Part shown: positions 1 to 64,000 of the stretch, one piece after another
Numbering within the stretch: position 1 is the first letter of the stretch
How the letters are laid out: every line of letters starts with the position of its first letter
NCBI RefSeq assembly: GCF_015732185.1
Contig: NZ_WIQM01000008.1
Coordinates: forward strand, 310,001 to 374,000
Direction: 5' to 3'
DNA from: Pectinatus haikarae
GTDB taxonomy: Bacteria > Bacillota > Negativicutes > Selenomonadales > Selenomonadaceae
DNA length: 64,000 bases
Notes under the pieces: generated by a model
Told to the model about the DNA's origin: nothing
Seen by the model: the letters and a program-made list of their open reading frames with translations, nothing else
The model's database searches: none
Translations under genes and position numbers: made by a program

Positions 1-224
1 AGACCGTAAAAACGATCAAACCAGGGCAGTTCTTTTCAATAGACGGAGAAAAATTTGAAATACTGCATGTGGGTGAGCTGGCTGAAAAAAATCTCAATGG
101 ACTCGGACATTTAACGGTAAATTTCACTGCTGAAAAGGACAATAGTCTGCCGGGAGCCATCATTGTGGAAAAAAAATCTCATAGACCTATCAAAATAGGT
201 ACTGTTATTGAGATAATAGAATAA
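1..224 (+). CDS. PTS glucitol/sorbitol-specific IIA component, C-terminal part
   Basis: The reading frame is open from the window edge (codons in phase with base 3) to a TAA at 222-224. The visible 73 residues carry the end of a glucitol/sorbitol-type IIA domain, with the characteristic stretch VGELAEKNLNGLGH followed by a beta-rich LPGAII segment. The family is about 120 residues long, so roughly the last 60% is present. IIA passes phosphate from HPr to IIB for uptake of sorbitol as sorbitol-6-phosphate. The stop overlaps the ATG of the next gene (TAATG), indicating translational coupling, and a sorbitol-6-phosphate dehydrogenase follows. The family call rests on remembered similarity to SrlB/GutA. 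Confidence 0.8.
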   Translation, partial: TVKTIKPGQFFSIDGEKFEILHVGELAEKNLNGLGHLTVNFTAEKDNSLPGAIIVEKKSHRPIKIGTVIEIIE

Positions 225-487
225 TGATCACCCGCAGAATGACTATTGAAAATCCTCTCGGACTGCACGCGGCTTATGCAGCCAGACTGGCCGCTTTTGC
301 CAGAAAATCGGGCAGCAGTATTTTTTTGCGTAAAAAAGGGAAAAAATTAGCTCGCGCGGCAGATATGGTGGCTGTTCTCGGCATGCTGGTCAGAGCTGGA
401 GATGAGTTGGAAATTCTGGTAGACGGGCTTGATGAAATTGAAGATATGCAGAAATTTATGGAGCTTATTATCAGTTTGGACAGGTAA
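224..487 (+). CDS. HPr-like phosphocarrier protein of the sorbitol operon
   Basis: An 87-residue protein of HPr length and layout. It has NPLGLH with the histidine at position 15, exactly where HPr carries the phosphorylated His15. Two usual features are missing. The residues after the histidine are Ala-Ala-Tyr, where HPr normally has Ala-Arg-Pro, so the Arg17 equivalent is absent. The regulatory Ser46 region reads ARAADMV, with no serine at position 46. It may therefore accept phosphate but probably not serve as an HPr-kinase substrate. The ATG overlaps the stop of the IIA gene; a second in-frame ATG lies at 239. It is placed between IIA and the dehydrogenase, which suggests a dedicated or regulatory role in sorbitol uptake (inference). 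Confidence 0.8.
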   Translation: MITRRMTIENPLGLHAAYAARLAAFARKSGSSIFLRKKGKKLARAADMVAVLGMLVRAGDELEILVDGLDEIEDMQKFMELIISLDR

Positions 488-508
488 ATAACGGAAAGAA
501 GGATTTTT

Positions 509-1321
509 ATGAGCTGGTTAAATATTGAAGATAAAGTAGTTGTGGTTACAGGAGGTGCATCAGGTATAGGTAAAGCGGTAACCGAAGCTTTTCTTGCGCA
601 GGGCAGCAAAGTAGTGGTCGCTGATATGAATCCGGCTGCACCGGTAATAGACGGAATGAATGAAGACAATTTTCTTTATGCAGTGGCTGACGTTACAAAA
701 GCGGCATCTGTTAAATCCATGATAGATAAGGCTGTAGAACGGTTCGGCAGTGTAGATGTGATGGTGAATAACGCAGGAATAAACATACCTCGTCTTTTGG
801 TGGATCCAAAGGATGAAGGCGGTCAGTATGAACTGGACGAAAAGGTCTGGGATCTGGTCTGCAATGTCAATATGAAGGGCGTTTTCTTTTGTGCCCAGGC
901 AGCGGCACGGCAGATGATAAAACAGGGCGGCGGAGTCATCATTAATATGTCATCCGAAAGCGGATTGGAAGGTTCTGAAGGACAGAGCGTTTATGCTGCT
1001 ACTAAAAATGCTCTTAATTCACTCACAAGATCATGGTGCAAAGAGCTGGGCAAGCATAATATACGTGTGGTAGGCATAGCTCCCGGTATTATGGAAGCCA
1101 CGGGTCTGCGCACAATAAAGTATGAAACCGCACTTGCGTATACAAGGAATATCACGGTTGATCAATTGCGGGCTGGTTATTCAAAAACCTCAACAACACC
1201 TTTAGGCCGCTCCGGCAAACTGAGTGAAGTAGCAGATGCAGTATGTTTTATGAGCAGCGACAGAGCCGGTTATGTACACGGTGTAACACTTAATATAGCC
1301 GGAGGAAAGACCAGAGGCTGA
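509..1321 (+). CDS. Sorbitol-6-phosphate 2-dehydrogenase (SDR family)
   Basis: A 270-residue short-chain dehydrogenase that oxidises sorbitol-6-phosphate to fructose-6-phosphate with NAD+. Visible motifs are the nucleotide-binding TGGASGIG at residues 14-21, NNAG at 87-90, the catalytic serine near 148, and YAATK with Tyr162 and Lys166. The sequence around SESGLEGSEGQ and the C-terminal NIAGGKTRG are typical of the Gram-positive GutF-type sorbitol-6-phosphate dehydrogenases as I remember them. It lies 21 bases after the HPr-like gene with a good ribosome site (GAAAGAAGG) and is followed 22 bases later by an aldolase, so it belongs to the same operon. Cytoplasmic. Confidence 0.88.
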   Translation: MSWLNIEDKVVVVTGGASGIGKAVTEAFLAQGSKVVVADMNPAAPVIDGMNEDNFLYAVADVTKAASVKSMIDKAVERFGSVDVMVNNAGINIPRLLVDPKDEGGQYELDEKVWDLVCNVNMKGVFFCAQAAARQMIKQGGGVIINMSSESGLEGSEGQSVYAATKNALNSLTRSWCKELGKHNIRVVGIAPGIMEATGLRTIKYETALAYTRNITVDQLRAGYSKTSTTPLGRSGKLSEVADAVCFMSSDRAGYVHGVTLNIAGGKTRG

Positions 1322-1343
1322 TTATCAGAAAGGGGAATTAAGA

Positions 1344-2024
1344 ATGCAATTATTGATCGACGATGCAAATATTGTCGAAATAAAAAAATTAGCGGCTTTT
1401 ATGCCGATAGACGGGGTAACAACAAACCCTTCTATTTTAGCCAAAAACGGAAAAGCCCCATTTTCCGTACTGCGTGAAATACGTGATTTCCTTGGAGAAA
1501 AAGCAATGCTGCATGTTCAGGCAGTTGCCGCTGATGCTGAAGGAATAGTTGAGGACGCACATCGTATTCAGAGGGAATTGGGAGAAAATACATATATTAA
1601 AATTCCTGTGGTCGATGAAGGCCTTAAGGCAATCAAGATGCTGAAAAAGGAAGGAGCCAATATTACGGCAACGGCCATTTACACACAAATGCAAGCCTTC
1701 TTAGCAGGCAAGGCAGGTGCGGATTATGCTGCTCCTTATGTTAACCGGATAGATAATCTTGGCGCTGACGGCATTCGTACGGCTAAGGCAATACATGATA
1801 TTTTCAAGAAAAACCATCTGCATACGGAAGTATTGGCTGCCAGTTTTAAAAATTCACAGCAGGTACTGGCATTGTGTGAATATGGTGTGGGCGCAGCCAC
1901 TGTTGGACCGTCTGTGCTGCGGGGGCTTTTAAAAAATGATTCTGTAGCGGCTGCGGTAAAAGCTTTTACTGATGATTTTGAAAATCTTTGCGGCTCGGGA
2001 GCAACGATGGCAAACTGCAAATAA
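1344..2024 (+). CDS. Fructose-6-phosphate aldolase / transaldolase-like protein
   Basis: A 226-residue protein of the small transaldolase (FSA/TalC-like) family. The N-terminus has the family signature (IDDANI, then GVTTNPSI). The Schiff-base lysine is Lys86 in YIKIPV, and the ITATAIY strand follows. The length fits FSA (about 220) rather than classical transaldolase (over 310). FSA splits fructose-6-phosphate reversibly into dihydroxyacetone and glyceraldehyde-3-phosphate; related proteins act as transaldolases, so the exact reaction is uncertain. As the last gene of the sorbitol operon it sits directly downstream of the enzyme that makes fructose-6-phosphate, which fits an aldolase or pentose-phosphate role. 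Confidence 0.82.
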   Translation: MQLLIDDANIVEIKKLAAFMPIDGVTTNPSILAKNGKAPFSVLREIRDFLGEKAMLHVQAVAADAEGIVEDAHRIQRELGENTYIKIPVVDEGLKAIKMLKKEGANITATAIYTQMQAFLAGKAGADYAAPYVNRIDNLGADGIRTAKAIHDIFKKNHLHTEVLAASFKNSQQVLALCEYGVGAATVGPSVLRGLLKNDSVAAAVKAFTDDFENLCGSGATMANCK

Positions 2025-2103
2025 GGTTGTGACAGCTGCTGATGCTTGGAAAATACAGTAGAAGCAATACATATCTCAGAGAACAGGATTGTATATATAT
2101 TAC

Positions 2104-2133
2104 TTGACAAGTATTATATTGATAATATATAAT
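2104..2133 (+). promoter_or_regulatory. Sigma70-type promoter of the Mn2+ riboswitch
   Basis: TTGACA at 2104-2109 and TATAAT at 2128-2133 are separated by 18 bases. Transcription would begin just before the riboswitch aptamer. Confidence 0.7.
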
Positions 2134-2143
2134 TTAATCATAA

Positions 2144-2274
2144 TTAAAAGGGAGTAACTGGAACTTTGCTGTCAACAACACTGATGCAGCTTACAGCGCA
2201 TCTGGCAGTGAGGTCGTTAACAACGTAAGTGAGACTTTTAATGTGTGTTTTACACGCATTAAAAGTCTTTTTTT
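2144..2274 (+). promoter_or_regulatory. yybP-ykoY manganese riboswitch with terminator expression platform
   Basis: The leader contains the conserved AGGGAGTA box (about 2148-2156), the internal GTCAACAACACTGATGC segment, and the distal GTGAGAC element that closes the aptamer. It is followed at once by a terminator hairpin (12 perfect pairs 2232-2243/2257-2268, five more inside, then seven U at 2268-2274). The 5' arm of the terminator shares the GAGAC end of the aptamer, the classic layout for ligand-dependent antitermination. Known family behaviour is that Mn2+ binding turns the gene on. The gene downstream is a TerC-type Mn2+ exporter, the classical partner. Recognition is by motif, not by covariance search. 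Confidence 0.85.
2232..2274 (+). terminator. Terminator in the Mn2+ riboswitch expression platform
   Basis: A 17-pair hairpin (arms 2232-2248 and 2252-2268, loop TTT) followed by a U run ends at 2274. It lies between the aptamer and the TerC gene and is expected to form when Mn2+ is low. Confidence 0.8.
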
Positions 2275-2316
2275 ATAAATTTTAGAAATCAATAAAATTT
2301 TAAAAGGGAGAAAAAA

Positions 2317-2982
2317 ATGGATTTTTTGACTGCACTGGGAACAATAATAATACTGGATCTTGTCCTCGCGGGTGATAACGCGGTCGTCATTGCTATGGCT
2401 TCGCGCAATCTGCCGCAGGATATGCGGCAGAAAGTGATCTATATAGGCACGGCAGGTGCCGTAATAATAAGGATATTGATGACCGTTTTGGCGGCATATT
2501 TATTGACGATTCCTTATATTCAGGCGGTTGGCGGATTGCTGCTGCTGCCAATTGCGATGAAGCTGCTGAATCCTTCGGCAAAAACAGAGAAAATCAATGC
2601 CGCAACAAACTTCAGCAGTGCGGTAAAAACAATAATAGCAGCTGATGCTGTTATGGGGATAGATAATGTTTTAGCTATAGCGGGAGCGGCGCATGGGAGC
2701 TTTGCCCTGGTTGTGGCCGGTCTGTTAATAAGCGTGCCGATCGTTGTATGGGGCAGCGGCCTGATAGCAAAATGCATGGATAAATATCCTGCGCTTATTA
2801 TATTAGGGGCTTCCATTCTGGCATACACTTCAGCATCTATGATAATCAATGATCGTGTAGTCGGCAATATACTTTTAAATTTTAATGGGTATATTCGCTA
2901 TATATTACCTGTTTTCTTTATAGCAGCTGTGGTATCATCGCCCTACTTTTACAGAGTAAAAGAAAGAACGCTTAATAAGTAA
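2317..2982 (+). CDS. TerC family membrane protein (YkoY/YjbE-type, Mn2+ efflux)
   Basis: A 221-residue integral membrane protein with about seven hydrophobic segments and the paired acidic membrane motifs of TerC proteins: DLVLAGDNAVVIA at about 14-26 and ADAVMGIDNVLAIA at about 108-121. TerC proteins of the YkoY/YceF type relieve Mn2+ stress and supply Mn2+ to exported enzymes in Bacillus. The riboswitch just upstream supports a Mn2+-induced exporter. The start has a GGGAG ribosome site at 2306-2310. It is transcribed alone; a strong hairpin follows the stop after five bases. Confidence 0.88.
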   Translation: MDFLTALGTIIILDLVLAGDNAVVIAMASRNLPQDMRQKVIYIGTAGAVIIRILMTVLAAYLLTIPYIQAVGGLLLLPIAMKLLNPSAKTEKINAATNFSSAVKTIIAADAVMGIDNVLAIAGAAHGSFALVVAGLLISVPIVVWGSGLIAKCMDKYPALIILGASILAYTSASMIINDRVVGNILLNFNGYIRYILPVFFIAAVVSSPYFYRVKERTLNK

Positions 2983-2987
2983 AAAAA

Positions 2988-3036
2988 CAGGGGCTGCCGC
3001 ATGAAGTTATTTTCACTTCATACGGCAGCCCCTGAA
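2988..3036. terminator. Bidirectional terminator between TerC and aldo/keto reductase genes
   Basis: Near-perfect inverted repeat with arms CAGGGGCTGCCGCATGAAGT (2988-3007) and its complement ending at 3033. It lies between convergent genes; A run upstream and weak T run downstream suit both strands. Confidence 0.75.
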
Positions 3037-3061
3037 ATATTTTGGTTTCAAAGTCGGAATT

Positions 3062-4060
3062 CTATAAAGCAGGGATACTTATCGCATCTATTTCAGCTAA
3101 TTCCTGTTCAGAAAAAGCTGTATTATCCGCAGCCTTAATATTACTTATAATTTGCTCGGGTCTAGACGCACCGATAAGAACACTTGTTACGACTCCGTCA
3201 TGCAATATCCAGCTTAGGGCCATTTCTGCTAGGGTTTGTTCTCTCTTCGCAGCCAGGCTGTCAAGTTTTCTTATTTGTTCGAGCTTCTGCGGTGTCAGAC
3301 TGCCGGCTTTTAAAAAGCGGCCGTCGGTTTTAATACGGCTGTCTGCAGGGATGCCGTCCAGATAACGATTTGTCAGCATCCCTTGGGCCAGGGGACTGAA
3401 GGCGATAATTCCCTTGCCAAGCTTCTTGGCGGTTTCTTTAAGTCCGTTTTGTTCTATAGTTCTGTCGAAAATCGAATAGCGATTTTGATTGATAATAAAC
3501 GGGCAGCGGTAATCTCCCAGAATAGCTGCGGCTTTTACCAATGTCGGTCCGTCATAGTTGGAAAGACCTGCATAAAGTGCCCTGCCGCTTTTTACTGCCT
3601 GAGCCAATGCGCCCATTGTTTCCTCTAATGGTGTTTCGGGATCCATACGGTGATGATAAAAAATATCAACATATTCCAGTCCAAGACGCCGGAGGCTCTG
3701 ATCCAGGCTTGCCAAGAGGTGTTTTCTGCTGCCCCAATTGCCATAGGGGCCTTCCCACATGTCATAACCTGCTTTAGTGCTGATTATGAGCTGATCACGA
3801 TAGGCTGATAATTGTTCCCGTATAATTCTGCCGAAATGTTTCTCCGCGCTGCCGGGGGCCGGACCGTAATTATTGGCAAGATCAAAATGCGTTATTCCGT
3901 TATCGAAGGCAGTTAAGCAAAGATTTTCCATGTTTTCATAAAGCGCCGTATCACCAAAATTGTGCCAGAGACCAAAAGCTATTGCAGGTAATTTCAGACC
4001 GCTGTTTCCGCAGTGATGATAAGTCATTTGCTCGTAACGTTTAGCTGAAGCATTATACAT
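3062..4060 (-). CDS. gpr: Aldo/keto reductase, L-glyceraldehyde 3-phosphate reductase type
   Basis: A 332-residue aldo/keto reductase closely matching the YghZ/Gpr group (AKR14) as I recall it: RYEQMTYHHCGNSGLKLPA at the N-terminus, GLWHNFG, then HFDLANNYGPAPGSAE. The catalytic tetrad is visible: Asp60, Tyr65, Lys96 (ISTKAGYDM) and His136 (FYHHR). These enzymes reduce L-glyceraldehyde 3-phosphate, methylglyoxal and related aldehydes with NADPH and are thought to detoxify triose by-products. It is a single gene with its own terminator and a 14-base perfect palindrome 18 bases upstream of the ATG. Confidence 0.87.
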   Translation of the reverse strand: MYNASAKRYEQMTYHHCGNSGLKLPAIAFGLWHNFGDTALYENMENLCLTAFDNGITHFDLANNYGPAPGSAEKHFGRIIREQLSAYRDQLIISTKAGYDMWEGPYGNWGSRKHLLASLDQSLRRLGLEYVDIFYHHRMDPETPLEETMGALAQAVKSGRALYAGLSNYDGPTLVKAAAILGDYRCPFIINQNRYSIFDRTIEQNGLKETAKKLGKGIIAFSPLAQGMLTNRYLDGIPADSRIKTDGRFLKAGSLTPQKLEQIRKLDSLAAKREQTLAEMALSWILHDGVVTSVLIGASRPEQIISNIKAADNTAFSEQELAEIDAISIPAL

Positions 4061-4077
4061 GATAATTACTCCTATTC

Positions 4078-4091
4078 CATTTACGTAAATG
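4078..4091. promoter_or_regulatory. Perfect palindrome, candidate operator of the aldo/keto reductase gene
   Basis: CATTTACGTAAATG is a perfect 14-base palindrome in the 5' untranslated region of the minus-strand reductase gene. No regulator is assigned. Confidence 0.35.
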
Positions 4092-4208
4092 TGCGCAGCT
4101 TTTGCTGTAAATATAACTCCCGAATTTTGAATAATCCGAGAGTTATACGCTGACTGCTTAAAATGATGACTGGATTTGTATAAAAAATATGGTAAATATC
4201 AGTCGTTT

Positions 4209-4835
4209 TTATTTACTGCCGGCAGGAGTTTTTTCTTCAGCGGGCAGTTCTTTGAAAGACAACAGGCCATTCTGATAATCGGTACTGTCTTGTGTTGTCA
4301 TTTCTCCTGATTTAAAAAATACGATGACATAATTTGTCTTTTTACCGGGAATATAGGTTTCGATACGCTGGCTTACATTAGTTTTTACGGTATCGGTCTT
4401 TTCTTTTTTGTCTGCATCCACATATACGTCCTGCGGAGCGACAGCGTATAACACTTTATGCCCGTTCAAAGGAATAAATAATACGGTCTCATATTTTCCT
4501 TCACTGTTCATAACGAAATTAGCGGCATATTTTTGAGATTCCTTGTCAGTCATTTTGTCAAAATCAGGTATTTGTGATGAGTCAAAAGCATTTGTTGCGA
4601 TGATCCATCCCTGCAGTATATTGTAACCGTCATTTTTAAAAACGAGTACTTCGCCTTTTTGAGTGGGATCTATCAAAGGGATAACGCCGAGTGGTTTTTC
4701 CGGGCATTCAATGCTGTAACCATAGTCTTTGCTGACATAAGTATAGGCCGAAGCCTGTGCGGGTGACAGCAGACCAAAAGACACGGAAACGGCAAAAATT
4801 CCTGCAAATATTTTCAACATGTTTATTATTTTCAT
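4209..4835 (-). CDS. Exported protein of unknown function
   Basis: A 208-residue protein with an N-terminal signal peptide (Lys-rich start, hydrophobic core about 8-24, probable signal peptidase site after AQASA). The mature part has an opening YTYVSKDYGYSIECPEKPLG, a segment common to small exported proteins of outer-membrane Firmicutes, then mixed alpha/beta sequence with no cysteine cluster, enzymatic motif or membrane segment I can name. It probably works outside the cytoplasmic membrane. It is monocistronic: the neighbouring pump operon has its own terminator at 4881-4919. The ribosome site GGAGG lies just upstream of the ATG (minus strand). Function unknown. Confidence 0.75.
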   Translation of the reverse strand: MKIINMLKIFAGIFAVSVSFGLLSPAQASAYTYVSKDYGYSIECPEKPLGVIPLIDPTQKGEVLVFKNDGYNILQGWIIATNAFDSSQIPDFDKMTDKESQKYAANFVMNSEGKYETVLFIPLNGHKVLYAVAPQDVYVDADKKEKTDTVKTNVSQRIETYIPGKKTNYVIVFFKSGEMTTQDSTDYQNGLLSFKELPAEEKTPAGSK

Positions 4836-4880
4836 TAATGTACCCTCCTATCACATATTTTACATTATAGCGTATTTTGG

Positions 4881-4919
4881 CAAAAAAATATAGGGATGTG
4901 TTAAATACACATCCCTATA
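4881..4919 (-). terminator. Terminator of the RND pump operon
   Basis: Perfect 13-pair hairpin, arms 4889-4901 and 4907-4919, followed on the minus strand by a U run (complement of the A run at 4882-4888). It begins 15 bases after the pump gene. Confidence 0.85.
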
Positions 4920-4933
4920 CACAAATAATAAGA

Positions 4934-7900
4934 TTACATGTATTCGTCAGGATTTTTCTTTTTATGCTCCTGTTTTTTACTGCCAAAGAATGCTGCAATT
5001 TTTTCGACTATGACAAACATTACAGGAATGAGAAATATGCCAAATAACGTGGCGATAAACATTCCGCCGACTACGGCTATACCCATATTGTTACGTGCAC
5101 CCGCACCTGCGCCTGTAGCGATGGCGAGCGGCAGACAGCCGATGATAAAGGCGAGTGACGTCATCAGTATAGGGCGAAGGCGCAGATGTGCAGCTTCAAG
5201 TGCTGCTTTTACGATAGACATTCCGGTATCAACTCTGACCTTGGCAAATTCGACGATAAGTATCGCATTTTTTGCGGACAGGCCGATAAGCATAATGATC
5301 CCGATCTGCATGTAGACACTGTTTTGCTGGCTCAACAGCATTTCTGACAGTAAAGCGCCAAATATGCCTGAAGGCACTGATAAAAGTACTGCATAAGGTA
5401 CGCTCCAGCTTTCATAAAGAGCAGCCAGGCACAAGAAGACGAATACCAGCGCCAGGATCATTACCTGAGTGGTAGTATTGCCTGCTTTTGATTCTTCACG
5501 GCTCTGGCCTGACCATTCTGTTTCAAAACCTGAAGGTGCGGCTTGTTTGACTACTTCCTGGATAGCATTCATTGCCTGTCCCGAACTGTAGCCGGCTTTT
5601 GCACTGCCCTGAAGCGTTATGCTTTTTGCGGCATTGAATCTGGTTACGATAGTAGGTGCCGATTCCAATTGCGGTTTGAGCAGAGTGTTCAGTGGAATCA
5701 AAGTTCCCGCCGAATTTTTTACGTAAATGAATCGGGTGGAATCTACATCACCGCGGAAACCTGTATCAGCCTGCAGCATAACTTTATATGTTTTGCCGAA
5801 TTTGTTGAAGTCATTCACAGGATATCCGCCAAAATTGATTTGCAGAGCATTGAATACATCACCCAGGCTTACACCGAGCTGTTTGATTTTTTCTCTGTCA
5901 ATATCAAATTGATAGTTTGGCGTATTTATCTGGAATGTTGTATAGACACTTTGCAATTCCGGACGCTGATTGGCAGCCGCAACAATTTTCTGAGCTATTT
6001 CGTTTAATTCTTCATCACTGTGCCCGCTCATATCCTGTAATTGCAGGTTGAAGCCGCCTACTGCGCCCAACCCCGGCAGGGATGGTGGATTCATGGCTAT
6101 AACGGATGCCTGTGGGAACTGTGCACCGATCTTGAATGCGGTGCCTATTTCTGCACCGATCTGCGTCTGTGGTGTTTTGCGGTCGGCCCACGGCGAAAGA
6201 CCGATGAATAATGTGCCGGCATTTGATTTGCTTGCGCTTGTGAGGATATCATAGCCTGTTATAGCCATTACGTTTTGCATTTCCGGTATCTTTTGCAGAG
6301 AAGCTGCATATGCGGCAACGGTTTTTTCTGTCTGATTTGCAGATGTTCCTTCCGGCATGGTAACGGAAATTATCATGAAGCCCTGATCTTCATCGGGAAC
6401 AAAAGTTGAGGGCAGTGTTTTGAACATCCATGCCATCAATCCTATGATAATGGCAAGGAAAATCAGACAAAATTTTGCTTTGCCGATAAAAGTACCAACA
6501 TTTTTTACATAACCGCGTGTCATTTTATCAAAACCACGATTAAAAGCGGCAAAAAATCTGGCTATTATTCCCTTATGCGCATCTGCAACATGAGGTTTCA
6601 GCAGCATACCGCATAAGGCAGGAGTCAGGGACAAGGCAACAAAAGCGGACAGTCCCATGGAAATAGCTATGGTCAGAGCAAACTGACGATAAAGGATACC
6701 AGTCATGCCGCTTAAAAAAGCAACCGGCAGGAATACTGAAGCCAATGTAAATGCGATGGCTATTACCGGCCCGGAAACTTCATCCATGGCGCGGCGAGTT
6801 GCCTCTTTGGGATCAAGCTTATCCTCAGAAATATGCCGCTCGACATTTTCGATAACGACGATGGCATCATCGACGACCAAGCCTATGGCCAGCACCATCG
6901 CAAATAAGGTAAGTGTGTTTATGGAAAAATTAAGCATGGTAAATGTAGCAAAAGTACCTATCAGAGAGACAGGTACAGCCAGCATGGGGATAAGAGTTGC
7001 CCGCCAGCTTTGCAGAAATACGAACATAATAACCATAACCAGCACAAGAGCTTCAACAAAAGTTTTTACGACTTCGACAATGGATTCGTGGATATAATCC
7101 GTTTTATCTAATACTGTTTTATAAGCGAAATCGGGAGGAAAGTCAACAGACGCATCCTGTAGAACTTTTTTGACACCGGCAATTGTATCCATGGCATTGG
7201 CAGTATTGGTCAGCTGAATGGCCATCCCGACACTGTCTTTACCGTTGAATGCACTCGATATGCTGTTGTCCTTTTTGCCGGTTTCGACACGGGCTACATC
7301 TTTCAATCTAACTAAAGAACCATTGCTGTTTGTTTTTATTATTACATTTTGAAATTCCTCAACACTGTCAAGGCGCCCCTGAACCTTGCCGGTATATTGG
7401 GTTTCCTGGTCACCTGAGGAAGGACGGCCGCCGATCGTTCCGGCAGGAGCCTGCTGATTTTGTTCTTGAATCAGAGAGATCACATCTGTGGCGGTGAGTC
7501 CCAATTCGGCCAGTTTAGCGGGATTCAGCCAAATACGCATCGCATAGTCGGAGCCGAATACAGTTACGTCACCTACACCGGAAACACGTTTGATCTTGTC
7601 CGTCAAATAAACGTCCGCATAATTTTTTAAGAATATGCTGTCGTATGTACCATTAGGAGAGTAAAGCGAAAATACCATGGCCATATCAGATGACGATTTG
7701 GTAGTTGTGACACCATTTGTCTGAACATTTGAAGGCAGACTGGAGTTTGCTGATGCCACTTTATTTTGAACCTTGACGGAATCAATGTCGCCGTCGCTGC
7801 CTACATTAAAGACTACCTGAAGACTGTATGAACCGTTATCGCTTGATGTGGCAGACATATAATCCATGCCTTCAACGCCATTTACCTGTTCTTCTATTAC

Positions 7901-8089
7901 CTGCGCGACAGTTTCATTTATGACATTTGCACTTGCACCATTGTAAGTGGCACTGACACGAATTGTCGGTGGTGATATCTGCGGATACTGGGCAATAGGC
8001 AGACTTAACATGGATATAAGGCCTACAAGAACGATAATGATTGATATGACAATGGCAAAGATCGGCCTGTTAATAAAAAATCGTGCCAA
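4934..8089 (-). CDS. RND multidrug efflux transporter, AcrB/MexB (HAE1) type
   Basis: A 1051-residue inner-membrane proton antiporter of the HAE1 group. The N-terminus MARFFINRPIFA is typical, and there are two sets of transmembrane segments (first at about 10-30 and 340-540, second at about 870-1030) with two large periplasmic loops. The proton-relay Asp pair lies in TM4, in the segment LAIGLVVDDAIVVIENV. With the adaptor it pumps hydrophobic drugs across the envelope through a TolC-like channel, which is not in this operon. The start is UUG at 8089, 8 bases after an AGGGGTGAG ribosome site; the adaptor gene ends 13 bases upstream. This gene is strong evidence for an outer membrane. Confidence 0.93.
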   Translation of the reverse strand: MARFFINRPIFAIVISIIIVLVGLISMLSLPIAQYPQISPPTIRVSATYNGASANVINETVAQVIEEQVNGVEGMDYMSATSSDNGSYSLQVVFNVGSDGDIDSVKVQNKVASANSSLPSNVQTNGVTTTKSSSDMAMVFSLYSPNGTYDSIFLKNYADVYLTDKIKRVSGVGDVTVFGSDYAMRIWLNPAKLAELGLTATDVISLIQEQNQQAPAGTIGGRPSSGDQETQYTGKVQGRLDSVEEFQNVIIKTNSNGSLVRLKDVARVETGKKDNSISSAFNGKDSVGMAIQLTNTANAMDTIAGVKKVLQDASVDFPPDFAYKTVLDKTDYIHESIVEVVKTFVEALVLVMVIMFVFLQSWRATLIPMLAVPVSLIGTFATFTMLNFSINTLTLFAMVLAIGLVVDDAIVVIENVERHISEDKLDPKEATRRAMDEVSGPVIAIAFTLASVFLPVAFLSGMTGILYRQFALTIAISMGLSAFVALSLTPALCGMLLKPHVADAHKGIIARFFAAFNRGFDKMTRGYVKNVGTFIGKAKFCLIFLAIIIGLMAWMFKTLPSTFVPDEDQGFMIISVTMPEGTSANQTEKTVAAYAASLQKIPEMQNVMAITGYDILTSASKSNAGTLFIGLSPWADRKTPQTQIGAEIGTAFKIGAQFPQASVIAMNPPSLPGLGAVGGFNLQLQDMSGHSDEELNEIAQKIVAAANQRPELQSVYTTFQINTPNYQFDIDREKIKQLGVSLGDVFNALQINFGGYPVNDFNKFGKTYKVMLQADTGFRGDVDSTRFIYVKNSAGTLIPLNTLLKPQLESAPTIVTRFNAAKSITLQGSAKAGYSSGQAMNAIQEVVKQAAPSGFETEWSGQSREESKAGNTTTQVMILALVFVFLCLAALYESWSVPYAVLLSVPSGIFGALLSEMLLSQQNSVYMQIGIIMLIGLSAKNAILIVEFAKVRVDTGMSIVKAALEAAHLRLRPILMTSLAFIIGCLPLAIATGAGAGARNNMGIAVVGGMFIATLFGIFLIPVMFVIVEKIAAFFGSKKQEHKKKNPDEYM

Positions 8090-8102
8090 ATTATCTCACC
8101 CC

Positions 8103-9323
8103 TTACTGATTTTGTCCGGAGCTTGAAGAATCATCATTTGAATTTGTCTGCGAATCCGAGGCTGATGAGATATCAGTATTGGTATCCAAAGACAGACCAA
8201 GCTGTTCACCCGTGACGATTGTTGCGTTGAGAGGAACGCCTTCGCGTAATTTAGTCAACCCTTCGACGACGACTTTATCGCCCGGAGTTATACCATCTTC
8301 AACGATATAATAGCTGCCGACTTTTGAGCCTAATTTTACGACTCGGGAAACAGATTTATTGTCGTCACCCACTACCATGACAAAAGATTTATCCAAAAGC
8401 TGCTGTACGGCGCGCTGCGGAATAAGAATAGCATCTTTGACTGTTTCTCCGGTCATTTTTATACGGGCAAACATGCCCGGCAGCAGAAGATTATCAGGAT
8501 TATCAAAGAGTGCCTTAACGGTCAGAGAACCTGAGTCATTAGGCATTGACCGATCTACTTCGACAACTTTGCCGGTTATAGGATAATCGCTGCCATCACT
8601 GAGAGTGGCATTTACTTCTTTACCTATGAAATTGCCGTTGAATATCTGGTTGAATTTTAAATATTCATTTTCACTTATGCTGAATTGAATATAAACAGGA
8701 TTCACAGCACCGAGTGAAACTAAGGTCGTACTGCCGGCAGTTGCATATGTTCCGGAGGCGACATCATTGACATCAAGACGGCCGGATACAGGGGCTCTGA
8801 CCACAGTATCGCCGAGATCTTTTTCGGCTTTATTTACCTGTGCCAGATTTGCTTCGACAACTGCCTGATAAGCGGCAACGGTCTGCTGCTGATTAGTATA
8901 GGATTGTTCGGAGATGGCGTTACTGTTTATAAGCTGTGCGTAACGTGATAGATCCTGCTGGGCATTGCTGAGCTGTGCCTGTGACTGAGCCAGAGTGGCT
9001 TTGGCCTGGTTCAATGCGCTTACATAAGTGCCGTCGTCAATTTTATATAAGGACTGTCCTGCGGAAACCTGCTCACCGCCCTGAATATACTTAGCGACGA
9101 CGGAGCCTGAAACACGCGCCTGTACGTTTACTTCATTAGTCCCTTTGACCTCGCCTGCATATTCAAATGAAAGCGGTGTGTCCTGCTGAATAGCAGCCAT
9201 TGCTTTTACCTGTGTCTCCGTTGCAGCCTGCTGCTGTTTTGCACCGCAGCCAAACAATAATATAGGCATTGACAAGAGAACAGCAAAAGTACAAATCGTT
9301 TTTGTCCAGCTTTTTGCTAACAA
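8103..9323 (-). CDS. RND efflux periplasmic adaptor lipoprotein, AcrA/MexA type
   Basis: A 406-residue membrane fusion protein. It opens with a lipoprotein signal: charged start, hydrophobic stretch, and lipobox LFGC with the acylated Cys26. Then come the biotinyl-lipoyl half-motif (VNVQARVSGSVV), a coiled-coil alpha hairpin rich in Gln/Ala (about 95-165), the second lipoyl half (VRAPVSGRL), beta-barrel and membrane-proximal domains. The tail is Ser/Asn/Asp-rich. It bridges the AcrB-like pump to an outer-membrane channel. The start is UUG at 9323 with a GGAGGT ribosome site eight bases upstream. First gene of a two-gene operon; a MarR gene is divergent. Confidence 0.92.
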   Translation of the reverse strand: MLAKSWTKTICTFAVLLSMPILLFGCGAKQQQAATETQVKAMAAIQQDTPLSFEYAGEVKGTNEVNVQARVSGSVVAKYIQGGEQVSAGQSLYKIDDGTYVSALNQAKATLAQSQAQLSNAQQDLSRYAQLINSNAISEQSYTNQQQTVAAYQAVVEANLAQVNKAEKDLGDTVVRAPVSGRLDVNDVASGTYATAGSTTLVSLGAVNPVYIQFSISENEYLKFNQIFNGNFIGKEVNATLSDGSDYPITGKVVEVDRSMPNDSGSLTVKALFDNPDNLLLPGMFARIKMTGETVKDAILIPQRAVQQLLDKSFVMVVGDDNKSVSRVVKLGSKVGSYYIVEDGITPGDKVVVEGLTKLREGVPLNATIVTGEQLGLSLDTNTDISSASDSQTNSNDDSSSSGQNQ

Positions 9324-9466
9324 TTCGTTCTACCTCCATACATGTGATAATACTAAATATCAAGGAAAATAAAAAGAAATTTATATCCATTATTATATAG
9401 TAATTTTACAGCATATTCCATATAATAAATATTATTTATAAATAAAAAAACTACAAGTTTTTGTTT

Positions 9467-9482
9467 GTAAATAAATATTTAC
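9467..9482. promoter_or_regulatory. Inverted repeat in the pump/MarR divergent promoter region
   Basis: GTAAAT-N4-ATTTAC lies between the divergent adaptor and MarR genes, a plausible MarR operator. A second, looser AT-rich dyad lies at about 9421-9440. No binding motif for this family member is known to me. Confidence 0.35.
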
Positions 9483-9558
9483 TATCAATGAACATTATAG
9501 TATAGTATATTTATTGAAAAGTCAAGGTTTTACAGCCTATAATGAAAGGAATAATGAA

Positions 9559-9993
9559 ATGCCAGATGAAAAGAAAATTTCCGATAGTTTTTTAGAAGTA
9601 CTTTTCCTGATGCAGCATAGTATCCTGCGCCACATCCCCCTGCCTATTCCCGTCAATCAGTTTGCGATAATGATCATCCTCGGGGATGAAGGGAGCATGA
9701 CTTTTTCTGAGATTGGAGAACGGCTTTCTATAATAAAGCAGCAATTGTCACCGCTTATCGACAGACTGGAAAATGATGGATTGGTTAAGCGGTTTCCCGA
9801 TACGAAAGACCGGCGGCGGGTCAGAATAAAAACAACAGCAAAGGGCCGAAAATTTGTTACTGATCATCAGCAAATGATCAAGCTTCGCCTGGAGACAACT
9901 CTGGTCACACTTTCCGAAGAAGAAATCAAAGAATTTGATAATGCCTTGAAGACATTGGTGAATTTATTTGGTAAAATATCAATGTTACAATAA
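9559..9993 (+). CDS. MarR family transcriptional regulator, probable pump repressor
   Basis: A winged-helix regulator of about 144 residues. The DNA-binding region reads GSMTFSEIGERLSIIKQQLSPLIDRLENDGLVKR, followed by the wing DTKDRRRVRIKTTAKG, both typical of MarR. Start choice: the frame is open further upstream to a UUG at 9514, but only the ATG at 9559 has a ribosome site (AAAGGA at 9545-9550). It is divergent from the RND operon, with 235 bases between, so it most likely controls the pump and itself; MarR proteins usually lose DNA binding when they bind phenolic or drug-like ligands. That target is inferred from position. Confidence 0.85.
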   Translation: MPDEKKISDSFLEVLFLMQHSILRHIPLPIPVNQFAIMIILGDEGSMTFSEIGERLSIIKQQLSPLIDRLENDGLVKRFPDTKDRRRVRIKTTAKGRKFVTDHQQMIKLRLETTLVTLSEEEIKEFDNALKTLVNLFGKISMLQ

Positions 9994-10027
9994 TTGATTA
10001 TTTTATTTTCGGAGGGAGACGTTTATA

Positions 10028-10981
10028 TTGCAAAAGCATAAGCTTGCAATTATTGGGATGGGGAACGTGGGCTCGGCAGTGCTCGTACAGGCGGTGGCCC
10101 AGCAGCTCGCGGCAGAGATAGTCTGCATTGATATTGATGGGAAAAAGGCACATGGAGAGGCTCTGGATATGACGCACGCCACTCCGGCTGCATGCAGTCC
10201 GGATGTCAAAGTATATTCCGGCGGCTTCGATGAATGCAAGGATGCCGATGTGATAATCTGTGCGGGCGGTCCCAGTATTCTGCCGGATGAAAAACTGGAC
10301 CGGCTTATTTTGGCGGAGCGCAATATAAAAGTCATCAGCGGTATTATGAAAGAGGTAACTTCATATACACGCGATGCCGTTTTCATAATGATAACCAATC
10401 CCTTGGATGTTACTGCATATCTTGCGGCTACAAGGTTTGACTATGCTCCGGGAAAGCTTTTCGGGACGGGAACGACACTTGAAACACTGCGCTTCAAACG
10501 GATAATAGCAAATCATTACAATATCAATGCAAAAGATGTACAGGGATTTATGCTTGGTGAACACGGCAATTCTGCTTTCCCGGCATGGAGTACCGTCAGC
10601 ATCGGCGGAGTGCGGCTTGATGCTCTGGATAAATATTATGATTACAGTGAACCGTTTGATAAAGAAAAAATAGCGGATACCGTTGTCAAGACCGCATATG
10701 ATGTGCTTTTATCAAAGGGATGGACCAATACCGGAATAGCTATGGGTGCGTGCTATCTGGCAAAATCCGTATTTCTAAACATCCGCTGCGTGACGCCTGT
10801 GTCTGCACCTCTTGATGGTGAGTATGGATTGTCTGATGTGGCCTTGAGCCTGCCAAGCATAATAGGGGAAAATGGAGTGGACAAACGGCTGGCCATTCAG
10901 ATCCCTGACAGTGAACTGGAAGCACTGCACAGGAGTGCACAAAGTATTAAAGAAGTATTGAAAATCAATGCCCTTATTTGA
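10028..10981 (+). CDS. L-2-hydroxyacid dehydrogenase of the lactate/malate dehydrogenase family
   Basis: A 317-residue NAD-dependent enzyme. It has the Rossmann motif GMGNVGSAV (about 10-18), the ITNPLDVTAY strand, the catalytic region GTGTTLETLRFK (substrate-binding Arg kept, usual Asp replaced by Glu) and the catalytic histidine in GEHGNSAF. The mobile specificity loop reads GGPSILPDEKLDRL instead of the TAGAPQKPGE of standard lactate dehydrogenases. This resembles L-2-hydroxyisocaproate dehydrogenases, so the substrate may be a longer or aromatic 2-keto acid rather than pyruvate. The start is UUG at 10028 after the ribosome site GGAGGGAG. Monocistronic with a terminator; an ACT-type activator gene follows. 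Confidence 0.82.
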   Translation: MQKHKLAIIGMGNVGSAVLVQAVAQQLAAEIVCIDIDGKKAHGEALDMTHATPAACSPDVKVYSGGFDECKDADVIICAGGPSILPDEKLDRLILAERNIKVISGIMKEVTSYTRDAVFIMITNPLDVTAYLAATRFDYAPGKLFGTGTTLETLRFKRIIANHYNINAKDVQGFMLGEHGNSAFPAWSTVSIGGVRLDALDKYYDYSEPFDKEKIADTVVKTAYDVLLSKGWTNTGIAMGACYLAKSVFLNIRCVTPVSAPLDGEYGLSDVALSLPSIIGENGVDKRLAIQIPDSELEALHRSAQSIKEVLKINALI

Positions 10982-11020
10982 CACCGTTTAATTTAAGGAA
11001 TTTTAAATAATTGCATTATA

Positions 11021-11066
11021 AAATAAAAGCTTCTGTGCTTAAAACAGACAGCTTTTATTTTTTTTT
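11021..11066 (+). terminator. Terminator after the 2-hydroxyacid dehydrogenase gene
   Basis: Hairpin AAATAAAAGC...GCTTTTATTT with an inner CTGT/ACAG pair, then a run of U at 11058-11066. Confidence 0.8.
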
Positions 11067-11265
11067 AAAAGCGGGATTTATAATTATTCGCTGGTAAAGG
11101 AATACACTGCTGAAAAAGTTTGCCAATATCCGCAAAATAGAGTAATTTATATGCAGGAATAATATGGCTGTCAGCGGCAGCTGTTCGAAAAATACTGTTT
11201 GGGGGCATGCGTTGTGTACATGGTGCTTTGAACCTGGCAGGGCATCTTTGATGTGGAGGAATTTT

Positions 11266-12822
11266 TTGAAACTGCAAATTGAAAATAGAGATCGTCACGG
11301 ACTTGTATATGATATAGCGCAAATAATTTTAAAAAACGGCATTAATATTGTTTCGATGGAGGTAATAAAAAATATTACTTACCTGGAAACGGCCGCACTG
11401 CCGTGTGATAAAGAAAAATTCATTATAAAAGAGATAAAAAAGCTGTCAAATATAACAGAAGTAAAAAAAATAGCTTTAATGCCACGCTATAAACAATATC
11501 AGCAGATGCAGATAGTTTTTAATACCATAAGTGAAGGCGTAATAGCCACGGACAAGGAAGGAAATGCTGCCTATATCAACAAAGCGGCAAGACAATTGCT
11601 GCATCTGCCCGAGAGCAATATAATAGGAAAAAATGTACAAAAATTGGTTCCTTTTTATGGCCTGCTGAAAAAAACATTATGCACAGGAAATAGCTTTTTG
11701 AATCATGAGGTGTTTTCCCGCGAGAGTAATGTCCACTATCTGGTAAATGTTCAGCCTGTTTTTGATGAAACGGGAGAGCTTTTTGGCTGCATTGCGCTTA
11801 TCCGCAGTATAGATGCTGTGCGGAAAATATATCAGAAACTGACTGCTCAGCCGGTCACGAATTTCGATGATATTATATATCAGAGTGATATTATGCATTT
11901 ATTGGTAAAAAATGCCAGGCAGTATGCGGGCAGTGCCTCTACTATCTTGATACGGGGCGAGACAGGCTGCGGAAAAGAGCTGTTTGCGCGTGCCATACAT
12001 AATGCTTCACCGCGCCTCAACAATATGTTTCTAGCAATAAATTGTACGGCAATACCGGATACTCTGCTGGAAAGCGAGTTATTCGGCTATGAGGAAGGCA
12101 GTTTCACCGGTGCAAGCAAAGGCGGCAAGCTTGGGTTGTTCGAGCTTGCCGGCGGGGGAACGCTTTTCCTTGATGAAATAGGAGATATTTCCTTTGCTCT
12201 GCAGGCGAAGCTTCTGCGTGTTTTGCAGGAACATACAGTGCGCCGTATCGGTGCTACGGAAGAAATACCTATCGATGTAAGAATAATAGCTGCTACTAAT
12301 CGTGATCTTGAACATATGATGCAGACAGAAAGCTTTCGCAGTGATCTGTACTACAGACTGAACGTCATTCCTTTGTATCTTCCGGCGCTGCGGGAACGGC
12401 GCGAAGATATAGAGGTGCTTGCCCGGCATCTTATGAAAAAAGCTGCGGCCAGTATAAATACAGCCATAAGTGATATTGATGGGGCTGCTATGAAGAAATT
12501 GATGAATTATGATTTTCCGGGGAATATCAGAGAGCTTGGCAACATTATCGAAAGAGCAGTAAATATAGCGGCGGGCAGTAAAATAATGGCAGAGGATATT
12601 GTTTTTGATTTTAATAGAACCGCCACAGGCTGGCAACACGCCCAAACGAATGAAGAGCTGCCTGAAAATTTGGAAGCTGCGATGCAGCTGACAGAAAGAA
12701 ATATTATTGGCAGAGCCATGAGAAAATATAAGACATCAAGAAAATTAGGAGCGGCGTTGGGGCTCTCGCATACGAGTATTCTGCGCAAAATGAAAAAATA
12801 TAAACTGTCTTTCGAAGAATAA
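11266..12822 (+). CDS. Sigma54-dependent transcriptional activator, TyrR-like (ACT-PAS-AAA-HTH)
   Basis: About 518 residues. Domains in order: N-terminal ACT domain (first 70 residues, LKLQIENRDRHGLVYDIAQ), a PAS domain (about 85-190), the AAA+ sigma54-interaction domain with Walker A GETGCGKE, GSFTGA (a GAFTGA loop with Ser for Ala), Walker B GGGTLFLDEIGD, and a C-terminal Fis-type helix-turn-helix (SRKLGAALGLSHTSILRKM). The chosen start is UUG at 11266: it has GGAGG six bases upstream and begins exactly at the ACT domain, whereas the longer frame to 11164 has no homology or ribosome site. It probably senses an amino acid. The convergent alanine dehydrogenase gene has a -24/-12 promoter and is the best target candidate. 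Confidence 0.88.
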   Translation: MKLQIENRDRHGLVYDIAQIILKNGINIVSMEVIKNITYLETAALPCDKEKFIIKEIKKLSNITEVKKIALMPRYKQYQQMQIVFNTISEGVIATDKEGNAAYINKAARQLLHLPESNIIGKNVQKLVPFYGLLKKTLCTGNSFLNHEVFSRESNVHYLVNVQPVFDETGELFGCIALIRSIDAVRKIYQKLTAQPVTNFDDIIYQSDIMHLLVKNARQYAGSASTILIRGETGCGKELFARAIHNASPRLNNMFLAINCTAIPDTLLESELFGYEEGSFTGASKGGKLGLFELAGGGTLFLDEIGDISFALQAKLLRVLQEHTVRRIGATEEIPIDVRIIAATNRDLEHMMQTESFRSDLYYRLNVIPLYLPALRERREDIEVLARHLMKKAAASINTAISDIDGAAMKKLMNYDFPGNIRELGNIIERAVNIAAGSKIMAEDIVFDFNRTATGWQHAQTNEELPENLEAAMQLTERNIIGRAMRKYKTSRKLGAALGLSHTSILRKMKKYKLSFEE

Positions 12823-12892
12823 ACCCCCGATGAGGGCATTTCTGCTCAGATCGGGGGCGATAAGAGGGGGATTGCAGCCAGACAGTATAATT

Positions 12893-14014
12893 TTATTTCA
12901 GTAATTCTTTTATATCAGCGCAGGGCAGATCCAAACCATTGGCAACGCCTTTAAAGGTGATTTTTCCGTCAATGGTATTTATTCCCTGCATCAGCCCGGC
13001 ATCTTCAAGGGCAGCTTTTTTGAAACCTTTATTGGCTATAGCCAGTGCATAAGGCAGAGTTGCGTTGGTCAGTGCAAGAGTGGATGTCCTGGCAACAGCA
13101 CCGGGAATATTCGCCACGGAATAGTGAATAACTCCATATTTTTCAAAAGTAGGATCGTCATGTGTAGTGCAGTGATCACAGGTCTCAATAGAGCCGCCCT
13201 GATCAATGGCAACATCTACTACTACAGAACCGATTTTCATAGTCTTGACCATTTCCTCGGTGACCAATTTCGGTGTTTTAGAACCGGGAATCAATACAGC
13301 ACCAATTAAAAGATCAGCTTTTGCCACCCATTTTGCTATATTGTGGCTGTTTGACATTTCGGTGATCACTCTTCCGTTGAAAATATCATCCAAATAACGC
13401 ATTCTGTCTATGGACAAATCGAGAACCGTCACTCTGGCACCGAGTCCTGCTGCCATCTTGGCAGCGTTGGCACCGACTATGCCGCCGCCGACGATGACTA
13501 CCTGCGCGGGGCATACACCGCTTACCCCGCCCAAAAGAACACCGCGTCCGCCATAGCGGCTTTCCAAATAATGAGCACCGATCTGAATGGACATTCTGCC
13601 CGCTATTTCACTCATCGGGGAAAGCAGGGGCAGACTATGGCCGTCATGGCCCACAACTGTTTCATAAGCAATGCCTGTAACTTTATGCTGGAGCAATGCG
13701 TCTGTGAGCTTTGGTTCCGGTGCAAGATGAAGATATGTATAAAGAATCTGTCCTTCATGGAAGAAATCATATTCTTCGGGCAATGGTTCCTTGACCTTGA
13801 TAATCATGTCTGCTCTGTCAAACAGTTCTTTTTTATCAGCTGTTATGGCAGCGCCTGTTTTGCTGTATGATTCGTCACTGAATCCGCTGACAAGTCCCGC
13901 GGATTTTTCTACTAATACAGTATGTCCCGCTTTTATTAACGCTTCGCTGCCTGCCGGCGTCAGGCCTACTCTGTTTTCATTATTTTTTATTTCCTTGATA
14001 ACACTTATGATCAT
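12893..14014 (-). CDS. ald: Alanine dehydrogenase
   Basis: A 373-residue enzyme of the usual length and pattern: MIISVIKEIKNNENRVGLTP at the start, YTYLHLAPEP with the catalytic histidine, IQIGAHYLE, the NAD-binding VIVGGGIVGANAAKMAAGLGA, and the C-terminal DLPCADIKELLK. It interconverts L-alanine and pyruvate plus ammonia with NAD(H), working in alanine catabolism or nitrogen assimilation in the cytoplasm. The ATG at 14014 has a GGGAGG ribosome site. The gene is alone and lies 45 bases downstream of a sigma54-type promoter, so it should need an enhancer-binding protein; the neighbouring ACT-domain activator fits. Confidence 0.93.
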   Translation of the reverse strand: MIISVIKEIKNNENRVGLTPAGSEALIKAGHTVLVEKSAGLVSGFSDESYSKTGAAITADKKELFDRADMIIKVKEPLPEEYDFFHEGQILYTYLHLAPEPKLTDALLQHKVTGIAYETVVGHDGHSLPLLSPMSEIAGRMSIQIGAHYLESRYGGRGVLLGGVSGVCPAQVVIVGGGIVGANAAKMAAGLGARVTVLDLSIDRMRYLDDIFNGRVITEMSNSHNIAKWVAKADLLIGAVLIPGSKTPKLVTEEMVKTMKIGSVVVDVAIDQGGSIETCDHCTTHDDPTFEKYGVIHYSVANIPGAVARTSTLALTNATLPYALAIANKGFKKAALEDAGLMQGINTIDGKITFKGVANGLDLPCADIKELLK

Positions 14015-14058
14015 GACAAAAACCTCCCTATTAATTAAAGATCACAACTAATTATAGA

Positions 14059-14075
14059 AGCAAATATTATGCCAA
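14059..14075 (-). promoter_or_regulatory. Sigma54 (-24/-12) promoter of ald
   Basis: Read on the minus strand the sequence is TTGGCATAATATTTGCT, matching TGGCAYR-N4-TTGCW with the exact GG-N10-GC spacing. It ends about 45 bases before the ald ATG. Confidence 0.8.
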
Positions 14076-14155
14076 TTATTTGAAATGAAGTAAAGAAATT
14101 TTTTTGCAAGTAAAAATACACAAAAATACAGGCATGATTCAGAAAATGCAATCGA

Positions 14156-14178
14156 CTGTCTGAGCGAACAACAGACAG
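14156..14178 (-). promoter_or_regulatory. Inverted repeat, candidate enhancer site upstream of ald
   Basis: CTGTCTG (14156-14162) and CAGACAG (14172-14178) form a 7-base inverted repeat with a 9-base spacer. Its centre is about 107 bases upstream of the -12 GC, a usual distance for a sigma54 activator site. It directly follows the U tract of the next terminator, so it could also be incidental. Confidence 0.4.
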
Positions 14179-14180
14179 AA

Positions 14181-14227
14181 AAAAGGCATCCGGACAGGAT
14201 AAAGAAGATCCTGTCCGGATGCCTTTT
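14181..14227 (-). terminator. Strong terminator downstream of the beta-hydroxyacid dehydrogenase gene
   Basis: Nearly perfect 20-pair inverted repeat (arms 14181-14200 and 14208-14227) with flanking A and T runs. It isolates the ald promoter from minus-strand readthrough. The 180 bases between it and the stop at 14409 hold no gene I can support, only AT-rich DNA with a CTATAGGC partial repeat near 14270-14300. Confidence 0.8.
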
Positions 14228-14408
14228 GGATAAAAATGTATACAATATATTTGCGGAGATTTCTCCTATAGGCTTATATAATAATAAGACTATAGGCCGT
14301 GGAACATGTTTGTTCCGGTATGTGGTTCAATTTTGTTACAAATGGAACTGAAAAGTGCCAAATATCAAAATGATGCTATATTTGGTTATTGGGGTAATCT
14401 TATATATG

Positions 14409-15278
14409 TCAGAGGTCATTTTCATAATATTTTATTAAACTTTGTGTGCCTTTTTCGCCCATACCTTTTTCTTCCAGTTCTTTTGCTTCCACTAAAACTT
14501 GTTTCAGAACAGGCATGTTTACGGAGAAAATATCACCGGTCTCAATACCGATATTCATGTCTTTTATAAAATGCTTCAGCATGAAACCCGGTTCAAAATT
14601 TCCTTTCAAAGCATTGACAACTACATTTGACATCTGGAAACTGCCGGCAGCCCCTTTGGAAATGGCAGAGAACACTTTATCGGCATCAAGTCCTGAGGCC
14701 TGCGCATATGAAAATGCTTCACACGCTCCGGCAAGTGCACCTGCTATGGCGATTTGGTTGCAGGCTTTTGTTTTTTGTCCGGCACCGGCACTGCCTTCAT
14801 AAATAATGTTGCTGCCCATTTTTGCCAAAAGGGGTTTTACTGCCAGAAAAGCAGCTTCATCACCGCCTGCCAAAATACAAAGTGATGCCTTTTGTGCGCC
14901 TGTATCACCGCCGGTAACAGGCGCGTCAATGGCGTAAATGCCTTTTTTTTGCGCTGCTTCGTATATTTTTTGTGCCAATAATGGAGATGAAGTTGTCATA
15001 TCTATGACATATGTTCCTTTTTCTGCATTTGCCAAAATACCGTTGCTTCCCAAATAACTTTCCTCCACATCTTTGGGATAGCCGACTATGCTTATGACTG
15101 CGTCCTGTCCGCGGGCGCACTCACCGGCACTGTCACACCATTTTGCTCCTTTTGCCAGCAATCCGGCGGCTTTTTCTTTGGTCCTGTTGTAAACGCTGAG
15201 TTCATATCCTGCTTCCAATAAATGTCCGGCCATTGCGCTGCCCATTATTCCGGTGCCGATAAAACCGATTTTTTTCAT
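14409..15278 (-). CDS. Beta-hydroxyacid dehydrogenase (tartronate semialdehyde reductase / 3-hydroxyisobutyrate dehydrogenase family)
   Basis: A 289-residue NAD(P)-dependent dehydrogenase. It starts with the Rossmann motif IGFIGTGIMGSAMAGHL, contains the substrate-binding DAPVTGGDTGA, and carries the catalytic lysine in GAGQKTKACNQ, all diagnostic of this family. Members reduce tartronate semialdehyde to glycerate, oxidise 3-hydroxyisobutyrate, or act on succinic semialdehyde; the sequence alone does not separate these. The ATG at 15278 has a GGAGGA site. It is transcribed singly and divergently from acetolactate synthase. Confidence 0.83.
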   Translation of the reverse strand: MKKIGFIGTGIMGSAMAGHLLEAGYELSVYNRTKEKAAGLLAKGAKWCDSAGECARGQDAVISIVGYPKDVEESYLGSNGILANAEKGTYVIDMTTSSPLLAQKIYEAAQKKGIYAIDAPVTGGDTGAQKASLCILAGGDEAAFLAVKPLLAKMGSNIIYEGSAGAGQKTKACNQIAIAGALAGACEAFSYAQASGLDADKVFSAISKGAAGSFQMSNVVVNALKGNFEPGFMLKHFIKDMNIGIETGDIFSVNMPVLKQVLVEAKELEEKGMGEKGTQSLIKYYENDL

Positions 15279-15389
15279 TTGTCTATCCTCCTGCGTATAT
15301 TTTTTTTATTATAACATAAATAAAATTCTTGGTTGATCTATAATTCTTGATTTATTTGCAAAATAATACTGTTTTGTTGTAAATTTTTA

Positions 15390-15418
15390 TTGATAAATTT
15401 TTGCTTAGTAGGTATTAT
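15390..15418 (+). promoter_or_regulatory. Promoter of the acetolactate synthase gene
   Basis: TTGATA (15390-15395) and TATTAT (15413-15418) with a 17-base spacer. The leader is about 40 bases with no T-box or attenuator visible. Confidence 0.55.
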
Positions 15419-15466
15419 TGAACATGACATTAATTATATTTTGCAGGAGGCTTTGCTAAAAATACT

Positions 15467-17125
15467 ATGTGTGAAAAAAGTAAGCGGTGTACCGCTGATT
15501 TACTGGTAGAATGTCTGGAAGAAGAAGGCGTAAAATATATTTTCGGTATTCCGGGTGAAGAAAATCTGGCTATTATGCGTGCGCTTGAAAATTCTAAGAT
15601 ACAGTTTATCACTGTCCGTCATGAACAAGGCGCTGCCTTTATGGCCGACGTTTATGGAAGACTTACGGGAAAGGCCGGTGTATGCCTTGCTACATTGGGG
15701 CCGGGTGCAACGAATCTCGTAACAGGTGTTGCCGATGCCGATAGTGACGGAGCCCCGCTTGTTGCAATAACGGGGCAGGTAGGTACTGAACGGATGCACA
15801 TTACCTCACACCAATTTCTTGACTTAGTGAAGATGTTTGAACCGATAACCCGACGTACAAAAATGGTGGTACGCCCCGACACGGTGAATGAAATAGTTCG
15901 TCTGGCCTTTAAATATGCGGAACGCGAAAAGCCGGGCGCATGTCATATAGATCTGCCGGTTAATATTGGCATGATGTCTATAGATAATTCGGAACGTCCG
16001 CTGCAAAAACAATATCCGATAAAAGAATATGCTTCTGTTCATACGCTTGACGAAGCAGCAGAAATGATTTCCTATGCTAAAAGTCCGGTTATTCTCGCCG
16101 GCAGCGGAGTTATTCGCTCTCATGCGGCAAAGGAATTGACGGCGTTTGCGGAAAAACTGAAAATACCGGTAATAAATACTATGATGGCAAAAGGGGCCAT
16201 TCCTTTTGATAACAAGTATGCAATGTGGACAATAGGCATTCCTTTTTCTGATTATCAAAATAAATTATTGGAAAGAGCCAGCTTGGTAATAGCCGTCGGT
16301 TACGATATTATTGAATATGCACCGTCAAAATGGAATAAGCGCGGTGATGTGGATATAATTCATATAGATGCGGCTTCCGCCGATATCAATAAGTTGTATC
16401 AGGCCAATATAGAAGTAGTCGGTGATATACCCGACTCATTAAAACGTATAATGCAGAGGACTGCACGCCTTCAGGAACCCAAGGAAGCCTTGGCAATGCG
16501 TGAAAAAATGGTTGCAGAACACGAGAGCTACGCTGCTGATAAAGCTTTTCCTATGAAGCCGCAGCGCATACTCAACGATGTACGAAAAATCATGGGACCT
16601 GATGATATCGTTATTTCAGACGTAGGGGCGAATAAAGTCTGGATAGCTCGTCATTACAACTGCTATAAACCGAATACCTGTATTATTTCCAATGGATTTG
16701 CTACGATGGGCATAGCCGTGCCGGGAGCTATAGCTGCAAAACTCGTCAATCCTGATAAAAAAATATTGGCAATAACCGGTGACGGCGGTTTTATGATGAA
16801 TTGTCAAGAGTTTGAAACGGCTATACGTCTTGGCACAAATTTTGTGACGCTGATATTCAACGACTGCAGCTATGGTCTCATAAAGTGGAAACAGGAAGAT
16901 CATTATAAACATAGTTATGGTGTTGATTTTACAAATCCTGATTTTGTAAAATTTGCTGAGAGCATGCATGCCGCAGGTTTTCGCATCAAAAAGGCTGAAG
17001 AGCTTATTCCGACACTGGAAAAAGCTTTCAGCCTGGATGTACCGGCTATCATTGACTGCCAGGTCGATTATAGTGAAAACATGAAGCTGACAGAACATTT
17101 GCAGCAGCTTATGCAGGGAATTTAA
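15467..17125 (+). CDS. alsS: Acetolactate synthase, catabolic type
   Basis: A 552-residue thiamine diphosphate enzyme. It has FGIPGEENL at the start, the catalytic glutamate in VRHEQGAAFMADVYGRLTG, and the cofactor-binding ITGDGGFMMN...FND block. It condenses two pyruvates to 2-acetolactate. There is no adjacent small regulatory subunit (IlvN) and the overall sequence resembles AlsS/BudB, so a fermentative, acid-relieving role is more likely than valine synthesis. No acetolactate decarboxylase gene is next to it. The ribosome site AGGAGG lies 16 bases before the ATG, rather far. A terminator follows closely. Confidence 0.88.
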   Translation: MCEKSKRCTADLLVECLEEEGVKYIFGIPGEENLAIMRALENSKIQFITVRHEQGAAFMADVYGRLTGKAGVCLATLGPGATNLVTGVADADSDGAPLVAITGQVGTERMHITSHQFLDLVKMFEPITRRTKMVVRPDTVNEIVRLAFKYAEREKPGACHIDLPVNIGMMSIDNSERPLQKQYPIKEYASVHTLDEAAEMISYAKSPVILAGSGVIRSHAAKELTAFAEKLKIPVINTMMAKGAIPFDNKYAMWTIGIPFSDYQNKLLERASLVIAVGYDIIEYAPSKWNKRGDVDIIHIDAASADINKLYQANIEVVGDIPDSLKRIMQRTARLQEPKEALAMREKMVAEHESYAADKAFPMKPQRILNDVRKIMGPDDIVISDVGANKVWIARHYNCYKPNTCIISNGFATMGIAVPGAIAAKLVNPDKKILAITGDGGFMMNCQEFETAIRLGTNFVTLIFNDCSYGLIKWKQEDHYKHSYGVDFTNPDFVKFAESMHAAGFRIKKAEELIPTLEKAFSLDVPAIIDCQVDYSENMKLTEHLQQLMQGI

Positions 17126-17130
17126 TAGGA

Positions 17131-17163
17131 GGCAGGCCTGGTTTTCCATCAGGCCTGTTTCTC
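17131..17163 (+). terminator. Terminator of the acetolactate synthase gene
   Basis: CAGGCCTG at 17133-17140 pairs with CAGGCCTG at 17150-17157, followed by TTTCTC. Confidence 0.65.
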
Positions 17164-17262
17164 AATCTAGCAGAGAATAACAAAATATTCTGCTCAGTGG
17201 CTGTATACAGCCGAGATGCAGGTCAGAAAATCGTAAGAAAAATAATTTAAGGTAAAAGTGCT

Positions 17263-17294
17263 TAAAAAAGAAAAACCTTGCTGTGAAAGCAAGG
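17263..17294 (-). terminator. Second terminator of the cobalamin-riboswitch RNA
   Basis: CCTTGCT/AGCAAGG hairpin (17276-17294) followed on the minus strand by a long U run (complement of 17263-17275). Beyond it, 17199-17212 is a perfect 14-base palindrome and 17170-17195 a weaker hairpin; no gene is seen there. Confidence 0.8.
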
Positions 17295-17380
17295 CCCTGC
17301 CAGTGCAGTGTTTAAGAGGAAGTAAAACTCTATGAGCAATCCCCAGTGTATTAGCTGAAGATACAAAGGGGCTGAAACCA

Positions 17381-17420
17381 AAATAAAAACCCTCTTCTGA
17401 GCGAACGCAAAGAAGAGGGT
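17381..17420 (-). terminator. First terminator of the cobalamin-riboswitch RNA
   Basis: Arms 17411-17420 and 17389-17398 (ACCCTCTTCT/AGAAGAGGGT on the minus strand) enclose a small GCG-TTC-GC stem. They are followed by a U-rich run complementary to 17381-17389. It is about 90 bases past the aptamer and is the likely expression platform. Confidence 0.85.
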
Positions 17421-17507
17421 AAACTATACCAAATTTATTTATGCTATAATCTAATCTCCTGCCCATCGCTCGCGGGTACTATACAGTTATGTATAACGGT
17501 GACTGTC

Positions 17508-17673
17508 AATCAGGTAGTTCTCCTGGCTTCACATCATTGCTTCGCCGCTCCTTCTCAGAATAAAATTCCAATGGATAGATTGCGGGGTTGCTCCGTGTTA
17601 CAGTGGCGGGACCGCACCGGACTATCAAATACAATTACCGGTTTCCCTATTAAGTCATTTCTGACGCCTGATT
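17508..17673 (-). promoter_or_regulatory. Cobalamin riboswitch aptamer
   Basis: Read on the minus strand, the conserved blocks occur in order: AGGGAAACCGGT, AGTCCGGTGCGGTCCCGCCA with CTGTAAC (the B12 box region), and GAAGCCAGGAGAACTACCTG near the 3' side. The closing P1 helix is AATCAGG (from 17673) with CCTGATT (to 17508). All the invariant parts of the cobalamin aptamer are present. Confidence 0.92.
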
Positions 17674-17694
17674 CTCTTTTATTCAATTGCATAT

Positions 17695-17723
17695 ATAATA
17701 TCACCTGATAAATTTAATGTCAA
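17695..17723 (-). promoter_or_regulatory. Promoter of the orphan cobalamin-riboswitch RNA
   Basis: On the minus strand TTGACA (17723-17718) and TATTAT (17700-17695) are separated by exactly 17 bases. It lies back-to-back with the thioredoxin promoter. Confidence 0.7.
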
Positions 17724-17725
17724 CC

Positions 17726-17754
17726 TTGCAATAATTTTTGATAAAGGGTATATT
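17726..17754 (+). promoter_or_regulatory. Promoter of the thioredoxin gene
   Basis: TTGCAA (17726-17731), 17-base spacer, TATATT (17749-17754), 45 bases before the ATG. Confidence 0.6.
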
Positions 17755-17798
17755 AGATACATCATGCCGCCGCAGATGTTGGTGAAAGGAAGAAAAAT

Positions 17799-18113
17799 AT
17801 GCCACAGGTATATACTGAACAGAATTTTGAAAAAGAAGTTTTGCAGTCGCCGATACCGGTGCTGGTGCATTTTGGCGCTGAATGGTGTGTGCCGTGCCAG
17901 CAATTTGCCCCTATAATAGATGAAATGGAAGAAAATGCATCAGGTGAATATAAAGTAGGAAGTGTCAACGTGGACAGATCACGTGAACTGATAGAAAAAT
18001 ACAATGTAACAATGATCCCCACCATTATTATATTTAAAAATGGCCGATCTGCCGCTCAAATAACAGGAGCCGTTTCAAGGGAGAATTTATGTCATATGAT
18101 GCTGAATGACTGA
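17799..18113 (+). CDS. Thioredoxin
   Basis: A 104-residue thioredoxin-fold protein. The active site is WCVPC (Cys30 and Cys33) with Val in place of the usual Gly, and the cis-proline loop is MIPT. The length and the order of elements (FGAEWC, INVDRS-like VNVDRS, IPTIIIFKNG) are those of ordinary cytosolic thioredoxins. It has no signal peptide. It reduces protein disulfides using thioredoxin reductase, which is not in this window. The ribosome site is GAAAGGAAG. Monocistronic. Confidence 0.85.
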   Translation: MPQVYTEQNFEKEVLQSPIPVLVHFGAEWCVPCQQFAPIIDEMEENASGEYKVGSVNVDRSRELIEKYNVTMIPTIIIFKNGRSAAQITGAVSRENLCHMMLND

Positions 18114-18209
18114 TTTTCCAGAAAATTTAAGGTGTAAACAAAAGCAATTTACGCAGATAATATATTATTTTCAACATTCTTTGGAATAAAGTGGGATGCC
18201 CGAATAGAT

Positions 18210-18246
18210 AACTCTATTGCTTAAGAAATAGGGTTTTATTTTATTT
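18210..18246 (+). terminator. Terminator after the thioredoxin gene
   Basis: AACTCTATT (18210-18218) pairs with AATAGGGTT (18227-18235, one G-U pair), followed by TTATTTTATTT. Confidence 0.6.
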
Positions 18247-18289
18247 CTTGCGAGACATTAAAATTTAAATATAAAGGGGTGCAGCTGCT

Positions 18290-19159
18290 ATGAAAATAAT
18301 CGATGCACATATGCATTTTTCATCCGTAGGAAACTTTGCTGAAACTGCTGCCAACATAAACTGCAAATGTGATATCCCTACGTTAAAAAGGGAGTTCGAC
18401 AAATGCGGAGTGGTTCTGGGTGTGGGCATGGGAGTCGATTCGTCCGATATAGTGGACGGCAGCATCAATCCGCAAATTATAACACATGGACTTGAGCAAT
18501 TTCCTCCTTTTATGGCGCAATGCCTTGGCATAGCACCGGATATGATAACTGCTGAGAACCGTGAACAAACATTGGCTGCTTATGAAAAACTGTTGCAGGA
18601 GCCGACAAGTCTTGGCTTTAAAATTTATGCGGGCTATCAGCATTATTATGTCGACGATGCAGTCTACCATCCATTTTTCAGACTGGCGGAAAAATACAAC
18701 GTACCCGTTGTAATTCATACAGGTGATACTGCCAGCAGCCATGGCAAGCTTAAATATTCACACCCGCTGACTGTGGATGAAGCTGCTGTCGATTTCCCCA
18801 ACGTCCATTTTGTCATGGCACATTGCGGCAACCCCTGGATAATTGATGCCGCTGAAGTAGCTATGAAAAATCCAAATGTTTATATTGACTTATCCGGGCT
18901 GGCAGAAGGGCTTATCAATGCAGAAATCTTTTTGTCTGAGGGAGCCGGGTATATAGAGCATTTGAAGACATGGCTGGGCTATATGAATCATTATGATAAA
19001 CTTATGTATGGATCAGACTGGCCGCTTGTTGATATGAAAAATTATATTGAGGTAATAAAAGCCGTTATTCCTGAGAAATATCACCGGGCTGTGTTTTATG
19101 ATAATGCCGTGCGGATTTTTACCAAACTGCAAAATTGTTTGTCGAGGCAAAATGATTGA
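18290..19159 (+). CDS. Amidohydrolase family protein (Amidohydro_2 type)
   Basis: A 289-residue metal-dependent hydrolase or decarboxylase of the PF04909 type. Metal ligands can be seen: IDAHMHF near the N-terminus (His7 and His9), VIHTGDTAS, MAHCGNPW, and the final aspartate in YGSDWPL. The family includes decarboxylases and lactone hydrolases with very different substrates, so no specific reaction is assigned. The ribosome site AGGGGTG precedes the ATG. No operon partner: a thioredoxin gene with its own terminator lies upstream and a tRNA gene downstream. Confidence 0.75.
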   Translation: MKIIDAHMHFSSVGNFAETAANINCKCDIPTLKREFDKCGVVLGVGMGVDSSDIVDGSINPQIITHGLEQFPPFMAQCLGIAPDMITAENREQTLAAYEKLLQEPTSLGFKIYAGYQHYYVDDAVYHPFFRLAEKYNVPVVIHTGDTASSHGKLKYSHPLTVDEAAVDFPNVHFVMAHCGNPWIIDAAEVAMKNPNVYIDLSGLAEGLINAEIFLSEGAGYIEHLKTWLGYMNHYDKLMYGSDWPLVDMKNYIEVIKAVIPEKYHRAVFYDNAVRIFTKLQNCLSRQND

Positions 19160-19263
19160 CTGTCTTGTATTGGCAATGACCTTATTGGTGGTTTATATGC
19201 TATGGATACTATATAAAAGAATTGCATCAGCAAAAATATTGTGGTAAAATAGTTGAGTATCCC

Positions 19264-19337
19264 GCGGGCATAGTTTATTGGTAGAATGGCTGCTTCCCAA
19301 GCAGCAGAGGGCGGTTCGATTCCGCTTGCCCGCTCCA
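19264..19337 (+). tRNA. tRNA-Gly (anticodon CCC)
   Basis: The acceptor stem GCGGGCA pairs with TGCCCGC, the anticodon loop is TTCCCAA (anticodon CCC), the T-arm is CGGTTCGATTCCG, and CCA is encoded at 19335-19337. Confidence 0.95.
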
Positions 19338-19350
19338 GAATAGAGTTGTT

Positions 19351-19379
19351 AGAGTTGCTTTTTTAGGCAGCTCTTTTTA
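19351..19379 (+). terminator. Terminator after tRNA-Gly
   Basis: AGAGTTGC (19351-19358) pairs with GCAGCTCT (19367-19374, one G-U pair), followed by TTTTTATTTT. The next 290 bases before rpe hold no supported gene, only a loose GGCA/TGCC hairpin near 19470-19502 and the repeats at 19606-19639. Confidence 0.65.
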
Positions 19380-19605
19380 TTTTGCATAAATGCTTTTGTT
19401 GTTCAGGCGGCTCCCTTTCATTTTCCCGTTTAGCAGAGCTTTGAGGGAAAATACAGGGAGACATTAGGCAATTTCCTTTTTATGTGCAGGAAAATACTGC
19501 CAAAGGAGATATTTGAACAGCCGGCAATTATATGATAATATAATTGTAAATTCACCTGTGCGGCTATTTGCATAGGCCGATAAATAAAATGATATTGTAA
19601 GAGTA

Positions 19606-19639
19606 TTATGATACAGTGGATAATTTTTATGATACAGTG
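19606..19639 (+). repeat. Two 13-base direct repeats upstream of rpe
   Basis: TTATGATACAGTG occurs at 19606-19618 and again at 19627-19639, exactly 21 bases apart (two helical turns). They lie in the leader of the epimerase gene. They could be tandem regulator sites or duplicated -10 regions (TATGAT). Confidence 0.5.
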
Positions 19640-19672
19640 ATTAATGTGACTGTATACAAGAGGAGAAATAGT

Positions 19673-20341
19673 ATGAAAATAGTTTTATCACCTTCAATTT
19701 TATCGGCTGACTTTTCCTGTCTGGCCGATGATGTGCAAAGATTGGAAAACAGCGGCATCATGGATATACATCTTGATATTATGGATGGTCATTTTGTAAA
19801 GAATATCACGTTTGGCGTGGGGACGATCAAATCTCTCCGACCGCATACAAAGGCAAATTTTGACGCACATTTGATGGTGACTGACCCCGATGAGCTTTTG
19901 GCTGGACTTGCTGACGCCGGCGTCAACACGGTTACGGTCCATAAGGAAGCATGCGTTCACTTGTATCATACTTTGGAAACTATTAAAACTTTGGGAATGG
20001 ACGGCGGTGTGGTCCTGAATCCTGCCACCGATTATGAATCCTTAAAATATGTAGCGCAGGATGGCCTGCTTAAGAAGGTTTTGATTATGTCAGTTGAGCC
20101 TGGATTTGGCGGACAGTCATATCTGCCGATGAGTACAAGAAAAATCGCGGATCTGGTAAAATGGCGGGAAGAAAATAACTTTGAATTTATCATACAAGTT
20201 GATGGCGGCGTAAATATCAATAATATAAAAACTATTATTGATGCCGGAGCAACAGATATTGTTATTGGATCTGCCATGTTCAAAGACCGCCAGATCGAAA
20301 AAAATGTGGAAGCTTTCCGCAAGGCCGCCGATTTACGCTGA
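19673..20341 (+). CDS. rpe: Ribulose-phosphate 3-epimerase
   Basis: A 222-residue TIM-barrel epimerase. Motifs are LSPSILSADF, HLDIMDGHFVKNITFG (metal-binding His and Asp), MSVEPGFGGQ, QVDGGVN and the C-terminal phosphate site IVIGSAMF. It interconverts ribulose-5-phosphate and xylulose-5-phosphate in the pentose phosphate pathway. Start: the frame is open to 19616, but the ATG at 19673 has the ribosome site AGAGGAG and matches the usual N-terminus. A second, more divergent epimerase lies in the PTS cluster at 26566. Confidence 0.92.
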   Translation: MKIVLSPSILSADFSCLADDVQRLENSGIMDIHLDIMDGHFVKNITFGVGTIKSLRPHTKANFDAHLMVTDPDELLAGLADAGVNTVTVHKEACVHLYHTLETIKTLGMDGGVVLNPATDYESLKYVAQDGLLKKVLIMSVEPGFGGQSYLPMSTRKIADLVKWREENNFEFIIQVDGGVNINNIKTIIDAGATDIVIGSAMFKDRQIEKNVEAFRKAADLR

Positions 20342-20354
20342 AAAAATCAAATCA

Positions 20355-20388
20355 AAACCATACCCAAGGCAGGGTATGGTTTTTTTTA
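20355..20388 (+). terminator. Terminator of rpe
   Basis: Perfect 11-pair hairpin AAACCATACCC/GGGTATGGTTT (20355-20365, 20372-20382) running into eight U. Confidence 0.88.
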
Positions 20389-20602
20389 TAAGCATATGAT
20401 GCAAAGCTATAAAATAGCATATGAAAATAGTATTAATTAATAAAAATAATGGCATCATTATAGTGATAAATAAATATTGCCTGATATATGCGGAAAAAAT
20501 TTTCTACATGTGTCGAAAATTTCCGTATTTCAGGGAAACTTTTCCATCTATGACAAGAAAGAAAAATTTGCTAGAATAAAATCAAGCTAGGGAGTGACAA
20601 AA

Positions 20603-22522
20603 ATGGTCAAGCTGAAAAAGCGCAGCAAAAGAATTTTTGAACTGTTAAAGAATTATCCTAATGGGATCACAGGCGAACAGATGGCAAACCAGCTGGGGGT
20701 TTCGTCAAGAACCATCAGATCAGATATAAAATTCTTGCAGGAACTGCTTGAACAGCATAATGTTAACATCATCGCAGTTCCAAATAAAGGATATAGTCTT
20801 AAAGATACTGCAAATTTGGGGCAGCTTGAGGATGAATTGTCAAGAGAAGATAATATTAATTTTGAAACTTCAGAAGAAAGAGTAAATTATATAATAGTTA
20901 AATTATTAGAAAATACTTTTTCGGGAAATTCCATTACACAAATGGAACTGGCTGATGAATTATTTGTCAGTATATCCACCTTGAAAGCTCACTTAAATGA
21001 TGTAAAGAAAATATTCAGTAAGTATGACTTGAAAATTGTCCAGTATAAAGGAAAGGGAATGATTATTGCCGGTGAGGAAATCAAAGTCCGCTACTGCATG
21101 TCTGAAATAATAAATAAACATAATTTTGAGCTGTTCTATCAAAAAATATTGCCGGATGCAAATATGGCGGAGCTGGATAAGATAATCAGAAAAATTTTAA
21201 ATCAGAAAAAGTTGCAATTAGCCGACGATGCAAAAGAAAATCTTTGTATACACACTGCCATTGCGGTACAGCGCTCCAAATATAATAAGACTGTATTATA
21301 TTCGGCCAGTTTGGCGCAAAAGATAGGAAGCACCTTTGAATATGATGTTGCCAAGGATATAGTGGATGAAATTTACGCACAAAATGGCATAGATTTATCA
21401 TATGCGGAAATTTATTATATTGCGCAGTGCCTTCTGGCCAGTAAGAAAATCTTTGATGCAGGTGAATCAACGGATAAGGCGCATGTTAAAAAACTGGTAG
21501 ATATTATTCTGCAGGAAATCCATGACAAAATGGCAATTGATTTCACGGAAGATGAATATTTGCGAGACGGTTTGACATTGCATTTGAATATCGCCCTGAC
21601 ACGGATAGAGTTCCATATGATCATACGCAATGAACTTCTGGATACTATCAAAAATGATTATCCTCTCGCTTTTCAGATGGGAGTAATAGCAGGAAAAGTC
21701 GTTGAGGAATATGACAACATAAAAATAAATGAAAATGAAATAGGTTATATAGCGCTGCATTTTGGGGCAGCGATAAGCCGTACCGGCATTAAGGAAAACA
21801 GAAAAGTAAAAAATGTCGTGATAGTTTGTTCGGCAGGGCTGGGGATGTCTGTATTGCTCAAAGCGAAAATAGAAGAACATTTCCATAATAGATTAAACAT
21901 AATGAAAATCATACCGGGATATGAAGTTGACGGTTCCATAATGGATAATACCGATTTTGTATTCACTACGGTGCCGCTGAAGGAAATACATTCTGATAAA
22001 GTGATAATGATCAATCATATGCTCAAAAAGGAAGATATCACGAAAATAGAGCAAAAAGTTTTTCAAAAAGATAAAATGGATAAAACAGAAATAGAAAAAT
22101 TCTTTTCCTCAGAAAATTTCTATGTAAATAAAAGCTTTACAGAAAAAAATGAATGCATCAATTTTTTGACGGATCAGGCAATTCAAAAGGGTTTGATGAC
22201 TGCTAAAATAAAAGAATTGATTTTTGAGAGAGAAGAAATGGCATCTACCTCGATAGGTGATTTGGCAGCTATTCCGCATCCTATGTACAACGAAAATAAT
22301 AATTCATTTATATCGGTGCTCATATTAAATAAACCTATCATGTGGGATGATCTTCCGGTGCAGGTGGTATTTCTGCTCAATATAGGAAAGAATAAGGCAA
22401 GTCTTTGGGAAACAATGTTCTTAAAATTATACAATTATATAAAATTGAAGAGCGGCATAAATTCTATGCTGAAAAATAAGTCATATGATGTCTTTCTGGA
22501 AGAGTTTATAGACATGTTCTAA
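20603..22522 (+). CDS. PRD-containing PTS transcriptional regulator (BglG/MtlR-type activator)
   Basis: About 639 residues in the multidomain layout of PTS-regulated activators. It has an HTH_11 domain (first 60, QLGVSSRTIRSDI), a second Mga-like HTH (about 110-150, ELFVSISTLKAHL), two PRDs (about 180-400), a galactitol-type IIB-like domain with VVIVCSAGLGMS, and a IIA-like domain (about 490-639) with IPHP. Phosphorylation by HPr and by the cluster's EII proteins should set its activity. The start is ATG 20603 with GGGAG eight bases upstream; a GTG at 20594 lies inside that ribosome site. An imperfect dyad lies at about 20489-20525 upstream. It is the first gene of the polyol PTS cluster. Confidence 0.87.
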   Translation: MVKLKKRSKRIFELLKNYPNGITGEQMANQLGVSSRTIRSDIKFLQELLEQHNVNIIAVPNKGYSLKDTANLGQLEDELSREDNINFETSEERVNYIIVKLLENTFSGNSITQMELADELFVSISTLKAHLNDVKKIFSKYDLKIVQYKGKGMIIAGEEIKVRYCMSEIINKHNFELFYQKILPDANMAELDKIIRKILNQKKLQLADDAKENLCIHTAIAVQRSKYNKTVLYSASLAQKIGSTFEYDVAKDIVDEIYAQNGIDLSYAEIYYIAQCLLASKKIFDAGESTDKAHVKKLVDIILQEIHDKMAIDFTEDEYLRDGLTLHLNIALTRIEFHMIIRNELLDTIKNDYPLAFQMGVIAGKVVEEYDNIKINENEIGYIALHFGAAISRTGIKENRKVKNVVIVCSAGLGMSVLLKAKIEEHFHNRLNIMKIIPGYEVDGSIMDNTDFVFTTVPLKEIHSDKVIMINHMLKKEDITKIEQKVFQKDKMDKTEIEKFFSSENFYVNKSFTEKNECINFLTDQAIQKGLMTAKIKELIFEREEMASTSIGDLAAIPHPMYNENNNSFISVLILNKPIMWDDLPVQVVFLLNIGKNKASLWETMFLKLYNYIKLKSGINSMLKNKSYDVFLEEFIDMF

Positions 22523-22551
22523 TCTTATGACAATAGGGGGATAAATTGATT

Positions 22552-23016
22552 ATGAGCGCAATATCATTGGATGAAAACTTAGTTTTACTGAATCTTGAAG
22601 GGAAGGATAAGTTTGATGTCATTGCGAAGATGGCCGGGAATATGCAGAAACTGGATTATGTAAAGGAATCTTATAAGGCTGCTGTTGGTGCCCGCGAGAA
22701 AATATTTGCAACAGGTCTGCCGACCTCTTCTTACGGGGTGGCTATTCCTCACACTGACATTGAACATGTAAATGCACCAGCTATCTGCGTTGCTTCTCTT
22801 GCCAAGCCGGTTGACTTTGTGATCATGGGAGAAGAATGTGAGACAGTGCCGGTAAAGATAGTTTTTATGTTAGCCATGAAAGAACAACATGCGCAACTTG
22901 AAATATTGCAAAAGCTTATGAAAATACTGCAGGAGGACGGTGCACTGGAGGAGATAGCAAAAGCACAAAAACCAGTTGATATTAAAGAATTTGTATGTAA
23001 AAAATTAGGTTTGTAA
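22552..23016 (+). CDS. PTS IIA component, galactitol/fructose type
   Basis: A 154-residue EIIA of the PTS_IIA_2 fold. The phosphorylated histidine is in GVAIPHTD (about residue 67). It transfers phosphate from HPr to the IIB encoded immediately downstream. The start is probably ATG 22552; a UUG at 22546 (six bases upstream, two codons longer) has closer spacing to the GGGGG ribosome site and cannot be excluded. It lies 29 bases after the regulator and 12 before IIB, a typical gat-type operon. Confidence 0.87.
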   Translation: MSAISLDENLVLLNLEGKDKFDVIAKMAGNMQKLDYVKESYKAAVGAREKIFATGLPTSSYGVAIPHTDIEHVNAPAICVASLAKPVDFVIMGEECETVPVKIVFMLAMKEQHAQLEILQKLMKILQEDGALEEIAKAQKPVDIKEFVCKKLGL

Positions 23017-23028
23017 GGAGAGATTATC

Positions 23029-23322
23029 GTGAAAAATGGCAAAAAATTAGTTTTGGTGGCATGCGGCACAGGGATCGCTACATCAACAGTAGTGAATGAA
23101 GCTGTAAGTAAATTGGCAAAGAAAAATAATATACCTGTTGAAATTATTCAATGCAAGATCATGGAGGTGCCGGGGTACTCTGACGGAGCAGATTTATTAG
23201 TAACAACAACAGTAATAGATAAATCAAAATATGCTTTTCCGGTAATAAGCGCCAGAGCATTTTTGACAGGAATAGGTTTGGATAAAGTAGAGGATCAGAT
23301 TTTAGCAGAATTACAGAAATAA
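23029..23322 (+). CDS. PTS IIB component, galactitol type
   Basis: A 97-residue IIB with the phosphocysteine near the N-terminus in VACGTGIATS (Cys12) and the common IIB core PVEIIQCKIMEVPG. The length fits GatB. The start is GTG at 23029 with an AAGGAGAG site. It passes phosphate from IIA to the incoming polyol bound by IIC. The IIC gene does not follow at once: 180 bases, with a small open frame, lie between. Confidence 0.88.
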   Translation: MKNGKKLVLVACGTGIATSTVVNEAVSKLAKKNNIPVEIIQCKIMEVPGYSDGADLLVTTTVIDKSKYAFPVISARAFLTGIGLDKVEDQILAELQK

Positions 23323-23328
23323 CAAAAT

Positions 23329-23475
23329 ATGCGAAAAAGTTATGGGAAGTATTTACGATCACTGATCTACTTTTTTAGAAGAATAGAAAAAATAACGGAT
23401 ACCGCTTCTCATAATTATTTCGATTTGGATGATGAACAATTTTTAGCTAACATAAAATTCAAAAAATACAAATAA
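23329..23475 (+). CDS. Possible small protein between PTS IIB and IIC (48 aa)
   Basis: An ATG frame of 48 codons starting six bases after the IIB stop. The product is basic and aromatic-rich (starts MRKSYGKYLRSLIYFFRR, ends with three lysines near the C-terminus). No convincing Shine-Dalgarno is seen, so translation would depend on coupling to IIB. I recognise no family. It could equally be a non-coding spacer; the gap is unusually long for such an operon. Confidence 0.35.
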   Translation: MRKSYGKYLRSLIYFFRRIEKITDTASHNYFDLDDEQFLANIKFKKYK

Positions 23476-23501
23476 AATAAAATTTTAAGGAGGATATATA
23501 C

Positions 23502-24767
23502 ATGGATAACTTAATTCCAATGTTCCAATCTTTTCTGGGGTTGGGCGCAACTGTAATTTTACCGGTATTTATCTTTATTTTAGGCTTGATTTTCGGCTGC
23601 GGTCCTGCTAAGGCATTTCGTTCCGGGCTTACCATCGGTGTGGGTTTTACGGGAGTTTTTCTGGTAGTTGGCCTGCTTACTGAAAATTTGGGACCTGCGG
23701 CACATGCCATGGTAGAAAATTTCGGTATACATCTTAATGTAATTGATGTTGGCTGGCCGGCAGCGGCAAGCATAGCATGGGCTTCTCCTGTTTCGGCGCT
23801 CGTTTTGCCGGTATGTCTCATTGTTAACGCTATTATGCTTTTTACTAAAACAACAAAAACAATGGATGTCGATATCTGGAACTACTGGCATTTTGCCTTC
23901 TGCGGTGCATTCGTTTATACGTGGACAGGCAGTCTGGTGCAGGCCATGATAGCTGCTATCTTGTTTGAAATAGTAGTTTTGAAAATAGCGGACTGGACAG
24001 CACCATATATGGAAAACTATTTTGAATTGGAAGGTATTTCTGTTCCTACAGGCTCCACTTGTTCATATGCTCCCATAGGTATACCTCTCATTTGGCTTAT
24101 CCAAAAAATTCCTGTAATAAAGGATTTAAAAGCAGATCCTGATTATATACAGCAAAAATTTGGCATTTTCGGTGAACCAATTTTTATGGGCTTGGTTTTA
24201 GGCTGCATATTAGGTGCCTTGGCCGGTTATACTCCCGGCAACATCGTAAAAGTAGGTGTGGCAATGGCAGGGGTAATGGTTCTTATGCCGCGTATGGTCA
24301 AACTTTTGATGGAAGGGCTTATTCCTATATCTGAAGCTGCACGGGAATTTCTGAAGAAGAGATTTGGCGAAGGCCACAATATTTATATAGGTCTTGATGC
24401 AGCTGTTACTACAGGGCATCCGGCAGTTATTGCCACAGCGCTTATACTCGTTCCAATCACTGTATTTCTGGCAGTTATTATTCCGGGAAATAATGTTTTG
24501 CCGTTCGGCGATTTGGCTACCATTCCGTTTATAGTGGCAATGATCGTAGCAGCAGCCAGAGGCAATATAGTTCATTCGGTCATAGCCGGTATCATTGTTA
24601 TCAGTCTGTCTCTTCTGATGGCGACGGCTGTAGCTCAGTTCCATACACAAATGGCTATTGCGGCACAGTTTAAAATGCCTGAAGGCACAACGATGATTTC
24701 CAGTATTGACCAAGGCGGTAATTTGATACATTTCGTTATTTTCAAATTGTTTGCTTTGTTCAACTGA
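23502..24767 (+). CDS. PTS IIC component, galactitol family
   Basis: A 421-residue polytopic permease of the GatC family (length 420-460). About nine to eleven hydrophobic segments are evident, starting with LGATVILPVFIFILGLIFGCGP. The central loop MENYFELEGISVPTGST is typical of GatC-type IIC proteins, as is GHPAVIATALILVP near residue 300. It binds and moves the polyol while IIB phosphorylates it. A good AAGGAGGA ribosome site precedes the ATG. Substrate is unassigned: galactitol-family IIC proteins also carry ribitol, arabitol and other pentitols. Confidence 0.88.
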   Translation: MDNLIPMFQSFLGLGATVILPVFIFILGLIFGCGPAKAFRSGLTIGVGFTGVFLVVGLLTENLGPAAHAMVENFGIHLNVIDVGWPAAASIAWASPVSALVLPVCLIVNAIMLFTKTTKTMDVDIWNYWHFAFCGAFVYTWTGSLVQAMIAAILFEIVVLKIADWTAPYMENYFELEGISVPTGSTCSYAPIGIPLIWLIQKIPVIKDLKADPDYIQQKFGIFGEPIFMGLVLGCILGALAGYTPGNIVKVGVAMAGVMVLMPRMVKLLMEGLIPISEAAREFLKKRFGEGHNIYIGLDAAVTTGHPAVIATALILVPITVFLAVIIPGNNVLPFGDLATIPFIVAMIVAAARGNIVHSVIAGIIVISLSLLMATAVAQFHTQMAIAAQFKMPEGTTMISSIDQGGNLIHFVIFKLFALFN

Positions 24768-24812
24768 GAAAATTCCGTAACGATTTTCTTAGTCCGACAG
24801 TGAAAGAAAATG

Positions 24813-24885
24813 CGGCGCTGCTGGCAAAAGCGGCAGCGCCGGCATATCTTGCTTATAAAATACATTTATGGGCAAGATATGCCGG
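24813..24885 (+). repeat. Tandem hairpins between IIC and the first dehydrogenase gene
   Basis: The first stem is GGCGCTGC/GCAGCGCC (24814-24821, 24833-24840). The second is a 12-pair stem (24841-24852, 24872-24883) that can extend by two C-G pairs using bases of the first. Neither is followed by a U run, so they are more likely to set mRNA stability or processing than to stop transcription. Confidence 0.6.
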
Positions 24886-24927
24886 AAAATATTAAGGCTA
24901 TGAAAAGTCTATGGAGGAGATAATAGT

Positions 24928-25965
24928 ATGAAAGCTCTGGTAAAAACACAGCCGGGCGGCGGCCATTTCGAAATTATTGATAAAAAGGAACCCGCAGCAG
25001 GTGCAGGACAGGTAAAAATTCGAGTAGAATACGCAGGTGTATGCGGCAGTGATATTCATACTTTCGAAGGACATTACAATTACAATGCTTCTGATTTGAC
25101 ACTGGGCCACGAATTTGCCGGTACGATTGCCGAAGTAGGTGAAGGCGTGACCGAATTCAAAGTAGGTGACCGAGTGACATCGGAAACGACGTTTGTAATT
25201 TGCGGCGAATGCAAATACTGCAAAGAAAAACAGTATAATCTCTGCGGTTCGCGCAAAGGGCTCGGGACACAGCAGGACGGTGCATTTGCAAATTATGTGC
25301 TCGCACGTGCGGCCAGTGTACATCGGCTGCCTGATAATGTAAGCTGCAGAGATGCTTCTATAACAGAAGCGGCAGCATGCGCATATCATGGAGTCAGTCG
25401 TGCGAAAATAAATAAAGGCGATATCGTTTTGGTGCTGGGACCGGGGCCGATCGGACTTTTGGTTGCGCAGATAGTAAAATCATATGGCGGAATCGTTGTA
25501 ATGACTGGACTTACTAAAGATAAAGAACGCCTTGATGTTGCCAAAGAAAAATTTAGTATGGATTATATTGTCGATGTTCAGACAGAAAGCGCAGAGGAAC
25601 TGGTTAAAGATCTTACGGACGGATATGGTGCGGATGTTTGCTTCGATTGTACCGGTGCAGTTCCCTCAATGCATTTAGGAATGGATTTGCTGCGTAAACA
25701 AGGGCAGTATGTGCAGGTCGGTCTTTTTGCAAAAGATGTGGTGGATGTGGATTTCTCAAAAATTATTCAAAAAGAACTATATGTTACAGGGACAAGAAGC
25801 CAAAATACGCATGATTGGGAACCCACATTGGAATTAATGAGCAAGGGTGCCATTAATTCGGCTAAAATGATAACGCACGAGCTTAATATAGATGAATGGG
25901 ATAAAGCTTACGACTTGATAAAAAGCGGCGAAGCGATCAAAGTTATTTTTAAACCGCTTGCTTGA
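24928..25965 (+). CDS. Zinc-dependent polyol-phosphate dehydrogenase (MDR family)
   Basis: A 345-residue medium-chain dehydrogenase. The catalytic zinc region is GVCGSDIHTFEGH and GHEFAG, the structural zinc cysteines are CGECKYCKEKQYNLC, and the coenzyme fold has VLGPGPIGLLVAQ. It resembles arabitol-phosphate or sorbitol dehydrogenases. In this operon it most likely oxidises the polyol-phosphate made by the PTS to a ketose-phosphate. Good ribosome site GGAGGAG. It is separated from IIC by two hairpins and from the next gene by 52 bases. Confidence 0.82.
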   Translation: MKALVKTQPGGGHFEIIDKKEPAAGAGQVKIRVEYAGVCGSDIHTFEGHYNYNASDLTLGHEFAGTIAEVGEGVTEFKVGDRVTSETTFVICGECKYCKEKQYNLCGSRKGLGTQQDGAFANYVLARAASVHRLPDNVSCRDASITEAAACAYHGVSRAKINKGDIVLVLGPGPIGLLVAQIVKSYGGIVVMTGLTKDKERLDVAKEKFSMDYIVDVQTESAEELVKDLTDGYGADVCFDCTGAVPSMHLGMDLLRKQGQYVQVGLFAKDVVDVDFSKIIQKELYVTGTRSQNTHDWEPTLELMSKGAINSAKMITHELNIDEWDKAYDLIKSGEAIKVIFKPLA

Positions 25966-26017
25966 AATTATTCCAGTCAGACAGAAATTGTAACAGCAGT
26001 TAAATGAGGTGTATATT

Positions 26018-26467
26018 TTGAAATCAACTATAGTGATCGGCAGTGATCATGCCGGGTTTCAGATGAAAAAATTCATCATAAAAAAACTGGAAGAAGCAGA
26101 ATATGCTGTTGAAGATAAAGGCACCTATGATGAATCATCTGTAGATGCGGGAATCTATGCCGCTGCTGTCGGTGAAGCGGTGGCTGCAGATCCCCAAAAA
26201 AGAGGGATACTGATTTGCGGAACGGGAATAGGTATGTCGATGATGGCGAATAAAGTAAAAGGCATACGTGCTTCACTTGTTTCAGACCTCTTTTCGGCAG
26301 AAATGACAAGGGCTCATAATGACGCAAATGTTTTATGTATGGGCGCAAGAATAATATCAAATTATATGGCTTGGGAATTTGCTCAAAAATGGCTTGCCAC
26401 GGAACATCTTGGCGGTAAATATGCAAAAAGGGTACAGGCTATGATGGATTATGAGAACCGCCGTTAA
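26018..26467 (+). CDS. Sugar-phosphate isomerase, RpiB/LacAB family
   Basis: A 149-residue isomerase. It has VIGSDHAGF at the N-terminus, the catalytic-cysteine motif ILICGTGIGMSMMANK, and RAHNDANVLCMGAR. RpiB interconverts ribose-5-P and ribulose-5-P; relatives act on galactose-6-P, allose-6-P or tetrose/pentose-4-P. The start is UUG at 26018 with GAGGTG seven bases upstream; a GTG at 26009 lies inside that ribosome site. Its presence in a polyol PTS operon argues for pentose-phosphate or allulose-type intermediates. A terminator-like hairpin follows. Confidence 0.85.
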   Translation: MKSTIVIGSDHAGFQMKKFIIKKLEEAEYAVEDKGTYDESSVDAGIYAAAVGEAVAADPQKRGILICGTGIGMSMMANKVKGIRASLVSDLFSAEMTRAHNDANVLCMGARIISNYMAWEFAQKWLATEHLGGKYAKRVQAMMDYENRR

Positions 26468-26482
26468 GTGATGAGCATGATA

Positions 26483-26524
26483 AAAACGCCTGTATCCGTA
26501 TAATATTCGGATCACAGGCGTTTC
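26483..26524 (+). terminator. Hairpin after the RpiB-type gene
   Basis: AACGCCTGT/ACAGGCGTT arms (about 26483-26493 and 26514-26523) with inner CCG/CGG pairs, followed by only TTTC. It could be a partial terminator inside the cluster. Confidence 0.55.
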
Positions 26525-26565
26525 ATATATAATGCTTATGAAAAAATCGGAGGAGGGGGAAGTTG

Positions 26566-27264
26566 ATGGAGATAAATTTACCTATGCCGGCTGTGTCGGC
26601 ATCAGTTTCCTGCATGGACTTGGGTCATATGCACGCACATATAAAAGCTGTCGAAAACAGTTCGGTTTCTTTTTTTCATTATGATGTGGTAGACGGTAAA
26701 TTCAATAAGTGCTATATATTGGGGGACTTACTCTGCCAGTATATAAAAAATAACACAAAATTGCCTGTTGAAGTCCATCTGGCAGTATATGATATAGAAC
26801 CATATATAGAAGTTTTTGCGGATAAAGGCGCAGACTATATAGCAGTACACTATGAAGCCATGAAAAAACCGCATGAGATTTTTGCAAAAATAAGGGCGAG
26901 GGGCATGCAGCCTGTGCTGGCATATAAGGCTGATACAGCACCAAAAGAGGATTTTTCTGAATTGGCCGGACAATGTGCATGGGTGCTTAAACTAACGGTA
27001 AATCCAGGCTTTTCCGGACAGAAAATAAAACAAGAATCAATTGAGCATATAAAGACTATGCATGACATGTTAAAAAATGCCGGCTTGGATACACGTATTC
27101 AAGCTGACGGAAATGTTAATAAAGAAACAATAAAAATGTTGGCGCAGGCGGGGGCAACGATATTCACCGGAGGCACTTCAGGTTTATTTTTGAAGGAAGG
27201 CAGCATCCAGCAGAATATAGAAAAATTGCTCGCCCCTATACAGCTTGAAACGATGCAGGGGTGA
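26566..27264 (+). CDS. Ribulose/allulose-phosphate 3-epimerase family protein
   Basis: A 232-residue epimerase-like TIM barrel, more divergent than the Rpe at 19673. Family landmarks are FFHYDVVDGKF (metal Asp), VEVHLAVYD, LKLTVNPGFSGQ and RIQADGNVN. The usual HxD of the third strand is written HYDVVDG. Close relatives include allulose-6-phosphate epimerases, so a hexulose-phosphate substrate is possible. ATG 26566 follows a strong AGGAGG site; a UUG directly precedes it. It lies inside the polyol PTS cluster. Confidence 0.8.
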   Translation: MEINLPMPAVSASVSCMDLGHMHAHIKAVENSSVSFFHYDVVDGKFNKCYILGDLLCQYIKNNTKLPVEVHLAVYDIEPYIEVFADKGADYIAVHYEAMKKPHEIFAKIRARGMQPVLAYKADTAPKEDFSELAGQCAWVLKLTVNPGFSGQKIKQESIEHIKTMHDMLKNAGLDTRIQADGNVNKETIKMLAQAGATIFTGGTSGLFLKEGSIQQNIEKLLAPIQLETMQG

Positions 27265-27343
27265 GACCGGTAAAAGTAATATACGGGAATGTAATAATGT
27301 CTGTCAGAAAAAATATTTTTAAAATATAAAGATGAGGGAAATT

Positions 27344-28387
27344 ATGAAAGCATTATGCCTGTATGGAGTTCGTGATATCAGATTTGAAAATGTTGACGAG
27401 CCGCAGATTAAAAATGACTGCGATGTAAAAATAAAAGTAAAAGCCGTAGGAATATGCGGTTCGGATATTCATCGCTATTCACAACTGGGCCCGTATGTTA
27501 AAGGGATGGTATGGGGCCATGAATTTTCCGGACAAATAACAGAGGTAGGCAGGGCTGTTACAAAATATACAAAGGGTCAAAAAGTTACGGCATGTCCTGC
27601 TTTATGCTGCGAAAAATGCGATCCGTGCAAAAAAGGCAGGTATGCGCAGTGCGAGGAATTATCTGTTATCGGAGCATACAGGCAGGGTGCCTTTGCGGAA
27701 TATATAGTCCTGCCGGAGAATAATGTAGTCGCGCTGCCTGACACTGTCGATTATGCGGAGGCGGCACTTATAGAACCGTCATGTGTTGCCCTGCATGGCA
27801 TTTATAATGCAGGAGGAATACAGCCGGGAAGTACAGCAGCTGTTTTGGGCTGCGGGACAGTTGGTACTATGGCAGTGCAATGGGCAGCCATATCCGGGGC
27901 TGAGAAAATAATTGCCATTGATGTAAATCAAAACAGATTGCAGACTGCCCTGAAAGTGGGAGCGGACATTATTATCAATACTGCGGGGAAAGATCCCTAT
28001 GATGCCGTTTGCGAAATGACAGGAGGAAAAGGTGTCGACTTTGCTGTCGAGGCAGCAGGGACGGCTGAAACCTCCGCGCAAGTACTCGCACTGCCGGGAA
28101 AAGGCGGAGCAGTAATCTATATGGGCATACCATATAGTGATGTGCTGATAAACCGTTTTCACTTCGAAAGAATAGTGCGCAATGAACTTTCTGTGTATGG
28201 CACATGGAATGCGATATCGGGACCGTTCCCGGGCAGGGAATGGGAAACGTGCGTGCATTTCTTGGGGAAAGGGATTTTAAAGACGGCCCCTTTGATAAGC
28301 AGGAACGTTCCCTTATCAGAAGGACCGGAAGTTTTTGCAGCGGCTGCGGATAAGTATACTGACGGGAAGATTGTATTCCGTCCTTAA
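27344..28387 (+). CDS. Zinc-dependent dehydrogenase, galactitol-1-phosphate 5-dehydrogenase-like
   Basis: A 347-residue medium-chain dehydrogenase. It opens MKALCLYGVRDIRFENV like GatD, with ICGSDIHRY and WGHEFSG for the catalytic zinc, CCEKCDPCKKGRYAQC for the structural zinc, and VLGCGTVGTMAVQWA for NAD. GatD oxidises galactitol-1-P to tagatose-6-P, but no tagatose-6-P kinase or aldolase is present, so the substrate stays open. ATG 27344 follows GAGGGA; an earlier ATG at 27332 lies inside that site. It is the second zinc dehydrogenase of the cluster. Confidence 0.82.
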   Translation: MKALCLYGVRDIRFENVDEPQIKNDCDVKIKVKAVGICGSDIHRYSQLGPYVKGMVWGHEFSGQITEVGRAVTKYTKGQKVTACPALCCEKCDPCKKGRYAQCEELSVIGAYRQGAFAEYIVLPENNVVALPDTVDYAEAALIEPSCVALHGIYNAGGIQPGSTAAVLGCGTVGTMAVQWAAISGAEKIIAIDVNQNRLQTALKVGADIIINTAGKDPYDAVCEMTGGKGVDFAVEAAGTAETSAQVLALPGKGGAVIYMGIPYSDVLINRFHFERIVRNELSVYGTWNAISGPFPGREWETCVHFLGKGILKTAPLISRNVPLSEGPEVFAAAADKYTDGKIVFRP

Positions 28388-28457
28388 AACCGCCGGAAAA
28401 ATACACAAAATTTGGCGAAGGTCTGTTTATGGATTTTATTATGTGAGGAGTATGAAT

Positions 28458-29804
28458 ATGGTAAATTGGAATGAACATTTGAATAAAAAAATAAGTTGTG
28501 CATGCGGGCGCGATCATGAGTGTGATATAGCCCATGTGGAAATAGGACAGGATGTCATAGAAAAATTAGCTGGATATGTCGGGGAAAAACAGTATAAAAG
28601 CATATGCATAGTAGCTGATAAAAATACGATCAAAGTCGCAGGGGAAAAGGTATATAAAGCACTGAAAAACGCCAAGGCGGATTATTCGGAATTCATTTTT
28701 CAGGATGATGAATTAGTCCCCAATGAGCTTAATATTGGAAGAATATTTACACATATACCATATGACTGTGATTTTATAATAGCCGTTGGTTCAGGCGTTA
28801 TCAATGATTTGATACGGTTTGTGTCACAAAAACTGAAATGTCCGTATGTTATCGTAGCTACAGCACCTTCAATGGACGGTTACGCATCTGCCGTATCTCC
28901 GCTGATCGTAGATGATATGAAAGTGACCTATGAAAAACTTGGGTTCCCCTGGGCTGTCATAGGTGATGTCGATATCTTGAAAAATGCACCCGAACATATG
29001 ATAACAGCGGGAACAGGTGATGTTTTCGGTAAGTATGTATGTCTTGTTGAATGGAAGCTGGCTCATATCGTAAATGATGAATATTATTGCCCAAGCATTG
29101 TGGATATCATGTATAATGCTGTAAATAAAACAGCAGAAGCTGCGGATAACGGGATAGCGCAAAGAGATAAGGATGCCATTATTTCAGTAATGGAAGGGCT
29201 GGTATGGGCAGGAACCGGAATAAGCTACTGCGGCAATTCCCGTCCCGCTTCAGGCTGCGAACATCAAATAGCACATTTTTGGGAAATGATGTTTCTGCAG
29301 CAAGGCCATCATGAACTTCTGCATGGAACGCTTGTAGGGATAGCAACTGTCGCTGCCTTGCATATATATAAAGAAGCATTGGCAATATTGGAGAAAGAAA
29401 CGGATTTTGTTAAAAAATCTTTTGATAAAGCTGCATGGGAATCCAAAATCAAAGAAGTTTACGGGCCTGCTGCCAACGGAGTATTGAAGCTGGAAAATGA
29501 AGTCGGCAAAAACTGCGATGATAAATCCGCGCAGCGCATGAAAAGCGTTCTTGCACACAAAGCAGAAATTATAGATTTGATAAAAACTCTGCCGGATGTG
29601 GATGTAATGATAAATCGCATGAAAAAGATTCATGAACCATATTTGCCGCAGCATGTGGGAATATCACATGAATTGCTTAGAAATGCCTTGATCTATGCAA
29701 AGGAACTGCGTAATCGATACGGGGTTCTCCAGTTATTATTTGACTGCGGAAAATTGGAAGTGGTAGCCGATAAGGTTTGTGCACAACTGGAAGAATTAAA
29801 TTGA
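28458..29804 (+). CDS. AraM/EgsA-like sn-glycerol-1-phosphate dehydrogenase family protein
   Basis: A 448-residue iron-alcohol-dehydrogenase-fold protein of the glycerol-1-phosphate dehydrogenase group. Features are the early DNA-K-like segment, AVGSGVINDLIRF, the ATAPSMDGYASAVSP block, and the metal-binding histidines in SGCEHQIAHFWE and QQGHHELLHG. AraM of Bacillus makes sn-glycerol-1-phosphate from dihydroxyacetone phosphate. In this cluster it may instead reduce or oxidise another ketose-phosphate. ATG 28458 has GAGGAG seven bases upstream. Last gene of the cluster before a strong terminator. Confidence 0.82.
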   Translation: MVNWNEHLNKKISCACGRDHECDIAHVEIGQDVIEKLAGYVGEKQYKSICIVADKNTIKVAGEKVYKALKNAKADYSEFIFQDDELVPNELNIGRIFTHIPYDCDFIIAVGSGVINDLIRFVSQKLKCPYVIVATAPSMDGYASAVSPLIVDDMKVTYEKLGFPWAVIGDVDILKNAPEHMITAGTGDVFGKYVCLVEWKLAHIVNDEYYCPSIVDIMYNAVNKTAEAADNGIAQRDKDAIISVMEGLVWAGTGISYCGNSRPASGCEHQIAHFWEMMFLQQGHHELLHGTLVGIATVAALHIYKEALAILEKETDFVKKSFDKAAWESKIKEVYGPAANGVLKLENEVGKNCDDKSAQRMKSVLAHKAEIIDLIKTLPDVDVMINRMKKIHEPYLPQHVGISHELLRNALIYAKELRNRYGVLQLLFDCGKLEVVADKVCAQLEELN

Positions 29805-29825
29805 TTATGATAAATTAATAATTAT

Positions 29826-29874
29826 CGCAAAACAAAAACTGCTGATGGGGATTATCAGCAGTTTTTGTTTTGCG
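29826..29874. terminator. Bidirectional terminator between PTS cluster and HAD gene
   Basis: Perfect 21-pair inverted repeat (29826-29846, 29854-29874) with A and T runs within the stem, between convergent genes. Confidence 0.88.
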
Positions 29875-29877
29875 TAT

Positions 29878-30693
29878 TTACTTTGGGAAAGCAGCCGACA
29901 GCACTTTGCTTATGCCTTTTGCCACACCGTCGTTATTACAATCATCAGTGATGAAGGAAGCGGCTTTTTTTGCTGCAGGGATAGCATTTGCCGTCGCTAT
30001 GGATATACCGGCGTATTCCAGCATGGCAATATCATTGTCTCCGTCGCCGAATACGAGAATATCTTCCTTTGCTATACCGAGGTAATCTGCAAGATATTTT
30101 AAGCCGACAGCCTTGTTAATATCAGGAGGCGTTACATCAATAGTATAGCCGGTATTTTGCTGTAATTTCACAGCGCCGGAAAAATATTCCTGCAAATGCT
30201 GGATTATGTATGCGGGAAGTCTGTCTGTGCTGCTTCTTAAAACTATTTGAGTGACATTTTTGGTGTAAGCTTTATAATTATTGCCTACCTCAATAAGATC
30301 AAAATTTTTCACAGTATGGTAACCGGAAAACATATCCCAGGAAAAATATGGAGCAAATCGATTTTTTCCTATATACCAGCTGCAATAAATGTTATTTTTA
30401 ATAAGAAAGGCCAATATTTCAGCCGCGGCATCATCATCAATGTATTTTTCATATATTTTTTCATCGGTATCAATACTGCGTATCATGGCACCATTACAGG
30501 ATATTACAGGAACCTGAGCGCCGATTTCTCTGCCAAAAAAGGCAGCGGCAAGATGCATCCGCCCGGTAGCGATAGAAGCCGCAATACCATTTTTGCGGGC
30601 AATATGAAAGGCCTCTATGTTGGCTCTGCTTACTAATTTTTCTTCATTTAACAATGTTCCGTCCAGATCGGTGACAATAAGTTTTATAGGCAT
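29878..30693 (-). CDS. HAD superfamily phosphatase, Cof type
   Basis: A 271-residue HAD hydrolase of the Cof/YbiV subfamily. Motif I is VTDLDGTLLN at the N-terminus, motif II is the SIATGR region, and motif IV is VFGDGDNDIAMLEYAG. A C2 cap (about 85-190) lies between. Members remove phosphate from sugar phosphates or flavin derivatives, so a partner role for the convergent polyol-phosphate cluster is possible but not shown. Confidence 0.88.
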   Translation of the reverse strand: MPIKLIVTDLDGTLLNEEKLVSRANIEAFHIARKNGIAASIATGRMHLAAAFFGREIGAQVPVISCNGAMIRSIDTDEKIYEKYIDDDAAAEILAFLIKNNIYCSWYIGKNRFAPYFSWDMFSGYHTVKNFDLIEVGNNYKAYTKNVTQIVLRSSTDRLPAYIIQHLQEYFSGAVKLQQNTGYTIDVTPPDINKAVGLKYLADYLGIAKEDILVFGDGDNDIAMLEYAGISIATANAIPAAKKAASFITDDCNNDGVAKGISKVLSAAFPK

Positions 30694-30947
30694 AATAAGA
30701 TTTCATCCCTTTTTATTTTTCAAAAATGTATATACTCAATGCAGCTGTACAAGACTGTAGATTTTAATATTAACCGCTGGGGTTATTATAACGTATTTAA
30801 TTGGCAAAATAAATAGGGCAAACAATTGCTATGATACAGTAAATAATATAATATATACTATGTATATCGATAAATAAAGGAAACAGAGGCCGACCGATGA
30901 TGCCGCTGTTTTGGTATGAGACTATTATGAATAACGGATGGGTAATT

Positions 30948-31772
30948 ATGAAAAAAATTCTAACGATTGCTGGTTCTGATTGCAGCGGCGGAGCAGGGAT
31001 ACAGGCTGACATAAAAACAATAACGGCACACAGAATGTATGCTATGAGTGTCATAACGGCATTGACTGCCCAGAATACTACAGGCGTAAGTAAAATAATG
31101 GAAGCAGAAAAAGATTTTGTGGCAGCACAGCTGGACGCCGTATTTTCAGATATTCCTCCTGATGCGGTAAAAATAGGAATGGTAGCTAATGCGGATATTA
31201 TAAAAATCATTGCGGCAAAACTGAGTGAATATAATGCAAAAAATATAGTGGTAGATCCTGTCATGGTAGCTACTTCCGGCAGCAGCCTTTTGGAAAAGGA
31301 TGCGGTGGAGGCGTTAAAACAGGAACTTTTGCCAATGGCCGATGTTATAACTCCTAATATATTTGAGACCGGTATATTGTGCGGTATCGTTCCCCGGTCC
31401 GAGGAAGAAATGGAGCAGGCCGCAAAGAAAATTTTTGCGGAAATTTATAAAAATTGTGACCGCGAAGCCGCAGTATTGATAAAGGGCGGGCATTTGACAG
31501 ATGATGCCGCTGATGTATTAAGAGACCAGACAGTTACGTATGTTTATAATGGAACAAAAATCAATACTGCCAATACGCACGGAACGGGATGCACGCTCTC
31601 CTCGGCTATAGCCTGCAATATGGCAAATGGGTTCAATATATATGAAAGTGTAAAATATGCAAAAAAATATATCAATTTACTGTTGAACGCAGGACTGGAT
31701 CTGGGAAAGGGAAACGGCCCATTAAATCATATGGCAGCCGGTGCGTGGATTTCTAAAGAAATTTTGGATTAA
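30948..31772 (+). CDS. Hydroxymethylpyrimidine/phosphomethylpyrimidine or pyridoxal kinase
   Basis: A 274-residue ribokinase-fold kinase. It begins MKKILTIAGSDCSGGAGIQADIKT, has VDPVMVATSG in the middle, and the catalytic anion-hole block NTHGTGCTLSSAIA near 215. ThiD phosphorylates HMP and HMP-P in thiamine synthesis; near-identical proteins in Firmicutes act as pyridoxal kinases. No other thiamine gene is adjacent, so the choice is open. The frame extends to 30897, but the ATG at 30948 matches the family start. The UbiB-like gene follows 30 bases later. Confidence 0.85.
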   Translation: MKKILTIAGSDCSGGAGIQADIKTITAHRMYAMSVITALTAQNTTGVSKIMEAEKDFVAAQLDAVFSDIPPDAVKIGMVANADIIKIIAAKLSEYNAKNIVVDPVMVATSGSSLLEKDAVEALKQELLPMADVITPNIFETGILCGIVPRSEEEMEQAAKKIFAEIYKNCDREAAVLIKGGHLTDDAADVLRDQTVTYVYNGTKINTANTHGTGCTLSSAIACNMANGFNIYESVKYAKKYINLLLNAGLDLGKGNGPLNHMAAGAWISKEILD

Positions 31773-31802
31773 AGAGTTTTTATTGAAGCGGGCGGGAATA
31801 AC

Positions 31803-33410
31803 ATGATGCTGAAAAATATATTGACAAGCAATAAATATGGTTATATAAGTTCATCTCTTCGGCTGCGTCAAATGCTGTCGGTGCTGCGTAAATATGATGC
31901 TGTGCGCGGAATGAATCCCGTACGTATGCGGCTGATCCTCGAAGCGCTGGGTCCTACCTTTGTAAAACTGGGACAGGTTATATCCATGCGGCCTGATTTT
32001 CTGCCGGGAGAATACATATATGAGCTGAGCAAGCTGCAGACGCGAGCTAATCCCCTTCCCTTTGAGATCATAAAAGAGGTGATCGAGCAGGAGTATGCGC
32101 AGAAATGGAATAATGTTTTTGCGCAGATTGATGAAAAAGCATTGGGATCGGCGTCAATAGCTCAAGTCCATCACGCCGTGCTTAAGACCGGAGAAAAAGT
32201 TGTTATAAAGGTACAGCGTCCGGGAATATATGAAATAATGGCGCAGGATATCATGCTGTTGAAAAGAACGGTCGCGTTGCTGCAAATTTTCAGTAAATCA
32301 CGTGATGTAGTTGATTTTACAGCAGTTCTTGATGAAATGTGGACAATTACCAAACAGGAAATGGATTTTATGATGGAAGCTGATCACATCGACGAATTTC
32401 GTCATCTGAACAGCGACGATTCAAACGTTGAATGTCCTCAAGTTTACAGGAAACTGACAACAGCCCGTATCCTTGTTATGGAATATGTGGATGGCATACG
32501 TATAGATGAAATAGATAAACTGAAGCAGGCCGGTTATGATGTAGAGGCTTTAGGCCGCAATCTTGGGAAAAATTATATAAAGCAAATAATAAAGGACGGT
32601 TATTTTCATGCCGACCCGCATTCCGGCAATGTCTGGGTGCGCGGCGGAAAAATAATATGGCTGGACCTTGGTATGATGGGGCGTCTCTCTCAACAGGAAA
32701 GAAATGCTCTGAAAAAAGCTATTTATGCGTTAGTGCATAACGATACATTTGCTATGAAATCAGCTATATTGTCATTAGGTGTGCCTAAGGGGAAAATAGA
32801 TCATATAAAGCTGTATGAAGATATAGATATATTGATGCTGCGCTACAGTGATCTGCGTTTTGAGGAACTTAATCTCGGCAGGTTATCACATGACATCATA
32901 GCTGTCTTACGCCGCCATAATATGGGTATCATACCGGGCCTGAGCATGTTTGCAAGAGGTATTATGACCATTGACGGTATTATGCAGATTACCTGTCCTG
33001 ATATAAATTTTGTAGATATATTGAAGGATCAGATGCAAAGTGAATTCTCTAAAAATTTTAATTGGCGTAATGAATTGAAAAAGATGCGCCAGGAAGGATA
33101 TTCGCTGATATACAGATCAATGCAGCTGCCGGAGCAGTTATCCGATATGATCAAAATGACTATGAGCGGGCAGACGAAAGTCAATCTGGACCTGACAGGA
33201 TCAGAAGAACCATTGAAACGCATAGATAAAATGATCAATAAACTTATAATCGGCATAATAAGTGCGGCACTTTTATTGGGATCGTCGATAATCTGTACTA
33301 CCAATATGACACCTAAATTTTTGGAGATACCCTTTCTGGGGATTTTGGGATATTTGTCCGCATTGCTTTTATGCGCCCGTTTATTGATAAGCATCTGGCG
33401 GCATCGATGA
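31803..33410 (+). CDS. ABC1/UbiB family atypical protein kinase
   Basis: A 535-residue protein with the UbiB fold. The KxGQ motif is in FVKLGQVISMRPDFLP (about 52-67), the Ala-rich loop in LGSASIAQVHHA, VVIKVQRPG holds the ATP-site Lys, and HADPHSGNVWV and LDLGMMG form the catalytic and metal-binding loops. Two C-terminal hydrophobic segments (about 478-498 and 508-528) anchor it in the membrane. Known members assist ubiquinone or menaquinone lipid handling and have weak ATPase activity. Isolated from quinone genes here. Two adjacent ATGs (31803, 31806) are possible starts. Confidence 0.88.
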   Translation: MMLKNILTSNKYGYISSSLRLRQMLSVLRKYDAVRGMNPVRMRLILEALGPTFVKLGQVISMRPDFLPGEYIYELSKLQTRANPLPFEIIKEVIEQEYAQKWNNVFAQIDEKALGSASIAQVHHAVLKTGEKVVIKVQRPGIYEIMAQDIMLLKRTVALLQIFSKSRDVVDFTAVLDEMWTITKQEMDFMMEADHIDEFRHLNSDDSNVECPQVYRKLTTARILVMEYVDGIRIDEIDKLKQAGYDVEALGRNLGKNYIKQIIKDGYFHADPHSGNVWVRGGKIIWLDLGMMGRLSQQERNALKKAIYALVHNDTFAMKSAILSLGVPKGKIDHIKLYEDIDILMLRYSDLRFEELNLGRLSHDIIAVLRRHNMGIIPGLSMFARGIMTIDGIMQITCPDINFVDILKDQMQSEFSKNFNWRNELKKMRQEGYSLIYRSMQLPEQLSDMIKMTMSGQTKVNLDLTGSEEPLKRIDKMINKLIIGIISAALLLGSSIICTTNMTPKFLEIPFLGILGYLSALLLCARLLISIWRHR

Positions 33411-33629
33411 TGAAATTATTTGAACAGAACAGGAATAGAGTTCAAAATTGTTTGCGGGCAGAGGAATGAAGAGGTATACTGTTATTTTAACAGACACAGG
33501 GGATTGCAAATACCGGTGTAAAAGGTGTAGAATTTTCGAGTGAGAAAAATTTCTGAATTAAGCTAAATTAGCAATTGTTTTATTATACACAGAAAATTAT
33601 GCTGTACAATTTTGAAAGGGGAGATTCGT

Positions 33630-33992
33630 TTGCGCGGAATACGCGGTGCGATAACTGTAGAGAAAAATGATAGTGTGGAAATTTGTAATGCAGTACAGGA
33701 AATGCTGAAGGCTATTATTTCCGAAAATGAACTTGCTGCGAAAGATATAGGAGCAGCTATCTTTTCGGGCACGAATGATATAGATGCAGTTTTTCCGGCA
33801 GCTGCCGCACGCAAAATGAAAGGGTGGGATCTGGTGCCGCTTTTTGATGCACAGCAAATGACTGTGGATGGGAGCATAGAAAAATGCATCAGGGTTTTAC
33901 TGCTGGTCGATACTGATAAACCGCAGGACGAAATAAGGCATATTTATCTGCGCCGTGCTAAAATGCTGAGACCTGATATTTTGAATAAATGA
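33630..33992 (+). CDS. aroH: Chorismate mutase, AroH type
   Basis: A 120-residue monofunctional chorismate mutase like that of Bacillus subtilis. It starts LRGIRGAITVEKND (active-site Arg), has VFPAAAARKMKGWDLVPL and the IEKCIRVLLLVDTDKPQDEIRHIYLRRAKMLRPD block split across the trimer interface. It converts chorismate to prephenate. The start is UUG at 33630, seven bases after AAGGGGAG; the longer frame to 33612 would put the ribosome site inside the gene. Monocistronic by position. Confidence 0.92.
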   Translation: MRGIRGAITVEKNDSVEICNAVQEMLKAIISENELAAKDIGAAIFSGTNDIDAVFPAAAARKMKGWDLVPLFDAQQMTVDGSIEKCIRVLLLVDTDKPQDEIRHIYLRRAKMLRPDILNK

Positions 33993-34102
33993 TGCAAATA
34001 TTGAAAAACGCATAATAATATAATATCCGGGACTTTTAGTTGAAGATAATATAAAAAAGAATTTGTTGTATAAATTTTTCATGAATGAATCAATATATAT
34101 GA

Positions 34103-34131
34103 TTGCATTTATGAAAGTTATATGTTAAAAT
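34103..34131 (+). promoter_or_regulatory. Promoter of the first GntR gene
   Basis: TTGCAT (34103-34108), 17-base spacer, TAAAAT (34126-34131). Confidence 0.6.
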
Positions 34132-34138
34132 ATTTTTA

Positions 34139-34160
34139 ACTTGAAAGTCGACTTACAAGT
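34139..34160. promoter_or_regulatory. GntR operator 1 (autoregulatory)
   Basis: ACTTGAAAGTCGACTTACAAGT, a palindrome with one mismatched pair, sits at the transcription start of the GntR gene. It shares the consensus TTGTAAGTC/GACTTACAA with the site at 34883. Confidence 0.75.
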
Positions 34161-34181
34161 TAAAAGATTGAGGAATATATA

Positions 34182-34859
34182 ATGCATATCGTAAAGACAA
34201 ATGTTACACAGCAGGTGTTCGAGTATCTGAAGAAAAATATCGAAAGTGGTACTTGGCCGATCGGTTCAAAGATCCCATCAGAAAACAGATTGACGGAGCT
34301 TTTGGCAGTCAGCAGGTCCAGTATACGGCTGGCCATACAGCAGTGCATAGCACTGGAAGTTTTAGAAAGTCAGCATGGCAAGGGGACTTTTGTAAAGCGT
34401 AATGATATAAGCGGTATAATAGGCACAGTCAATACACTTAATGATGCCGATTACGATAATATATGCCAGGTACTGCAGTTTAGAGAAATTATCGAAAAAG
34501 AAAGCGCCTATTTAGCTGCAAATAATGCGAAAATGGTAAATCTGAAAAATCTGGAAGAATGTCTCGAAAAAATGAAAAAAAATATCAACAAATCAGATGA
34601 ATTTGTGCGACAGGATATGCTTTTTCACAAGGAAATCTGCAGGGCATCAGGAAATAAGATTCTGGAGATGGCATTAAGTGATGTTTTAGAGAGAACAGCC
34701 AAAAATCATAAACAACTTAATGACCTCTTCGGTTATAAAGATGGAGTGTATTTTCATACGTTGCTTCTGGAAGCTATACGGTGTAAAGACGCAAAAAAGG
34801 CTAAACATATTATGAAAGCGCATATACGGCAGGCTATAGATAATTTGAAAACAGACTAG
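34182..34859 (+). CDS. GntR family regulator (FadR subfamily) of the RspA-type sugar-acid operon
   Basis: A 225-residue regulator. The winged helix (about 1-70) has GSKIPSENRLTELLAVSRSSIRLAIQQCIALEVLESQHGKGTF. The C-terminal FCD-like helical domain (about 85-220) has the metal-ligand pattern of FadR-type sensors (Asp in VRQDMLFH, His in FHKE and in KAHIRQA). It probably binds a hexonate. Palindromic sites at its own start site and in front of the next operon show its likely targets. The stop codon lies in the loop of its terminator. Confidence 0.88.
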   Translation: MHIVKTNVTQQVFEYLKKNIESGTWPIGSKIPSENRLTELLAVSRSSIRLAIQQCIALEVLESQHGKGTFVKRNDISGIIGTVNTLNDADYDNICQVLQFREIIEKESAYLAANNAKMVNLKNLEECLEKMKKNINKSDEFVRQDMLFHKEICRASGNKILEMALSDVLERTAKNHKQLNDLFGYKDGVYFHTLLLEAIRCKDAKKAKHIMKAHIRQAIDNLKTD

Positions 34860-34873
34860 GTCTGTTTTCTTTT
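34848..34873 (+). terminator. Terminator overlapping the GntR stop codon
   Basis: AAAACAGAC (34848-34856) pairs perfectly with GTCTGTTTT (34860-34868) around a loop consisting of the TAG stop, then CTTTTT. Terminating ribosomes would cover the 5' arm. Confidence 0.8.
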
Positions 34874-34882
34874 TGGGACGTC

Positions 34883-34900
34883 TTGTAGGACGACTTACAA
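34883..34900. promoter_or_regulatory. GntR operator 2, in front of the RspA-type operon
   Basis: TTGTAGGACGACTTACAA matches operator 1 at 15 of 18 bases. It overlaps a weak promoter (TTGGGA 34873-34878, N17, TACAAA 34896-34901). Confidence 0.75.
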
Positions 34901-34924
34901 ATACAGGAATACTGGAGGAAGAAC

Positions 34925-36172
34925 ATGTCTACAATTATTACTGACATCAAGGTGATTTTGACTGCACCGGAAGGAATAAATCTCGTGGTGGTCAAAGTCG
35001 AAACTAATCAGGATGGATTGTACGGTCTTGGATGTGCGACATTTGCGTATCGGCATTTGGCTGTAAAATGCGTTATTGAAGAATATTTGAAACCGTTGTT
35101 AACGGGCAGGTGTGCTGAAAATATTGAAGATCTTTGGCAGCTTATGCATCAGAATGGCTATTGGCGCAATGGGCCGATAGAGAATAATGCTATTTCCGGT
35201 ATCGATATGGCACTATGGGATATAAAAGGAAAAATGGCAAATATGCCATTATATCAGTTGTTTGGGGGAAAATGCAGAGAAGCAGTGCCTGTATATCGTC
35301 ATGCAGACGGCAAGGATCTCGGTGAAATATGTGAGAATATTGAACGTTTTCAAGAAATGGGCATACGCTATATTCGCTGCCAATGCGGTGGCTACGGTGG
35401 GGCAGGTTATCATACGGCTCCCGAATATGCACCTGCCGGAGCTGCATCGGGAATTTATCTTGATGGCAGAAAATATATGAGAGATACTGTCAAACTTTTT
35501 GATGGGATTCGCAGCAGGCTGGGATTTGAGATCGAGCTGGTGCATGATGTACATGAACGCATATCTCCTCATGCGGCAGTACAAATGGTTAAGGAACTTG
35601 AACCGTACAAGTTGTTCTTTGTGGAAGATGCTATTCCTCTTGAACAGGGGGAATGGTACAGAAGACTGCGTGAACAAACAGTCACTCCGCTGGCACAGGG
35701 AGAACTTTTTAATAATCCTGCGGAATGGAGATATCTTATCACAGAAAGACTTATCGATTATATACGTGTTCATATCAGTCAGATTGGCGGTATTACACCG
35801 GCAAGAAAATTGCAGATTTTTGCAGAACAATTCGGAGTCAAAACTGCATGGCATGGTCCGGGTGATATGTCACCGCTGGCACATGCGGCAAATATACACA
35901 TAGACTTATCGGCCGCTAATTTTGGAGTGCAGGAGTGGTCGGGGATAGAACCGCCGAATTTTGTAATTCAGAAACTAAAAGGCCCGCATGGAGCCCTCTT
36001 GGACGTTTTTCCGGGATTGCCGGAATTTAAAAATGGATATGTTTATGCCAATGATAAGCCGGGGCTGGGCATTGATCTTAACGAGAAAGAAGCTGCAAAA
36101 TATTCTTGTGAAAACGCAGTAACAACATGGACGCAGACCAGAAATATAGATGGATCATTGCAGACACCATAA
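34925..36172 (+). CDS. Enolase-superfamily sugar-acid dehydratase, RspA/ManD type
   Basis: A 415-residue member of the mannonate dehydratase subgroup of the enolase superfamily. There is an N-terminal capping domain, then a barrel with RCQCGG, LVHDVHERISP (metal Asp), FFVEDAIPLEQ (metal Glu), LAQGELFNN (metal Glu) and the catalytic TAWHGPGDMSPLAHAA. The C-terminus NDKPGLGIDLNEKEAAKY matches RspA. Characterised members dehydrate D-mannonate or D-gluconate, some poorly; L-gulonate is used by a few. The ribosome site TGGAGGA is strong. First gene of the operon controlled by operator 2. Confidence 0.85.
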   Translation: MSTIITDIKVILTAPEGINLVVVKVETNQDGLYGLGCATFAYRHLAVKCVIEEYLKPLLTGRCAENIEDLWQLMHQNGYWRNGPIENNAISGIDMALWDIKGKMANMPLYQLFGGKCREAVPVYRHADGKDLGEICENIERFQEMGIRYIRCQCGGYGGAGYHTAPEYAPAGAASGIYLDGRKYMRDTVKLFDGIRSRLGFEIELVHDVHERISPHAAVQMVKELEPYKLFFVEDAIPLEQGEWYRRLREQTVTPLAQGELFNNPAEWRYLITERLIDYIRVHISQIGGITPARKLQIFAEQFGVKTAWHGPGDMSPLAHAANIHIDLSAANFGVQEWSGIEPPNFVIQKLKGPHGALLDVFPGLPEFKNGYVYANDKPGLGIDLNEKEAAKYSCENAVTTWTQTRNIDGSLQTP

Positions 36173-36189
36173 AATGAGAGGAACAGTAA

Positions 36190-37527
36190 ATGATAACAGC
36201 AAAAGGACAAAGACCTTCAAAAGTGAGACTATTCATATTAGCGCTGCTCTTTATAGCCGTTGCTATAAATTATACTGACAGAGCGAATCTTTCTGTAGCC
36301 GGAGCGGCGATCCAAAAACAATTCGATCTGAGTTCCACAGAACTTGGCGTGCTGTTTTCGGCATTTACATGGTCATATGCTGCGGCTCAGGTTCCTGTGG
36401 GTGTTCTATTAGATAAAATTGGTGCACGTATTTTATATGGAATCGCTATAAGCGTATGGGGGCTGTTTACCTTTATCATGGCGTTCAGTGCACACGAAAT
36501 GTTTGCCAGCGCGGGAGCCGCATTTGCATTTCTTATATTTTGCCGCATTTGTATAGGTATATCAGAAGGACCGGCATATCCGTGCAACACAAAAATTGCA
36601 TCTTTGTGGTTTCCCAATAAGGAAAGAGCAAGGGCGATAAGCACATATTCATCGGCGCAATATATCGGACTGGCAGTTTTTACACCACTGCTTGCGATTA
36701 TGGTGTCGACATGGGGCTGGCCCTGTGTATTTTACTTTTCAGGAGGAATCGCAATAATTTATGGAGCTATATGGTATGTTCTTTATCGTGATCCCAAAGA
36801 CAGCAAAAAGGCAAATTTTCAAGAATTAGAATATATTAAAAACAATGGCGGATATAATCCGGAAATAGATTCCGCGGAAAAAATCACACAAAAAGTATCT
36901 TGGCGTGAAATATTTTATGTAATCAGGCAAAGGAGAGTGTGGGGAATCTTTGTAGCACAATTTGCGGCGTCATCCACGCTGTATTTCTTTTTAACATGGT
37001 TCATAATATATCTGCAGAAAGGTTTGAATCTGTCTATAGATAAGGCAGGGTTTATGGCCTGTGTTCCCTATATGATGGCGATGGGAGGCGTCTTGCTTGG
37101 CGGTACGGTCAGCGATATGCTGTTGAAGCATGGCAAAACTATAACTTTTGCAAGAAAGTGGCCAATGACTATCGGCATGATAATGTCGTCAATATTGTGC
37201 GCGGCAAACTACTTTGAGAATACTCCCCTAGTGGCAATAGGAATTTTATCAGTGGCCTTTTTTGCAAATGCAGGATCAAATCTTGGCTGGGTAGCGATGA
37301 GTGATATCATGCCAAAAAAAATGATGGGAACAGTAGGCGGTATTTTAAATTTATTCGGGAATTTTTCGGGAATTATTACACCTATTGTTTTTGGAGCATT
37401 ACTGCAAAATTCGAATAATTTTCATATGGCAATGAATTATATTGCTGCGGTGGCTTTCTTTGGCGCAATTATATTTCATTTTGTAGTGGACAAATTGGAA
37501 CCTGTAGAAATACCCGAACAATTATAA
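36190..37527 (+). CDS. MFS sugar-acid transporter (GudP/ExuT/DgoT-like anion:cation symporter)
   Basis: A 445-residue carrier with twelve hydrophobic segments. The first carries the family mark INYTDRANLSVAG (DRxN), and the loop after TM2 has DKIGAR. This subgroup imports hexonates and hexuronates with protons, which fits the dehydratase 18 bases upstream. Substrate is not distinguishable by eye. Confidence 0.87.
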   Translation: MITAKGQRPSKVRLFILALLFIAVAINYTDRANLSVAGAAIQKQFDLSSTELGVLFSAFTWSYAAAQVPVGVLLDKIGARILYGIAISVWGLFTFIMAFSAHEMFASAGAAFAFLIFCRICIGISEGPAYPCNTKIASLWFPNKERARAISTYSSAQYIGLAVFTPLLAIMVSTWGWPCVFYFSGGIAIIYGAIWYVLYRDPKDSKKANFQELEYIKNNGGYNPEIDSAEKITQKVSWREIFYVIRQRRVWGIFVAQFAASSTLYFFLTWFIIYLQKGLNLSIDKAGFMACVPYMMAMGGVLLGGTVSDMLLKHGKTITFARKWPMTIGMIMSSILCAANYFENTPLVAIGILSVAFFANAGSNLGWVAMSDIMPKKMMGTVGGILNLFGNFSGIITPIVFGALLQNSNNFHMAMNYIAAVAFFGAIIFHFVVDKLEPVEIPEQL

Positions 37528-37613
37528 ATAAAAATCAGTTGCGATTTATACAAAATTTTTAGATTTTTGACAAAAAAGTTAATATTTTACTTATTACTAA
37601 GGAGTGAATGATA

Positions 37614-38645
37614 ATGAAAGAAGTTATTGTGACAGGTCCGCATAAGGCAGAAGTGCGTGATGTTCCAATGCCCAAAATTGAAAATAAACATGATGTACTG
37701 ATAAAAATGCAATCAGCAGGTGTTTGCGGCAGCGATCATCATATTTATCATGGAACCAATCCCTGTTCAACATATCCGCGTATACCGGGACATGAAAATG
37801 CCGGTATTGTGACAGCGGTGGGCAGTGCAGTGACAACAGTAAAGAAGGGTGATCATGTAATAGTGGATCTCATTATGACATGCGGTGAATGTTATCAGTG
37901 TAAAATAGGGAGAAAAAATGTATGTGAAAGTGTACGGGTGAGAGGTTCTGGGGCTGATGGAGGGTGGAGAGAGTATTTTACAGCACCGGAAACTGAAGTT
38001 TATAAAATAAATGATAAGGTGCCATGGAAAGATGCTGCGCTGACAGAGCCGTTTGCTATAGGTGCACATTGCACGAACCGAGGGCGTGTAACCGCTGATG
38101 ATGTAGTGTTTATACTGGGAACAGGAACGATAGGTTCTATTATTTTGCAGACCTGTAAGGCTAAAGGCTGCAAAACGGTTATATGCTGCGACGTCAGTGA
38201 CAGCTCACTTGAACGGGCAAAGAAATACGGTGCAGACTATGTAATAAATTCCAAAAGGGAGAATTTATTGGAACGCATACAAACGATAACCAAAGGACGT
38301 GGGGTGACAATAGCTTTTGATTCTGCATGCTTCAAGGGGTCACTGACATTAGTCATGCAGCCGGGGATTGTATGTAATGCCGGCCGAATCGTTCCAATGG
38401 GATTTGTCACAGAACCCGAATCCATTACACAGGCGATGATAAATCAAAGAGAAATAGATATTATAGGATCCAGAATGTCCTGCTGTCAGTTTGAGCCGAC
38501 AATAAAACACATAGAAAATGGTGATTTTGATTTAGAAGGAATAGCAACTAATTTTATTAAATTCAGCAATATACAGGAAGTTTTCTATCATATGGAACAT
38601 CCTGATCCTTCTGTTAAAAAAATGGTAATACTTTTTGATGAATAA
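37614..38645 (+). CDS. Zinc-dependent sugar-acid dehydrogenase, RspB/idonate dehydrogenase-like
   Basis: A 343-residue medium-chain dehydrogenase. Catalytic zinc: GVCGSDHHIYHG and GHENAG; structural zinc: CGECYQCKIGRKNVC; NAD fold: ILGTGTIGSIILQ. It resembles RspB and L-idonate 5-dehydrogenase-type enzymes, which oxidise C5 of a hexonate to a keto acid. ATG 37614 has the AAGGAG site nine bases upstream; the ATG at 37608 is too close. An 86-base gap, with a TTGACA at 37567, separates it from the transporter, so it may also have its own promoter. Confidence 0.82.
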   Translation: MKEVIVTGPHKAEVRDVPMPKIENKHDVLIKMQSAGVCGSDHHIYHGTNPCSTYPRIPGHENAGIVTAVGSAVTTVKKGDHVIVDLIMTCGECYQCKIGRKNVCESVRVRGSGADGGWREYFTAPETEVYKINDKVPWKDAALTEPFAIGAHCTNRGRVTADDVVFILGTGTIGSIILQTCKAKGCKTVICCDVSDSSLERAKKYGADYVINSKRENLLERIQTITKGRGVTIAFDSACFKGSLTLVMQPGIVCNAGRIVPMGFVTEPESITQAMINQREIDIIGSRMSCCQFEPTIKHIENGDFDLEGIATNFIKFSNIQEVFYHMEHPDPSVKKMVILFDE

Positions 38646-38714
38646 TAAAATCTTAAAAATATTCGAGATTGGATGTTATATATAATATTAATTTTATTGA
38701 TGGGTGTGACGAAG

Positions 38715-39476
38715 ATGAATTTATTTGATATAAAAAATAAAAAGGCAATTGTGACGGGCAGTACAAGAGGATTGGGTTACAGTATGGCGGAAGGATTGAT
38801 GCAGGCCGGAGCAGAGGTGGTTATCGTAGGAACATCAGATAAAGTATACGATGTAGCTGAAAAATTCTGCAAGAATGGATTTAGATGTCACGGAGTAAAG
38901 GGTAATTTTGAAAAACGAGAAGAAGTTTACAATGTTTTTAGGCAGGCTGTGGAAAAACTTTCCGGTGAATTGGATATTCTTGTGACTTCGCATGGCATTC
39001 AGCGCAGATATAGTGCGGAAGTATTTCCCGTGGAAGAATGGGACAAGGTTCTTAATGTAAATTTAAATTCGGTGTTTATTCTCTGCCAGGAAGCAGCTAA
39101 AATAATGCTGAAAAAAGGTTATGGGAAAATAGTCACAATAGCATCAATGGTTTCTTTTTTTGGAGGACAAACTGTACCGGCATATTCTGCAGCCAAAGGA
39201 GGAATCGCTCAAATGACGAAAGAAATGAGTAACGATTGGCTGGCGAGAGGAATAAATATTAATGCTATTGCGCCTGGTTATATGGCTACAGAAATGAATG
39301 AGGCTTTGCTGGATAAAAATAATCCACGGTATAAAGAAATAACGGATCGGATACCGGCGCACAGATGGGGAACAGGTGAAGATATGAAGGGTCCATGCAA
39401 TTTTCTTTGTTCGCGGGCCAGTGATTATTTAGGCGGGGCAATTATTCCTGTTGATGGTGGATATTTAGTAAAGTAA
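38715..39476 (+). CDS. SDR family sugar-acid oxidoreductase, KduD/gluconate 5-dehydrogenase-like
   Basis: A 253-residue short-chain dehydrogenase. It has TGSTRGLG at about 14-21, a SHG in place of the usual NAG, catalytic Ser in IASMVSF, and YSAAKGG with the Tyr/Lys pair. The C-terminus IPVDGGYLVK is typical. It resembles 2-deoxy-D-gluconate 3-dehydrogenase and gluconate 5-dehydrogenase, which interconvert keto-hexonates and hexonates. Together with the RspB-type enzyme it would epimerise a hexonate through a keto intermediate before dehydration (inference). The ATG at 38715 fits the family start better than the longer frame from 38673. Confidence 0.83.
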   Translation: MNLFDIKNKKAIVTGSTRGLGYSMAEGLMQAGAEVVIVGTSDKVYDVAEKFCKNGFRCHGVKGNFEKREEVYNVFRQAVEKLSGELDILVTSHGIQRRYSAEVFPVEEWDKVLNVNLNSVFILCQEAAKIMLKKGYGKIVTIASMVSFFGGQTVPAYSAAKGGIAQMTKEMSNDWLARGININAIAPGYMATEMNEALLDKNNPRYKEITDRIPAHRWGTGEDMKGPCNFLCSRASDYLGGAIIPVDGGYLVK

Positions 39477-39492
39477 CAAGCTATTAAAGCGG

Positions 39493-39531
39493 ATAGAGAG
39501 GAATGTAAAATGCATTCCTCTCTATTTGTAT
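39493..39531 (+). terminator. Terminator of the RspA-type operon
   Basis: Perfect 13-pair hairpin ATAGAGAGGAATG/CATTCCTCTCTAT (39493-39505, 39513-39525), then a short T-rich stretch. Confidence 0.75.
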
Positions 39532-39541
39532 TATCTTTTCC

Positions 39542-39573
39542 TTGCAATATTAATACTAGTATGGTAGTATACC
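39542..39573 (+). promoter_or_regulatory. uxuA promoter with overlapping operator
   Basis: TTGCAA (39542-39547), 17-base spacer, TAGTAT (39565-39570). The spacer contains the palindrome ATACTAGTAT (39553-39562), also present at the promoter of the second GntR gene. A second dyad GGTAGTATACC overlaps the -10. Confidence 0.65.
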
Positions 39574-39636
39574 TATATGAAAGACACTTAATTAAGAATA
39601 TTGTTTATCTATAGAATATTAAATGGGGGCATGAAA

Positions 39637-40716
39637 ATGCGATTTACTTTTCGTTGGTATGGAGAAAAGGATGATCAAATAAGCTTACAGCAGATTGGGC
39701 AGATACCGGGGATGGATGGTATCGTCGGGGCATTGTTTGATATTCCGGTGGGAGAAGTGTGGCCGCTGGAACCCTTGCGGGAAATAAAAAGACAGGCTGA
39801 AAAGAATAATTTATATTTTAAAGATATTGAAAGTATCAATGTGCATGAAGATATAAAATTGGGTCTGCCCGGTCGTGATAAATACATAGAAAATTACATT
39901 TTATCACTGCGTAATGCTGCAAAGGCAGGAGTTGAGGTAGTCTGCTACAATTTCATGCCTGTATTCGACTGGACACGCACGGATCTTGCAAAACCGTTAT
40001 ATGATGGATCTACAGCATTGGCTTACGATTATCATCTTATTGCAGGCAAAAAACCACAGGATATGGCAAAAGAAATTTTGGATAACAGCAATGGCTTTGT
40101 TTTGCCCGGCTGGGAACCGGAGCGTTTGGCACAATTGACAGAGCTGTTCAATCAGTATGATGGCATGGATGAGGATGATCTGCGGGACAATCTGAAGTAC
40201 TTTCTGCAGGCGGTAGTGCCGGAAGCAGAAAATTGCGGTATAAAAATGGCTATACATCCGGATGATCCGCCGATCTCCGTTTTTGGACTGCCGCGCATAG
40301 TAAAAAATGAAAAAGATCTGGATAAAATAGCTGCTATGGTGGATAGTGAAAGCAATGGATTTACCATTTGCACCGGTTCGTTGGGATCTAATTTAAAAAA
40401 TGATATTCCGCATATAATCCGCAAGTTTGGCAGACAAAAGAGGATCGCTTTTATGCATGTGCGCAATATACAGGTGCATGAACCATGGGTGTTCAATGAA
40501 GTGGCGCATAAATCAAAACATGGGTCATTGGATATATTTGAGATTATGAAAGCTATATATGATATAGATTTTGACGGACCAATACGCCCTGACCACGGGC
40601 GCATGATCTGGGATGAAAAAGGCCGGCCCGGATATGGGTTGTTTGACAGAGCTTTAGGTGTGAATTATTTGTGCGGATTATGGGATGCAATCAATCGCAT
40701 ATGTGGGAGAAAGTAA
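39637..40716 (+). CDS. uxuA: Mannonate dehydratase
   Basis: A 359-residue enzyme of the UxuA family. Visible marks are TFRWYGEKDD at the start, YNFMPVFDWTRTDL, MAIHPDDPPISVFGLPRI, CTGSLGS and DHGRMIWDEKGRPGYGLFDRALG, all strongly conserved. It removes water from D-mannonate to give 2-keto-3-deoxygluconate in glucuronate breakdown, using Fe2+ or Mn2+. ATG 39637 has GGGG eight bases upstream; ATG 39631 is only two bases from it. uxuB follows after 12 bases. Confidence 0.95.
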   Translation: MRFTFRWYGEKDDQISLQQIGQIPGMDGIVGALFDIPVGEVWPLEPLREIKRQAEKNNLYFKDIESINVHEDIKLGLPGRDKYIENYILSLRNAAKAGVEVVCYNFMPVFDWTRTDLAKPLYDGSTALAYDYHLIAGKKPQDMAKEILDNSNGFVLPGWEPERLAQLTELFNQYDGMDEDDLRDNLKYFLQAVVPEAENCGIKMAIHPDDPPISVFGLPRIVKNEKDLDKIAAMVDSESNGFTICTGSLGSNLKNDIPHIIRKFGRQKRIAFMHVRNIQVHEPWVFNEVAHKSKHGSLDIFEIMKAIYDIDFDGPIRPDHGRMIWDEKGRPGYGLFDRALGVNYLCGLWDAINRICGRK

Positions 40717-40728
40717 AGGAGGTTTTGT

Positions 40729-42333
40729 ATGCTGCAGTTAAATAGAAAAAATGTTGCTGCATATAGGGAACAATGGGAAGATGCAGGTATAAAAACGTAT
40801 AATTTTTCTGATAGTGAGGTTATTGAAAAAACTGAATCAAAGCCGCAATGGCTGCATTTTGGCGGGGGAAATATATTTCGTGCATTTATAGCCCGCCTGC
40901 AGCAGGAGCTTTTGGAAAGAAATCTGGCAGCAACTGGTATTATAGTCGCTACAACTCATAATAAGGAAGTAATAACTAAACTGTATCGCCCTTATGACAA
41001 CCTGAGTGTAGCGGTGACCATGCACGCAAATGGTGATTTTACAAAAAAAATTATTGGCAATATAACGGAAGCACTTGTTTGCGATTCAGCGGAAGAAGAT
41101 GACTGGCAGCGTCTGAAAGAAATAATCGCGGCACCGTCGCTGCAGATAGTAAGTTTCACAATTACGGAAAAAGCATATAAATTAAAGGACCATAACGGAA
41201 ATTATTTTGAAGATGCAGCAGAAGATATGAAGAAGGGCCCTGAAAATCCGCAAAGTCCAATGGGGTGCATAACATCTTTACTCTATACACGGTATAAGGG
41301 CGGCGGACAACCGATAGCTTTTCTAAGCTTGGATAATTGTTCACACAATGGCGATAAAATAAAAGAGGCAGTACTACATTTTGCTGAAACATGGGAAAAG
41401 AATAAACTGATTTGTTCAGGATTTTCTGCATATATCAATGACAAGAATAAAGTCGCGTTTCCTTGGAGTATGATTGATAAAATCACACCACAACCGTCTG
41501 AGAAAGTTCGCATACATTTAAAAAAATGCGGTTTTAAAAATGCCGATGCGATTCATACGGAAAAAAGTGAGTGCTCATTATTCGTTAATGCTGAAAAAAC
41601 GGAATATCTTGTTATAGAAGATAAATTTCCCAACGGGCGGCCTCCATTAGAAAAGGCAGGGGTTATTTTTACAGATAAAGATACGGTGGATAAAATTGAA
41701 CATATGAAGGTGTGCACTTGCCTTAATCCGCTGCATACGGCATTGGCTGTATACGGTTGTCTGCTGGGATATACTCTGATAGCCGATGAAATGAAAGATG
41801 TGGAATTGAAAAAATTCATTGAGCTTATAGGATATAAAGAGGGTCTGCCTGTTGTAACAGATCCTAAAGTTCTTAATCCGAAGAAGTTCATTGATGAAGT
41901 CATAAAAGAACGTTTCAATAATCCTAATGTACCTGATACACCGCAGCGTATAGCATCTGATACTTCTCAAAAAGTGGGTATTCGCTTTGGCGAAACAATA
42001 AAAGCCCACGGGAAAAAAGCGGCGGAACTTGAATATATTCCGCTTGCCATAGCAGGCTGGTGCAGGTATTTATTAGGGATAGATGATGCAGGGAATGTTT
42101 TCACTCCCAGTCCTGATCCCTTGCTCAAATACCTACAAGATAATTTGACAGGCATAAAAGTGGGTGAACCAGATACAGCAAAAGGGAAATTGACAGAAAT
42201 TTTGTCAAATAAAAATATTTTCGGCATTAATCTTTATGAGGTTGATTTGGGCAAAAAAGTGGAAAAGTATTTTGGTGAATTAATCTCAGGGAAAAATGCA
42301 GTAAGAAATGTTCTAAAAAAATATGTCCGGTAA
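40729..42333 (+). CDS. uxuB: Fructuronate reductase / mannitol dehydrogenase family
   Basis: A 534-residue long-chain dehydrogenase of the mannitol dehydrogenase family. It has WLHFGGGNIFRAFIA (nucleotide-binding loop) near residue 40, the FPWSMIDKITP block, and the catalytic lysine region in CTCLNPLHTALAVYGCLLGY. It reduces D-fructuronate to D-mannonate with NADH, directly upstream of uxuA in the pathway. Ribosome site AAGGAGG. Adjacent to uxuA in one operon. Confidence 0.88.
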   Translation: MLQLNRKNVAAYREQWEDAGIKTYNFSDSEVIEKTESKPQWLHFGGGNIFRAFIARLQQELLERNLAATGIIVATTHNKEVITKLYRPYDNLSVAVTMHANGDFTKKIIGNITEALVCDSAEEDDWQRLKEIIAAPSLQIVSFTITEKAYKLKDHNGNYFEDAAEDMKKGPENPQSPMGCITSLLYTRYKGGGQPIAFLSLDNCSHNGDKIKEAVLHFAETWEKNKLICSGFSAYINDKNKVAFPWSMIDKITPQPSEKVRIHLKKCGFKNADAIHTEKSECSLFVNAEKTEYLVIEDKFPNGRPPLEKAGVIFTDKDTVDKIEHMKVCTCLNPLHTALAVYGCLLGYTLIADEMKDVELKKFIELIGYKEGLPVVTDPKVLNPKKFIDEVIKERFNNPNVPDTPQRIASDTSQKVGIRFGETIKAHGKKAAELEYIPLAIAGWCRYLLGIDDAGNVFTPSPDPLLKYLQDNLTGIKVGEPDTAKGKLTEILSNKNIFGINLYEVDLGKKVEKYFGELISGKNAVRNVLKKYVR

Positions 42334-42355
42334 ATTTAAGGGGGAAATAATAAGT

Positions 42356-43372
42356 ATGAAAGCAATTGTAATTGAAAAACCAGGTGAAATTAATATTATT
42401 GACAGAGAAATACCAAATATAACGACAAACCAAGTGCTAATAAAAGTGAAAGCGGCAGGCATATGCGGCTCTGATGTTCATATATATCATGGAAAAAATG
42501 CTTTTGCAACTTATCCGCGAGTTGTAGGACATGAATTTGTAGGAGAAATCGTAAAAATAGGTAAAGATGTAAAAGGATTTCAGGAAGGTGATCGTGTAGC
42601 TGTTGATCCTGTAGTCTCATGTGGGGAATGTTATCCTTGTAAAATCGGACGTCATAATGTATGTAGGAACCTTCAAGTAATGGGAGTTCATATGGACGGG
42701 GGATTTCAAGAGTATGTGGCTGTTGAATATCAGCAATTATACAAATTGCCTGAAAATATTCCATGGGAAATAGCTGCGACAGTGGAACCTTTTTCAATAG
42801 GTGCACAGGTTGCTCATCGTGGACGTTTGAGTGCGAGTGATACGGTCCTTATTTGTGGAGCTGGTCCTATAGGATTAATTATATTACAAGTTGCAAAAAT
42901 GAAAGGTGCTAAAGTAGCTATACTGGATATTGTTGAGACACGTTTGAAAAAAGCTAAAGAGTTAGGAGCGGATAAGACTATTAATGGAAAAGAAAAAAAT
43001 ATCACAGAAGCAATTAATGAATTTACAAATGGTGAAGGTGTGAATTTGATTTATGAAGCTACGGGTAACAAAAATATATTGCAAACATGTATACGGGAAT
43101 TGCCATCACCGGCTGGACGGATTGTTGTATTAGGTTTTACTACAGATGAACTTTCATTTCGTCAGGTTGATATTATGAGCCGTGAATTGGAAATTATAGG
43201 GACACGGTTGAATAATCATCGATTTGCTGAAGTAATAGAATGGTTTAAACAGAATAGGGTTCAACAAAAGGAAATTATTACGCACACATTTCCATTTGAA
43301 AAAGCAAAAAATGCTTTTAAATTAAATGATGAAAAACCGGAAGAAGTTTTTAAAATTATACTTACTTTTTAA
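42356..43372 (+). CDS. Zinc-dependent dehydrogenase, L-gulonate/L-galactonate 5-dehydrogenase-like
   Basis: A 338-residue medium-chain dehydrogenase. Catalytic zinc: GICGSDVHIYHG and GHEFVG; structural zinc: CGECYPCKIGRHNVC; NAD fold: ICGAGPIGLIILQ. The VGVHMDGGFQEY-like segment (MGVHMDGGFQEY) recalls the E. coli LgoD/YjjN group, which oxidises L-gulonate or L-galactonate to fructuronate or tagaturonate; this would feed uxuB. ATG 42356 follows AAGGGGGA. Base composition is visibly more AT-rich than in uxuA and uxuB. Confidence 0.8.
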   Translation: MKAIVIEKPGEINIIDREIPNITTNQVLIKVKAAGICGSDVHIYHGKNAFATYPRVVGHEFVGEIVKIGKDVKGFQEGDRVAVDPVVSCGECYPCKIGRHNVCRNLQVMGVHMDGGFQEYVAVEYQQLYKLPENIPWEIAATVEPFSIGAQVAHRGRLSASDTVLICGAGPIGLIILQVAKMKGAKVAILDIVETRLKKAKELGADKTINGKEKNITEAINEFTNGEGVNLIYEATGNKNILQTCIRELPSPAGRIVVLGFTTDELSFRQVDIMSRELEIIGTRLNNHRFAEVIEWFKQNRVQQKEIITHTFPFEKAKNAFKLNDEKPEEVFKIILTF

Positions 43373-43433
43373 TTTGTAATTATCCATATATATAACAGCA
43401 AATATTAATTGAATAATGAGAGGCGGTAGTATT

Positions 43434-44774
43434 TTGAACCCAAAAAGTAACTATCAAATTGAAACACGAGAATTGGTAAAAGTTGCTGCAAGTGGATGGT
43501 TGGGAACAGCAATGGAATTTATGGATTTTCAGTTATATTCTCTTGCCGCAGCCATTGTATTTACAGAAATATTTTTCCCGAATACTGACCCTGCCATGGG
43601 ACTCATAATGTCCATGGGAACCTATGGCGCAGGCTACATTGCCAGATTGGTCGGAGCATGTATTTTCGGAAGAATGGGAGATAAACTGGGCCGGCGGACG
43701 GTGCTTTTTGCAACTATAACTTTAATGGGATTGGCATCTACTCTTATCGGTTTTTTGCCCACATATCAAGAGGTAGGTGTATTAGCTCCTATTGGATTGG
43801 TAGTTTTACGTATTTTTCAAGGATTGGGTGCTGGGGCAGAGATCAGTAGTGCAGGAGTTATGGTAGCGGAATTTTGTGAAACAAAACGAAGAGGGTTAAT
43901 TGGCAGTTTAGTTTGTTTGGGAACATCATCAGGAACTTTATTGGCTAATTTAATCTGGACAATTATCTTGATGACAATAAATAGAGAAGACGTACTCACA
44001 TGGGGGTGGAGAATCCCATTTTATGCATCCTTTGTAGTAATGATAGTTGCAATTTTGATAAGACTTTTTGTAAAAGAAAGTCCTGTTATGGCAGAAAAAA
44101 AGAAATTACTGGAAGTTGAGCGTGCAAAAAAAGTAACTGAAATAACTGATGTACAACGGAGTAATACAAAAGGTAAAAAAAGCTTTGCGGTTGCTCTGGG
44201 ACTGCGTTTTGGACAGGCCGGTAATAGTGGATTGCTGCAAACTTATTTGGCAGGATTCATTGTAACAGTTCTTGCTGTTCAAAAGACAGTTGCGACAGAT
44301 GCCAATATTATTTCATCACTTGTTTCATTTGTAACAATACCTATAGTAGGTTACTTAGGCGATCGATTTGGAAGAAGAAAAATGTATATGATTTTGTCAT
44401 TAGCCATGGCATTTTATGCTGTCCCGATGATGATTATGATAAACTCAAAGGATACATTAACATTGACAATAGCGATGATTATAGGATTGAATGTTGGCGT
44501 ACAAGGTTTATTTGCATTAGAAAACGTAACTTTGTCGGAATTATTTGGAGCTAAAAATAGAGTAACGCTTGTATCTTTGGCAAAAGAAATAGCAGGGCTT
44601 ATCGCCACAGGGTTCGGACCGCTAATTGCTGCAGGATGGGTATCGTCAACGACAGGAAGTTGGTGGCCTATTGCTATTATGATTATAATATTTTCATTAT
44701 CAAGTTTTTGGAGTGCTTATGCGGCAGAGGATGTAACGGGACGAGATTTAAATAAATTAGATGATGCTATGTAA
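43434..44774 (+). CDS. MFS transporter, metabolite:H+ symporter (MHS) family
   Basis: A 446-residue twelve-segment carrier. Family marks are GWLGTAMEFMDFQLYSLAA in TM1, GRMGDKLGRR in the loop after TM2, FQGLGAGAEISSAGVMVAE in TM4, and GYLGDRFGRRKMY in the symmetric loop of the second half. MHS carriers move organic acids (shikimate, 2-oxoglutarate, proline/betaine) with protons; here the likely cargo is a hexonate or hexuronate. The start is UUG at 43434 after a GAGAGGCGG site; an ATG at 43416 overlaps that site. Sampled lines are near 32% G+C, lower than the neighbours. Confidence 0.85.
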   Translation: MNPKSNYQIETRELVKVAASGWLGTAMEFMDFQLYSLAAAIVFTEIFFPNTDPAMGLIMSMGTYGAGYIARLVGACIFGRMGDKLGRRTVLFATITLMGLASTLIGFLPTYQEVGVLAPIGLVVLRIFQGLGAGAEISSAGVMVAEFCETKRRGLIGSLVCLGTSSGTLLANLIWTIILMTINREDVLTWGWRIPFYASFVVMIVAILIRLFVKESPVMAEKKKLLEVERAKKVTEITDVQRSNTKGKKSFAVALGLRFGQAGNSGLLQTYLAGFIVTVLAVQKTVATDANIISSLVSFVTIPIVGYLGDRFGRRKMYMILSLAMAFYAVPMMIMINSKDTLTLTIAMIIGLNVGVQGLFALENVTLSELFGAKNRVTLVSLAKEIAGLIATGFGPLIAAGWVSSTTGSWWPIAIMIIIFSLSSFWSAYAAEDVTGRDLNKLDDAM

Positions 44775-44797
44775 GATATAAAAAATTGTCTCATTAG

Positions 44798-44848
44798 CAG
44801 CAGAATATTTCATAAATATTGTTTTTATGAAATATTCTGCTGTTTTTG
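44798..44848 (+). terminator. Terminator of the uxu operon
   Basis: Perfect 19-pair hairpin (44798-44816, 44824-44842) followed by five U. Confidence 0.9.
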
Positions 44849-44917
44849 TTCATATTAAATTATAGATATTTTAGGTTCAGAAGGCTACAAAATGGCAAAT
44901 AGAAATCAGATCTGTAC

Positions 44918-44964
44918 TTGACTTCATGATAGACTATAATATACTAGTATTATAGTTTTTTATT
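44918..44964 (+). promoter_or_regulatory. Promoter and operator of the second GntR gene
   Basis: TTGACT (44918-44923), 16-base spacer, TATACT (44940-44945). ATACTAGTAT at 44941-44950 overlaps the -10 and lies in a longer imperfect palindrome (44933-44956). The same 10-base core is in the uxuA promoter. Confidence 0.65.
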
Positions 44965-44996
44965 AATACGAAAATACATACTAACGGAGTAACTTA

Positions 44997-45686
44997 ATGA
45001 TAGATTTAAAAATATCGGAAGCAAAAGAGAAAGAATCTGTTCGGGAATACGCATATCGTGTTTTACGGGAAAATATATTGAACCTGACCTTGGTACCGGG
45101 GACGGCTGTATCAGAGAAGGAGATTTCAGATATCCTGTCAATAAGCCGGACTCCTGCCAGGGAGGCTTTTATTCGTTTGGCGCAGGAGGGACTCTTGGAA
45201 ATATTACCACAGCGTGGGTCGTATATTTCAAAGATAGATACAGAACAGATCGCTGAATTTCGTTTTTTGCGTGTGACTATGGAGCAGGCGGTTATCAGGC
45301 TGGCATGCAGATATTTTCCGGACGAATTTAAAAGGAAATTGATAGAATGCCTTGAGGAACAGCGTTTATGTGTGGCAAATAAGAATTATGAAAGATTTTT
45401 CAAGCTGGATAATATGATGCATGATATTATATTCACCGGCTGTGAAAAACCACATATATGGAAAATTATTCAGGAGGCAAATTTAAATTATATACGGGCG
45501 CGTGTGCTTGACTTGTCTTCTAAGCAGAGCGAGATAGAGCTTTTATTTAGTCAGCATGAGGAAATTGTTAAATCAATAATAAACGCTGATGAGGAGCTGG
45601 GGTATGAGATCATAACAAAACATGTAAATAAGGTCATAAGTGATGTTCATGAGCTGCAGGAAAAATATATAGAGCTTTTTAAATAA
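44997..45686 (+). CDS. GntR family regulator (FadR subfamily), probable uxu regulator
   Basis: A 229-residue regulator. The winged helix (about 15-80) has VSEKEISDILSISRTPAREAFIRLAQEGLLEILPQRGSYIS. An FCD domain follows (about 90-215) with the metal ligands Asp in FKLDNMMH, His in MMHDI, and His in SQHEEIV and TKHVNKV. It likely responds to a hexuronate. Shared palindromes at its own promoter and at uxuA suggest autoregulation and uxu control. Confidence 0.87.
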   Translation: MIDLKISEAKEKESVREYAYRVLRENILNLTLVPGTAVSEKEISDILSISRTPAREAFIRLAQEGLLEILPQRGSYISKIDTEQIAEFRFLRVTMEQAVIRLACRYFPDEFKRKLIECLEEQRLCVANKNYERFFKLDNMMHDIIFTGCEKPHIWKIIQEANLNYIRARVLDLSSKQSEIELLFSQHEEIVKSIINADEELGYEIITKHVNKVISDVHELQEKYIELFK

Positions 45687-45742
45687 AAAAACAATGTACT
45701 TATTATAAAATTGCTTCCTATATAATAGGTACGTTGTTTTTC
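45687..45742. terminator. Bidirectional terminator after the second GntR gene
   Basis: Arms 45687-45707 and 45721-45741 (AAAAACAATGTAC.../...GTACGTTGTTTTT, few G-U pairs), between convergent genes. Confidence 0.85.
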
Positions 45743-46468
45743 TCATAAACGCAGAACATTCAGCAGAGAATCGCCATTTTGTTTGAGCCAAAGGCGATGC
45801 GCTTCAAATGAAGGATCATACTTTTTGACTATTTGCCAGAAGCTTGCGGAATGATTCATTTGCAGCAGATGGGCTGTTTCGTGGATAACCAGATAATCAA
45901 TTATCGCAGGAGGAGCCATCATTATACGCCAGTTATAATTAATGTTGTGTCTGGCGGAACAGCTGCCCCAGCGGCTTTTTTGATCACGGATCGTTATGTG
46001 TAAAACAGCTACCTGCATTTCCTCAGCCCAAAATGCAGTTCGCTGTGAAAGATGGAGTCGGGCCTGTTCCTTATACCAGGGAACAAAAATATCACTTAAT
46101 GGCAAAAAAATACTGCCCTCATATTTTACAATGACTTTTTCTCCGCTTACTTTTATGAGCGGCGGGGTACTTGCAAAAATGCGTTCTATATACAGGGGGG
46201 CGCCCTTGTATGTTATATATTTGTCATTGATAGGGGCATTGAGGGAAAGCTCTTCATAAGTCTGATCCTTTTTTTTTATCCAATCGGCATATCTGTATAA
46301 AATTTTGTATACTTCTTCATCAGTGGTATTATGGGGTGTTTTTATTAAAATATTACCGTGTGCTTTTAGAGCAATCGTTATTGTTTTTCTTTTTTGGCGC
46401 TCTTGTTTAAAAGTAAATAATTTATCGCCAAGTTTTATGCGCGGCATGCGGAATATCACCTTTTTCAT
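45743..46468 (-). CDS. YgjP-type (DUF45) zinc metallopeptidase
   Basis: A 241-residue protein of the YgjP/WLM-like group. The zinc motif HETAH (HExxH) is in YLVIHETAHLLQMNHSASFWQIV, with a third ligand region KYDPSFEAHRLWL downstream, and DQKSRWGSCS just before it, all family-typical. N-terminal half is a beta-rich substrate domain. Cytoplasmic; function poorly known, related to SprT and Wss1-type proteases. Monocistronic, convergent with the GntR gene. Confidence 0.85.
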   Translation of the reverse strand: MKKVIFRMPRIKLGDKLFTFKQERQKRKTITIALKAHGNILIKTPHNTTDEEVYKILYRYADWIKKKDQTYEELSLNAPINDKYITYKGAPLYIERIFASTPPLIKVSGEKVIVKYEGSIFLPLSDIFVPWYKEQARLHLSQRTAFWAEEMQVAVLHITIRDQKSRWGSCSARHNINYNWRIMMAPPAIIDYLVIHETAHLLQMNHSASFWQIVKKYDPSFEAHRLWLKQNGDSLLNVLRL

Positions 46469-46691
46469 AGCAGATTATCAATGGTACAGTTTTTGCAAAA
46501 ATATATGATCGTTTTGCAGGAAAGTTTATAACACTATAATAAAATTGTTTTCTATTTTTTACAATATGTTATAATAATATTATACAATATAATCAATAAA
46601 TAATGTCTTTCAATAGGCTGCGAATGTTTATTCAGGTGATGTTTTATACTGAAAGAAGGCTGAAAAGATTTTATTCGTGGGGGGTAGACTT

Positions 46692-47606
46692 ATGAAGTAT
46701 GTCATTTTAGGTGCCGGGGGAACAGGTGCCTGTATAGGCGGCTTCTTGGCAGCGGCAGGCAAGGATGTCACATTTATTGCCCGCGGACGTCACTTACAGG
46801 CAATGAATGAAAATGGGCTTATTATACATTCCGATAAAAAGGGCGAAATGCATTTAAAAAATATAAAGGCGATGAGTACCGAAGAATATAAGAGCAAGGC
46901 GGATGTTGTTTTTGTCAGCGTAAAGGGATATTCACTTGATGAAGTAGTTCCTTTTCTAAAGAAAGCGGCGGACAGGCATACTATCATTATTCCTATATTG
47001 AATATTTTCGGTACGGGTAAAGTATTAGCTGAAAAACTGCCTGGAAAAAATGTTTTAGAAGGGTGTATCTATATTGTTGCGTGGGTTTCTGCTCCCGGAG
47101 AGATAACACAAAGAAGTGATATTTTCAGAGTGGTCTACGGAACACGCGGGGAAACAGGCTTGCGTGTCCAGCTTGACAAAATCGCAGCCGATTTGCTTAC
47201 TGCGGGTATCGCTCCTGTTGTTTCGCAAAATATTGCCGAGGATACATATAGAAAGTTTACCTTTGTTTCACCAATGGCCGCTGTAGGAGCTTATTATGAT
47301 GTTACAGCTGAGGCTATGCAAAATAACGGAGAGTATCGCAGTGAGTTTTCTGCTGCCGTGAGTGAGACACTTGATGTAGGCAGAGCGATGGGGCTTAATC
47401 TGGATAGTGCTCTTTTGAATAAGAACTTATCTATTATGGATGCACTTACACCGGAAACAACGGCATCTATGCAAAAAGATTTGAAAAAAGGCGGCAAATC
47501 AGAGATCGATGGATTGGTTTTCGAGGTTGTCCGAATGGCTGAACGTTTTGGTGTGGCAGTTCCGTGTTATACTAAAATCGCAAAAAAGTTTGGCTTTAAA
47601 AATTGA
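46692..47606 (+). CDS. Ketopantoate reductase family protein (2-dehydropantoate 2-reductase)
   Basis: A 304-residue ApbA/PanE-type reductase. The N-terminal NADP motif is VILGAGGTGACIGGFL; the conserved KGYSLDEV segment carries the lysine-containing loop, and the C-terminal helical domain has RKFTFVSPMAAVGA and the ETTASMQKDLKKGGKSEIDGL motif. PanE makes pantoate for coenzyme A. Paralogues with other substrates are common and no other pan gene is nearby, so the gene symbol is withheld. ATG 46692 follows GGGGGG. Confidence 0.83.
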   Translation: MKYVILGAGGTGACIGGFLAAAGKDVTFIARGRHLQAMNENGLIIHSDKKGEMHLKNIKAMSTEEYKSKADVVFVSVKGYSLDEVVPFLKKAADRHTIIIPILNIFGTGKVLAEKLPGKNVLEGCIYIVAWVSAPGEITQRSDIFRVVYGTRGETGLRVQLDKIAADLLTAGIAPVVSQNIAEDTYRKFTFVSPMAAVGAYYDVTAEAMQNNGEYRSEFSAAVSETLDVGRAMGLNLDSALLNKNLSIMDALTPETTASMQKDLKKGGKSEIDGLVFEVVRMAERFGVAVPCYTKIAKKFGFKN

Positions 47607-47615
47607 GTAATAAAG

Positions 47616-47651
47616 AGTGTGGCTGATATTTATACGGCCACACTTTATTTT
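47616..47651 (+). terminator. Terminator after the PanE-like gene
   Basis: AGTGTGGC/GCCACACT (47616-47623, 47637-47644) followed by TTATTTT. Confidence 0.75.
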
Positions 47652-47700
47652 CGTTGCCGGAAATTAAAAGAATGCAGTTGACAGGAGGACAGGCAGTTAA

Positions 47701-48507
47701 GTGGAGGCAGTGCTTTTATTTATTATAGGTATAGGCGTGGGGGCTTTTGGCACTCTTGTTGGTATTGGCGGGGGACTTATAATGGTTCCGCTTTTTGTAC
47801 TGGTTATGACAGGCAAAGCGGATGCACCACCCAGCTTTTTCAACACGTTTCACACCGTTTCACAGGCAGTGGGAACATCTCTGGTGGGAATATTTTTAAA
47901 TACACTTTCAGGCACGCTTGCTTATATAAAACAAAAAAAAGTTTATTTTGATGCGGCAATTCCTTTTGCTGCTGCGACTTTACCGGGAGCGTTTATCGGA
48001 AGTTACGTTGATGATTACTTTACAGGAGAGCTTTTCGATATGCTTTTTGGCGTAATGCTAATAATTTTATCTGTGATTATGTATTGGAAATCTTCGGCTG
48101 CCAAAGCTAAGGTAGAATACTTTGACAAGGAGAATTTCAAATATTCCAAGAAGCTGGGTATCTTTATAAGCATATTTGTAGGTTTTTTATCCAGTGTGCT
48201 GGGAATAGGCGGCGGGGTTATACATGTGCCCTTGATGATATATGTTTTATCTTTTCCTCCGCATGTTGCCACTGCTACATCTCATTTTATATTGGCAATA
48301 TCTTCTTTTGCTGGATCTATATCGCATATTATGCTCAATCATGTCGTTTGGCAGCCAGCAATAGCTATCGGCGGCGGAACGGCAGTCGGTGCTCAGCTGG
48401 GAGCCAGTATATCGCAGAAAACTAAACCACGTATAATAGTCGTTTTGCTTTCTGCGGTCATGTGCATACTCGGGGTGAAATTGATTCTAATGGCCGGAAT
48501 CAGATGA
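47701..48507 (+). CDS. TauE/SafE family sulfite/anion exporter-like permease
   Basis: A 268-residue membrane protein with about eight hydrophobic segments arranged as two similar halves. Each half has the family glycine signature (GTLVGIGGGLIMVPLFVL near 18-35 and SVLGIGGGVIHVPLM near 165-179). The family moves sulfite, sulfoacetate or related anions. Start is GTG at 47701 with GGAGG twelve bases upstream. Single gene ended by a very long terminator shared with the Fur gene. Confidence 0.87.
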   Translation: MEAVLLFIIGIGVGAFGTLVGIGGGLIMVPLFVLVMTGKADAPPSFFNTFHTVSQAVGTSLVGIFLNTLSGTLAYIKQKKVYFDAAIPFAAATLPGAFIGSYVDDYFTGELFDMLFGVMLIILSVIMYWKSSAAKAKVEYFDKENFKYSKKLGIFISIFVGFLSSVLGIGGGVIHVPLMIYVLSFPPHVATATSHFILAISSFAGSISHIMLNHVVWQPAIAIGGGTAVGAQLGASISQKTKPRIIVVLLSAVMCILGVKLILMAGIR

Positions 48508-48510
48508 GAC

Positions 48511-48566
48511 AGCAAAATAAAATAAGCATAAACAGCAAAAGCTGTTTATGCTTATTTTATTTTGCT
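48511..48566. terminator. Bidirectional terminator between TauE and Fur genes
   Basis: A perfect 26-pair stem (48511-48536, 48541-48566) with a four-base AAAA loop and AT-rich ends serving both convergent genes. Confidence 0.92.
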
Positions 48567-48578
48567 GCGCAGGAAGAC

Positions 48579-49028
48579 TCAGCCTATTTTGAGATTGGAT
48601 TTTGCCTGACATTCGGGACAGACTCCGTAAAAATAGAACTGCTGGCCGGAAAGGTCATAAGAGGTGTTTTCAGCTACTGCCTTTATGGCAGGGGAAAAAT
48701 CAAACTGCATTATGTCCTCCACTTTATTGCAGACCGTGCAGCGAATATGGGGATGCAGTTCTACTACTGCATCATACCGAAGACTGTCTTCGCCGACATT
48801 GATAACCTGAATAAGCCCTATCTCTTTTAGAATATCGATAGTTTTGTAAATCGTAGCTAAACTCATTGTCGGATAATATGGCTGCAATTTATTGAAAATC
48901 ATTTCAGCATTAGGGTGTGCCTTTGTATTGCAGAGTACGTTATATATGGCTAACCGCTGCGGAGTTACTTTGAATCCTTTTTTTCGTAACAACGCCGTTA
49001 CTTTTTTGGCATCCATCATAATGTTCAT
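48579..49028 (-). CDS. Fur family metalloregulator (Fur/PerR-like)
   Basis: A 149-residue ferric-uptake-type regulator. It has the winged helix with VTPQRLAIYNVL and TMSLATIYKTIDILKEIGLI, the regulatory metal site HPHIRCTVC, and structural zinc cysteines CTVCNK and CPECQAK. The RYDAVVELHPHIRC pattern leans toward PerR, but subtype needs alignment. The ATG at 49028 has AAAGGA upstream. A PerR/Fur-box-like palindrome lies exactly in the spacer of its promoter, suggesting autoregulation. Confidence 0.87.
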   Translation of the reverse strand: MNIMMDAKKVTALLRKKGFKVTPQRLAIYNVLCNTKAHPNAEMIFNKLQPYYPTMSLATIYKTIDILKEIGLIQVINVGEDSLRYDAVVELHPHIRCTVCNKVEDIMQFDFSPAIKAVAENTSYDLSGQQFYFYGVCPECQAKSNLKIG

Positions 49029-49086
49029 GCGTCCTTTCGTAAAAAGATAAAATTAATTGTAAGTAATAGTTATTATTAGTAGACTT

Positions 49087-49115
49087 ATACTATGTTATTA
49101 TTCTAATAAAAACAA
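49087..49115 (-). promoter_or_regulatory. Promoter of the Fur/PerR gene with Per-box-like operator
   Basis: On the minus strand TTGTTT (49115-49110), 17-base spacer, TAGTAT (49092-49087). The spacer contains TTATTAT-T-CTAATAA (49095-49109), a 7-1-7 palindrome with one mismatch that matches the PerR/Fur box layout. The 230 bases from here to the tRNA hold only a CCCTG/CAGGG hairpin (49228-49250) and the tRNA promoter. Confidence 0.6.
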
Positions 49116-49264
49116 AGCTGTGTGTCAATATTTATAGATAAATTTTTATACTAAATAATAATTATCTACAAGAAAAATATGAAAGAGATTTATTTAATAA
49201 TAAAAACAATTTTTGGAGAATATAATTCCCTGATATTGCAGGGATATTATTTATGCCATTATAA

Positions 49265-49293
49265 TTGACAAGTTTCAAAAAAAATGATATCCT
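49265..49293 (+). promoter_or_regulatory. Promoter of tRNA-Ser
   Basis: TTGACA (49265-49270), 17-base spacer, TATCCT (49288-49293). Confidence 0.6.
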
Positions 49294-49335
49294 ATATATC
49301 GTTGCCAATAGAAAATTGTATTGTTGAGAGCATTT

Positions 49336-49425
49336 GGAGAGTTGTCCGAGTGGTTGAAGGAGCACGCCTGGAAAGCGTGTGTGCGGGAAACTGTACCGAG
49401 GGTTCGAATCCCTCACTCTCCGCCA
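49336..49425 (+). tRNA. tRNA-Ser (anticodon GGA)
   Basis: The acceptor stem GGAGAGT pairs with ACTCTCC, the anticodon loop is CTGGAAA (GGA), a long variable arm GTGTGCGGGAAACTGTAC is typical of serine tRNAs, and the T-arm GGGTTCGAATCCC and encoded CCA complete it. Confidence 0.96.
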
Positions 49426-49434
49426 TTGAAATCA

Positions 49435-49468
49435 AGGCTTCTGGCGTTTTTGTCGGAGGCTTTTTTGT
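49435..49468 (+). terminator. Terminator after tRNA-Ser
   Basis: AAGGCTTCTG pairs (three G-U) with CGGAGGCTTT, followed by TTTTTTG. From here to 49690 no gene or further motif is supported. Confidence 0.6.
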
Positions 49469-49690
49469 GCGCATTAAATAGTTAAGTGTGTGAAAATGCA
49501 CTGAATAAAAATATATCCGCTGGCGAAGTGAACAATATACTAATCTTTGAATATGAATGAAAGGTCTAACTGCGTTTATACAACTCATTATGCAGTTTCC
49601 TGTATTTATAAGTTGCAGCCTTATTCAATAGCAGATAAATTCAAACTGTTTAGCTATAAGATTAATTTGTAATGCCATTATAGATTTTTA

Positions 49691-49719
49691 TTGCAAAAAT
49701 TTAATGATAATGATATACT
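49691..49719 (+). promoter_or_regulatory. Promoter of the LivJ-type binding protein gene
   Basis: TTGCAA (49691-49696), 17-base spacer, TATACT (49714-49719). A start near 49726 leaves only about 30 bases before the leader terminator. Confidence 0.6.
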
Positions 49720-49756
49720 AAGCCTACCGAAATCTAATAAATGTTTTTGTGCGATG

Positions 49757-49820
49757 AAGCCTGTTAACAAAACAGCAATATTCTGTAGTTATTGCTGTTT
49801 TGTTAACAGGCTTTTATTTT
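49757..49820 (+). terminator. Leader terminator (attenuator candidate) before the binding-protein gene
   Basis: Perfect 24-pair hairpin (49757-49780, 49790-49813) followed by TTATTTT. It lies between the promoter and the ribosome site (GGGAG at 49834-49838), with no gene between promoter and hairpin. Confidence 0.75.
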
Positions 49821-49846
49821 CGGAAAATATATTGGGAGTGAAAATT

Positions 49847-51013
49847 ATGTTAAAAAGCAAAATTTTAAAGGCCGCAGCATTATCCGGTGCACTATTCTTT
49901 GCGATTTTGGGGACTGGCTGCGGAGCCGGCGGTTCCGATACGATCAAGATTGGCGGAGATCTTGAACTGACAGGAAATAATGCATCTTACGGAACCTCAA
50001 CAGCCAATGGTGCGCAGCTTGCCTTTGACGAAATAAATACGGCAGGCGGTATTGACGGCAAAAAAATTGAATTCATAAAAGCAGATAATAAATCAGAACC
50101 CGCAGAAGCTGCAAATGCTATTACAAAATTGATCTCATCAGACAAGGTATCTGTTATTCTCGGCGCATGCACATCGTCAAATACAATGGCAATCACGCAA
50201 ATTGCTAATGATAGTAAAATTCCTCTTGTAAGTTCATTTTCCACTAATGCAAAGGTTACCGTAAGCGATGATGGCAAGGTTAATCCTTATGTGTACCGCG
50301 TCTGCTTTATTGATCCATTTCAGGGCACTGTAATGGGGAATTTTGCTACAAATACATTGAAAGTAAAAAAAGTTGCCGTGTATATCGACAACAGTTCCGA
50401 TTACTCTAAGGGGCTTGCACATTTCTTCGAAGAAGGCTTCACTAAAAACGGCGGGCAGATTGTAGCCGAAGAAGCATATTTGCAGAAAGACAGTGATTTT
50501 AAAGCAACATTGACAAAAATTGCGGCAACAAATCCTGATATGATTTATGTCCCGGGATATTATGAAGAAGTGGGCAAAATAATAAAGCAGGCACGTGATC
50601 TTGGTATAACAGTGCCAATAACCGGCGGAGACGGATGGGACAGCAGCAAGCTGGTTGATATTGCCGGAGCAGATGCTTTGAATAATACTTATTTTACGAA
50701 TCATTATTCTGTCCAGAATAAAACACCGGAAGCAGATAAATTTATTACGGCGTACAAAGATAAATATAAACAGGATCCTGACGCAGCGGCAGTCCTTGGC
50801 TATGATGCAGCAACTATGATCATAGATGCTATAAAACGAGCAGGCAGCGCCGATCCAGAAAAAATAAATACGGCTCTTGCGGCTACTAAAGATTTGCAGC
50901 TGGTTTCTGGTAAAATTACAATAGACAAAGATCACAATCCGGTAAAGCAGGCTGTTATAATAGAATTCAAAGATGGTAAACAGACTTTCAAACAGGCTAT
51001 ATCACCGGAATGA
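49847..51013 (+). CDS. ABC-type branched-chain amino acid binding lipoprotein (LivJ-like)
   Basis: A 388-residue type I periplasmic binding protein. It has a lipoprotein signal with lipobox LGTGC (acylated Cys25), then IKIGGDLELTGNNASYGTSTANGAQLAFDEIN, the VILGACTSSNTMA ligand loop, and YVPGYYEEVGKIIKQARDLG. It would be anchored to the outer face of the cytoplasmic membrane and bind an amino acid or related compound. No permease or ATPase genes accompany it, which is unusual. ATG 49847 follows TGGGAGTG; longer in-frame starts lie inside the leader hairpin and have no ribosome site. Confidence 0.87.
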   Translation: MLKSKILKAAALSGALFFAILGTGCGAGGSDTIKIGGDLELTGNNASYGTSTANGAQLAFDEINTAGGIDGKKIEFIKADNKSEPAEAANAITKLISSDKVSVILGACTSSNTMAITQIANDSKIPLVSSFSTNAKVTVSDDGKVNPYVYRVCFIDPFQGTVMGNFATNTLKVKKVAVYIDNSSDYSKGLAHFFEEGFTKNGGQIVAEEAYLQKDSDFKATLTKIAATNPDMIYVPGYYEEVGKIIKQARDLGITVPITGGDGWDSSKLVDIAGADALNNTYFTNHYSVQNKTPEADKFITAYKDKYKQDPDAAAVLGYDAATMIIDAIKRAGSADPEKINTALAATKDLQLVSGKITIDKDHNPVKQAVIIEFKDGKQTFKQAISPE

Positions 51014-51100
51014 CGGATTTCCTGAGGTGAATAGTGAGCAATAGGCGCATACATGTGTCAGTGCGTTTATATTCCAAAAAAATAACAGCTTTATGTGGTG

Positions 51101-51131
51101 ATCCTCAGGTTTATGACCTGGGGATTATTTG
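51101..51131 (+). terminator. Weak terminator-like hairpin after the binding-protein gene
   Basis: ATCCTCAGGT (51101-51110) pairs with ACCTGGGGAT (51116-51125, one G-U), then TATTTG. The rest of the 340-base gap to enolase holds only the enolase promoter. Confidence 0.45.
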
Positions 51132-51196
51132 CAGGGAAAAGCTTTTTAAAAGCAGACACGCTTAAACCAATAAAAGATGTTTCGAGGAACCTTGTA

Positions 51197-51225
51197 TTGA
51201 TAATGCCTATCATCTGTGCTATATT
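51197..51225 (+). promoter_or_regulatory. Promoter of enolase
   Basis: TTGATA (51197-51202), 17-base spacer, TATATT (51220-51225). Confidence 0.6.
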
Positions 51226-51245
51226 ATATACAATATAGTGATTAA

Positions 51246-52661
<1,416 letters not shown>

Positions 52662-52686
52662 AAAAAATATTATTTAATAGAAAAAG

Positions 52687-52780
52687 AACTTGAGTTTATG
52701 TTTGAGCTGTTTCTTATAAGTCGTACTTTTAGGTCTGACTTATAAGGACAGCTCAATTTTATAGACTCAAGTTTTTTTAT
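52687..52780. terminator. Long three-stem terminator between enolase and permease genes
   Basis: AACTTGAGT, TTGAGCTGT and TTATAAGTC in the left half pair in order with GACTTATAA, ACAGCTCAA and ACTCAAGTT in the right half (52687-52772), with small internal loops. A run of seven U and more follows. The T run overlaps the 3' end of the minus-strand permease gene. Confidence 0.8.
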
Positions 52781-54183
52781 TTTTTACGGATTGGCGAAGC
52801 GGGTAATCCCGCAAGTTTTTTTGTACGGAATAATTTATACCAAAGCATAGGTACCAGCATCATCGGCAGGCCGGTATATAAAGCTGATCGCAGATCTTCG
52901 GTAAAAACCATTACCAGAAGGCAGAGAACCTGAATGAAGATGCCAAAAAGCGTAATATAAGGGAAAAAAGGTGTTTTGTATTTCAGCGTATGAACGAGAT
53001 TTGCTTTTATTAATTTTCTGCGAAAATTGTATTGACTCCAACAGATCGATATCCAGGCCATTGCACCGGTAAAACCTGACACAGCAAGCAGATATGTATA
53101 AGCGAGAGAACTCGTATCATAAGTATAAAGAAAAATAATCAGCCAGCAGCCGATAATCGATACAAAAATTGAGTTTTGCGGCATTCCCTGCGCATTCAGA
53201 CGACCGAGCCATTTTGGTGCCATGTTAAGCCGGGCAAGAGCTTGGAGAGCCCGGCCGCTGCCGTAGAGTCCGGAATTTGAACAGGAGATGGCTGCCGTTA
53301 AAACGACAAAAGCAAAACCGGAAGCCAATTGATCGAGACCATATTCCTGAAGCGCGGCTGCAAAGGGGCTTTCTGAAAGTCCTGCATGATTCCATGGAAA
53401 AATAGAGATGAGCAGAAAGACGGGGATAATGTAAAGGGCAATGATCCGCCAGCTCACATTTCTGACTGCAATAGGAATACTTTTTTCAGGATCTTTGCAT
53501 TCCCCTGCGGCCAGACCTATTATTTCAGAGCCCTGAAAATTGACTAAAATGATGACCATTGTTATGAAAATAGACCAATAGCCATTGGGCGCGAATCCGC
53601 CGTTGTTCAATAAAATATCAGTTCCTATATAGTGGCTGCCGATAAGACCTATGCAGATCGCAAAAGCAGTGCCGCTGAAAATGATAAGTGCCGCGATTTT
53701 TATCAGAGAGAGCCAAAACTCGCTTTCACCGAATTTGCCTACACTGAGGACGTTTATTAATGTTATTATGAAACCAAAAATTATTGCCCAGCCAACCTGT
53801 CCTATTTGCGGCATGAAGTTATGCATGATTATTCCGGCAGCAATCATTTCAGACGGAACATAGGCAATCCAGTTCATCCAGTATGCCCAGCCTACGCCGC
53901 AGGCCCATACAGGCGAGATATATTCGTTGGTGTAGTTGACAAACGATCCGGATACCGGCTTGGCAACAGCCAGCTCCGCCAGGCAGAGCATGACGCAAAA
54001 AACGATGAGACCGCCCAGTAAATATGCCAAAATAGCAGCAGGACCGGTTTTTTCAAGAATATATCCTGTACCAAGAAAATAACCGCTGCCGATGATACCA
54101 CCAAGAGATATCAATTGCAAATGTCTGTTTTTCAAGCTGCGATGCATACTATGAAGTTTTTCCACTATTAATAACACGACCAT
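52777..54183 (-). CDS. Amino acid permease (APC superfamily, AAT family)
   Basis: A 468-residue transporter with twelve hydrophobic segments. Features are LKNRHLQLISLGGIIGSGYFLGTG in TM1, AELAVAKPVSGSFVNYTNEYISP after TM2, GWAYWMNWIAYVPSEMIAAG in TM3, and a FQGSEIIGLAAGECKDPEKSIP block. It matches GabP/AroP/LysP-like proton symporters. The substrate cannot be called. The first 12 codons before an internal ATG (MHRSLKNR) lack a clear ribosome site, so the true start may be that ATG near 54147. Confidence 0.9.
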   Translation of the reverse strand: MVVLLIVEKLHSMHRSLKNRHLQLISLGGIIGSGYFLGTGYILEKTGPAAILAYLLGGLIVFCVMLCLAELAVAKPVSGSFVNYTNEYISPVWACGVGWAYWMNWIAYVPSEMIAAGIIMHNFMPQIGQVGWAIIFGFIITLINVLSVGKFGESEFWLSLIKIAALIIFSGTAFAICIGLIGSHYIGTDILLNNGGFAPNGYWSIFITMVIILVNFQGSEIIGLAAGECKDPEKSIPIAVRNVSWRIIALYIIPVFLLISIFPWNHAGLSESPFAAALQEYGLDQLASGFAFVVLTAAISCSNSGLYGSGRALQALARLNMAPKWLGRLNAQGMPQNSIFVSIIGCWLIIFLYTYDTSSLAYTYLLAVSGFTGAMAWISICWSQYNFRRKLIKANLVHTLKYKTPFFPYITLFGIFIQVLCLLVMVFTEDLRSALYTGLPMMLVPMLWYKLFRTKKLAGLPASPIRKK

Positions 54184-54376
54184 TCTTATTTAAATTAAAA
54201 GTGACCTAATATATTATCGGGCACAATTGAGATAATACTACAAAAAGACATAATTAGCTATAAAAAACAAAAAAATAAATATGTTATACATAAATGAAAA
54301 AATTGGCTATAATATATACAGCTTTTAGAGGTCATCAGCCGTTGCGGATATGAGGCGAAAGGGTAATGCGGAAAGT

Positions 54377-55024
54377 ATGGAAAATCAAATACTGGAAAGA
54401 TATAAAACATTAAAAAATACTGCGACAGTCGAATATATAATAAACAAATCCCGCTTTATAGTGAATGCAAAAAGAACGGAAAATGAGCAGGCTGCTGCGG
54501 CATTTATTATTTCAATAAAAAAGAAGTACTGGGATGCAACGCATAATTGTTCGGCCTACATAATAGGCAGTAAAGCTGATCAAAAAAAAGCAGATGATGA
54601 CGGAGAGCCGTCGGGAACAGCCGGACATCCTATGCTTGATGTTTTAGAAAAGAAAAAAATTTCAGATCTGACTGTAGTGGTCAGCAGATATTTCGGAGGT
54701 ATAAAACTGGGAGCGGGGGGATTGATACGTGCATATGGACATGGTGTTTCATCTGTCTTGGCGGCTGCCATAATTGTAGAAAGAACACCGTTTGAAAAAG
54801 TGGAACTCGAATTTGCTTATACTTTTATGGGGAGCCTGGAAAATTGTTTGCATAAAACTGATATATGTGTATTGCAAAAGGATTACGCTGATGCAGTAAA
54901 ATTTACAGTATTGATAGGTATTGAAGAAAGCAAGCAAATCTTGGATACCATAAACGATCTTACGGCGGGCAGCTGTATTATAAATAACTTAGGCTATGTC
55001 TACTATGATGTTCAGCTCTCTTGA
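54377..55024 (+). CDS. YigZ/IMPACT family protein
   Basis: A 215-residue protein. The N-terminal UPF0029 domain carries KKYWDATHNCSAYIIG, DDDGEPSGTAGHPML and VVVSRYFGGIKLGAGGLIRAYG, an unmistakable family signature. A C-terminal ferredoxin-like DUF1949 domain follows. Its role is unknown (relatives of yeast IMPACT, affecting translation stress response). ATG 54377 follows CGGAAAG; the frame is open to 54350. Confidence 0.9.
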   Translation: MENQILERYKTLKNTATVEYIINKSRFIVNAKRTENEQAAAAFIISIKKKYWDATHNCSAYIIGSKADQKKADDDGEPSGTAGHPMLDVLEKKKISDLTVVVSRYFGGIKLGAGGLIRAYGHGVSSVLAAAIIVERTPFEKVELEFAYTFMGSLENCLHKTDICVLQKDYADAVKFTVLIGIEESKQILDTINDLTAGSCIINNLGYVYYDVQLS

Positions 55025-55031
55025 AATCGGC

Positions 55032-55061
55032 AAAAAATAAAGCCACCCTCGAAAGGGTGGT
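55032..55061 (-). terminator. Terminator of the serC-flavin reductase operon
   Basis: CCACCC/GGGTGG hairpin (55042-55048, 55055-55061) followed on the minus strand by a U-rich run (complement of 55032-55041). Confidence 0.7.
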
Positions 55062-55080
55062 CTCAGAACGGAACACTATT

Positions 55081-55578
55081 TTAATCTTCGTAGGCAGCGA
55101 GGATCTCCCCAAAATAAAGAGTATGCCAATCGTTGTCGCTGTACCATTTGTCTGCTGCATCAGCAGATAAGTTTTTAGGAAGCATATTTTGCTGGTAAAT
55201 TATTTTGCATTCAAGGTGTAATCCCGCACCGGCTATTACAGGTGTGTCGATTTTCTGACCTTTTTGTGCAGTGAGCGAGGCAGCGGTAAATTTATCTGTG
55301 TCACGGCCGGATTTTGTACCGCAGATACCTAATGCCGCATGCATATCATGTGTAGGAACACTTACCGCAAATTCATGGCTTTTTTCAATTATGGACCATG
55401 TGAACCGCGATTTTCTTACCATTGTCATAAAAATGGGCTTGCCCCAAATAAAACCGATACTACCCCAGGCGATAGTCATCGTATTTACTGTATCAGCCGA
55501 TTTGGTCGTAAGAAAAGCGCCTTTTTTTAAAACCTCCACAATCTGGTCGGAAACAGCTAATGGATCGATTAGTTTCAT
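55081..55578 (-). CDS. Flavin reductase-like domain protein
   Basis: A 165-residue FMN-binding split-barrel protein. The motifs NTMTIAWGSIGFIWGKPIFMTMVRKSRFTW and FAVSVPTHD are typical of the flavin reductase-like group, which binds FMN and may reduce it or serve as an electron carrier. The ribosome site AAGGAGG lies before the ATG at 55578. It follows serC by 40 bases on the same strand, so the two are probably cotranscribed. Confidence 0.85.
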   Translation of the reverse strand: MKLIDPLAVSDQIVEVLKKGAFLTTKSADTVNTMTIAWGSIGFIWGKPIFMTMVRKSRFTWSIIEKSHEFAVSVPTHDMHAALGICGTKSGRDTDKFTAASLTAQKGQKIDTPVIAGAGLHLECKIIYQQNMLPKNLSADAADKWYSDNDWHTLYFGEILAAYED

Positions 55579-55617
55579 ATAGAAAGCCTCCTTAAAAAAT
55601 ACATTAGCAATGAAAAA

Positions 55618-56709
55618 TTATTTATTGGCAGTTTGGAATTGTTCCATAAAATCAGTCAGGCATTTTACTCCGTCGTAAGACATTGCATTGTATATGGAAG
55701 CACGCAGACCACCAACAGAACGATGTCCCTTTATACCGCAAAGCTTATTATCTTTTGCTTCGGCGATGAATTTTGCTTCAAGTTCTTCTGTGGGCAGGCG
55801 GAAAGTGACGTTCATGAACGAACGACTGTCTTTTTCGGCATGGCCTTTATAAAAGCCGCTGCTGCTGTCGATGGCATCATATAATAATGCGGCTTTTTTT
55901 GCGTTCCGTTCAGCTATGGCAGTAAGCCCACCCTGCCTTTTCAGCCATGAAGCCACCTTGCCGACCATATAAATGCAGAAAGCCGGAGGGGTGTTGTACA
56001 GTGAATTTTTTTGGCTGTATGTATTGTAGCGCAGCATAGTAGGAATGTTCTCAGGGCTGTTTTCTATAAAAGATTTTTTAGCAACAACAATGGTTACTCC
56101 GGCAGGTCCGAGGTTTTTTTGAACACCGGCATAAATAAGAGAAAATTTGCTGAAATCAAGAGGACGTGAGAGCATATCGGAAGACATATCAGCTACCAGA
56201 GGTATACCGTTTGTTTCGGGAATATAATGATATTCTGTGCCGTAGATGGTATTATTATAGCAGACGTGAAGATATGAGGCATCAGCACTTATTTTAAGCT
56301 CATTCTGTTTGGGAATATTGCGGAAATCGTTATCCTTGCTGGAAGCTGCAACAGTGCCAACGCCCTGAATTTCAGCCTCTTTATAGGCTTTGCTTGCAAA
56401 GCTGCCAGATAATACATAATTCCCTTTTTTATCGGCGGCGGCAAAATTCATTGGTACCATGGCGAACTGCATGCTGGCACCGCCTTGGATAAATAATACA
56501 TCATAATCAGAACCTAAGCCCATCAGTTCTTTAATATCTTCTTTTGCCTGATTGTGGACGGCATCATATTCTTTGGCACGATGGCTGATTTCCATAATGG
56601 ACATGCCGCTGCCGCTGAAATTGAGCAGTTCTTCCTGTGCCTGTTTTAAAACTTCCAAAGGAAGTGTGGCCGGTCCGGGATTAAAATTATATACACGATT
56701 TGCTTCCAC
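55618..56709 (-). CDS. serC: Phosphoserine aminotransferase
   Basis: A 363-residue class V aminotransferase. It begins VYNFNPGPATLPLEVL, has ISHRAKEYD, FIQGGASMQFAMVPMN, the PLP lysine in YAGVQKNLGPAG, and ends with GHRSVGGLRASIYNAMS. It makes 3-phosphoserine from 3-phosphohydroxypyruvate and glutamate for serine synthesis. The start is GTG at 56709 with a GGAGG site. No serA is adjacent. First gene of a two-gene unit. Confidence 0.95.
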   Translation of the reverse strand: MEANRVYNFNPGPATLPLEVLKQAQEELLNFSGSGMSIMEISHRAKEYDAVHNQAKEDIKELMGLGSDYDVLFIQGGASMQFAMVPMNFAAADKKGNYVLSGSFASKAYKEAEIQGVGTVAASSKDNDFRNIPKQNELKISADASYLHVCYNNTIYGTEYHYIPETNGIPLVADMSSDMLSRPLDFSKFSLIYAGVQKNLGPAGVTIVVAKKSFIENSPENIPTMLRYNTYSQKNSLYNTPPAFCIYMVGKVASWLKRQGGLTAIAERNAKKAALLYDAIDSSSGFYKGHAEKDSRSFMNVTFRLPTEELEAKFIAEAKDNKLCGIKGHRSVGGLRASIYNAMSYDGVKCLTDFMEQFQTANK

Positions 56710-56939
56710 TGTAAAACCTCCAAAAATAATTACAGATTGCGCTCTGAGAAAACTAAAAGTTGGAATTCGCGCATTATCATTACATAATTTTACGCTAAAT
56801 ATATCACATCGTCAAGGGAATGAACAGCTGCATCTGCAGCTTTGATCCGGCAAATAAAAATATCCTTGCAGAAGGAAGACAGTCGCATTTTGCCGGGAAA
56901 AATATTATAATATAAAATAATTGTAGGGGGGATTATACA

Positions 56940-57434
56940 GTGAGAAGTAAAAAAGAGACGGAAAGTATAACACTGCTTGGGCAAAAGGACGTAAAGTATA
57001 ATTACGGCTACAGTCCAGAGATTTTGGAAACATTTGAAAATAAACATCCAAACAGGGATTACTGGGTTAAATTCAACTGTCCTGAGTTCACGAGCCTGTG
57101 TCCTATAACCGGGCAGCCGGATTTTGCCACAATATATATATCTTATATTCCGGACAGGATAATGGTCGAAAGCAAGTCGCTGAAGCTTTATCTTGTCAGC
57201 TTCAGAAATCACGGTGATTTTCATGAAGATGTAGTCAATATAATAATGGATGATCTGATAAATTTAATGCAGCCGCGGTATATTGAGATCTGGGGCAAAT
57301 TTCTGCCGCGCGGCGGTATATCGATCGATCCCTATGTCAATTATGGGCGCCCGGCCTCAAAATATGAGGAGATAGCACAGCAGCGTTTTATTCAGCATGA
57401 TATGAATGGCATGGATAAGATCGATAATAGATAA
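56940..57434 (+). CDS. queF: NADPH-dependent 7-cyano-7-deazaguanine reductase
   Basis: A 164-residue QueF of the short, unimodular Bacillus type. The catalytic Cys54 and Asp61 are in [14 protein letters not shown], and the QueF motif is [22 protein letters not shown]. It reduces preQ0 to preQ1 in queuosine synthesis. Start is GTG at 56940 after GGGGGG. No queCDE genes or preQ1 riboswitch are near. The 230-base divergent region upstream holds only a short AGCTGCA/TGCAGCT hairpin (56826-56841). Confidence 0.94.
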
Positions 57435-57435
57435 A

Positions 57436-57467
57436 AAGTGCGTTTGCCAAAAAGGGCAAACGCACTT
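57436..57467. terminator. Bidirectional terminator between queF and the HD-GYP gene
   Basis: Perfect 13-pair hairpin AAGTGCGTTTGCC/GGCAAACGCACTT (57436-57448, 57455-57467); the A run before it gives U on the minus strand. Confidence 0.85.
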
Positions 57468-57519
57468 CACAGTGATGATATTTGTTTCGGAAAGGCAGGC
57501 ATCTGTGGATAAAGGCGGA

Positions 57520-58593
57520 TTATTTGGGATTATATTCTATAATGTTGATATTATTATGAAGCCGTTCCTCATTGAGATCCAGCACAGTGTCATCGTTTAT
57601 TCTTATGATGGGCAGAGTTGAGTAGCCGGCAGGATAATAAACGATCTGACCGCGTCTGCCATCACTGAGCCCAACCACAGAACCCAGAAAAGAGTTTTGA
57701 ATATTAGTGATAAAGGGAATGCAGATCTGGACATCCAGAGAGGTAAACATGCTCTTGCCAATCATTTCAACGGCATCAAATGGTGTGTGCTTGACTTCAC
57801 CCTCATGCTCGGTGGTGATGTTGTCATAAAAATCGGCGATCATAATTATGCGTGCATATTCGTCTATATCGTTACCGCTAACGCCGAAAGGCTCGCCTGT
57901 GCCGTCCATGGCTTCATGGTGCTGCAGTGCCGCCGCACGCACTCCGTCGGAAATGCCGGGGCGGTCGGATAAGATCTTTTGGCCGTTTATTGTATGTTGT
58001 ATATAAAGTTCGTAATCTTCCGGTTTTAGTGTTTTGGAATTTCTGTTGACAATTCTCTGCGGCATCATGGTTTTGCCGATATCATGTAAAAATCCCGCAA
58101 GAATGAGGTCATTTATTTTACTTTCGCTGAAGCGGAGCCATTTGCCGATAACTCCGGATAATATGGAAACACGCACTGAATGATGGCAGACGCTATCGCT
58201 GATATTACTCAACGTATATAAAAAATCAATGACACCGCTCTCTTTGACTGTTGGCAGAAGTGAATTTTTTACTTTTTCGCCGGTTTTTTCTATGGATGAA
58301 TTTTCGCCCTTGCCAACACTGGCAAAAAGTTCATTTGCTTCTGAAACGACATCATTGTATTTTTTTACGAAGGCATTTTCTTTATTGAACATGATCTCTA
58401 CGACTTGATAATTGCCGCTTAGTTCAAAATCATCTTTTATGTATGCAAAAGGCATATTTAAAAATTCCAGTCTGGTTATATGTGCCTGAGTCAGCATGGT
58501 ACCTGATGATAAGATGACGACCATTTTATCATTGATAATTGTGCGTCCCAGTATCATACCGGGCATCAGCTTGTCAATGCTTAGCTTTTTCAC
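57520..58593 (-). CDS. HD-GYP domain protein, possible cyclic-di-GMP phosphodiesterase
   Basis: A 357-residue protein. An N-terminal domain (about 1-100, opening KKLSIDKLMPGMILGRTI, as in many Firmicute HD-GYP proteins) precedes an HD-GYP domain with HHSVRVSIL, the metal pair in AGFLHDIGKTMMP, HHEAMDGTG and MIADFYDNITT. The signature GYP reads GEP here, so activity is less certain. No membrane segments. It is a single gene with a GGAGG site before the ATG at 58593. Confidence 0.85.
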   Translation of the reverse strand: MKKLSIDKLMPGMILGRTIINDKMVVILSSGTMLTQAHITRLEFLNMPFAYIKDDFELSGNYQVVEIMFNKENAFVKKYNDVVSEANELFASVGKGENSSIEKTGEKVKNSLLPTVKESGVIDFLYTLSNISDSVCHHSVRVSILSGVIGKWLRFSESKINDLILAGFLHDIGKTMMPQRIVNRNSKTLKPEDYELYIQHTINGQKILSDRPGISDGVRAAALQHHEAMDGTGEPFGVSGNDIDEYARIIMIADFYDNITTEHEGEVKHTPFDAVEMIGKSMFTSLDVQICIPFITNIQNSFLGSVVGLSDGRRGQIVYYPAGYSTLPIIRINDDTVLDLNEERLHNNINIIEYNPK

Positions 58594-58710
58594 ATGTAGA
58601 CCTCCTTGTTATATGAATATAATGTATATATTCTTTATAGAAATTATAAATCCTACTTTCGGACAATCAATTCTTTTGCTAATACTAAAAATTAAGATGG
58701 GGGTATCTGA

Positions 58711-59283
58711 ATGTTACAAGTATATACAGGAAACGGTAAAGGAAAAACAACAGCGGCCATAGGGCTGTCTATGCGTGCCATAGGAGCGGGTCTGAAGGTC
58801 TATTTTGCCCAGTTTATGAAAAGTCTGGCTTATAGTGAACAAAAAATTCTTCAGACCTATGCGCCGGAGCTTATATTAAAGACAAGCGGAAAACCGTATT
58901 TTATTGCCGAAGAAGGAATGATAGCTAAGGATAAGCTTGAAGCCTGGGGAGATGATGTTGTCGTGTTCCCCAAGGGAAAACCTCCTGCCGATTATGTGAG
59001 GATGATCCAGGAGGGTGTGGAGGAGGTGAAAAAGGCTGCCGCGGAAAAAAAATACGATGTCATAGTGCTTGATGAAATCAATGTAGCATTGTTTTTCGGT
59101 TTGATAAAAAAGGCTCAGCTGCAGGAGCTTCTCGACAATATGCCACCGGATACAGAAGTCATATGTACGGGCAGAAATGCACCGGAATGGCTGCTGGAAA
59201 AAGCTGATTTAGTTACTGAAATGAAGATGGTAAAACATTATTACGAAAAAGGTGTTTTGGGAAGAAAGGGAATAGAGGATTGA
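58711..59283 (+). CDS. Cob(I)yrinic acid a,c-diamide adenosyltransferase (CobO/BtuR type)
   Basis: A 190-residue adenosyltransferase. The modified P-loop GNGKGKTT is at residues 7-14, followed by AIGLSMRAIGAGLKVYFAQFMK and the late block IVLDEINVALFFGLI and ICTGRNAPEWLLEKADLVTEM. It attaches the adenosyl group to corrinoids, in de novo synthesis or salvage. Ribosome site GGGGG. It has no cobalamin riboswitch of its own, although one lies orphaned at 17508-17673. A structured repeat follows. Confidence 0.9.
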   Translation: MLQVYTGNGKGKTTAAIGLSMRAIGAGLKVYFAQFMKSLAYSEQKILQTYAPELILKTSGKPYFIAEEGMIAKDKLEAWGDDVVVFPKGKPPADYVRMIQEGVEEVKKAAAEKKYDVIVLDEINVALFFGLIKKAQLQELLDNMPPDTEVICTGRNAPEWLLEKADLVTEMKMVKHYYEKGVLGRKGIED

Positions 59284-59308
59284 ACTTGCCGGCAGGGATA
59301 AAATCTTG

Positions 59309-59370
59309 TTTATCCGATGACTACTATTCAGGCGGCGTCAAAACGCCGTCTGAATTAAGTTTCCATTTAT
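59309..59370. repeat. Structured repeat, short copy
   Basis: TTTATCCGATGACTAC...CCATTTAT with a central 13-pair hairpin ATTCAGGCGGCGT/ACGCCGTCTGAAT (59325-59354). Both ends and the hairpin recur at 62879-63011. Relative to that copy it lacks the segment between two direct GACTAC repeats. It also provides the 3' end and stop of the lipase gene. Confidence 0.8.
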
Positions 59371-60638
59371 AAATTTTCCTGAGAAAGTGATTTTTTCAAT
59401 TCGGCTTCCAGTGATATGTTATTGTATAAAACTGCCTCAATGGGAGTAAGTTCAACAGTATCCGAGGCTGCTGAAAATGAAGTTAGAAGACGCCCGCTTT
59501 CAGCGGTGTAAATGGTATAGGCCGTTGATACGTAAAAACTGTTTTTAACGTATTTTTGACGAGTTATGGTTATATCCGTTTTGACCAGATATTTGATCGC
59601 ACTGAAAGCGGGCGGAGAAACCGATGAGTTCTCCCAGACGGTGTTTTTGATATAATGAGAAATGTTATCCTGTAAAACAGAACGAATATAAAAATCAATA
59701 TTTTCGTTGTCATTATTGAAATCAATATTGAATGTCGGTTTTGCAAAGAATATTTTTCCGGCTGAGGAGGACGCAGCCGGCTCTTTCTTATCATAATATT
59801 CACGCAGGCATATATCCAGATACAAAAGTATTTTGTGGCGAATTTTATCATCGAAGGAAGGCGGGGCGGCATACTTTATTTCCCGGCCAAATTGTCTGTA
59901 ATTGGGATTCAATACCTGGACAAGGTTGCGTACGGGATCACCGGACAGGACAATTCTGGAAAGATTGATATTTTCGCCGTAAGTTTTGGCAAAGGCTTCA
60001 TTGCCGACAGCCGGCGCACCAAAAGTGATGACACTTATCCGGCTGGGATCAAGCCCCATGCTGATAAGTTTTGCCGCGGTGAGAATTGCTGCTGCTCCGC
60101 CTAAACTGTGCCCTGTAATATACAGGTGGGCATGCGGGTCATTCCGCAGGATGGAAATAAATTTTTCACCGAGGGAAGGCTTATCATTTTGGGATGTAAA
60201 AAAAGCAGCCTGCACATAACGATTAAATCCGCTGTGTACCATCGGCAGTTGTCCGTTTGCGATCGAACTGGGGTCATTGCCGGAGAAAGGGACCATGTTG
60301 ATTTTCATATCACTGGAAACATCCTTCAAATCATCGGTACCACGCACAGAAAGTAAATAAGAATTTTCTCCCGGAATAAAATCGGTATTGGCTGCGGTGA
60401 AAAATTTTGAAGCTCCGTTTACCGGTGCTGCTTCCAGAAAATTAAAATCCCACCCGTATGAAGTAAGTACATTGCGCGCCAGGTCACCGTATTTATCGTT
60501 ATAAGCTGTCATCGACATTAATGCGCAAAGGTACTGAGCCTTGGCATCATACTCTGCTGACTGAGCAAAGGCGCTGGTAAGGGCAAAGGCGGAAAAGAAA
60601 TATATATAAATGATTATTTTCAGAAAATTTTTAAGCAT
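59367..60638 (-). CDS. Exported class 3 lipase
   Basis: A 423-residue secreted or periplasmic hydrolase. There is a signal peptide (residues 1-27, cut after AFAQ or so) and a lipase 3 domain with the nucleophile elbow ITGHSLGGAAA (Ser) at about 175, the catalytic Asp in VLSGDPVRNL, and VSVRGTDDLKD-like LSVRGTDD for the oxyanion region. The C-terminal 130 residues are of unknown fold. It would hydrolyse acyl esters outside the cytoplasm. Its stop lies in the short repeat copy. Confidence 0.85.
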   Translation of the reverse strand: MLKNFLKIIIYIYFFSAFALTSAFAQSAEYDAKAQYLCALMSMTAYNDKYGDLARNVLTSYGWDFNFLEAAPVNGASKFFTAANTDFIPGENSYLLSVRGTDDLKDVSSDMKINMVPFSGNDPSSIANGQLPMVHSGFNRYVQAAFFTSQNDKPSLGEKFISILRNDPHAHLYITGHSLGGAAAILTAAKLISMGLDPSRISVITFGAPAVGNEAFAKTYGENINLSRIVLSGDPVRNLVQVLNPNYRQFGREIKYAAPPSFDDKIRHKILLYLDICLREYYDKKEPAASSSAGKIFFAKPTFNIDFNNDNENIDFYIRSVLQDNISHYIKNTVWENSSVSPPAFSAIKYLVKTDITITRQKYVKNSFYVSTAYTIYTAESGRLLTSFSAASDTVELTPIEAVLYNNISLEAELKKSLSQENL

Positions 60639-60762
60639 AATATCACCTTGCCTGTATTAACAAAAACAGATAATGCGAACTATTTGCGGCTGCAGTTTTA
60701 AATTATGCAGCCGTTCTCTAAATCATTCTACCATAGTTTTACCATTGCTGAAATATTTTTGA

Positions 60763-60791
60763 TTGCAAGAATTAGGGAGCAGTGCTATAAT
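60763..60791 (+). promoter_or_regulatory. Promoter of the metal ATPase gene
   Basis: TTGCAA (60763-60768), 17-base spacer, TATAAT (60786-60791). Confidence 0.7.
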
Positions 60792-60796
60792 ATAAC

Positions 60797-60816
60797 ATAT
60801 GAACAAATAATCATAT
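60797..60816. promoter_or_regulatory. ArsR/SmtB-type operator of the metal ATPase gene
   Basis: ATATGAACAAATAATCATAT, an ATATGA-N8-TCATAT palindrome resembling known SmtB/CzrA/CadC sites, covers the expected transcription start. No ArsR-family gene is in the window. Confidence 0.6.
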
Positions 60817-60851
60817 AATAATATAATAATATTAAAACGAGGTGACATGCA

Positions 60852-62804
60852 ATGCCGAACAGAAATAAAAATGCAGAAGAGGCCGTATCCTGCGCGGCTG
60901 AGGAAACATGTGGCTGTTCATGCTGCCAGCATGAAGATGCGGACAGACAGATAGATACGGGAGTATGGTATAAGAGCAGTGAATTTTATGAGATCTTTAT
61001 CGGTGCGGTTTTTTTTATTGCGGCACAGATGCTTTCGTTCTATAGTGCTGCATATCAATTACCTCTGCTGATAATTTCGTATCTTATTCTTGGCAAGGAT
61101 ATACTTTTGAGTGCCGGACGGAATATTTTGAACGGACGAGTGTTTGATGAAAATTTTCTCATGAGTATAGCTACGATCGGTGCTTTCGCCATTGAAGAAT
61201 ATCCGGAAGCGGTCGGGGTAATGCTTTTTTTCAGAGTCGGCGAATTTTTTGAAGAACGTGCTGCGAATAAAAGCCGTAAACAAATAATAGATGCGGTAGA
61301 CATGCGCCCGGAAACTGTCATGCTCGTTGATGAAAATAATGAGGTAACAACTGTAGCCGCCGATCAGGCTGCCGTTGGCGATATTATTATGGTTCGGCCG
61401 GGAGACAGGATACCTCTTGACGGCACCGTGATCGAGGGCGTGAGCCAGATTGATGCTTCACCGCTTACAGGAGAATCCGTGCCCGTAATGGCTGCCGAAG
61501 GCGGCACTGTTCTGTCAGGCTGCATAAATAAAACCGGTGTGCTGAAAATAAGGGTAGAGAAGGTACTGGCGGAGTCAATGGTATCAAAAATTTTAGCCGC
61601 AGTACAGAGCGCCGCAGCCAACAAGCCGCGCATACAACGCTTTATTTCACGTTTTGCAAGAGTGTATACGCCTATAGTTGTGGTAATAGCGGTATTGATA
61701 GCAGTTATTCCTTCTTTAATGACGGGACAATGGCATGATTATATATATATTGCGCTTACCTTTCTGGTCATAAGCTGCCCGTGTGCTTTGGTGCTTAGTG
61801 TTCCGCTGGCTTTTTTTTCAGGAATAGGCACAGCGTCACGTCAGGGGATTTTATTTAAAGATGGTGCGGCAATAGAAGCATTGACACAGATCAAGGCCGC
61901 CGCTTTAGATAAAACAGGTACAATAACACAAGGAATTTTTGCTGTTCAGGAAATAAAAGCCGGCAATAATTTTACAGAGGATGAAATACTGCAGTTTTGT
62001 GCGTCGGCAGAAAATGCGTCATCTCATCCTCTGGCGGTAAGTATAGTGCGGCAGGCAAAAGAAAAGATGCTGGATATAAAACCGGCGGCGGATATAGAAG
62101 AAGTTTCCGGCAAAGGGGTCAAGGCATATATTGATAATAAAAAAATAGTGTGCGGCAATGCGGCATTTATGCAGGATCATAATATTCAAATAGGAGATGC
62201 GGCAGAAAAAACCGCAGTATATCTAGCCGTTGACGGTCAGTATGCGGGCTGTATTGTCCTGGGCGATAAAATAAAGGAAGATGCGGTCGGAGCTATCGCA
62301 AAACTGAAACAGCAGGGAATAAGTGTTGCCATGTTGACAGGAGATTCCGCGGAGGGAGCGGCATCGGCTGCCCGCGAGGCAGGGATAGATATAATTCACG
62401 CAAGGCTTCTGCCGCAGGAAAAATTGGACATACTGCAAAAAATACGTTCTGAAAAAGGAAAAGTCCTGTTTGTCGGTGACGGTATAAATGATGCACCTGT
62501 TCTTGCCAACGCAGACGTAGGCGCTGCTATGGGGTCGGGGGCCGATGCGGCTATAGAGGCAGCTGATGTCGTTTTCATGACATCTCGTGTGGATGCCATT
62601 CCGTATGCGTTGAAACTGGCTAAAACAACGCGAGCCATTGCAGTTCAAAATGTTATTTTTGCTTTGGCGGTAAAATTGATAATAATGATATGCGGTCTTT
62701 TGGGATATGCTTCCTTATGGAGTGCTGTTTTTGCGGATACAGGAGTTGCGATAATCTGTGTGTTGAATGCGGTACGTATTCTGTATAGTGATCGTTTTGC
62801 TTAG
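60852..62804 (+). CDS. Heavy-metal P-type ATPase (Zn2+/Cd2+/Pb2+ type)
   Basis: A 650-residue P1B ATPase. The N-terminus is a short Cys/His-rich segment (CAAEETCGCSCCQHED) and lacks a full HMA domain. Then come transmembrane helices, the CPC motif in ISCPCALVLS, the phosphorylated Asp in DKTGTIT, SSHPLA, MLTGDS, and VGDGINDAPVLANADVGAAMG. The last membrane helix carries FADTGVAIICVLNAVR, the Asp-x-Gly pattern of the Zn/Cd/Pb group. It exports soft metal ions across the inner membrane. Ribosome site GAGGTG. The ArsR-type operator upstream suggests metal induction. Confidence 0.93.
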   Translation: MPNRNKNAEEAVSCAAEETCGCSCCQHEDADRQIDTGVWYKSSEFYEIFIGAVFFIAAQMLSFYSAAYQLPLLIISYLILGKDILLSAGRNILNGRVFDENFLMSIATIGAFAIEEYPEAVGVMLFFRVGEFFEERAANKSRKQIIDAVDMRPETVMLVDENNEVTTVAADQAAVGDIIMVRPGDRIPLDGTVIEGVSQIDASPLTGESVPVMAAEGGTVLSGCINKTGVLKIRVEKVLAESMVSKILAAVQSAAANKPRIQRFISRFARVYTPIVVVIAVLIAVIPSLMTGQWHDYIYIALTFLVISCPCALVLSVPLAFFSGIGTASRQGILFKDGAAIEALTQIKAAALDKTGTITQGIFAVQEIKAGNNFTEDEILQFCASAENASSHPLAVSIVRQAKEKMLDIKPAADIEEVSGKGVKAYIDNKKIVCGNAAFMQDHNIQIGDAAEKTAVYLAVDGQYAGCIVLGDKIKEDAVGAIAKLKQQGISVAMLTGDSAEGAASAAREAGIDIIHARLLPQEKLDILQKIRSEKGKVLFVGDGINDAPVLANADVGAAMGSGADAAIEAADVVFMTSRVDAIPYALKLAKTTRAIAVQNVIFALAVKLIIMICGLLGYASLWSAVFADTGVAIICVLNAVRILYSDRFA

Positions 62805-62824
62805 AATCTTGGACAAAAATGAGA

Positions 62825-62862
62825 GGGCAGGGATCGGTAAAATCCCCTGCCCTTTTATTTTT
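62825..62862 (+). terminator. Terminator of the metal ATPase gene
   Basis: GGGCAGGGAT pairs with ATCCCCTGCCC (one bulge), followed by TTTTATTTTT. Confidence 0.85.
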
Positions 62863-62878
62863 GGCATGCATTATTTAA

Positions 62879-63011
62879 TTTATCCGATGACTACCCGCTC
62901 TAATACTCCCGCTTTTGCAAGCGGTGAATAAAGAGCGGCTAACTCTCTAGATAATTTCGACTACTATTCAGGTGGAATCAAAACACCGTCTGAATAGTAG
63001 TCTCCATTTAT
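62879..63011. repeat. Structured repeat, long copy
   Basis: Same ends as the copy at 59309 (TTTATCCGATGACTAC ... TCCATTTAT). The 70 bases between the direct GACTAC repeats (62889-62894 and 62959-62964) hold nested hairpins: CCGCTCT/AGAGCGG outside CCGCTT/AAGCGG. The terminal hairpin GACTACTATTCAG/CTGAATAGTAGTC is 13 perfect pairs. The minus-strand reading, ending GGGTAGTCATCGGATAAA, recalls right ends of IS200/IS605-type elements, so it may be a decayed or non-autonomous element (inference). Confidence 0.75.
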
Positions 63012-63034
63012 GGGATACTCTGCTGAGCATTACT

Positions 63035-64000
63035 CTAAAAATAATCCAGCAGGAAGGATTCTAATTCAGCCTGTGTTTTTATCTGATACAGTCTGTCACA
63101 CCAATTATCATCGTTTATATATTGAAGAAGTACCGCAAGAAAATCCAAATGCCTCGTCTGATCGATCGGCGCCAAGCATATAATGCATTTTATATGTTTG
63201 CCTCTGCTCAGAGAAACGGGATTTTTACATAAAGCGATTGAAACAGAAAGGCTTAAAACACCATCTTCAGGTTTGGCGTGGGCCAGAAGTACACCTTTGC
63301 CTAAGAGCATGTAGTTGCCATTTTTTTCGGTCAGTTCGATGATTCTGTCCACATAATGTTCACGGATAAAATTGTGGCGCAATAATGGACGGAAAGCGGT
63401 ACGGACTGCCTCTTTCCAATTAGGAAGGTTAAAAGGAATGAATGTAATATATTTTAAAAGAGAGCTCGGCTCATCTTTTGATGAGGCGGGGATTTTCCAA
63501 TGTTCCTGCCGGTTTTTTTGAAAATATTCCTGCAAACCATTGCATAATCCAGTCGCATCTTCAATTTTTGCGTAATTGGCAATCAAATCCATAAGAGGCT
63601 GAATACTTTCCCGTTTATATTCTGAAACAGCAAATCCTAATGATAATAATTTTTTGTTCAGTAAACTCCATTCATATTTTGTCGGCAACGCAGAAATCTG
63701 CAGAACAGGAATGGGTTTTGACGTGTTTTGCTCTAAAAAGGTGGTTGTAATGATCAAGCCAATACTGTGAAGGGACAGACGTAAATATTCTGACATGCGG
63801 AATGGACCGGAAAAAAGAAGATGGGGATATTTTTCGCGCAATTGCATTAAAAGGAATTGTGAGGTACCGATCCCGCTGGAGCAGACCACTAAAATCTGTT
63901 TACGATCTTCTTTTAACTGATCTGTGCGAATATCACTGCCAAAATATGTGGTGAGCAGAGCAATTTCATCATCAGAGGGCTGCTTTCCCAAATAATCAGT
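63035..64000 (-). CDS. PTS-regulated transcriptional regulator, C-terminal part (PRD end, IIB-like, IIA-like)
   Basis: Partial gene, open to the window edge; about 322 residues are visible. They begin at the end of a PRD (SDDEIALLTTYFG), followed by a galactitol-type IIB-like domain with VVCSSGIGTSQFLLMQL (phosphocysteine) and, after a linker, a IIA-like domain (about 180-318) with LLAHAKPEDGV (phosphohistidine). This is the usual C-terminal half of MtlR/BglG-type PTS activators. The missing N-terminal HTH and PRDs lie beyond 64000. A UUG at 63991 is internal, not the start. Target unknown. Confidence 0.83.
   Translation of the reverse strand, partial: TDYLGKQPSDDEIALLTTYFGSDIRTDQLKEDRKQILVVCSSGIGTSQFLLMQLREKYPHLLFSGPFRMSEYLRLSLHSIGLIITTTFLEQNTSKPIPVLQISALPTKYEWSLLNKKLLSLGFAVSEYKRESIQPLMDLIANYAKIEDATGLCNGLQEYFQKNRQEHWKIPASSKDEPSSLLKYITFIPFNLPNWKEAVRTAFRPLLRHNFIREHYVDRIIELTEKNGNYMLLGKGVLLAHAKPEDGVLSLSVSIALCKNPVSLSRGKHIKCIICLAPIDQTRHLDFLAVLLQYINDDNWCDRLYQIKTQAELESFLLDYF

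Follow-up and report, generated by a model that had tools for sequence, protein, structure and literature searches.

Which RNA does a cobalamin riboswitch control when no gene follows it? The question is raised by a locus on the minus strand of the window, a stretch of 64,000 nucleotides from Pectinatus haikarae, in which a cobalamin aptamer is succeeded by two terminators and then by the 3' end of the convergent gene alsS. The initial annotation had offered two answers, a B12-controlled small RNA or readthrough giving antisense RNA against alsS. To our knowledge, only a few cases of riboswitch-controlled regulatory RNAs are known, all of them Gram-positive. We consider it likely that the locus is a trans-encoded sRNA, controlled by a cobalamin riboswitch, which represses the translation of methylmalonyl-CoA mutase.

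The riboswitch unit and its conservation in Pectinatus

The elements that had been listed for the locus, i.e., a minus-strand promoter with 17-base spacing, a complete cobalamin aptamer, a first and a second terminator and the lack of a downstream gene, were all recovered by computation (Table 1). With TG preceding the -10 element the promoter was the best of 23 scored in a scan of positions 15000-20000, and TTGACA followed by TG-TATTAT or TG-TATCAT was kept in all five Pectinatus genomes. The aptamer score exceeds the RF00174 gathering score of 31.5 bits, which places it in this riboswitch class. T1 was seen by folding and was not listed by a simple terminator scan of positions 15000-20000; T2 (stem 17298-17272) was the top-ranked site of the terminator scan. 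The minimum-energy fold of P. frisingensis contained an alternative L13 pairing in place of T1. The sole long mechanical frame on the minus strand after the aptamer (17194-17466, 90 aa) had neither a Pfam match nor a counterpart in relatives, and a coding frame at this place was rejected on these grounds. For the part after T1, no Rfam 15 family exceeded the gathering cut-off in a search of the window and 50 loci, which returned only RF00174 and tRNA.

Table 1. Features of the riboswitch locus and its neighbors (window positions).
Feature	Position	Strand	Basis or remark
Promoter: TTGACA, 17-nt spacer, extended -10 TATTAT	17695..17723	-	motif scan, 11 of 12
Cobalamin riboswitch aptamer	17496..17686	-	RF00174, 98.3 bits, E 2.5e-23, full length
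Putative P13/L13 stem-loop of expression platform	17461..17478	-	GCGAGCG can pair with CGUUCGC (T1 loop)
T1, riboswitch intrinsic terminator	17380..17420	-	minimum-energy fold, 4/5 species
sRNA hairpin I, loop CUUCAGCUA	17341..17371	-	folding and covariation
Anti-start block UGCUCAUAG, complementary to CUAUGAGCA at mcmA start	17330..17338	-	invariant, 5/5 Pectinatus
Anti-Shine-Dalgarno block UUCCUCUU	17314..17321	-	pairs with mcmA Shine-Dalgarno in co-folds
sRNA hairpin II, CUGC-4-GCAG	17297..17308	-	kept, 5/5 Pectinatus
T2, sRNA-ending terminator with U tract	17264..17294	-	first of 9 terminator-like sites (scan)
alsS, convergent neighbor, outside unit	15467..17125	+	TPP enzyme domains
Thioredoxin gene, divergent neighbor, outside unit	17799..18113	+	PF00085

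The stem-loop between the aptamer and T1, which we take to be P13/L13, carries GCGAGCG. Its complement was found in the T1 loop of four of the five Pectinatus genomes, with a duplex energy of about -13 kcal/mol; P. brassicae lacks it (-6.8). Pairing of GCGAGCG with CGUUCGC of the T1 loop would make an antiterminator possible and may have a switching role.

The aptamer-terminator-terminator unit was present in all five Pectinatus genomes. Its 501 nt matched each of the four other genomes of the genus, which include P. brassicae, P. cerevisiiphilus, and P. frisingensis, with 76-87% identity. The layout of the segment between T1 and T2 was the same in the five genomes: a hairpin, an open strand (UGCUCAUAG...UUCCUCU), a second hairpin, and T2. 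Three pairs of hairpin I were found to be changed on both sides across the five genomes. The pairs of hairpin II are invariant and thus provide no covariation, while T2 is kept in the five genomes, likewise with invariant pairs. Mean pairwise identity was 87% for the core, 83% for the aptamer, and 96% for the open strand, and fell to 29% in the 100 nt past T2; the third codon positions of alsS, taken for comparison, were 52% identical. P. brassicae has about 70 additional bases between T1 and the core. Conservation of the unit strongly supports the earlier reading as a B12-controlled small RNA, which would be a stand-alone transcript.

The neighboring genes are less constant. P. brassicae carries a different gene in place of the upstream thioredoxin gene and retains the unit. 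The proposal that the unit shares its upstream region with a thioredoxin gene thus holds as a divergent arrangement in P. haikarae but is not essential. Downstream, alsS adjoins the unit in four of the five Pectinatus genomes, and in P. frisingensis another gene lies between them.

Eight cobalamin riboswitches were found in the genome of P. haikarae. Others precede genes for a mutase (mutA), PepSY, CbiK-like, TonB-dependent receptor, and lactate/malate dehydrogenase-like proteins, as judged by eye. Two of the eight are near-identical and lie 3 kb apart (L002 and L003; G000:C3:126745-126919 and 129949-130123). One of this pair is located before a PepSY-like gene while L003 has no frame for 492 nt, and the pair is perhaps a duplicated remnant. 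Another riboswitch (L008; G000:C3:54818-54995) lies 55 nt before the lactate/malate-dehydrogenase-like gene, where B12 may also set an alternative fermentation route, perhaps at translation.

Complementarity to the start of mcmA

In all five Pectinatus genomes the open strand was found to be complementary to the Shine-Dalgarno sequence and start codon of the split mcmA in the propionate operon, so that the complement of the strand reads as a ribosome-binding site and a start (AAGAGGAA...CTATGAGC). In P. haikarae mcmA is located on contig C11 and the sRNA unit on C4. The gene encodes 550 aa matching the N-terminal domain of methylmalonyl-CoA mutase. It is followed by genes for the B12-binding part, MeaB, and epimerase (NCBIfam, all over the cut-off) and by mmdA (just under the cut-off), and the frame before it has a below-cut-off match to part of succinate CoA-transferase.

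The five mcmA orthologs ranked 1, 4, 5, 7, and 9 in a duplex scan of 261 gene starts, a biased choice drawn from the window and from the neighborhoods of unit, riboswitch, ANTAR, and B12-protein loci. Among 397 starts sampled from the P. haikarae genome, one reached the energy of its own mcmA (-25.1). When the strand was shuffled, 1 of 2000 shuffles gave an equally good mean energy, and 9 of 2000 did so when the anti-Shine-Dalgarno block was kept and its flanks were shuffled. The pattern GAGGAN{4,14}CTATGAG, composed after the duplex scan of the 261 starts, occurred at 21 sites in the five whole genomes compared to 7 for the reversed control. Five of these sites were the sRNA locus itself and five the mcmA start; among the 11 others from the five genomes no gene start common to several species was seen. 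In co-folds of the core with the mcmA leader, hairpins I and II and T2 remained intact in five of five cases, and 21-29 intermolecular pairs were predicted at -15 to -21 kcal/mol.

The start of aprB was likewise picked up by a second pattern in four of the five Pectinatus genomes (29 sites in all, compared to 1 for the reversed control), and since this start fits the strand, other targets are possible. Further candidates are korD in one genome and hcp in one, and rplJ-like starts scored high. The aprB-like starts (L235, L219, L210, and L232) lie within a sulfate-assimilation operon. A search of the P. haikarae genome for long complementarity of 17 bases gave 30 sites compared to 80 for the reversed control; two of the sites (L064 and L068) precede possible gene starts. 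Four near-identical starts, MSRKNESTQK(A/T)AMREMMKNY, were also seen in this genome (L211, L216, L231, and L234) and are probably mobile-element copies.

The putative sRNA and its candidate mutase target in other genera

A covariance model of the Pectinatus core matched Pectinatus alone (5 of 189 genomes of the order), an exact pattern was found in three named Pectinatus only, and a shorter one had no match in viral contigs. A genus-specific RNA was nevertheless rejected, because gene-less riboswitch loci in other genera carry the same layout. Among 60 riboswitch loci from ten other genomes, a crude rule left seven without a near gene; six of these were read, of which four carried the anti-start strand and two did not. 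The four have T1, a hairpin with UUCAGC in the loop, CAUUGCUCA(U), and T2, and CAUUGCUCA(U) is the complement of the mcmA start AUGAGCAAUG. Of the 79 distinct aptamers followed by 300 nt or more of sequence, 18 had the anti-start strand, a number counted by hand among 25 raw TGCTCA matches.

A search for a 21-base motif, with at most three mismatches allowed, gave matches in 117 of the 189 genomes, which belong to 17 of the 30 genera (5 matches for the reversed control); this count includes false sites, since an Rfam check of 50 motif sites gave RF00174 at 33 of 34 sites with at most two mismatches and at 4 of 16 sites with three. The motif also misses true cases and catches none of the five Pectinatus sRNAs; its sole match in the P. 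haikarae genome (L351) has no aptamer nearby. In one genome (G006; L020) the sRNA unit was seen by eye to lie directly before a CbiK-like frame, so that in some genomes the sRNA may serve as leader to a B12 gene. In another genome (G197:C8) the motif occurs twice (L359 and L360), with about 15 kb in between, and one occurrence lacks an aptamer over the cut-off.

A hairpin directly before the anti-start strand was found in all 32 genomes folded, and in 30 of them at most 10 of 200 mononucleotide shuffles were as stable. RNAalifold gave no consensus pair for an alignment of 31 of the 32 sequences, from which G072 was left out, and single-sequence folds were used in its place.

The fit between sRNA and mcmA was assessed in 32 genomes from 17 genera for which the sequences of sRNA and target were both available. 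As TGCTCA served to locate the sRNAs, invariance of this block outside Pectinatus is given by construction, and agreement with AUGAGCA is partly due to selection. Two blocks make up the pairing. Besides the anti-start block there is a second one, which in many genera is UUUCAUUCAGUUCUAU or part of it and matches the bases immediately before the Shine-Dalgarno sequence; in Pectinatus and genus g7 it matches the Shine-Dalgarno sequence itself. In 24 of the 32 genomes the pairing was better than at least 297 of 300 shuffles, a result made too favorable by the use of TGCTCA in choosing the sRNAs. Five genomes were weaker in this respect (G026, G012, G016, G163, and G036; 6-18 of 300), and three genomes of one genus (G168, G171, and G009) were no better than chance (105, 121, and 71 of 300).

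Re-pairing of sRNAs and targets between genomes is free of the TGCTCA selection, although it makes no correction for base composition shared within a genome. Cognate pairs had a mean of -25.3 kcal/mol compared to -21.6 for re-paired ones, and none of 20,000 re-pairings was as good, neither for the full set nor with one genome for each of the 17 genera. On average, the complementarity is thus a better fit within a genome than between genomes. Among the 17 genera, each sRNA being compared with all targets, only four had their cognate target as the best, and in four it ranked 9-17.

G197 and G035 show a compensatory change: the mRNA has AGCAAC and the sRNA GUUGCU, where many others have AGCAAU and AUUGCU. 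By eye, the start AUGAGCAACG of these two genomes has the synonymous codon AAC, and the facing sRNA base is G and not A. In G010 and G090, which belong to one genus, the flanks of the Shine-Dalgarno sequence differ and the sRNA was seen by eye to differ to match. G014 has a different start, and the complementary stretch was seen by eye to lie immediately ahead of its Shine-Dalgarno sequence. Other changes of the start were not followed: sRNAs with AAAUGCUC or GUUUGCUC face AGCACG (G019, G192, G028, and G201), and an sRNA with CACUGCUC faces AGCAAUG. The start AUGAGCAAU is common to much of the family, and part of the complementarity therefore needs no co-evolution. The mcmA starts from 26 non-Pectinatus genomes paired nearly as well with the Pectinatus strand (-21.4 against -23.0), which would speak against co-evolution but is partly explained by the other genera having their own sRNA.

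Three genomes sampled from genus g12 (G015, G112, and G123) had no close match to mcmA, and the starts of their remaining mutase read AUGAGCGAUG, AUGAGCGAUA, and AUGAGCAAUC, respectively. G123 and G015 have a riboswitch sRNA that is complementary to the start of this mutA, with -24.0 for G123 (7 of 500 shuffles) and -26.8 for G015 (0 of 500). The motif match of G112 has no aptamer. In 11 mcmA-bearing genomes the mutA start was read and was found to differ in ten (e.g., ATGAAAGAT, ATGAATGAG, and ATGGAAGAG). In G033 (L318) mutA also starts with AUGAGCAAUG; both mcmA and mutA of this genome start with UAUGAGCAAUG, so both mutases fit the sRNA there.

The mutAB genes have a cobalamin riboswitch of their own (G000:C1:138185-138364; L001, L122, and L124-L126), with two successive terminators before the gene that are conserved in the four Pectinatus aligned. 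This does not obviously fit a simple logic of no B12, no mutase. In some other genera two terminator-like sites were also seen before a mutA-like frame.

Proposed mechanism, alternative explanations and relation to known systems

In the mechanism that we propose, transcription would end at T1 when cobalamin is bound, leaving only the aptamer leader. Without cobalamin the polymerase would pass T1, and the sRNA would be made to T2. The open strand after hairpin I is predicted to pair with the start codon of the mutase mRNA and, in Pectinatus, with its Shine-Dalgarno sequence; in many other genera the second contact would be with the bases that immediately precede the Shine-Dalgarno sequence. This pairing would block translation of the B12-dependent mutase, and a cell short of B12 would cease to make an enzyme whose cofactor is missing. 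Hfq, which is encoded in all five Pectinatus genomes (PF17209), may help. With respect to what is expected of a trans-acting sRNA, Hfq is encoded and T2 is U-tailed, and a cognate fit was found on average, with 8 of the 32 genomes showing little or none. We read the locus as a B12 off-switch, with the sRNA presumably made at low B12, by analogy to EutX, Rli55, and AspocR, in which B12 gives early termination. Withholding a B12 enzyme when B12 is lacking would follow the logic of these known cases.

Four other explanations were weighed. The core might be a genuine sRNA whose main targets are other mRNAs starting with AUGAGCA, mcmA being one of many or a coincidence. The good scores of the aprB, korD, hcp, and rplJ-like starts speak for this; however, the two-block pattern matches no gene start other than that of mcmA throughout the five Pectinatus, cognate pairs beat all re-pairings on average, the second block varies along with the mcmA leader in many genera, and in two g12 genomes it is the other mutase gene that is matched. 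We find this explanation unlikely. The RNA might instead sequester an ANTAR antiterminator protein in the manner of EutX and Rli55, with which it has the front end of B12 riboswitch, terminator, and downstream RNA in common. All five Pectinatus genomes encode an ANTAR response regulator and a HisKA_2 kinase beside a gene of the pyruvate-carboxylase/oxaloacetate-decarboxylase type. An ANTAR site is defined by dual hairpins with hexaloops A1/G4, as given in excerpts of the source (PMC3369931), and these are absent from the sRNA core. The motif scan gave two single matches in the core, in two species and at different places, and its other matches were in the aptamer or T1. With the regulator present in the genus but the RNA motif missing, a sponge was rejected and appears very improbable. 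At L111-L115 a kinase-like frame and the ANTAR regulator lie just before that gene, the P. haikarae copy having been examined with Pfam.

Readthrough might also control alsS, by antisense RNA as in the other answer of the initial annotation or by collision, which would be in keeping with the convergent position of alsS beside the unit in four of five Pectinatus, although it is one gene further away in P. frisingensis. This idea found no support: T2 intervenes and is conserved, identity is lost past T2, a gene intervenes in P. frisingensis, and the corresponding unit of G006 precedes a CbiK-like frame, as judged by eye. The complementarity of the RNA to a distant gene for the B12-dependent methylmalonyl-CoA mutase also disfavors it, and we regard it as extremely unlikely. 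That the locus is the remnant of an ordinary riboswitch which has lost its gene has next to no probability. L003, the near copy of L002 with its distant next frame, may be such a remnant, but the sequence past T1 ranks with the best-conserved DNA of the present locus, hairpin I was kept through double changes, and the same unit recurs in many genera.

An sRNA directed at the mutase start, which we favor, combines features of several known RNAs. Excerpts of the published accounts describe EutX of Enterococcus faecalis and Rli55 of Listeria as ncRNAs with a B12 riboswitch that sequester EutV; B12 leads to an early end, and the long RNA shuts the B12-dependent pathway in the absence of B12 (PMC5821096; PMC8079631). 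Like these, the present locus has its own promoter, a B12 aptamer, a terminator, and a longer non-coding RNA with its own end, known here from sequence. Unlike them it has no ANTAR dual hairpin but a predicted base pairing with the mRNA of the enzyme itself, and it concerns the propionate pathway in a different bacterial group. In AspocR of Listeria, a B12 riboswitch controls a 1400 nt antisense RNA of pocR, and what is excerpted of its description presents it as an RNA switched off by B12 and thought to pair with mRNA, probably at translation initiation (PMC8079631). The present RNA would act in the same way. It differs in being about 110 nt long after T1, in lying on another contig than its target and not opposite the target gene, in a short two-block pairing, and in having a B12 enzyme and not a regulator as candidate target. 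The locus has the front end of EutX and Rli55 and presumably the action of AspocR, and is a member of neither.

The leader of the SAM riboswitch SreA of Listeria acts in trans on prfA, according to excerpts of its account (PMC8079631). The predicted pairing of a riboswitch-derived RNA in trans with an mRNA leader is similar, but SreA is the terminated riboswitch RNA, and the terminated form would here lack the pairing strand. In Veillonella a cobalamin riboswitch is reported upstream of a mutase gene, a cis arrangement (PMC7160235). The logic of sparing a cofactor is also that of the locus under study. RyhB is made when iron is scarce and represses enzymes that need it; it is controlled by a repressor protein, whereas control would here be by a riboswitch in the same transcript.

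Searches of the open-paper literature found no description of this RNA. We think it likely that it represents a new RNA family present in much of one Gram-negative family of the Firmicutes, that the match between sRNA and mutase has been kept across genera, partly by compensatory changes, and has moved from mcmA to mutA, and that B12 sets the flow to propionate. If so, this would be a widespread riboswitch-controlled RNA that base-pairs with the mRNA of the sensed cofactor's own enzyme, and it would offer a natural series of sRNA-target pairs. 'Orphan' riboswitches would have to be read as possible sRNA genes, and in these bacteria the supply of B12 would be tied directly to the formation of propionate.
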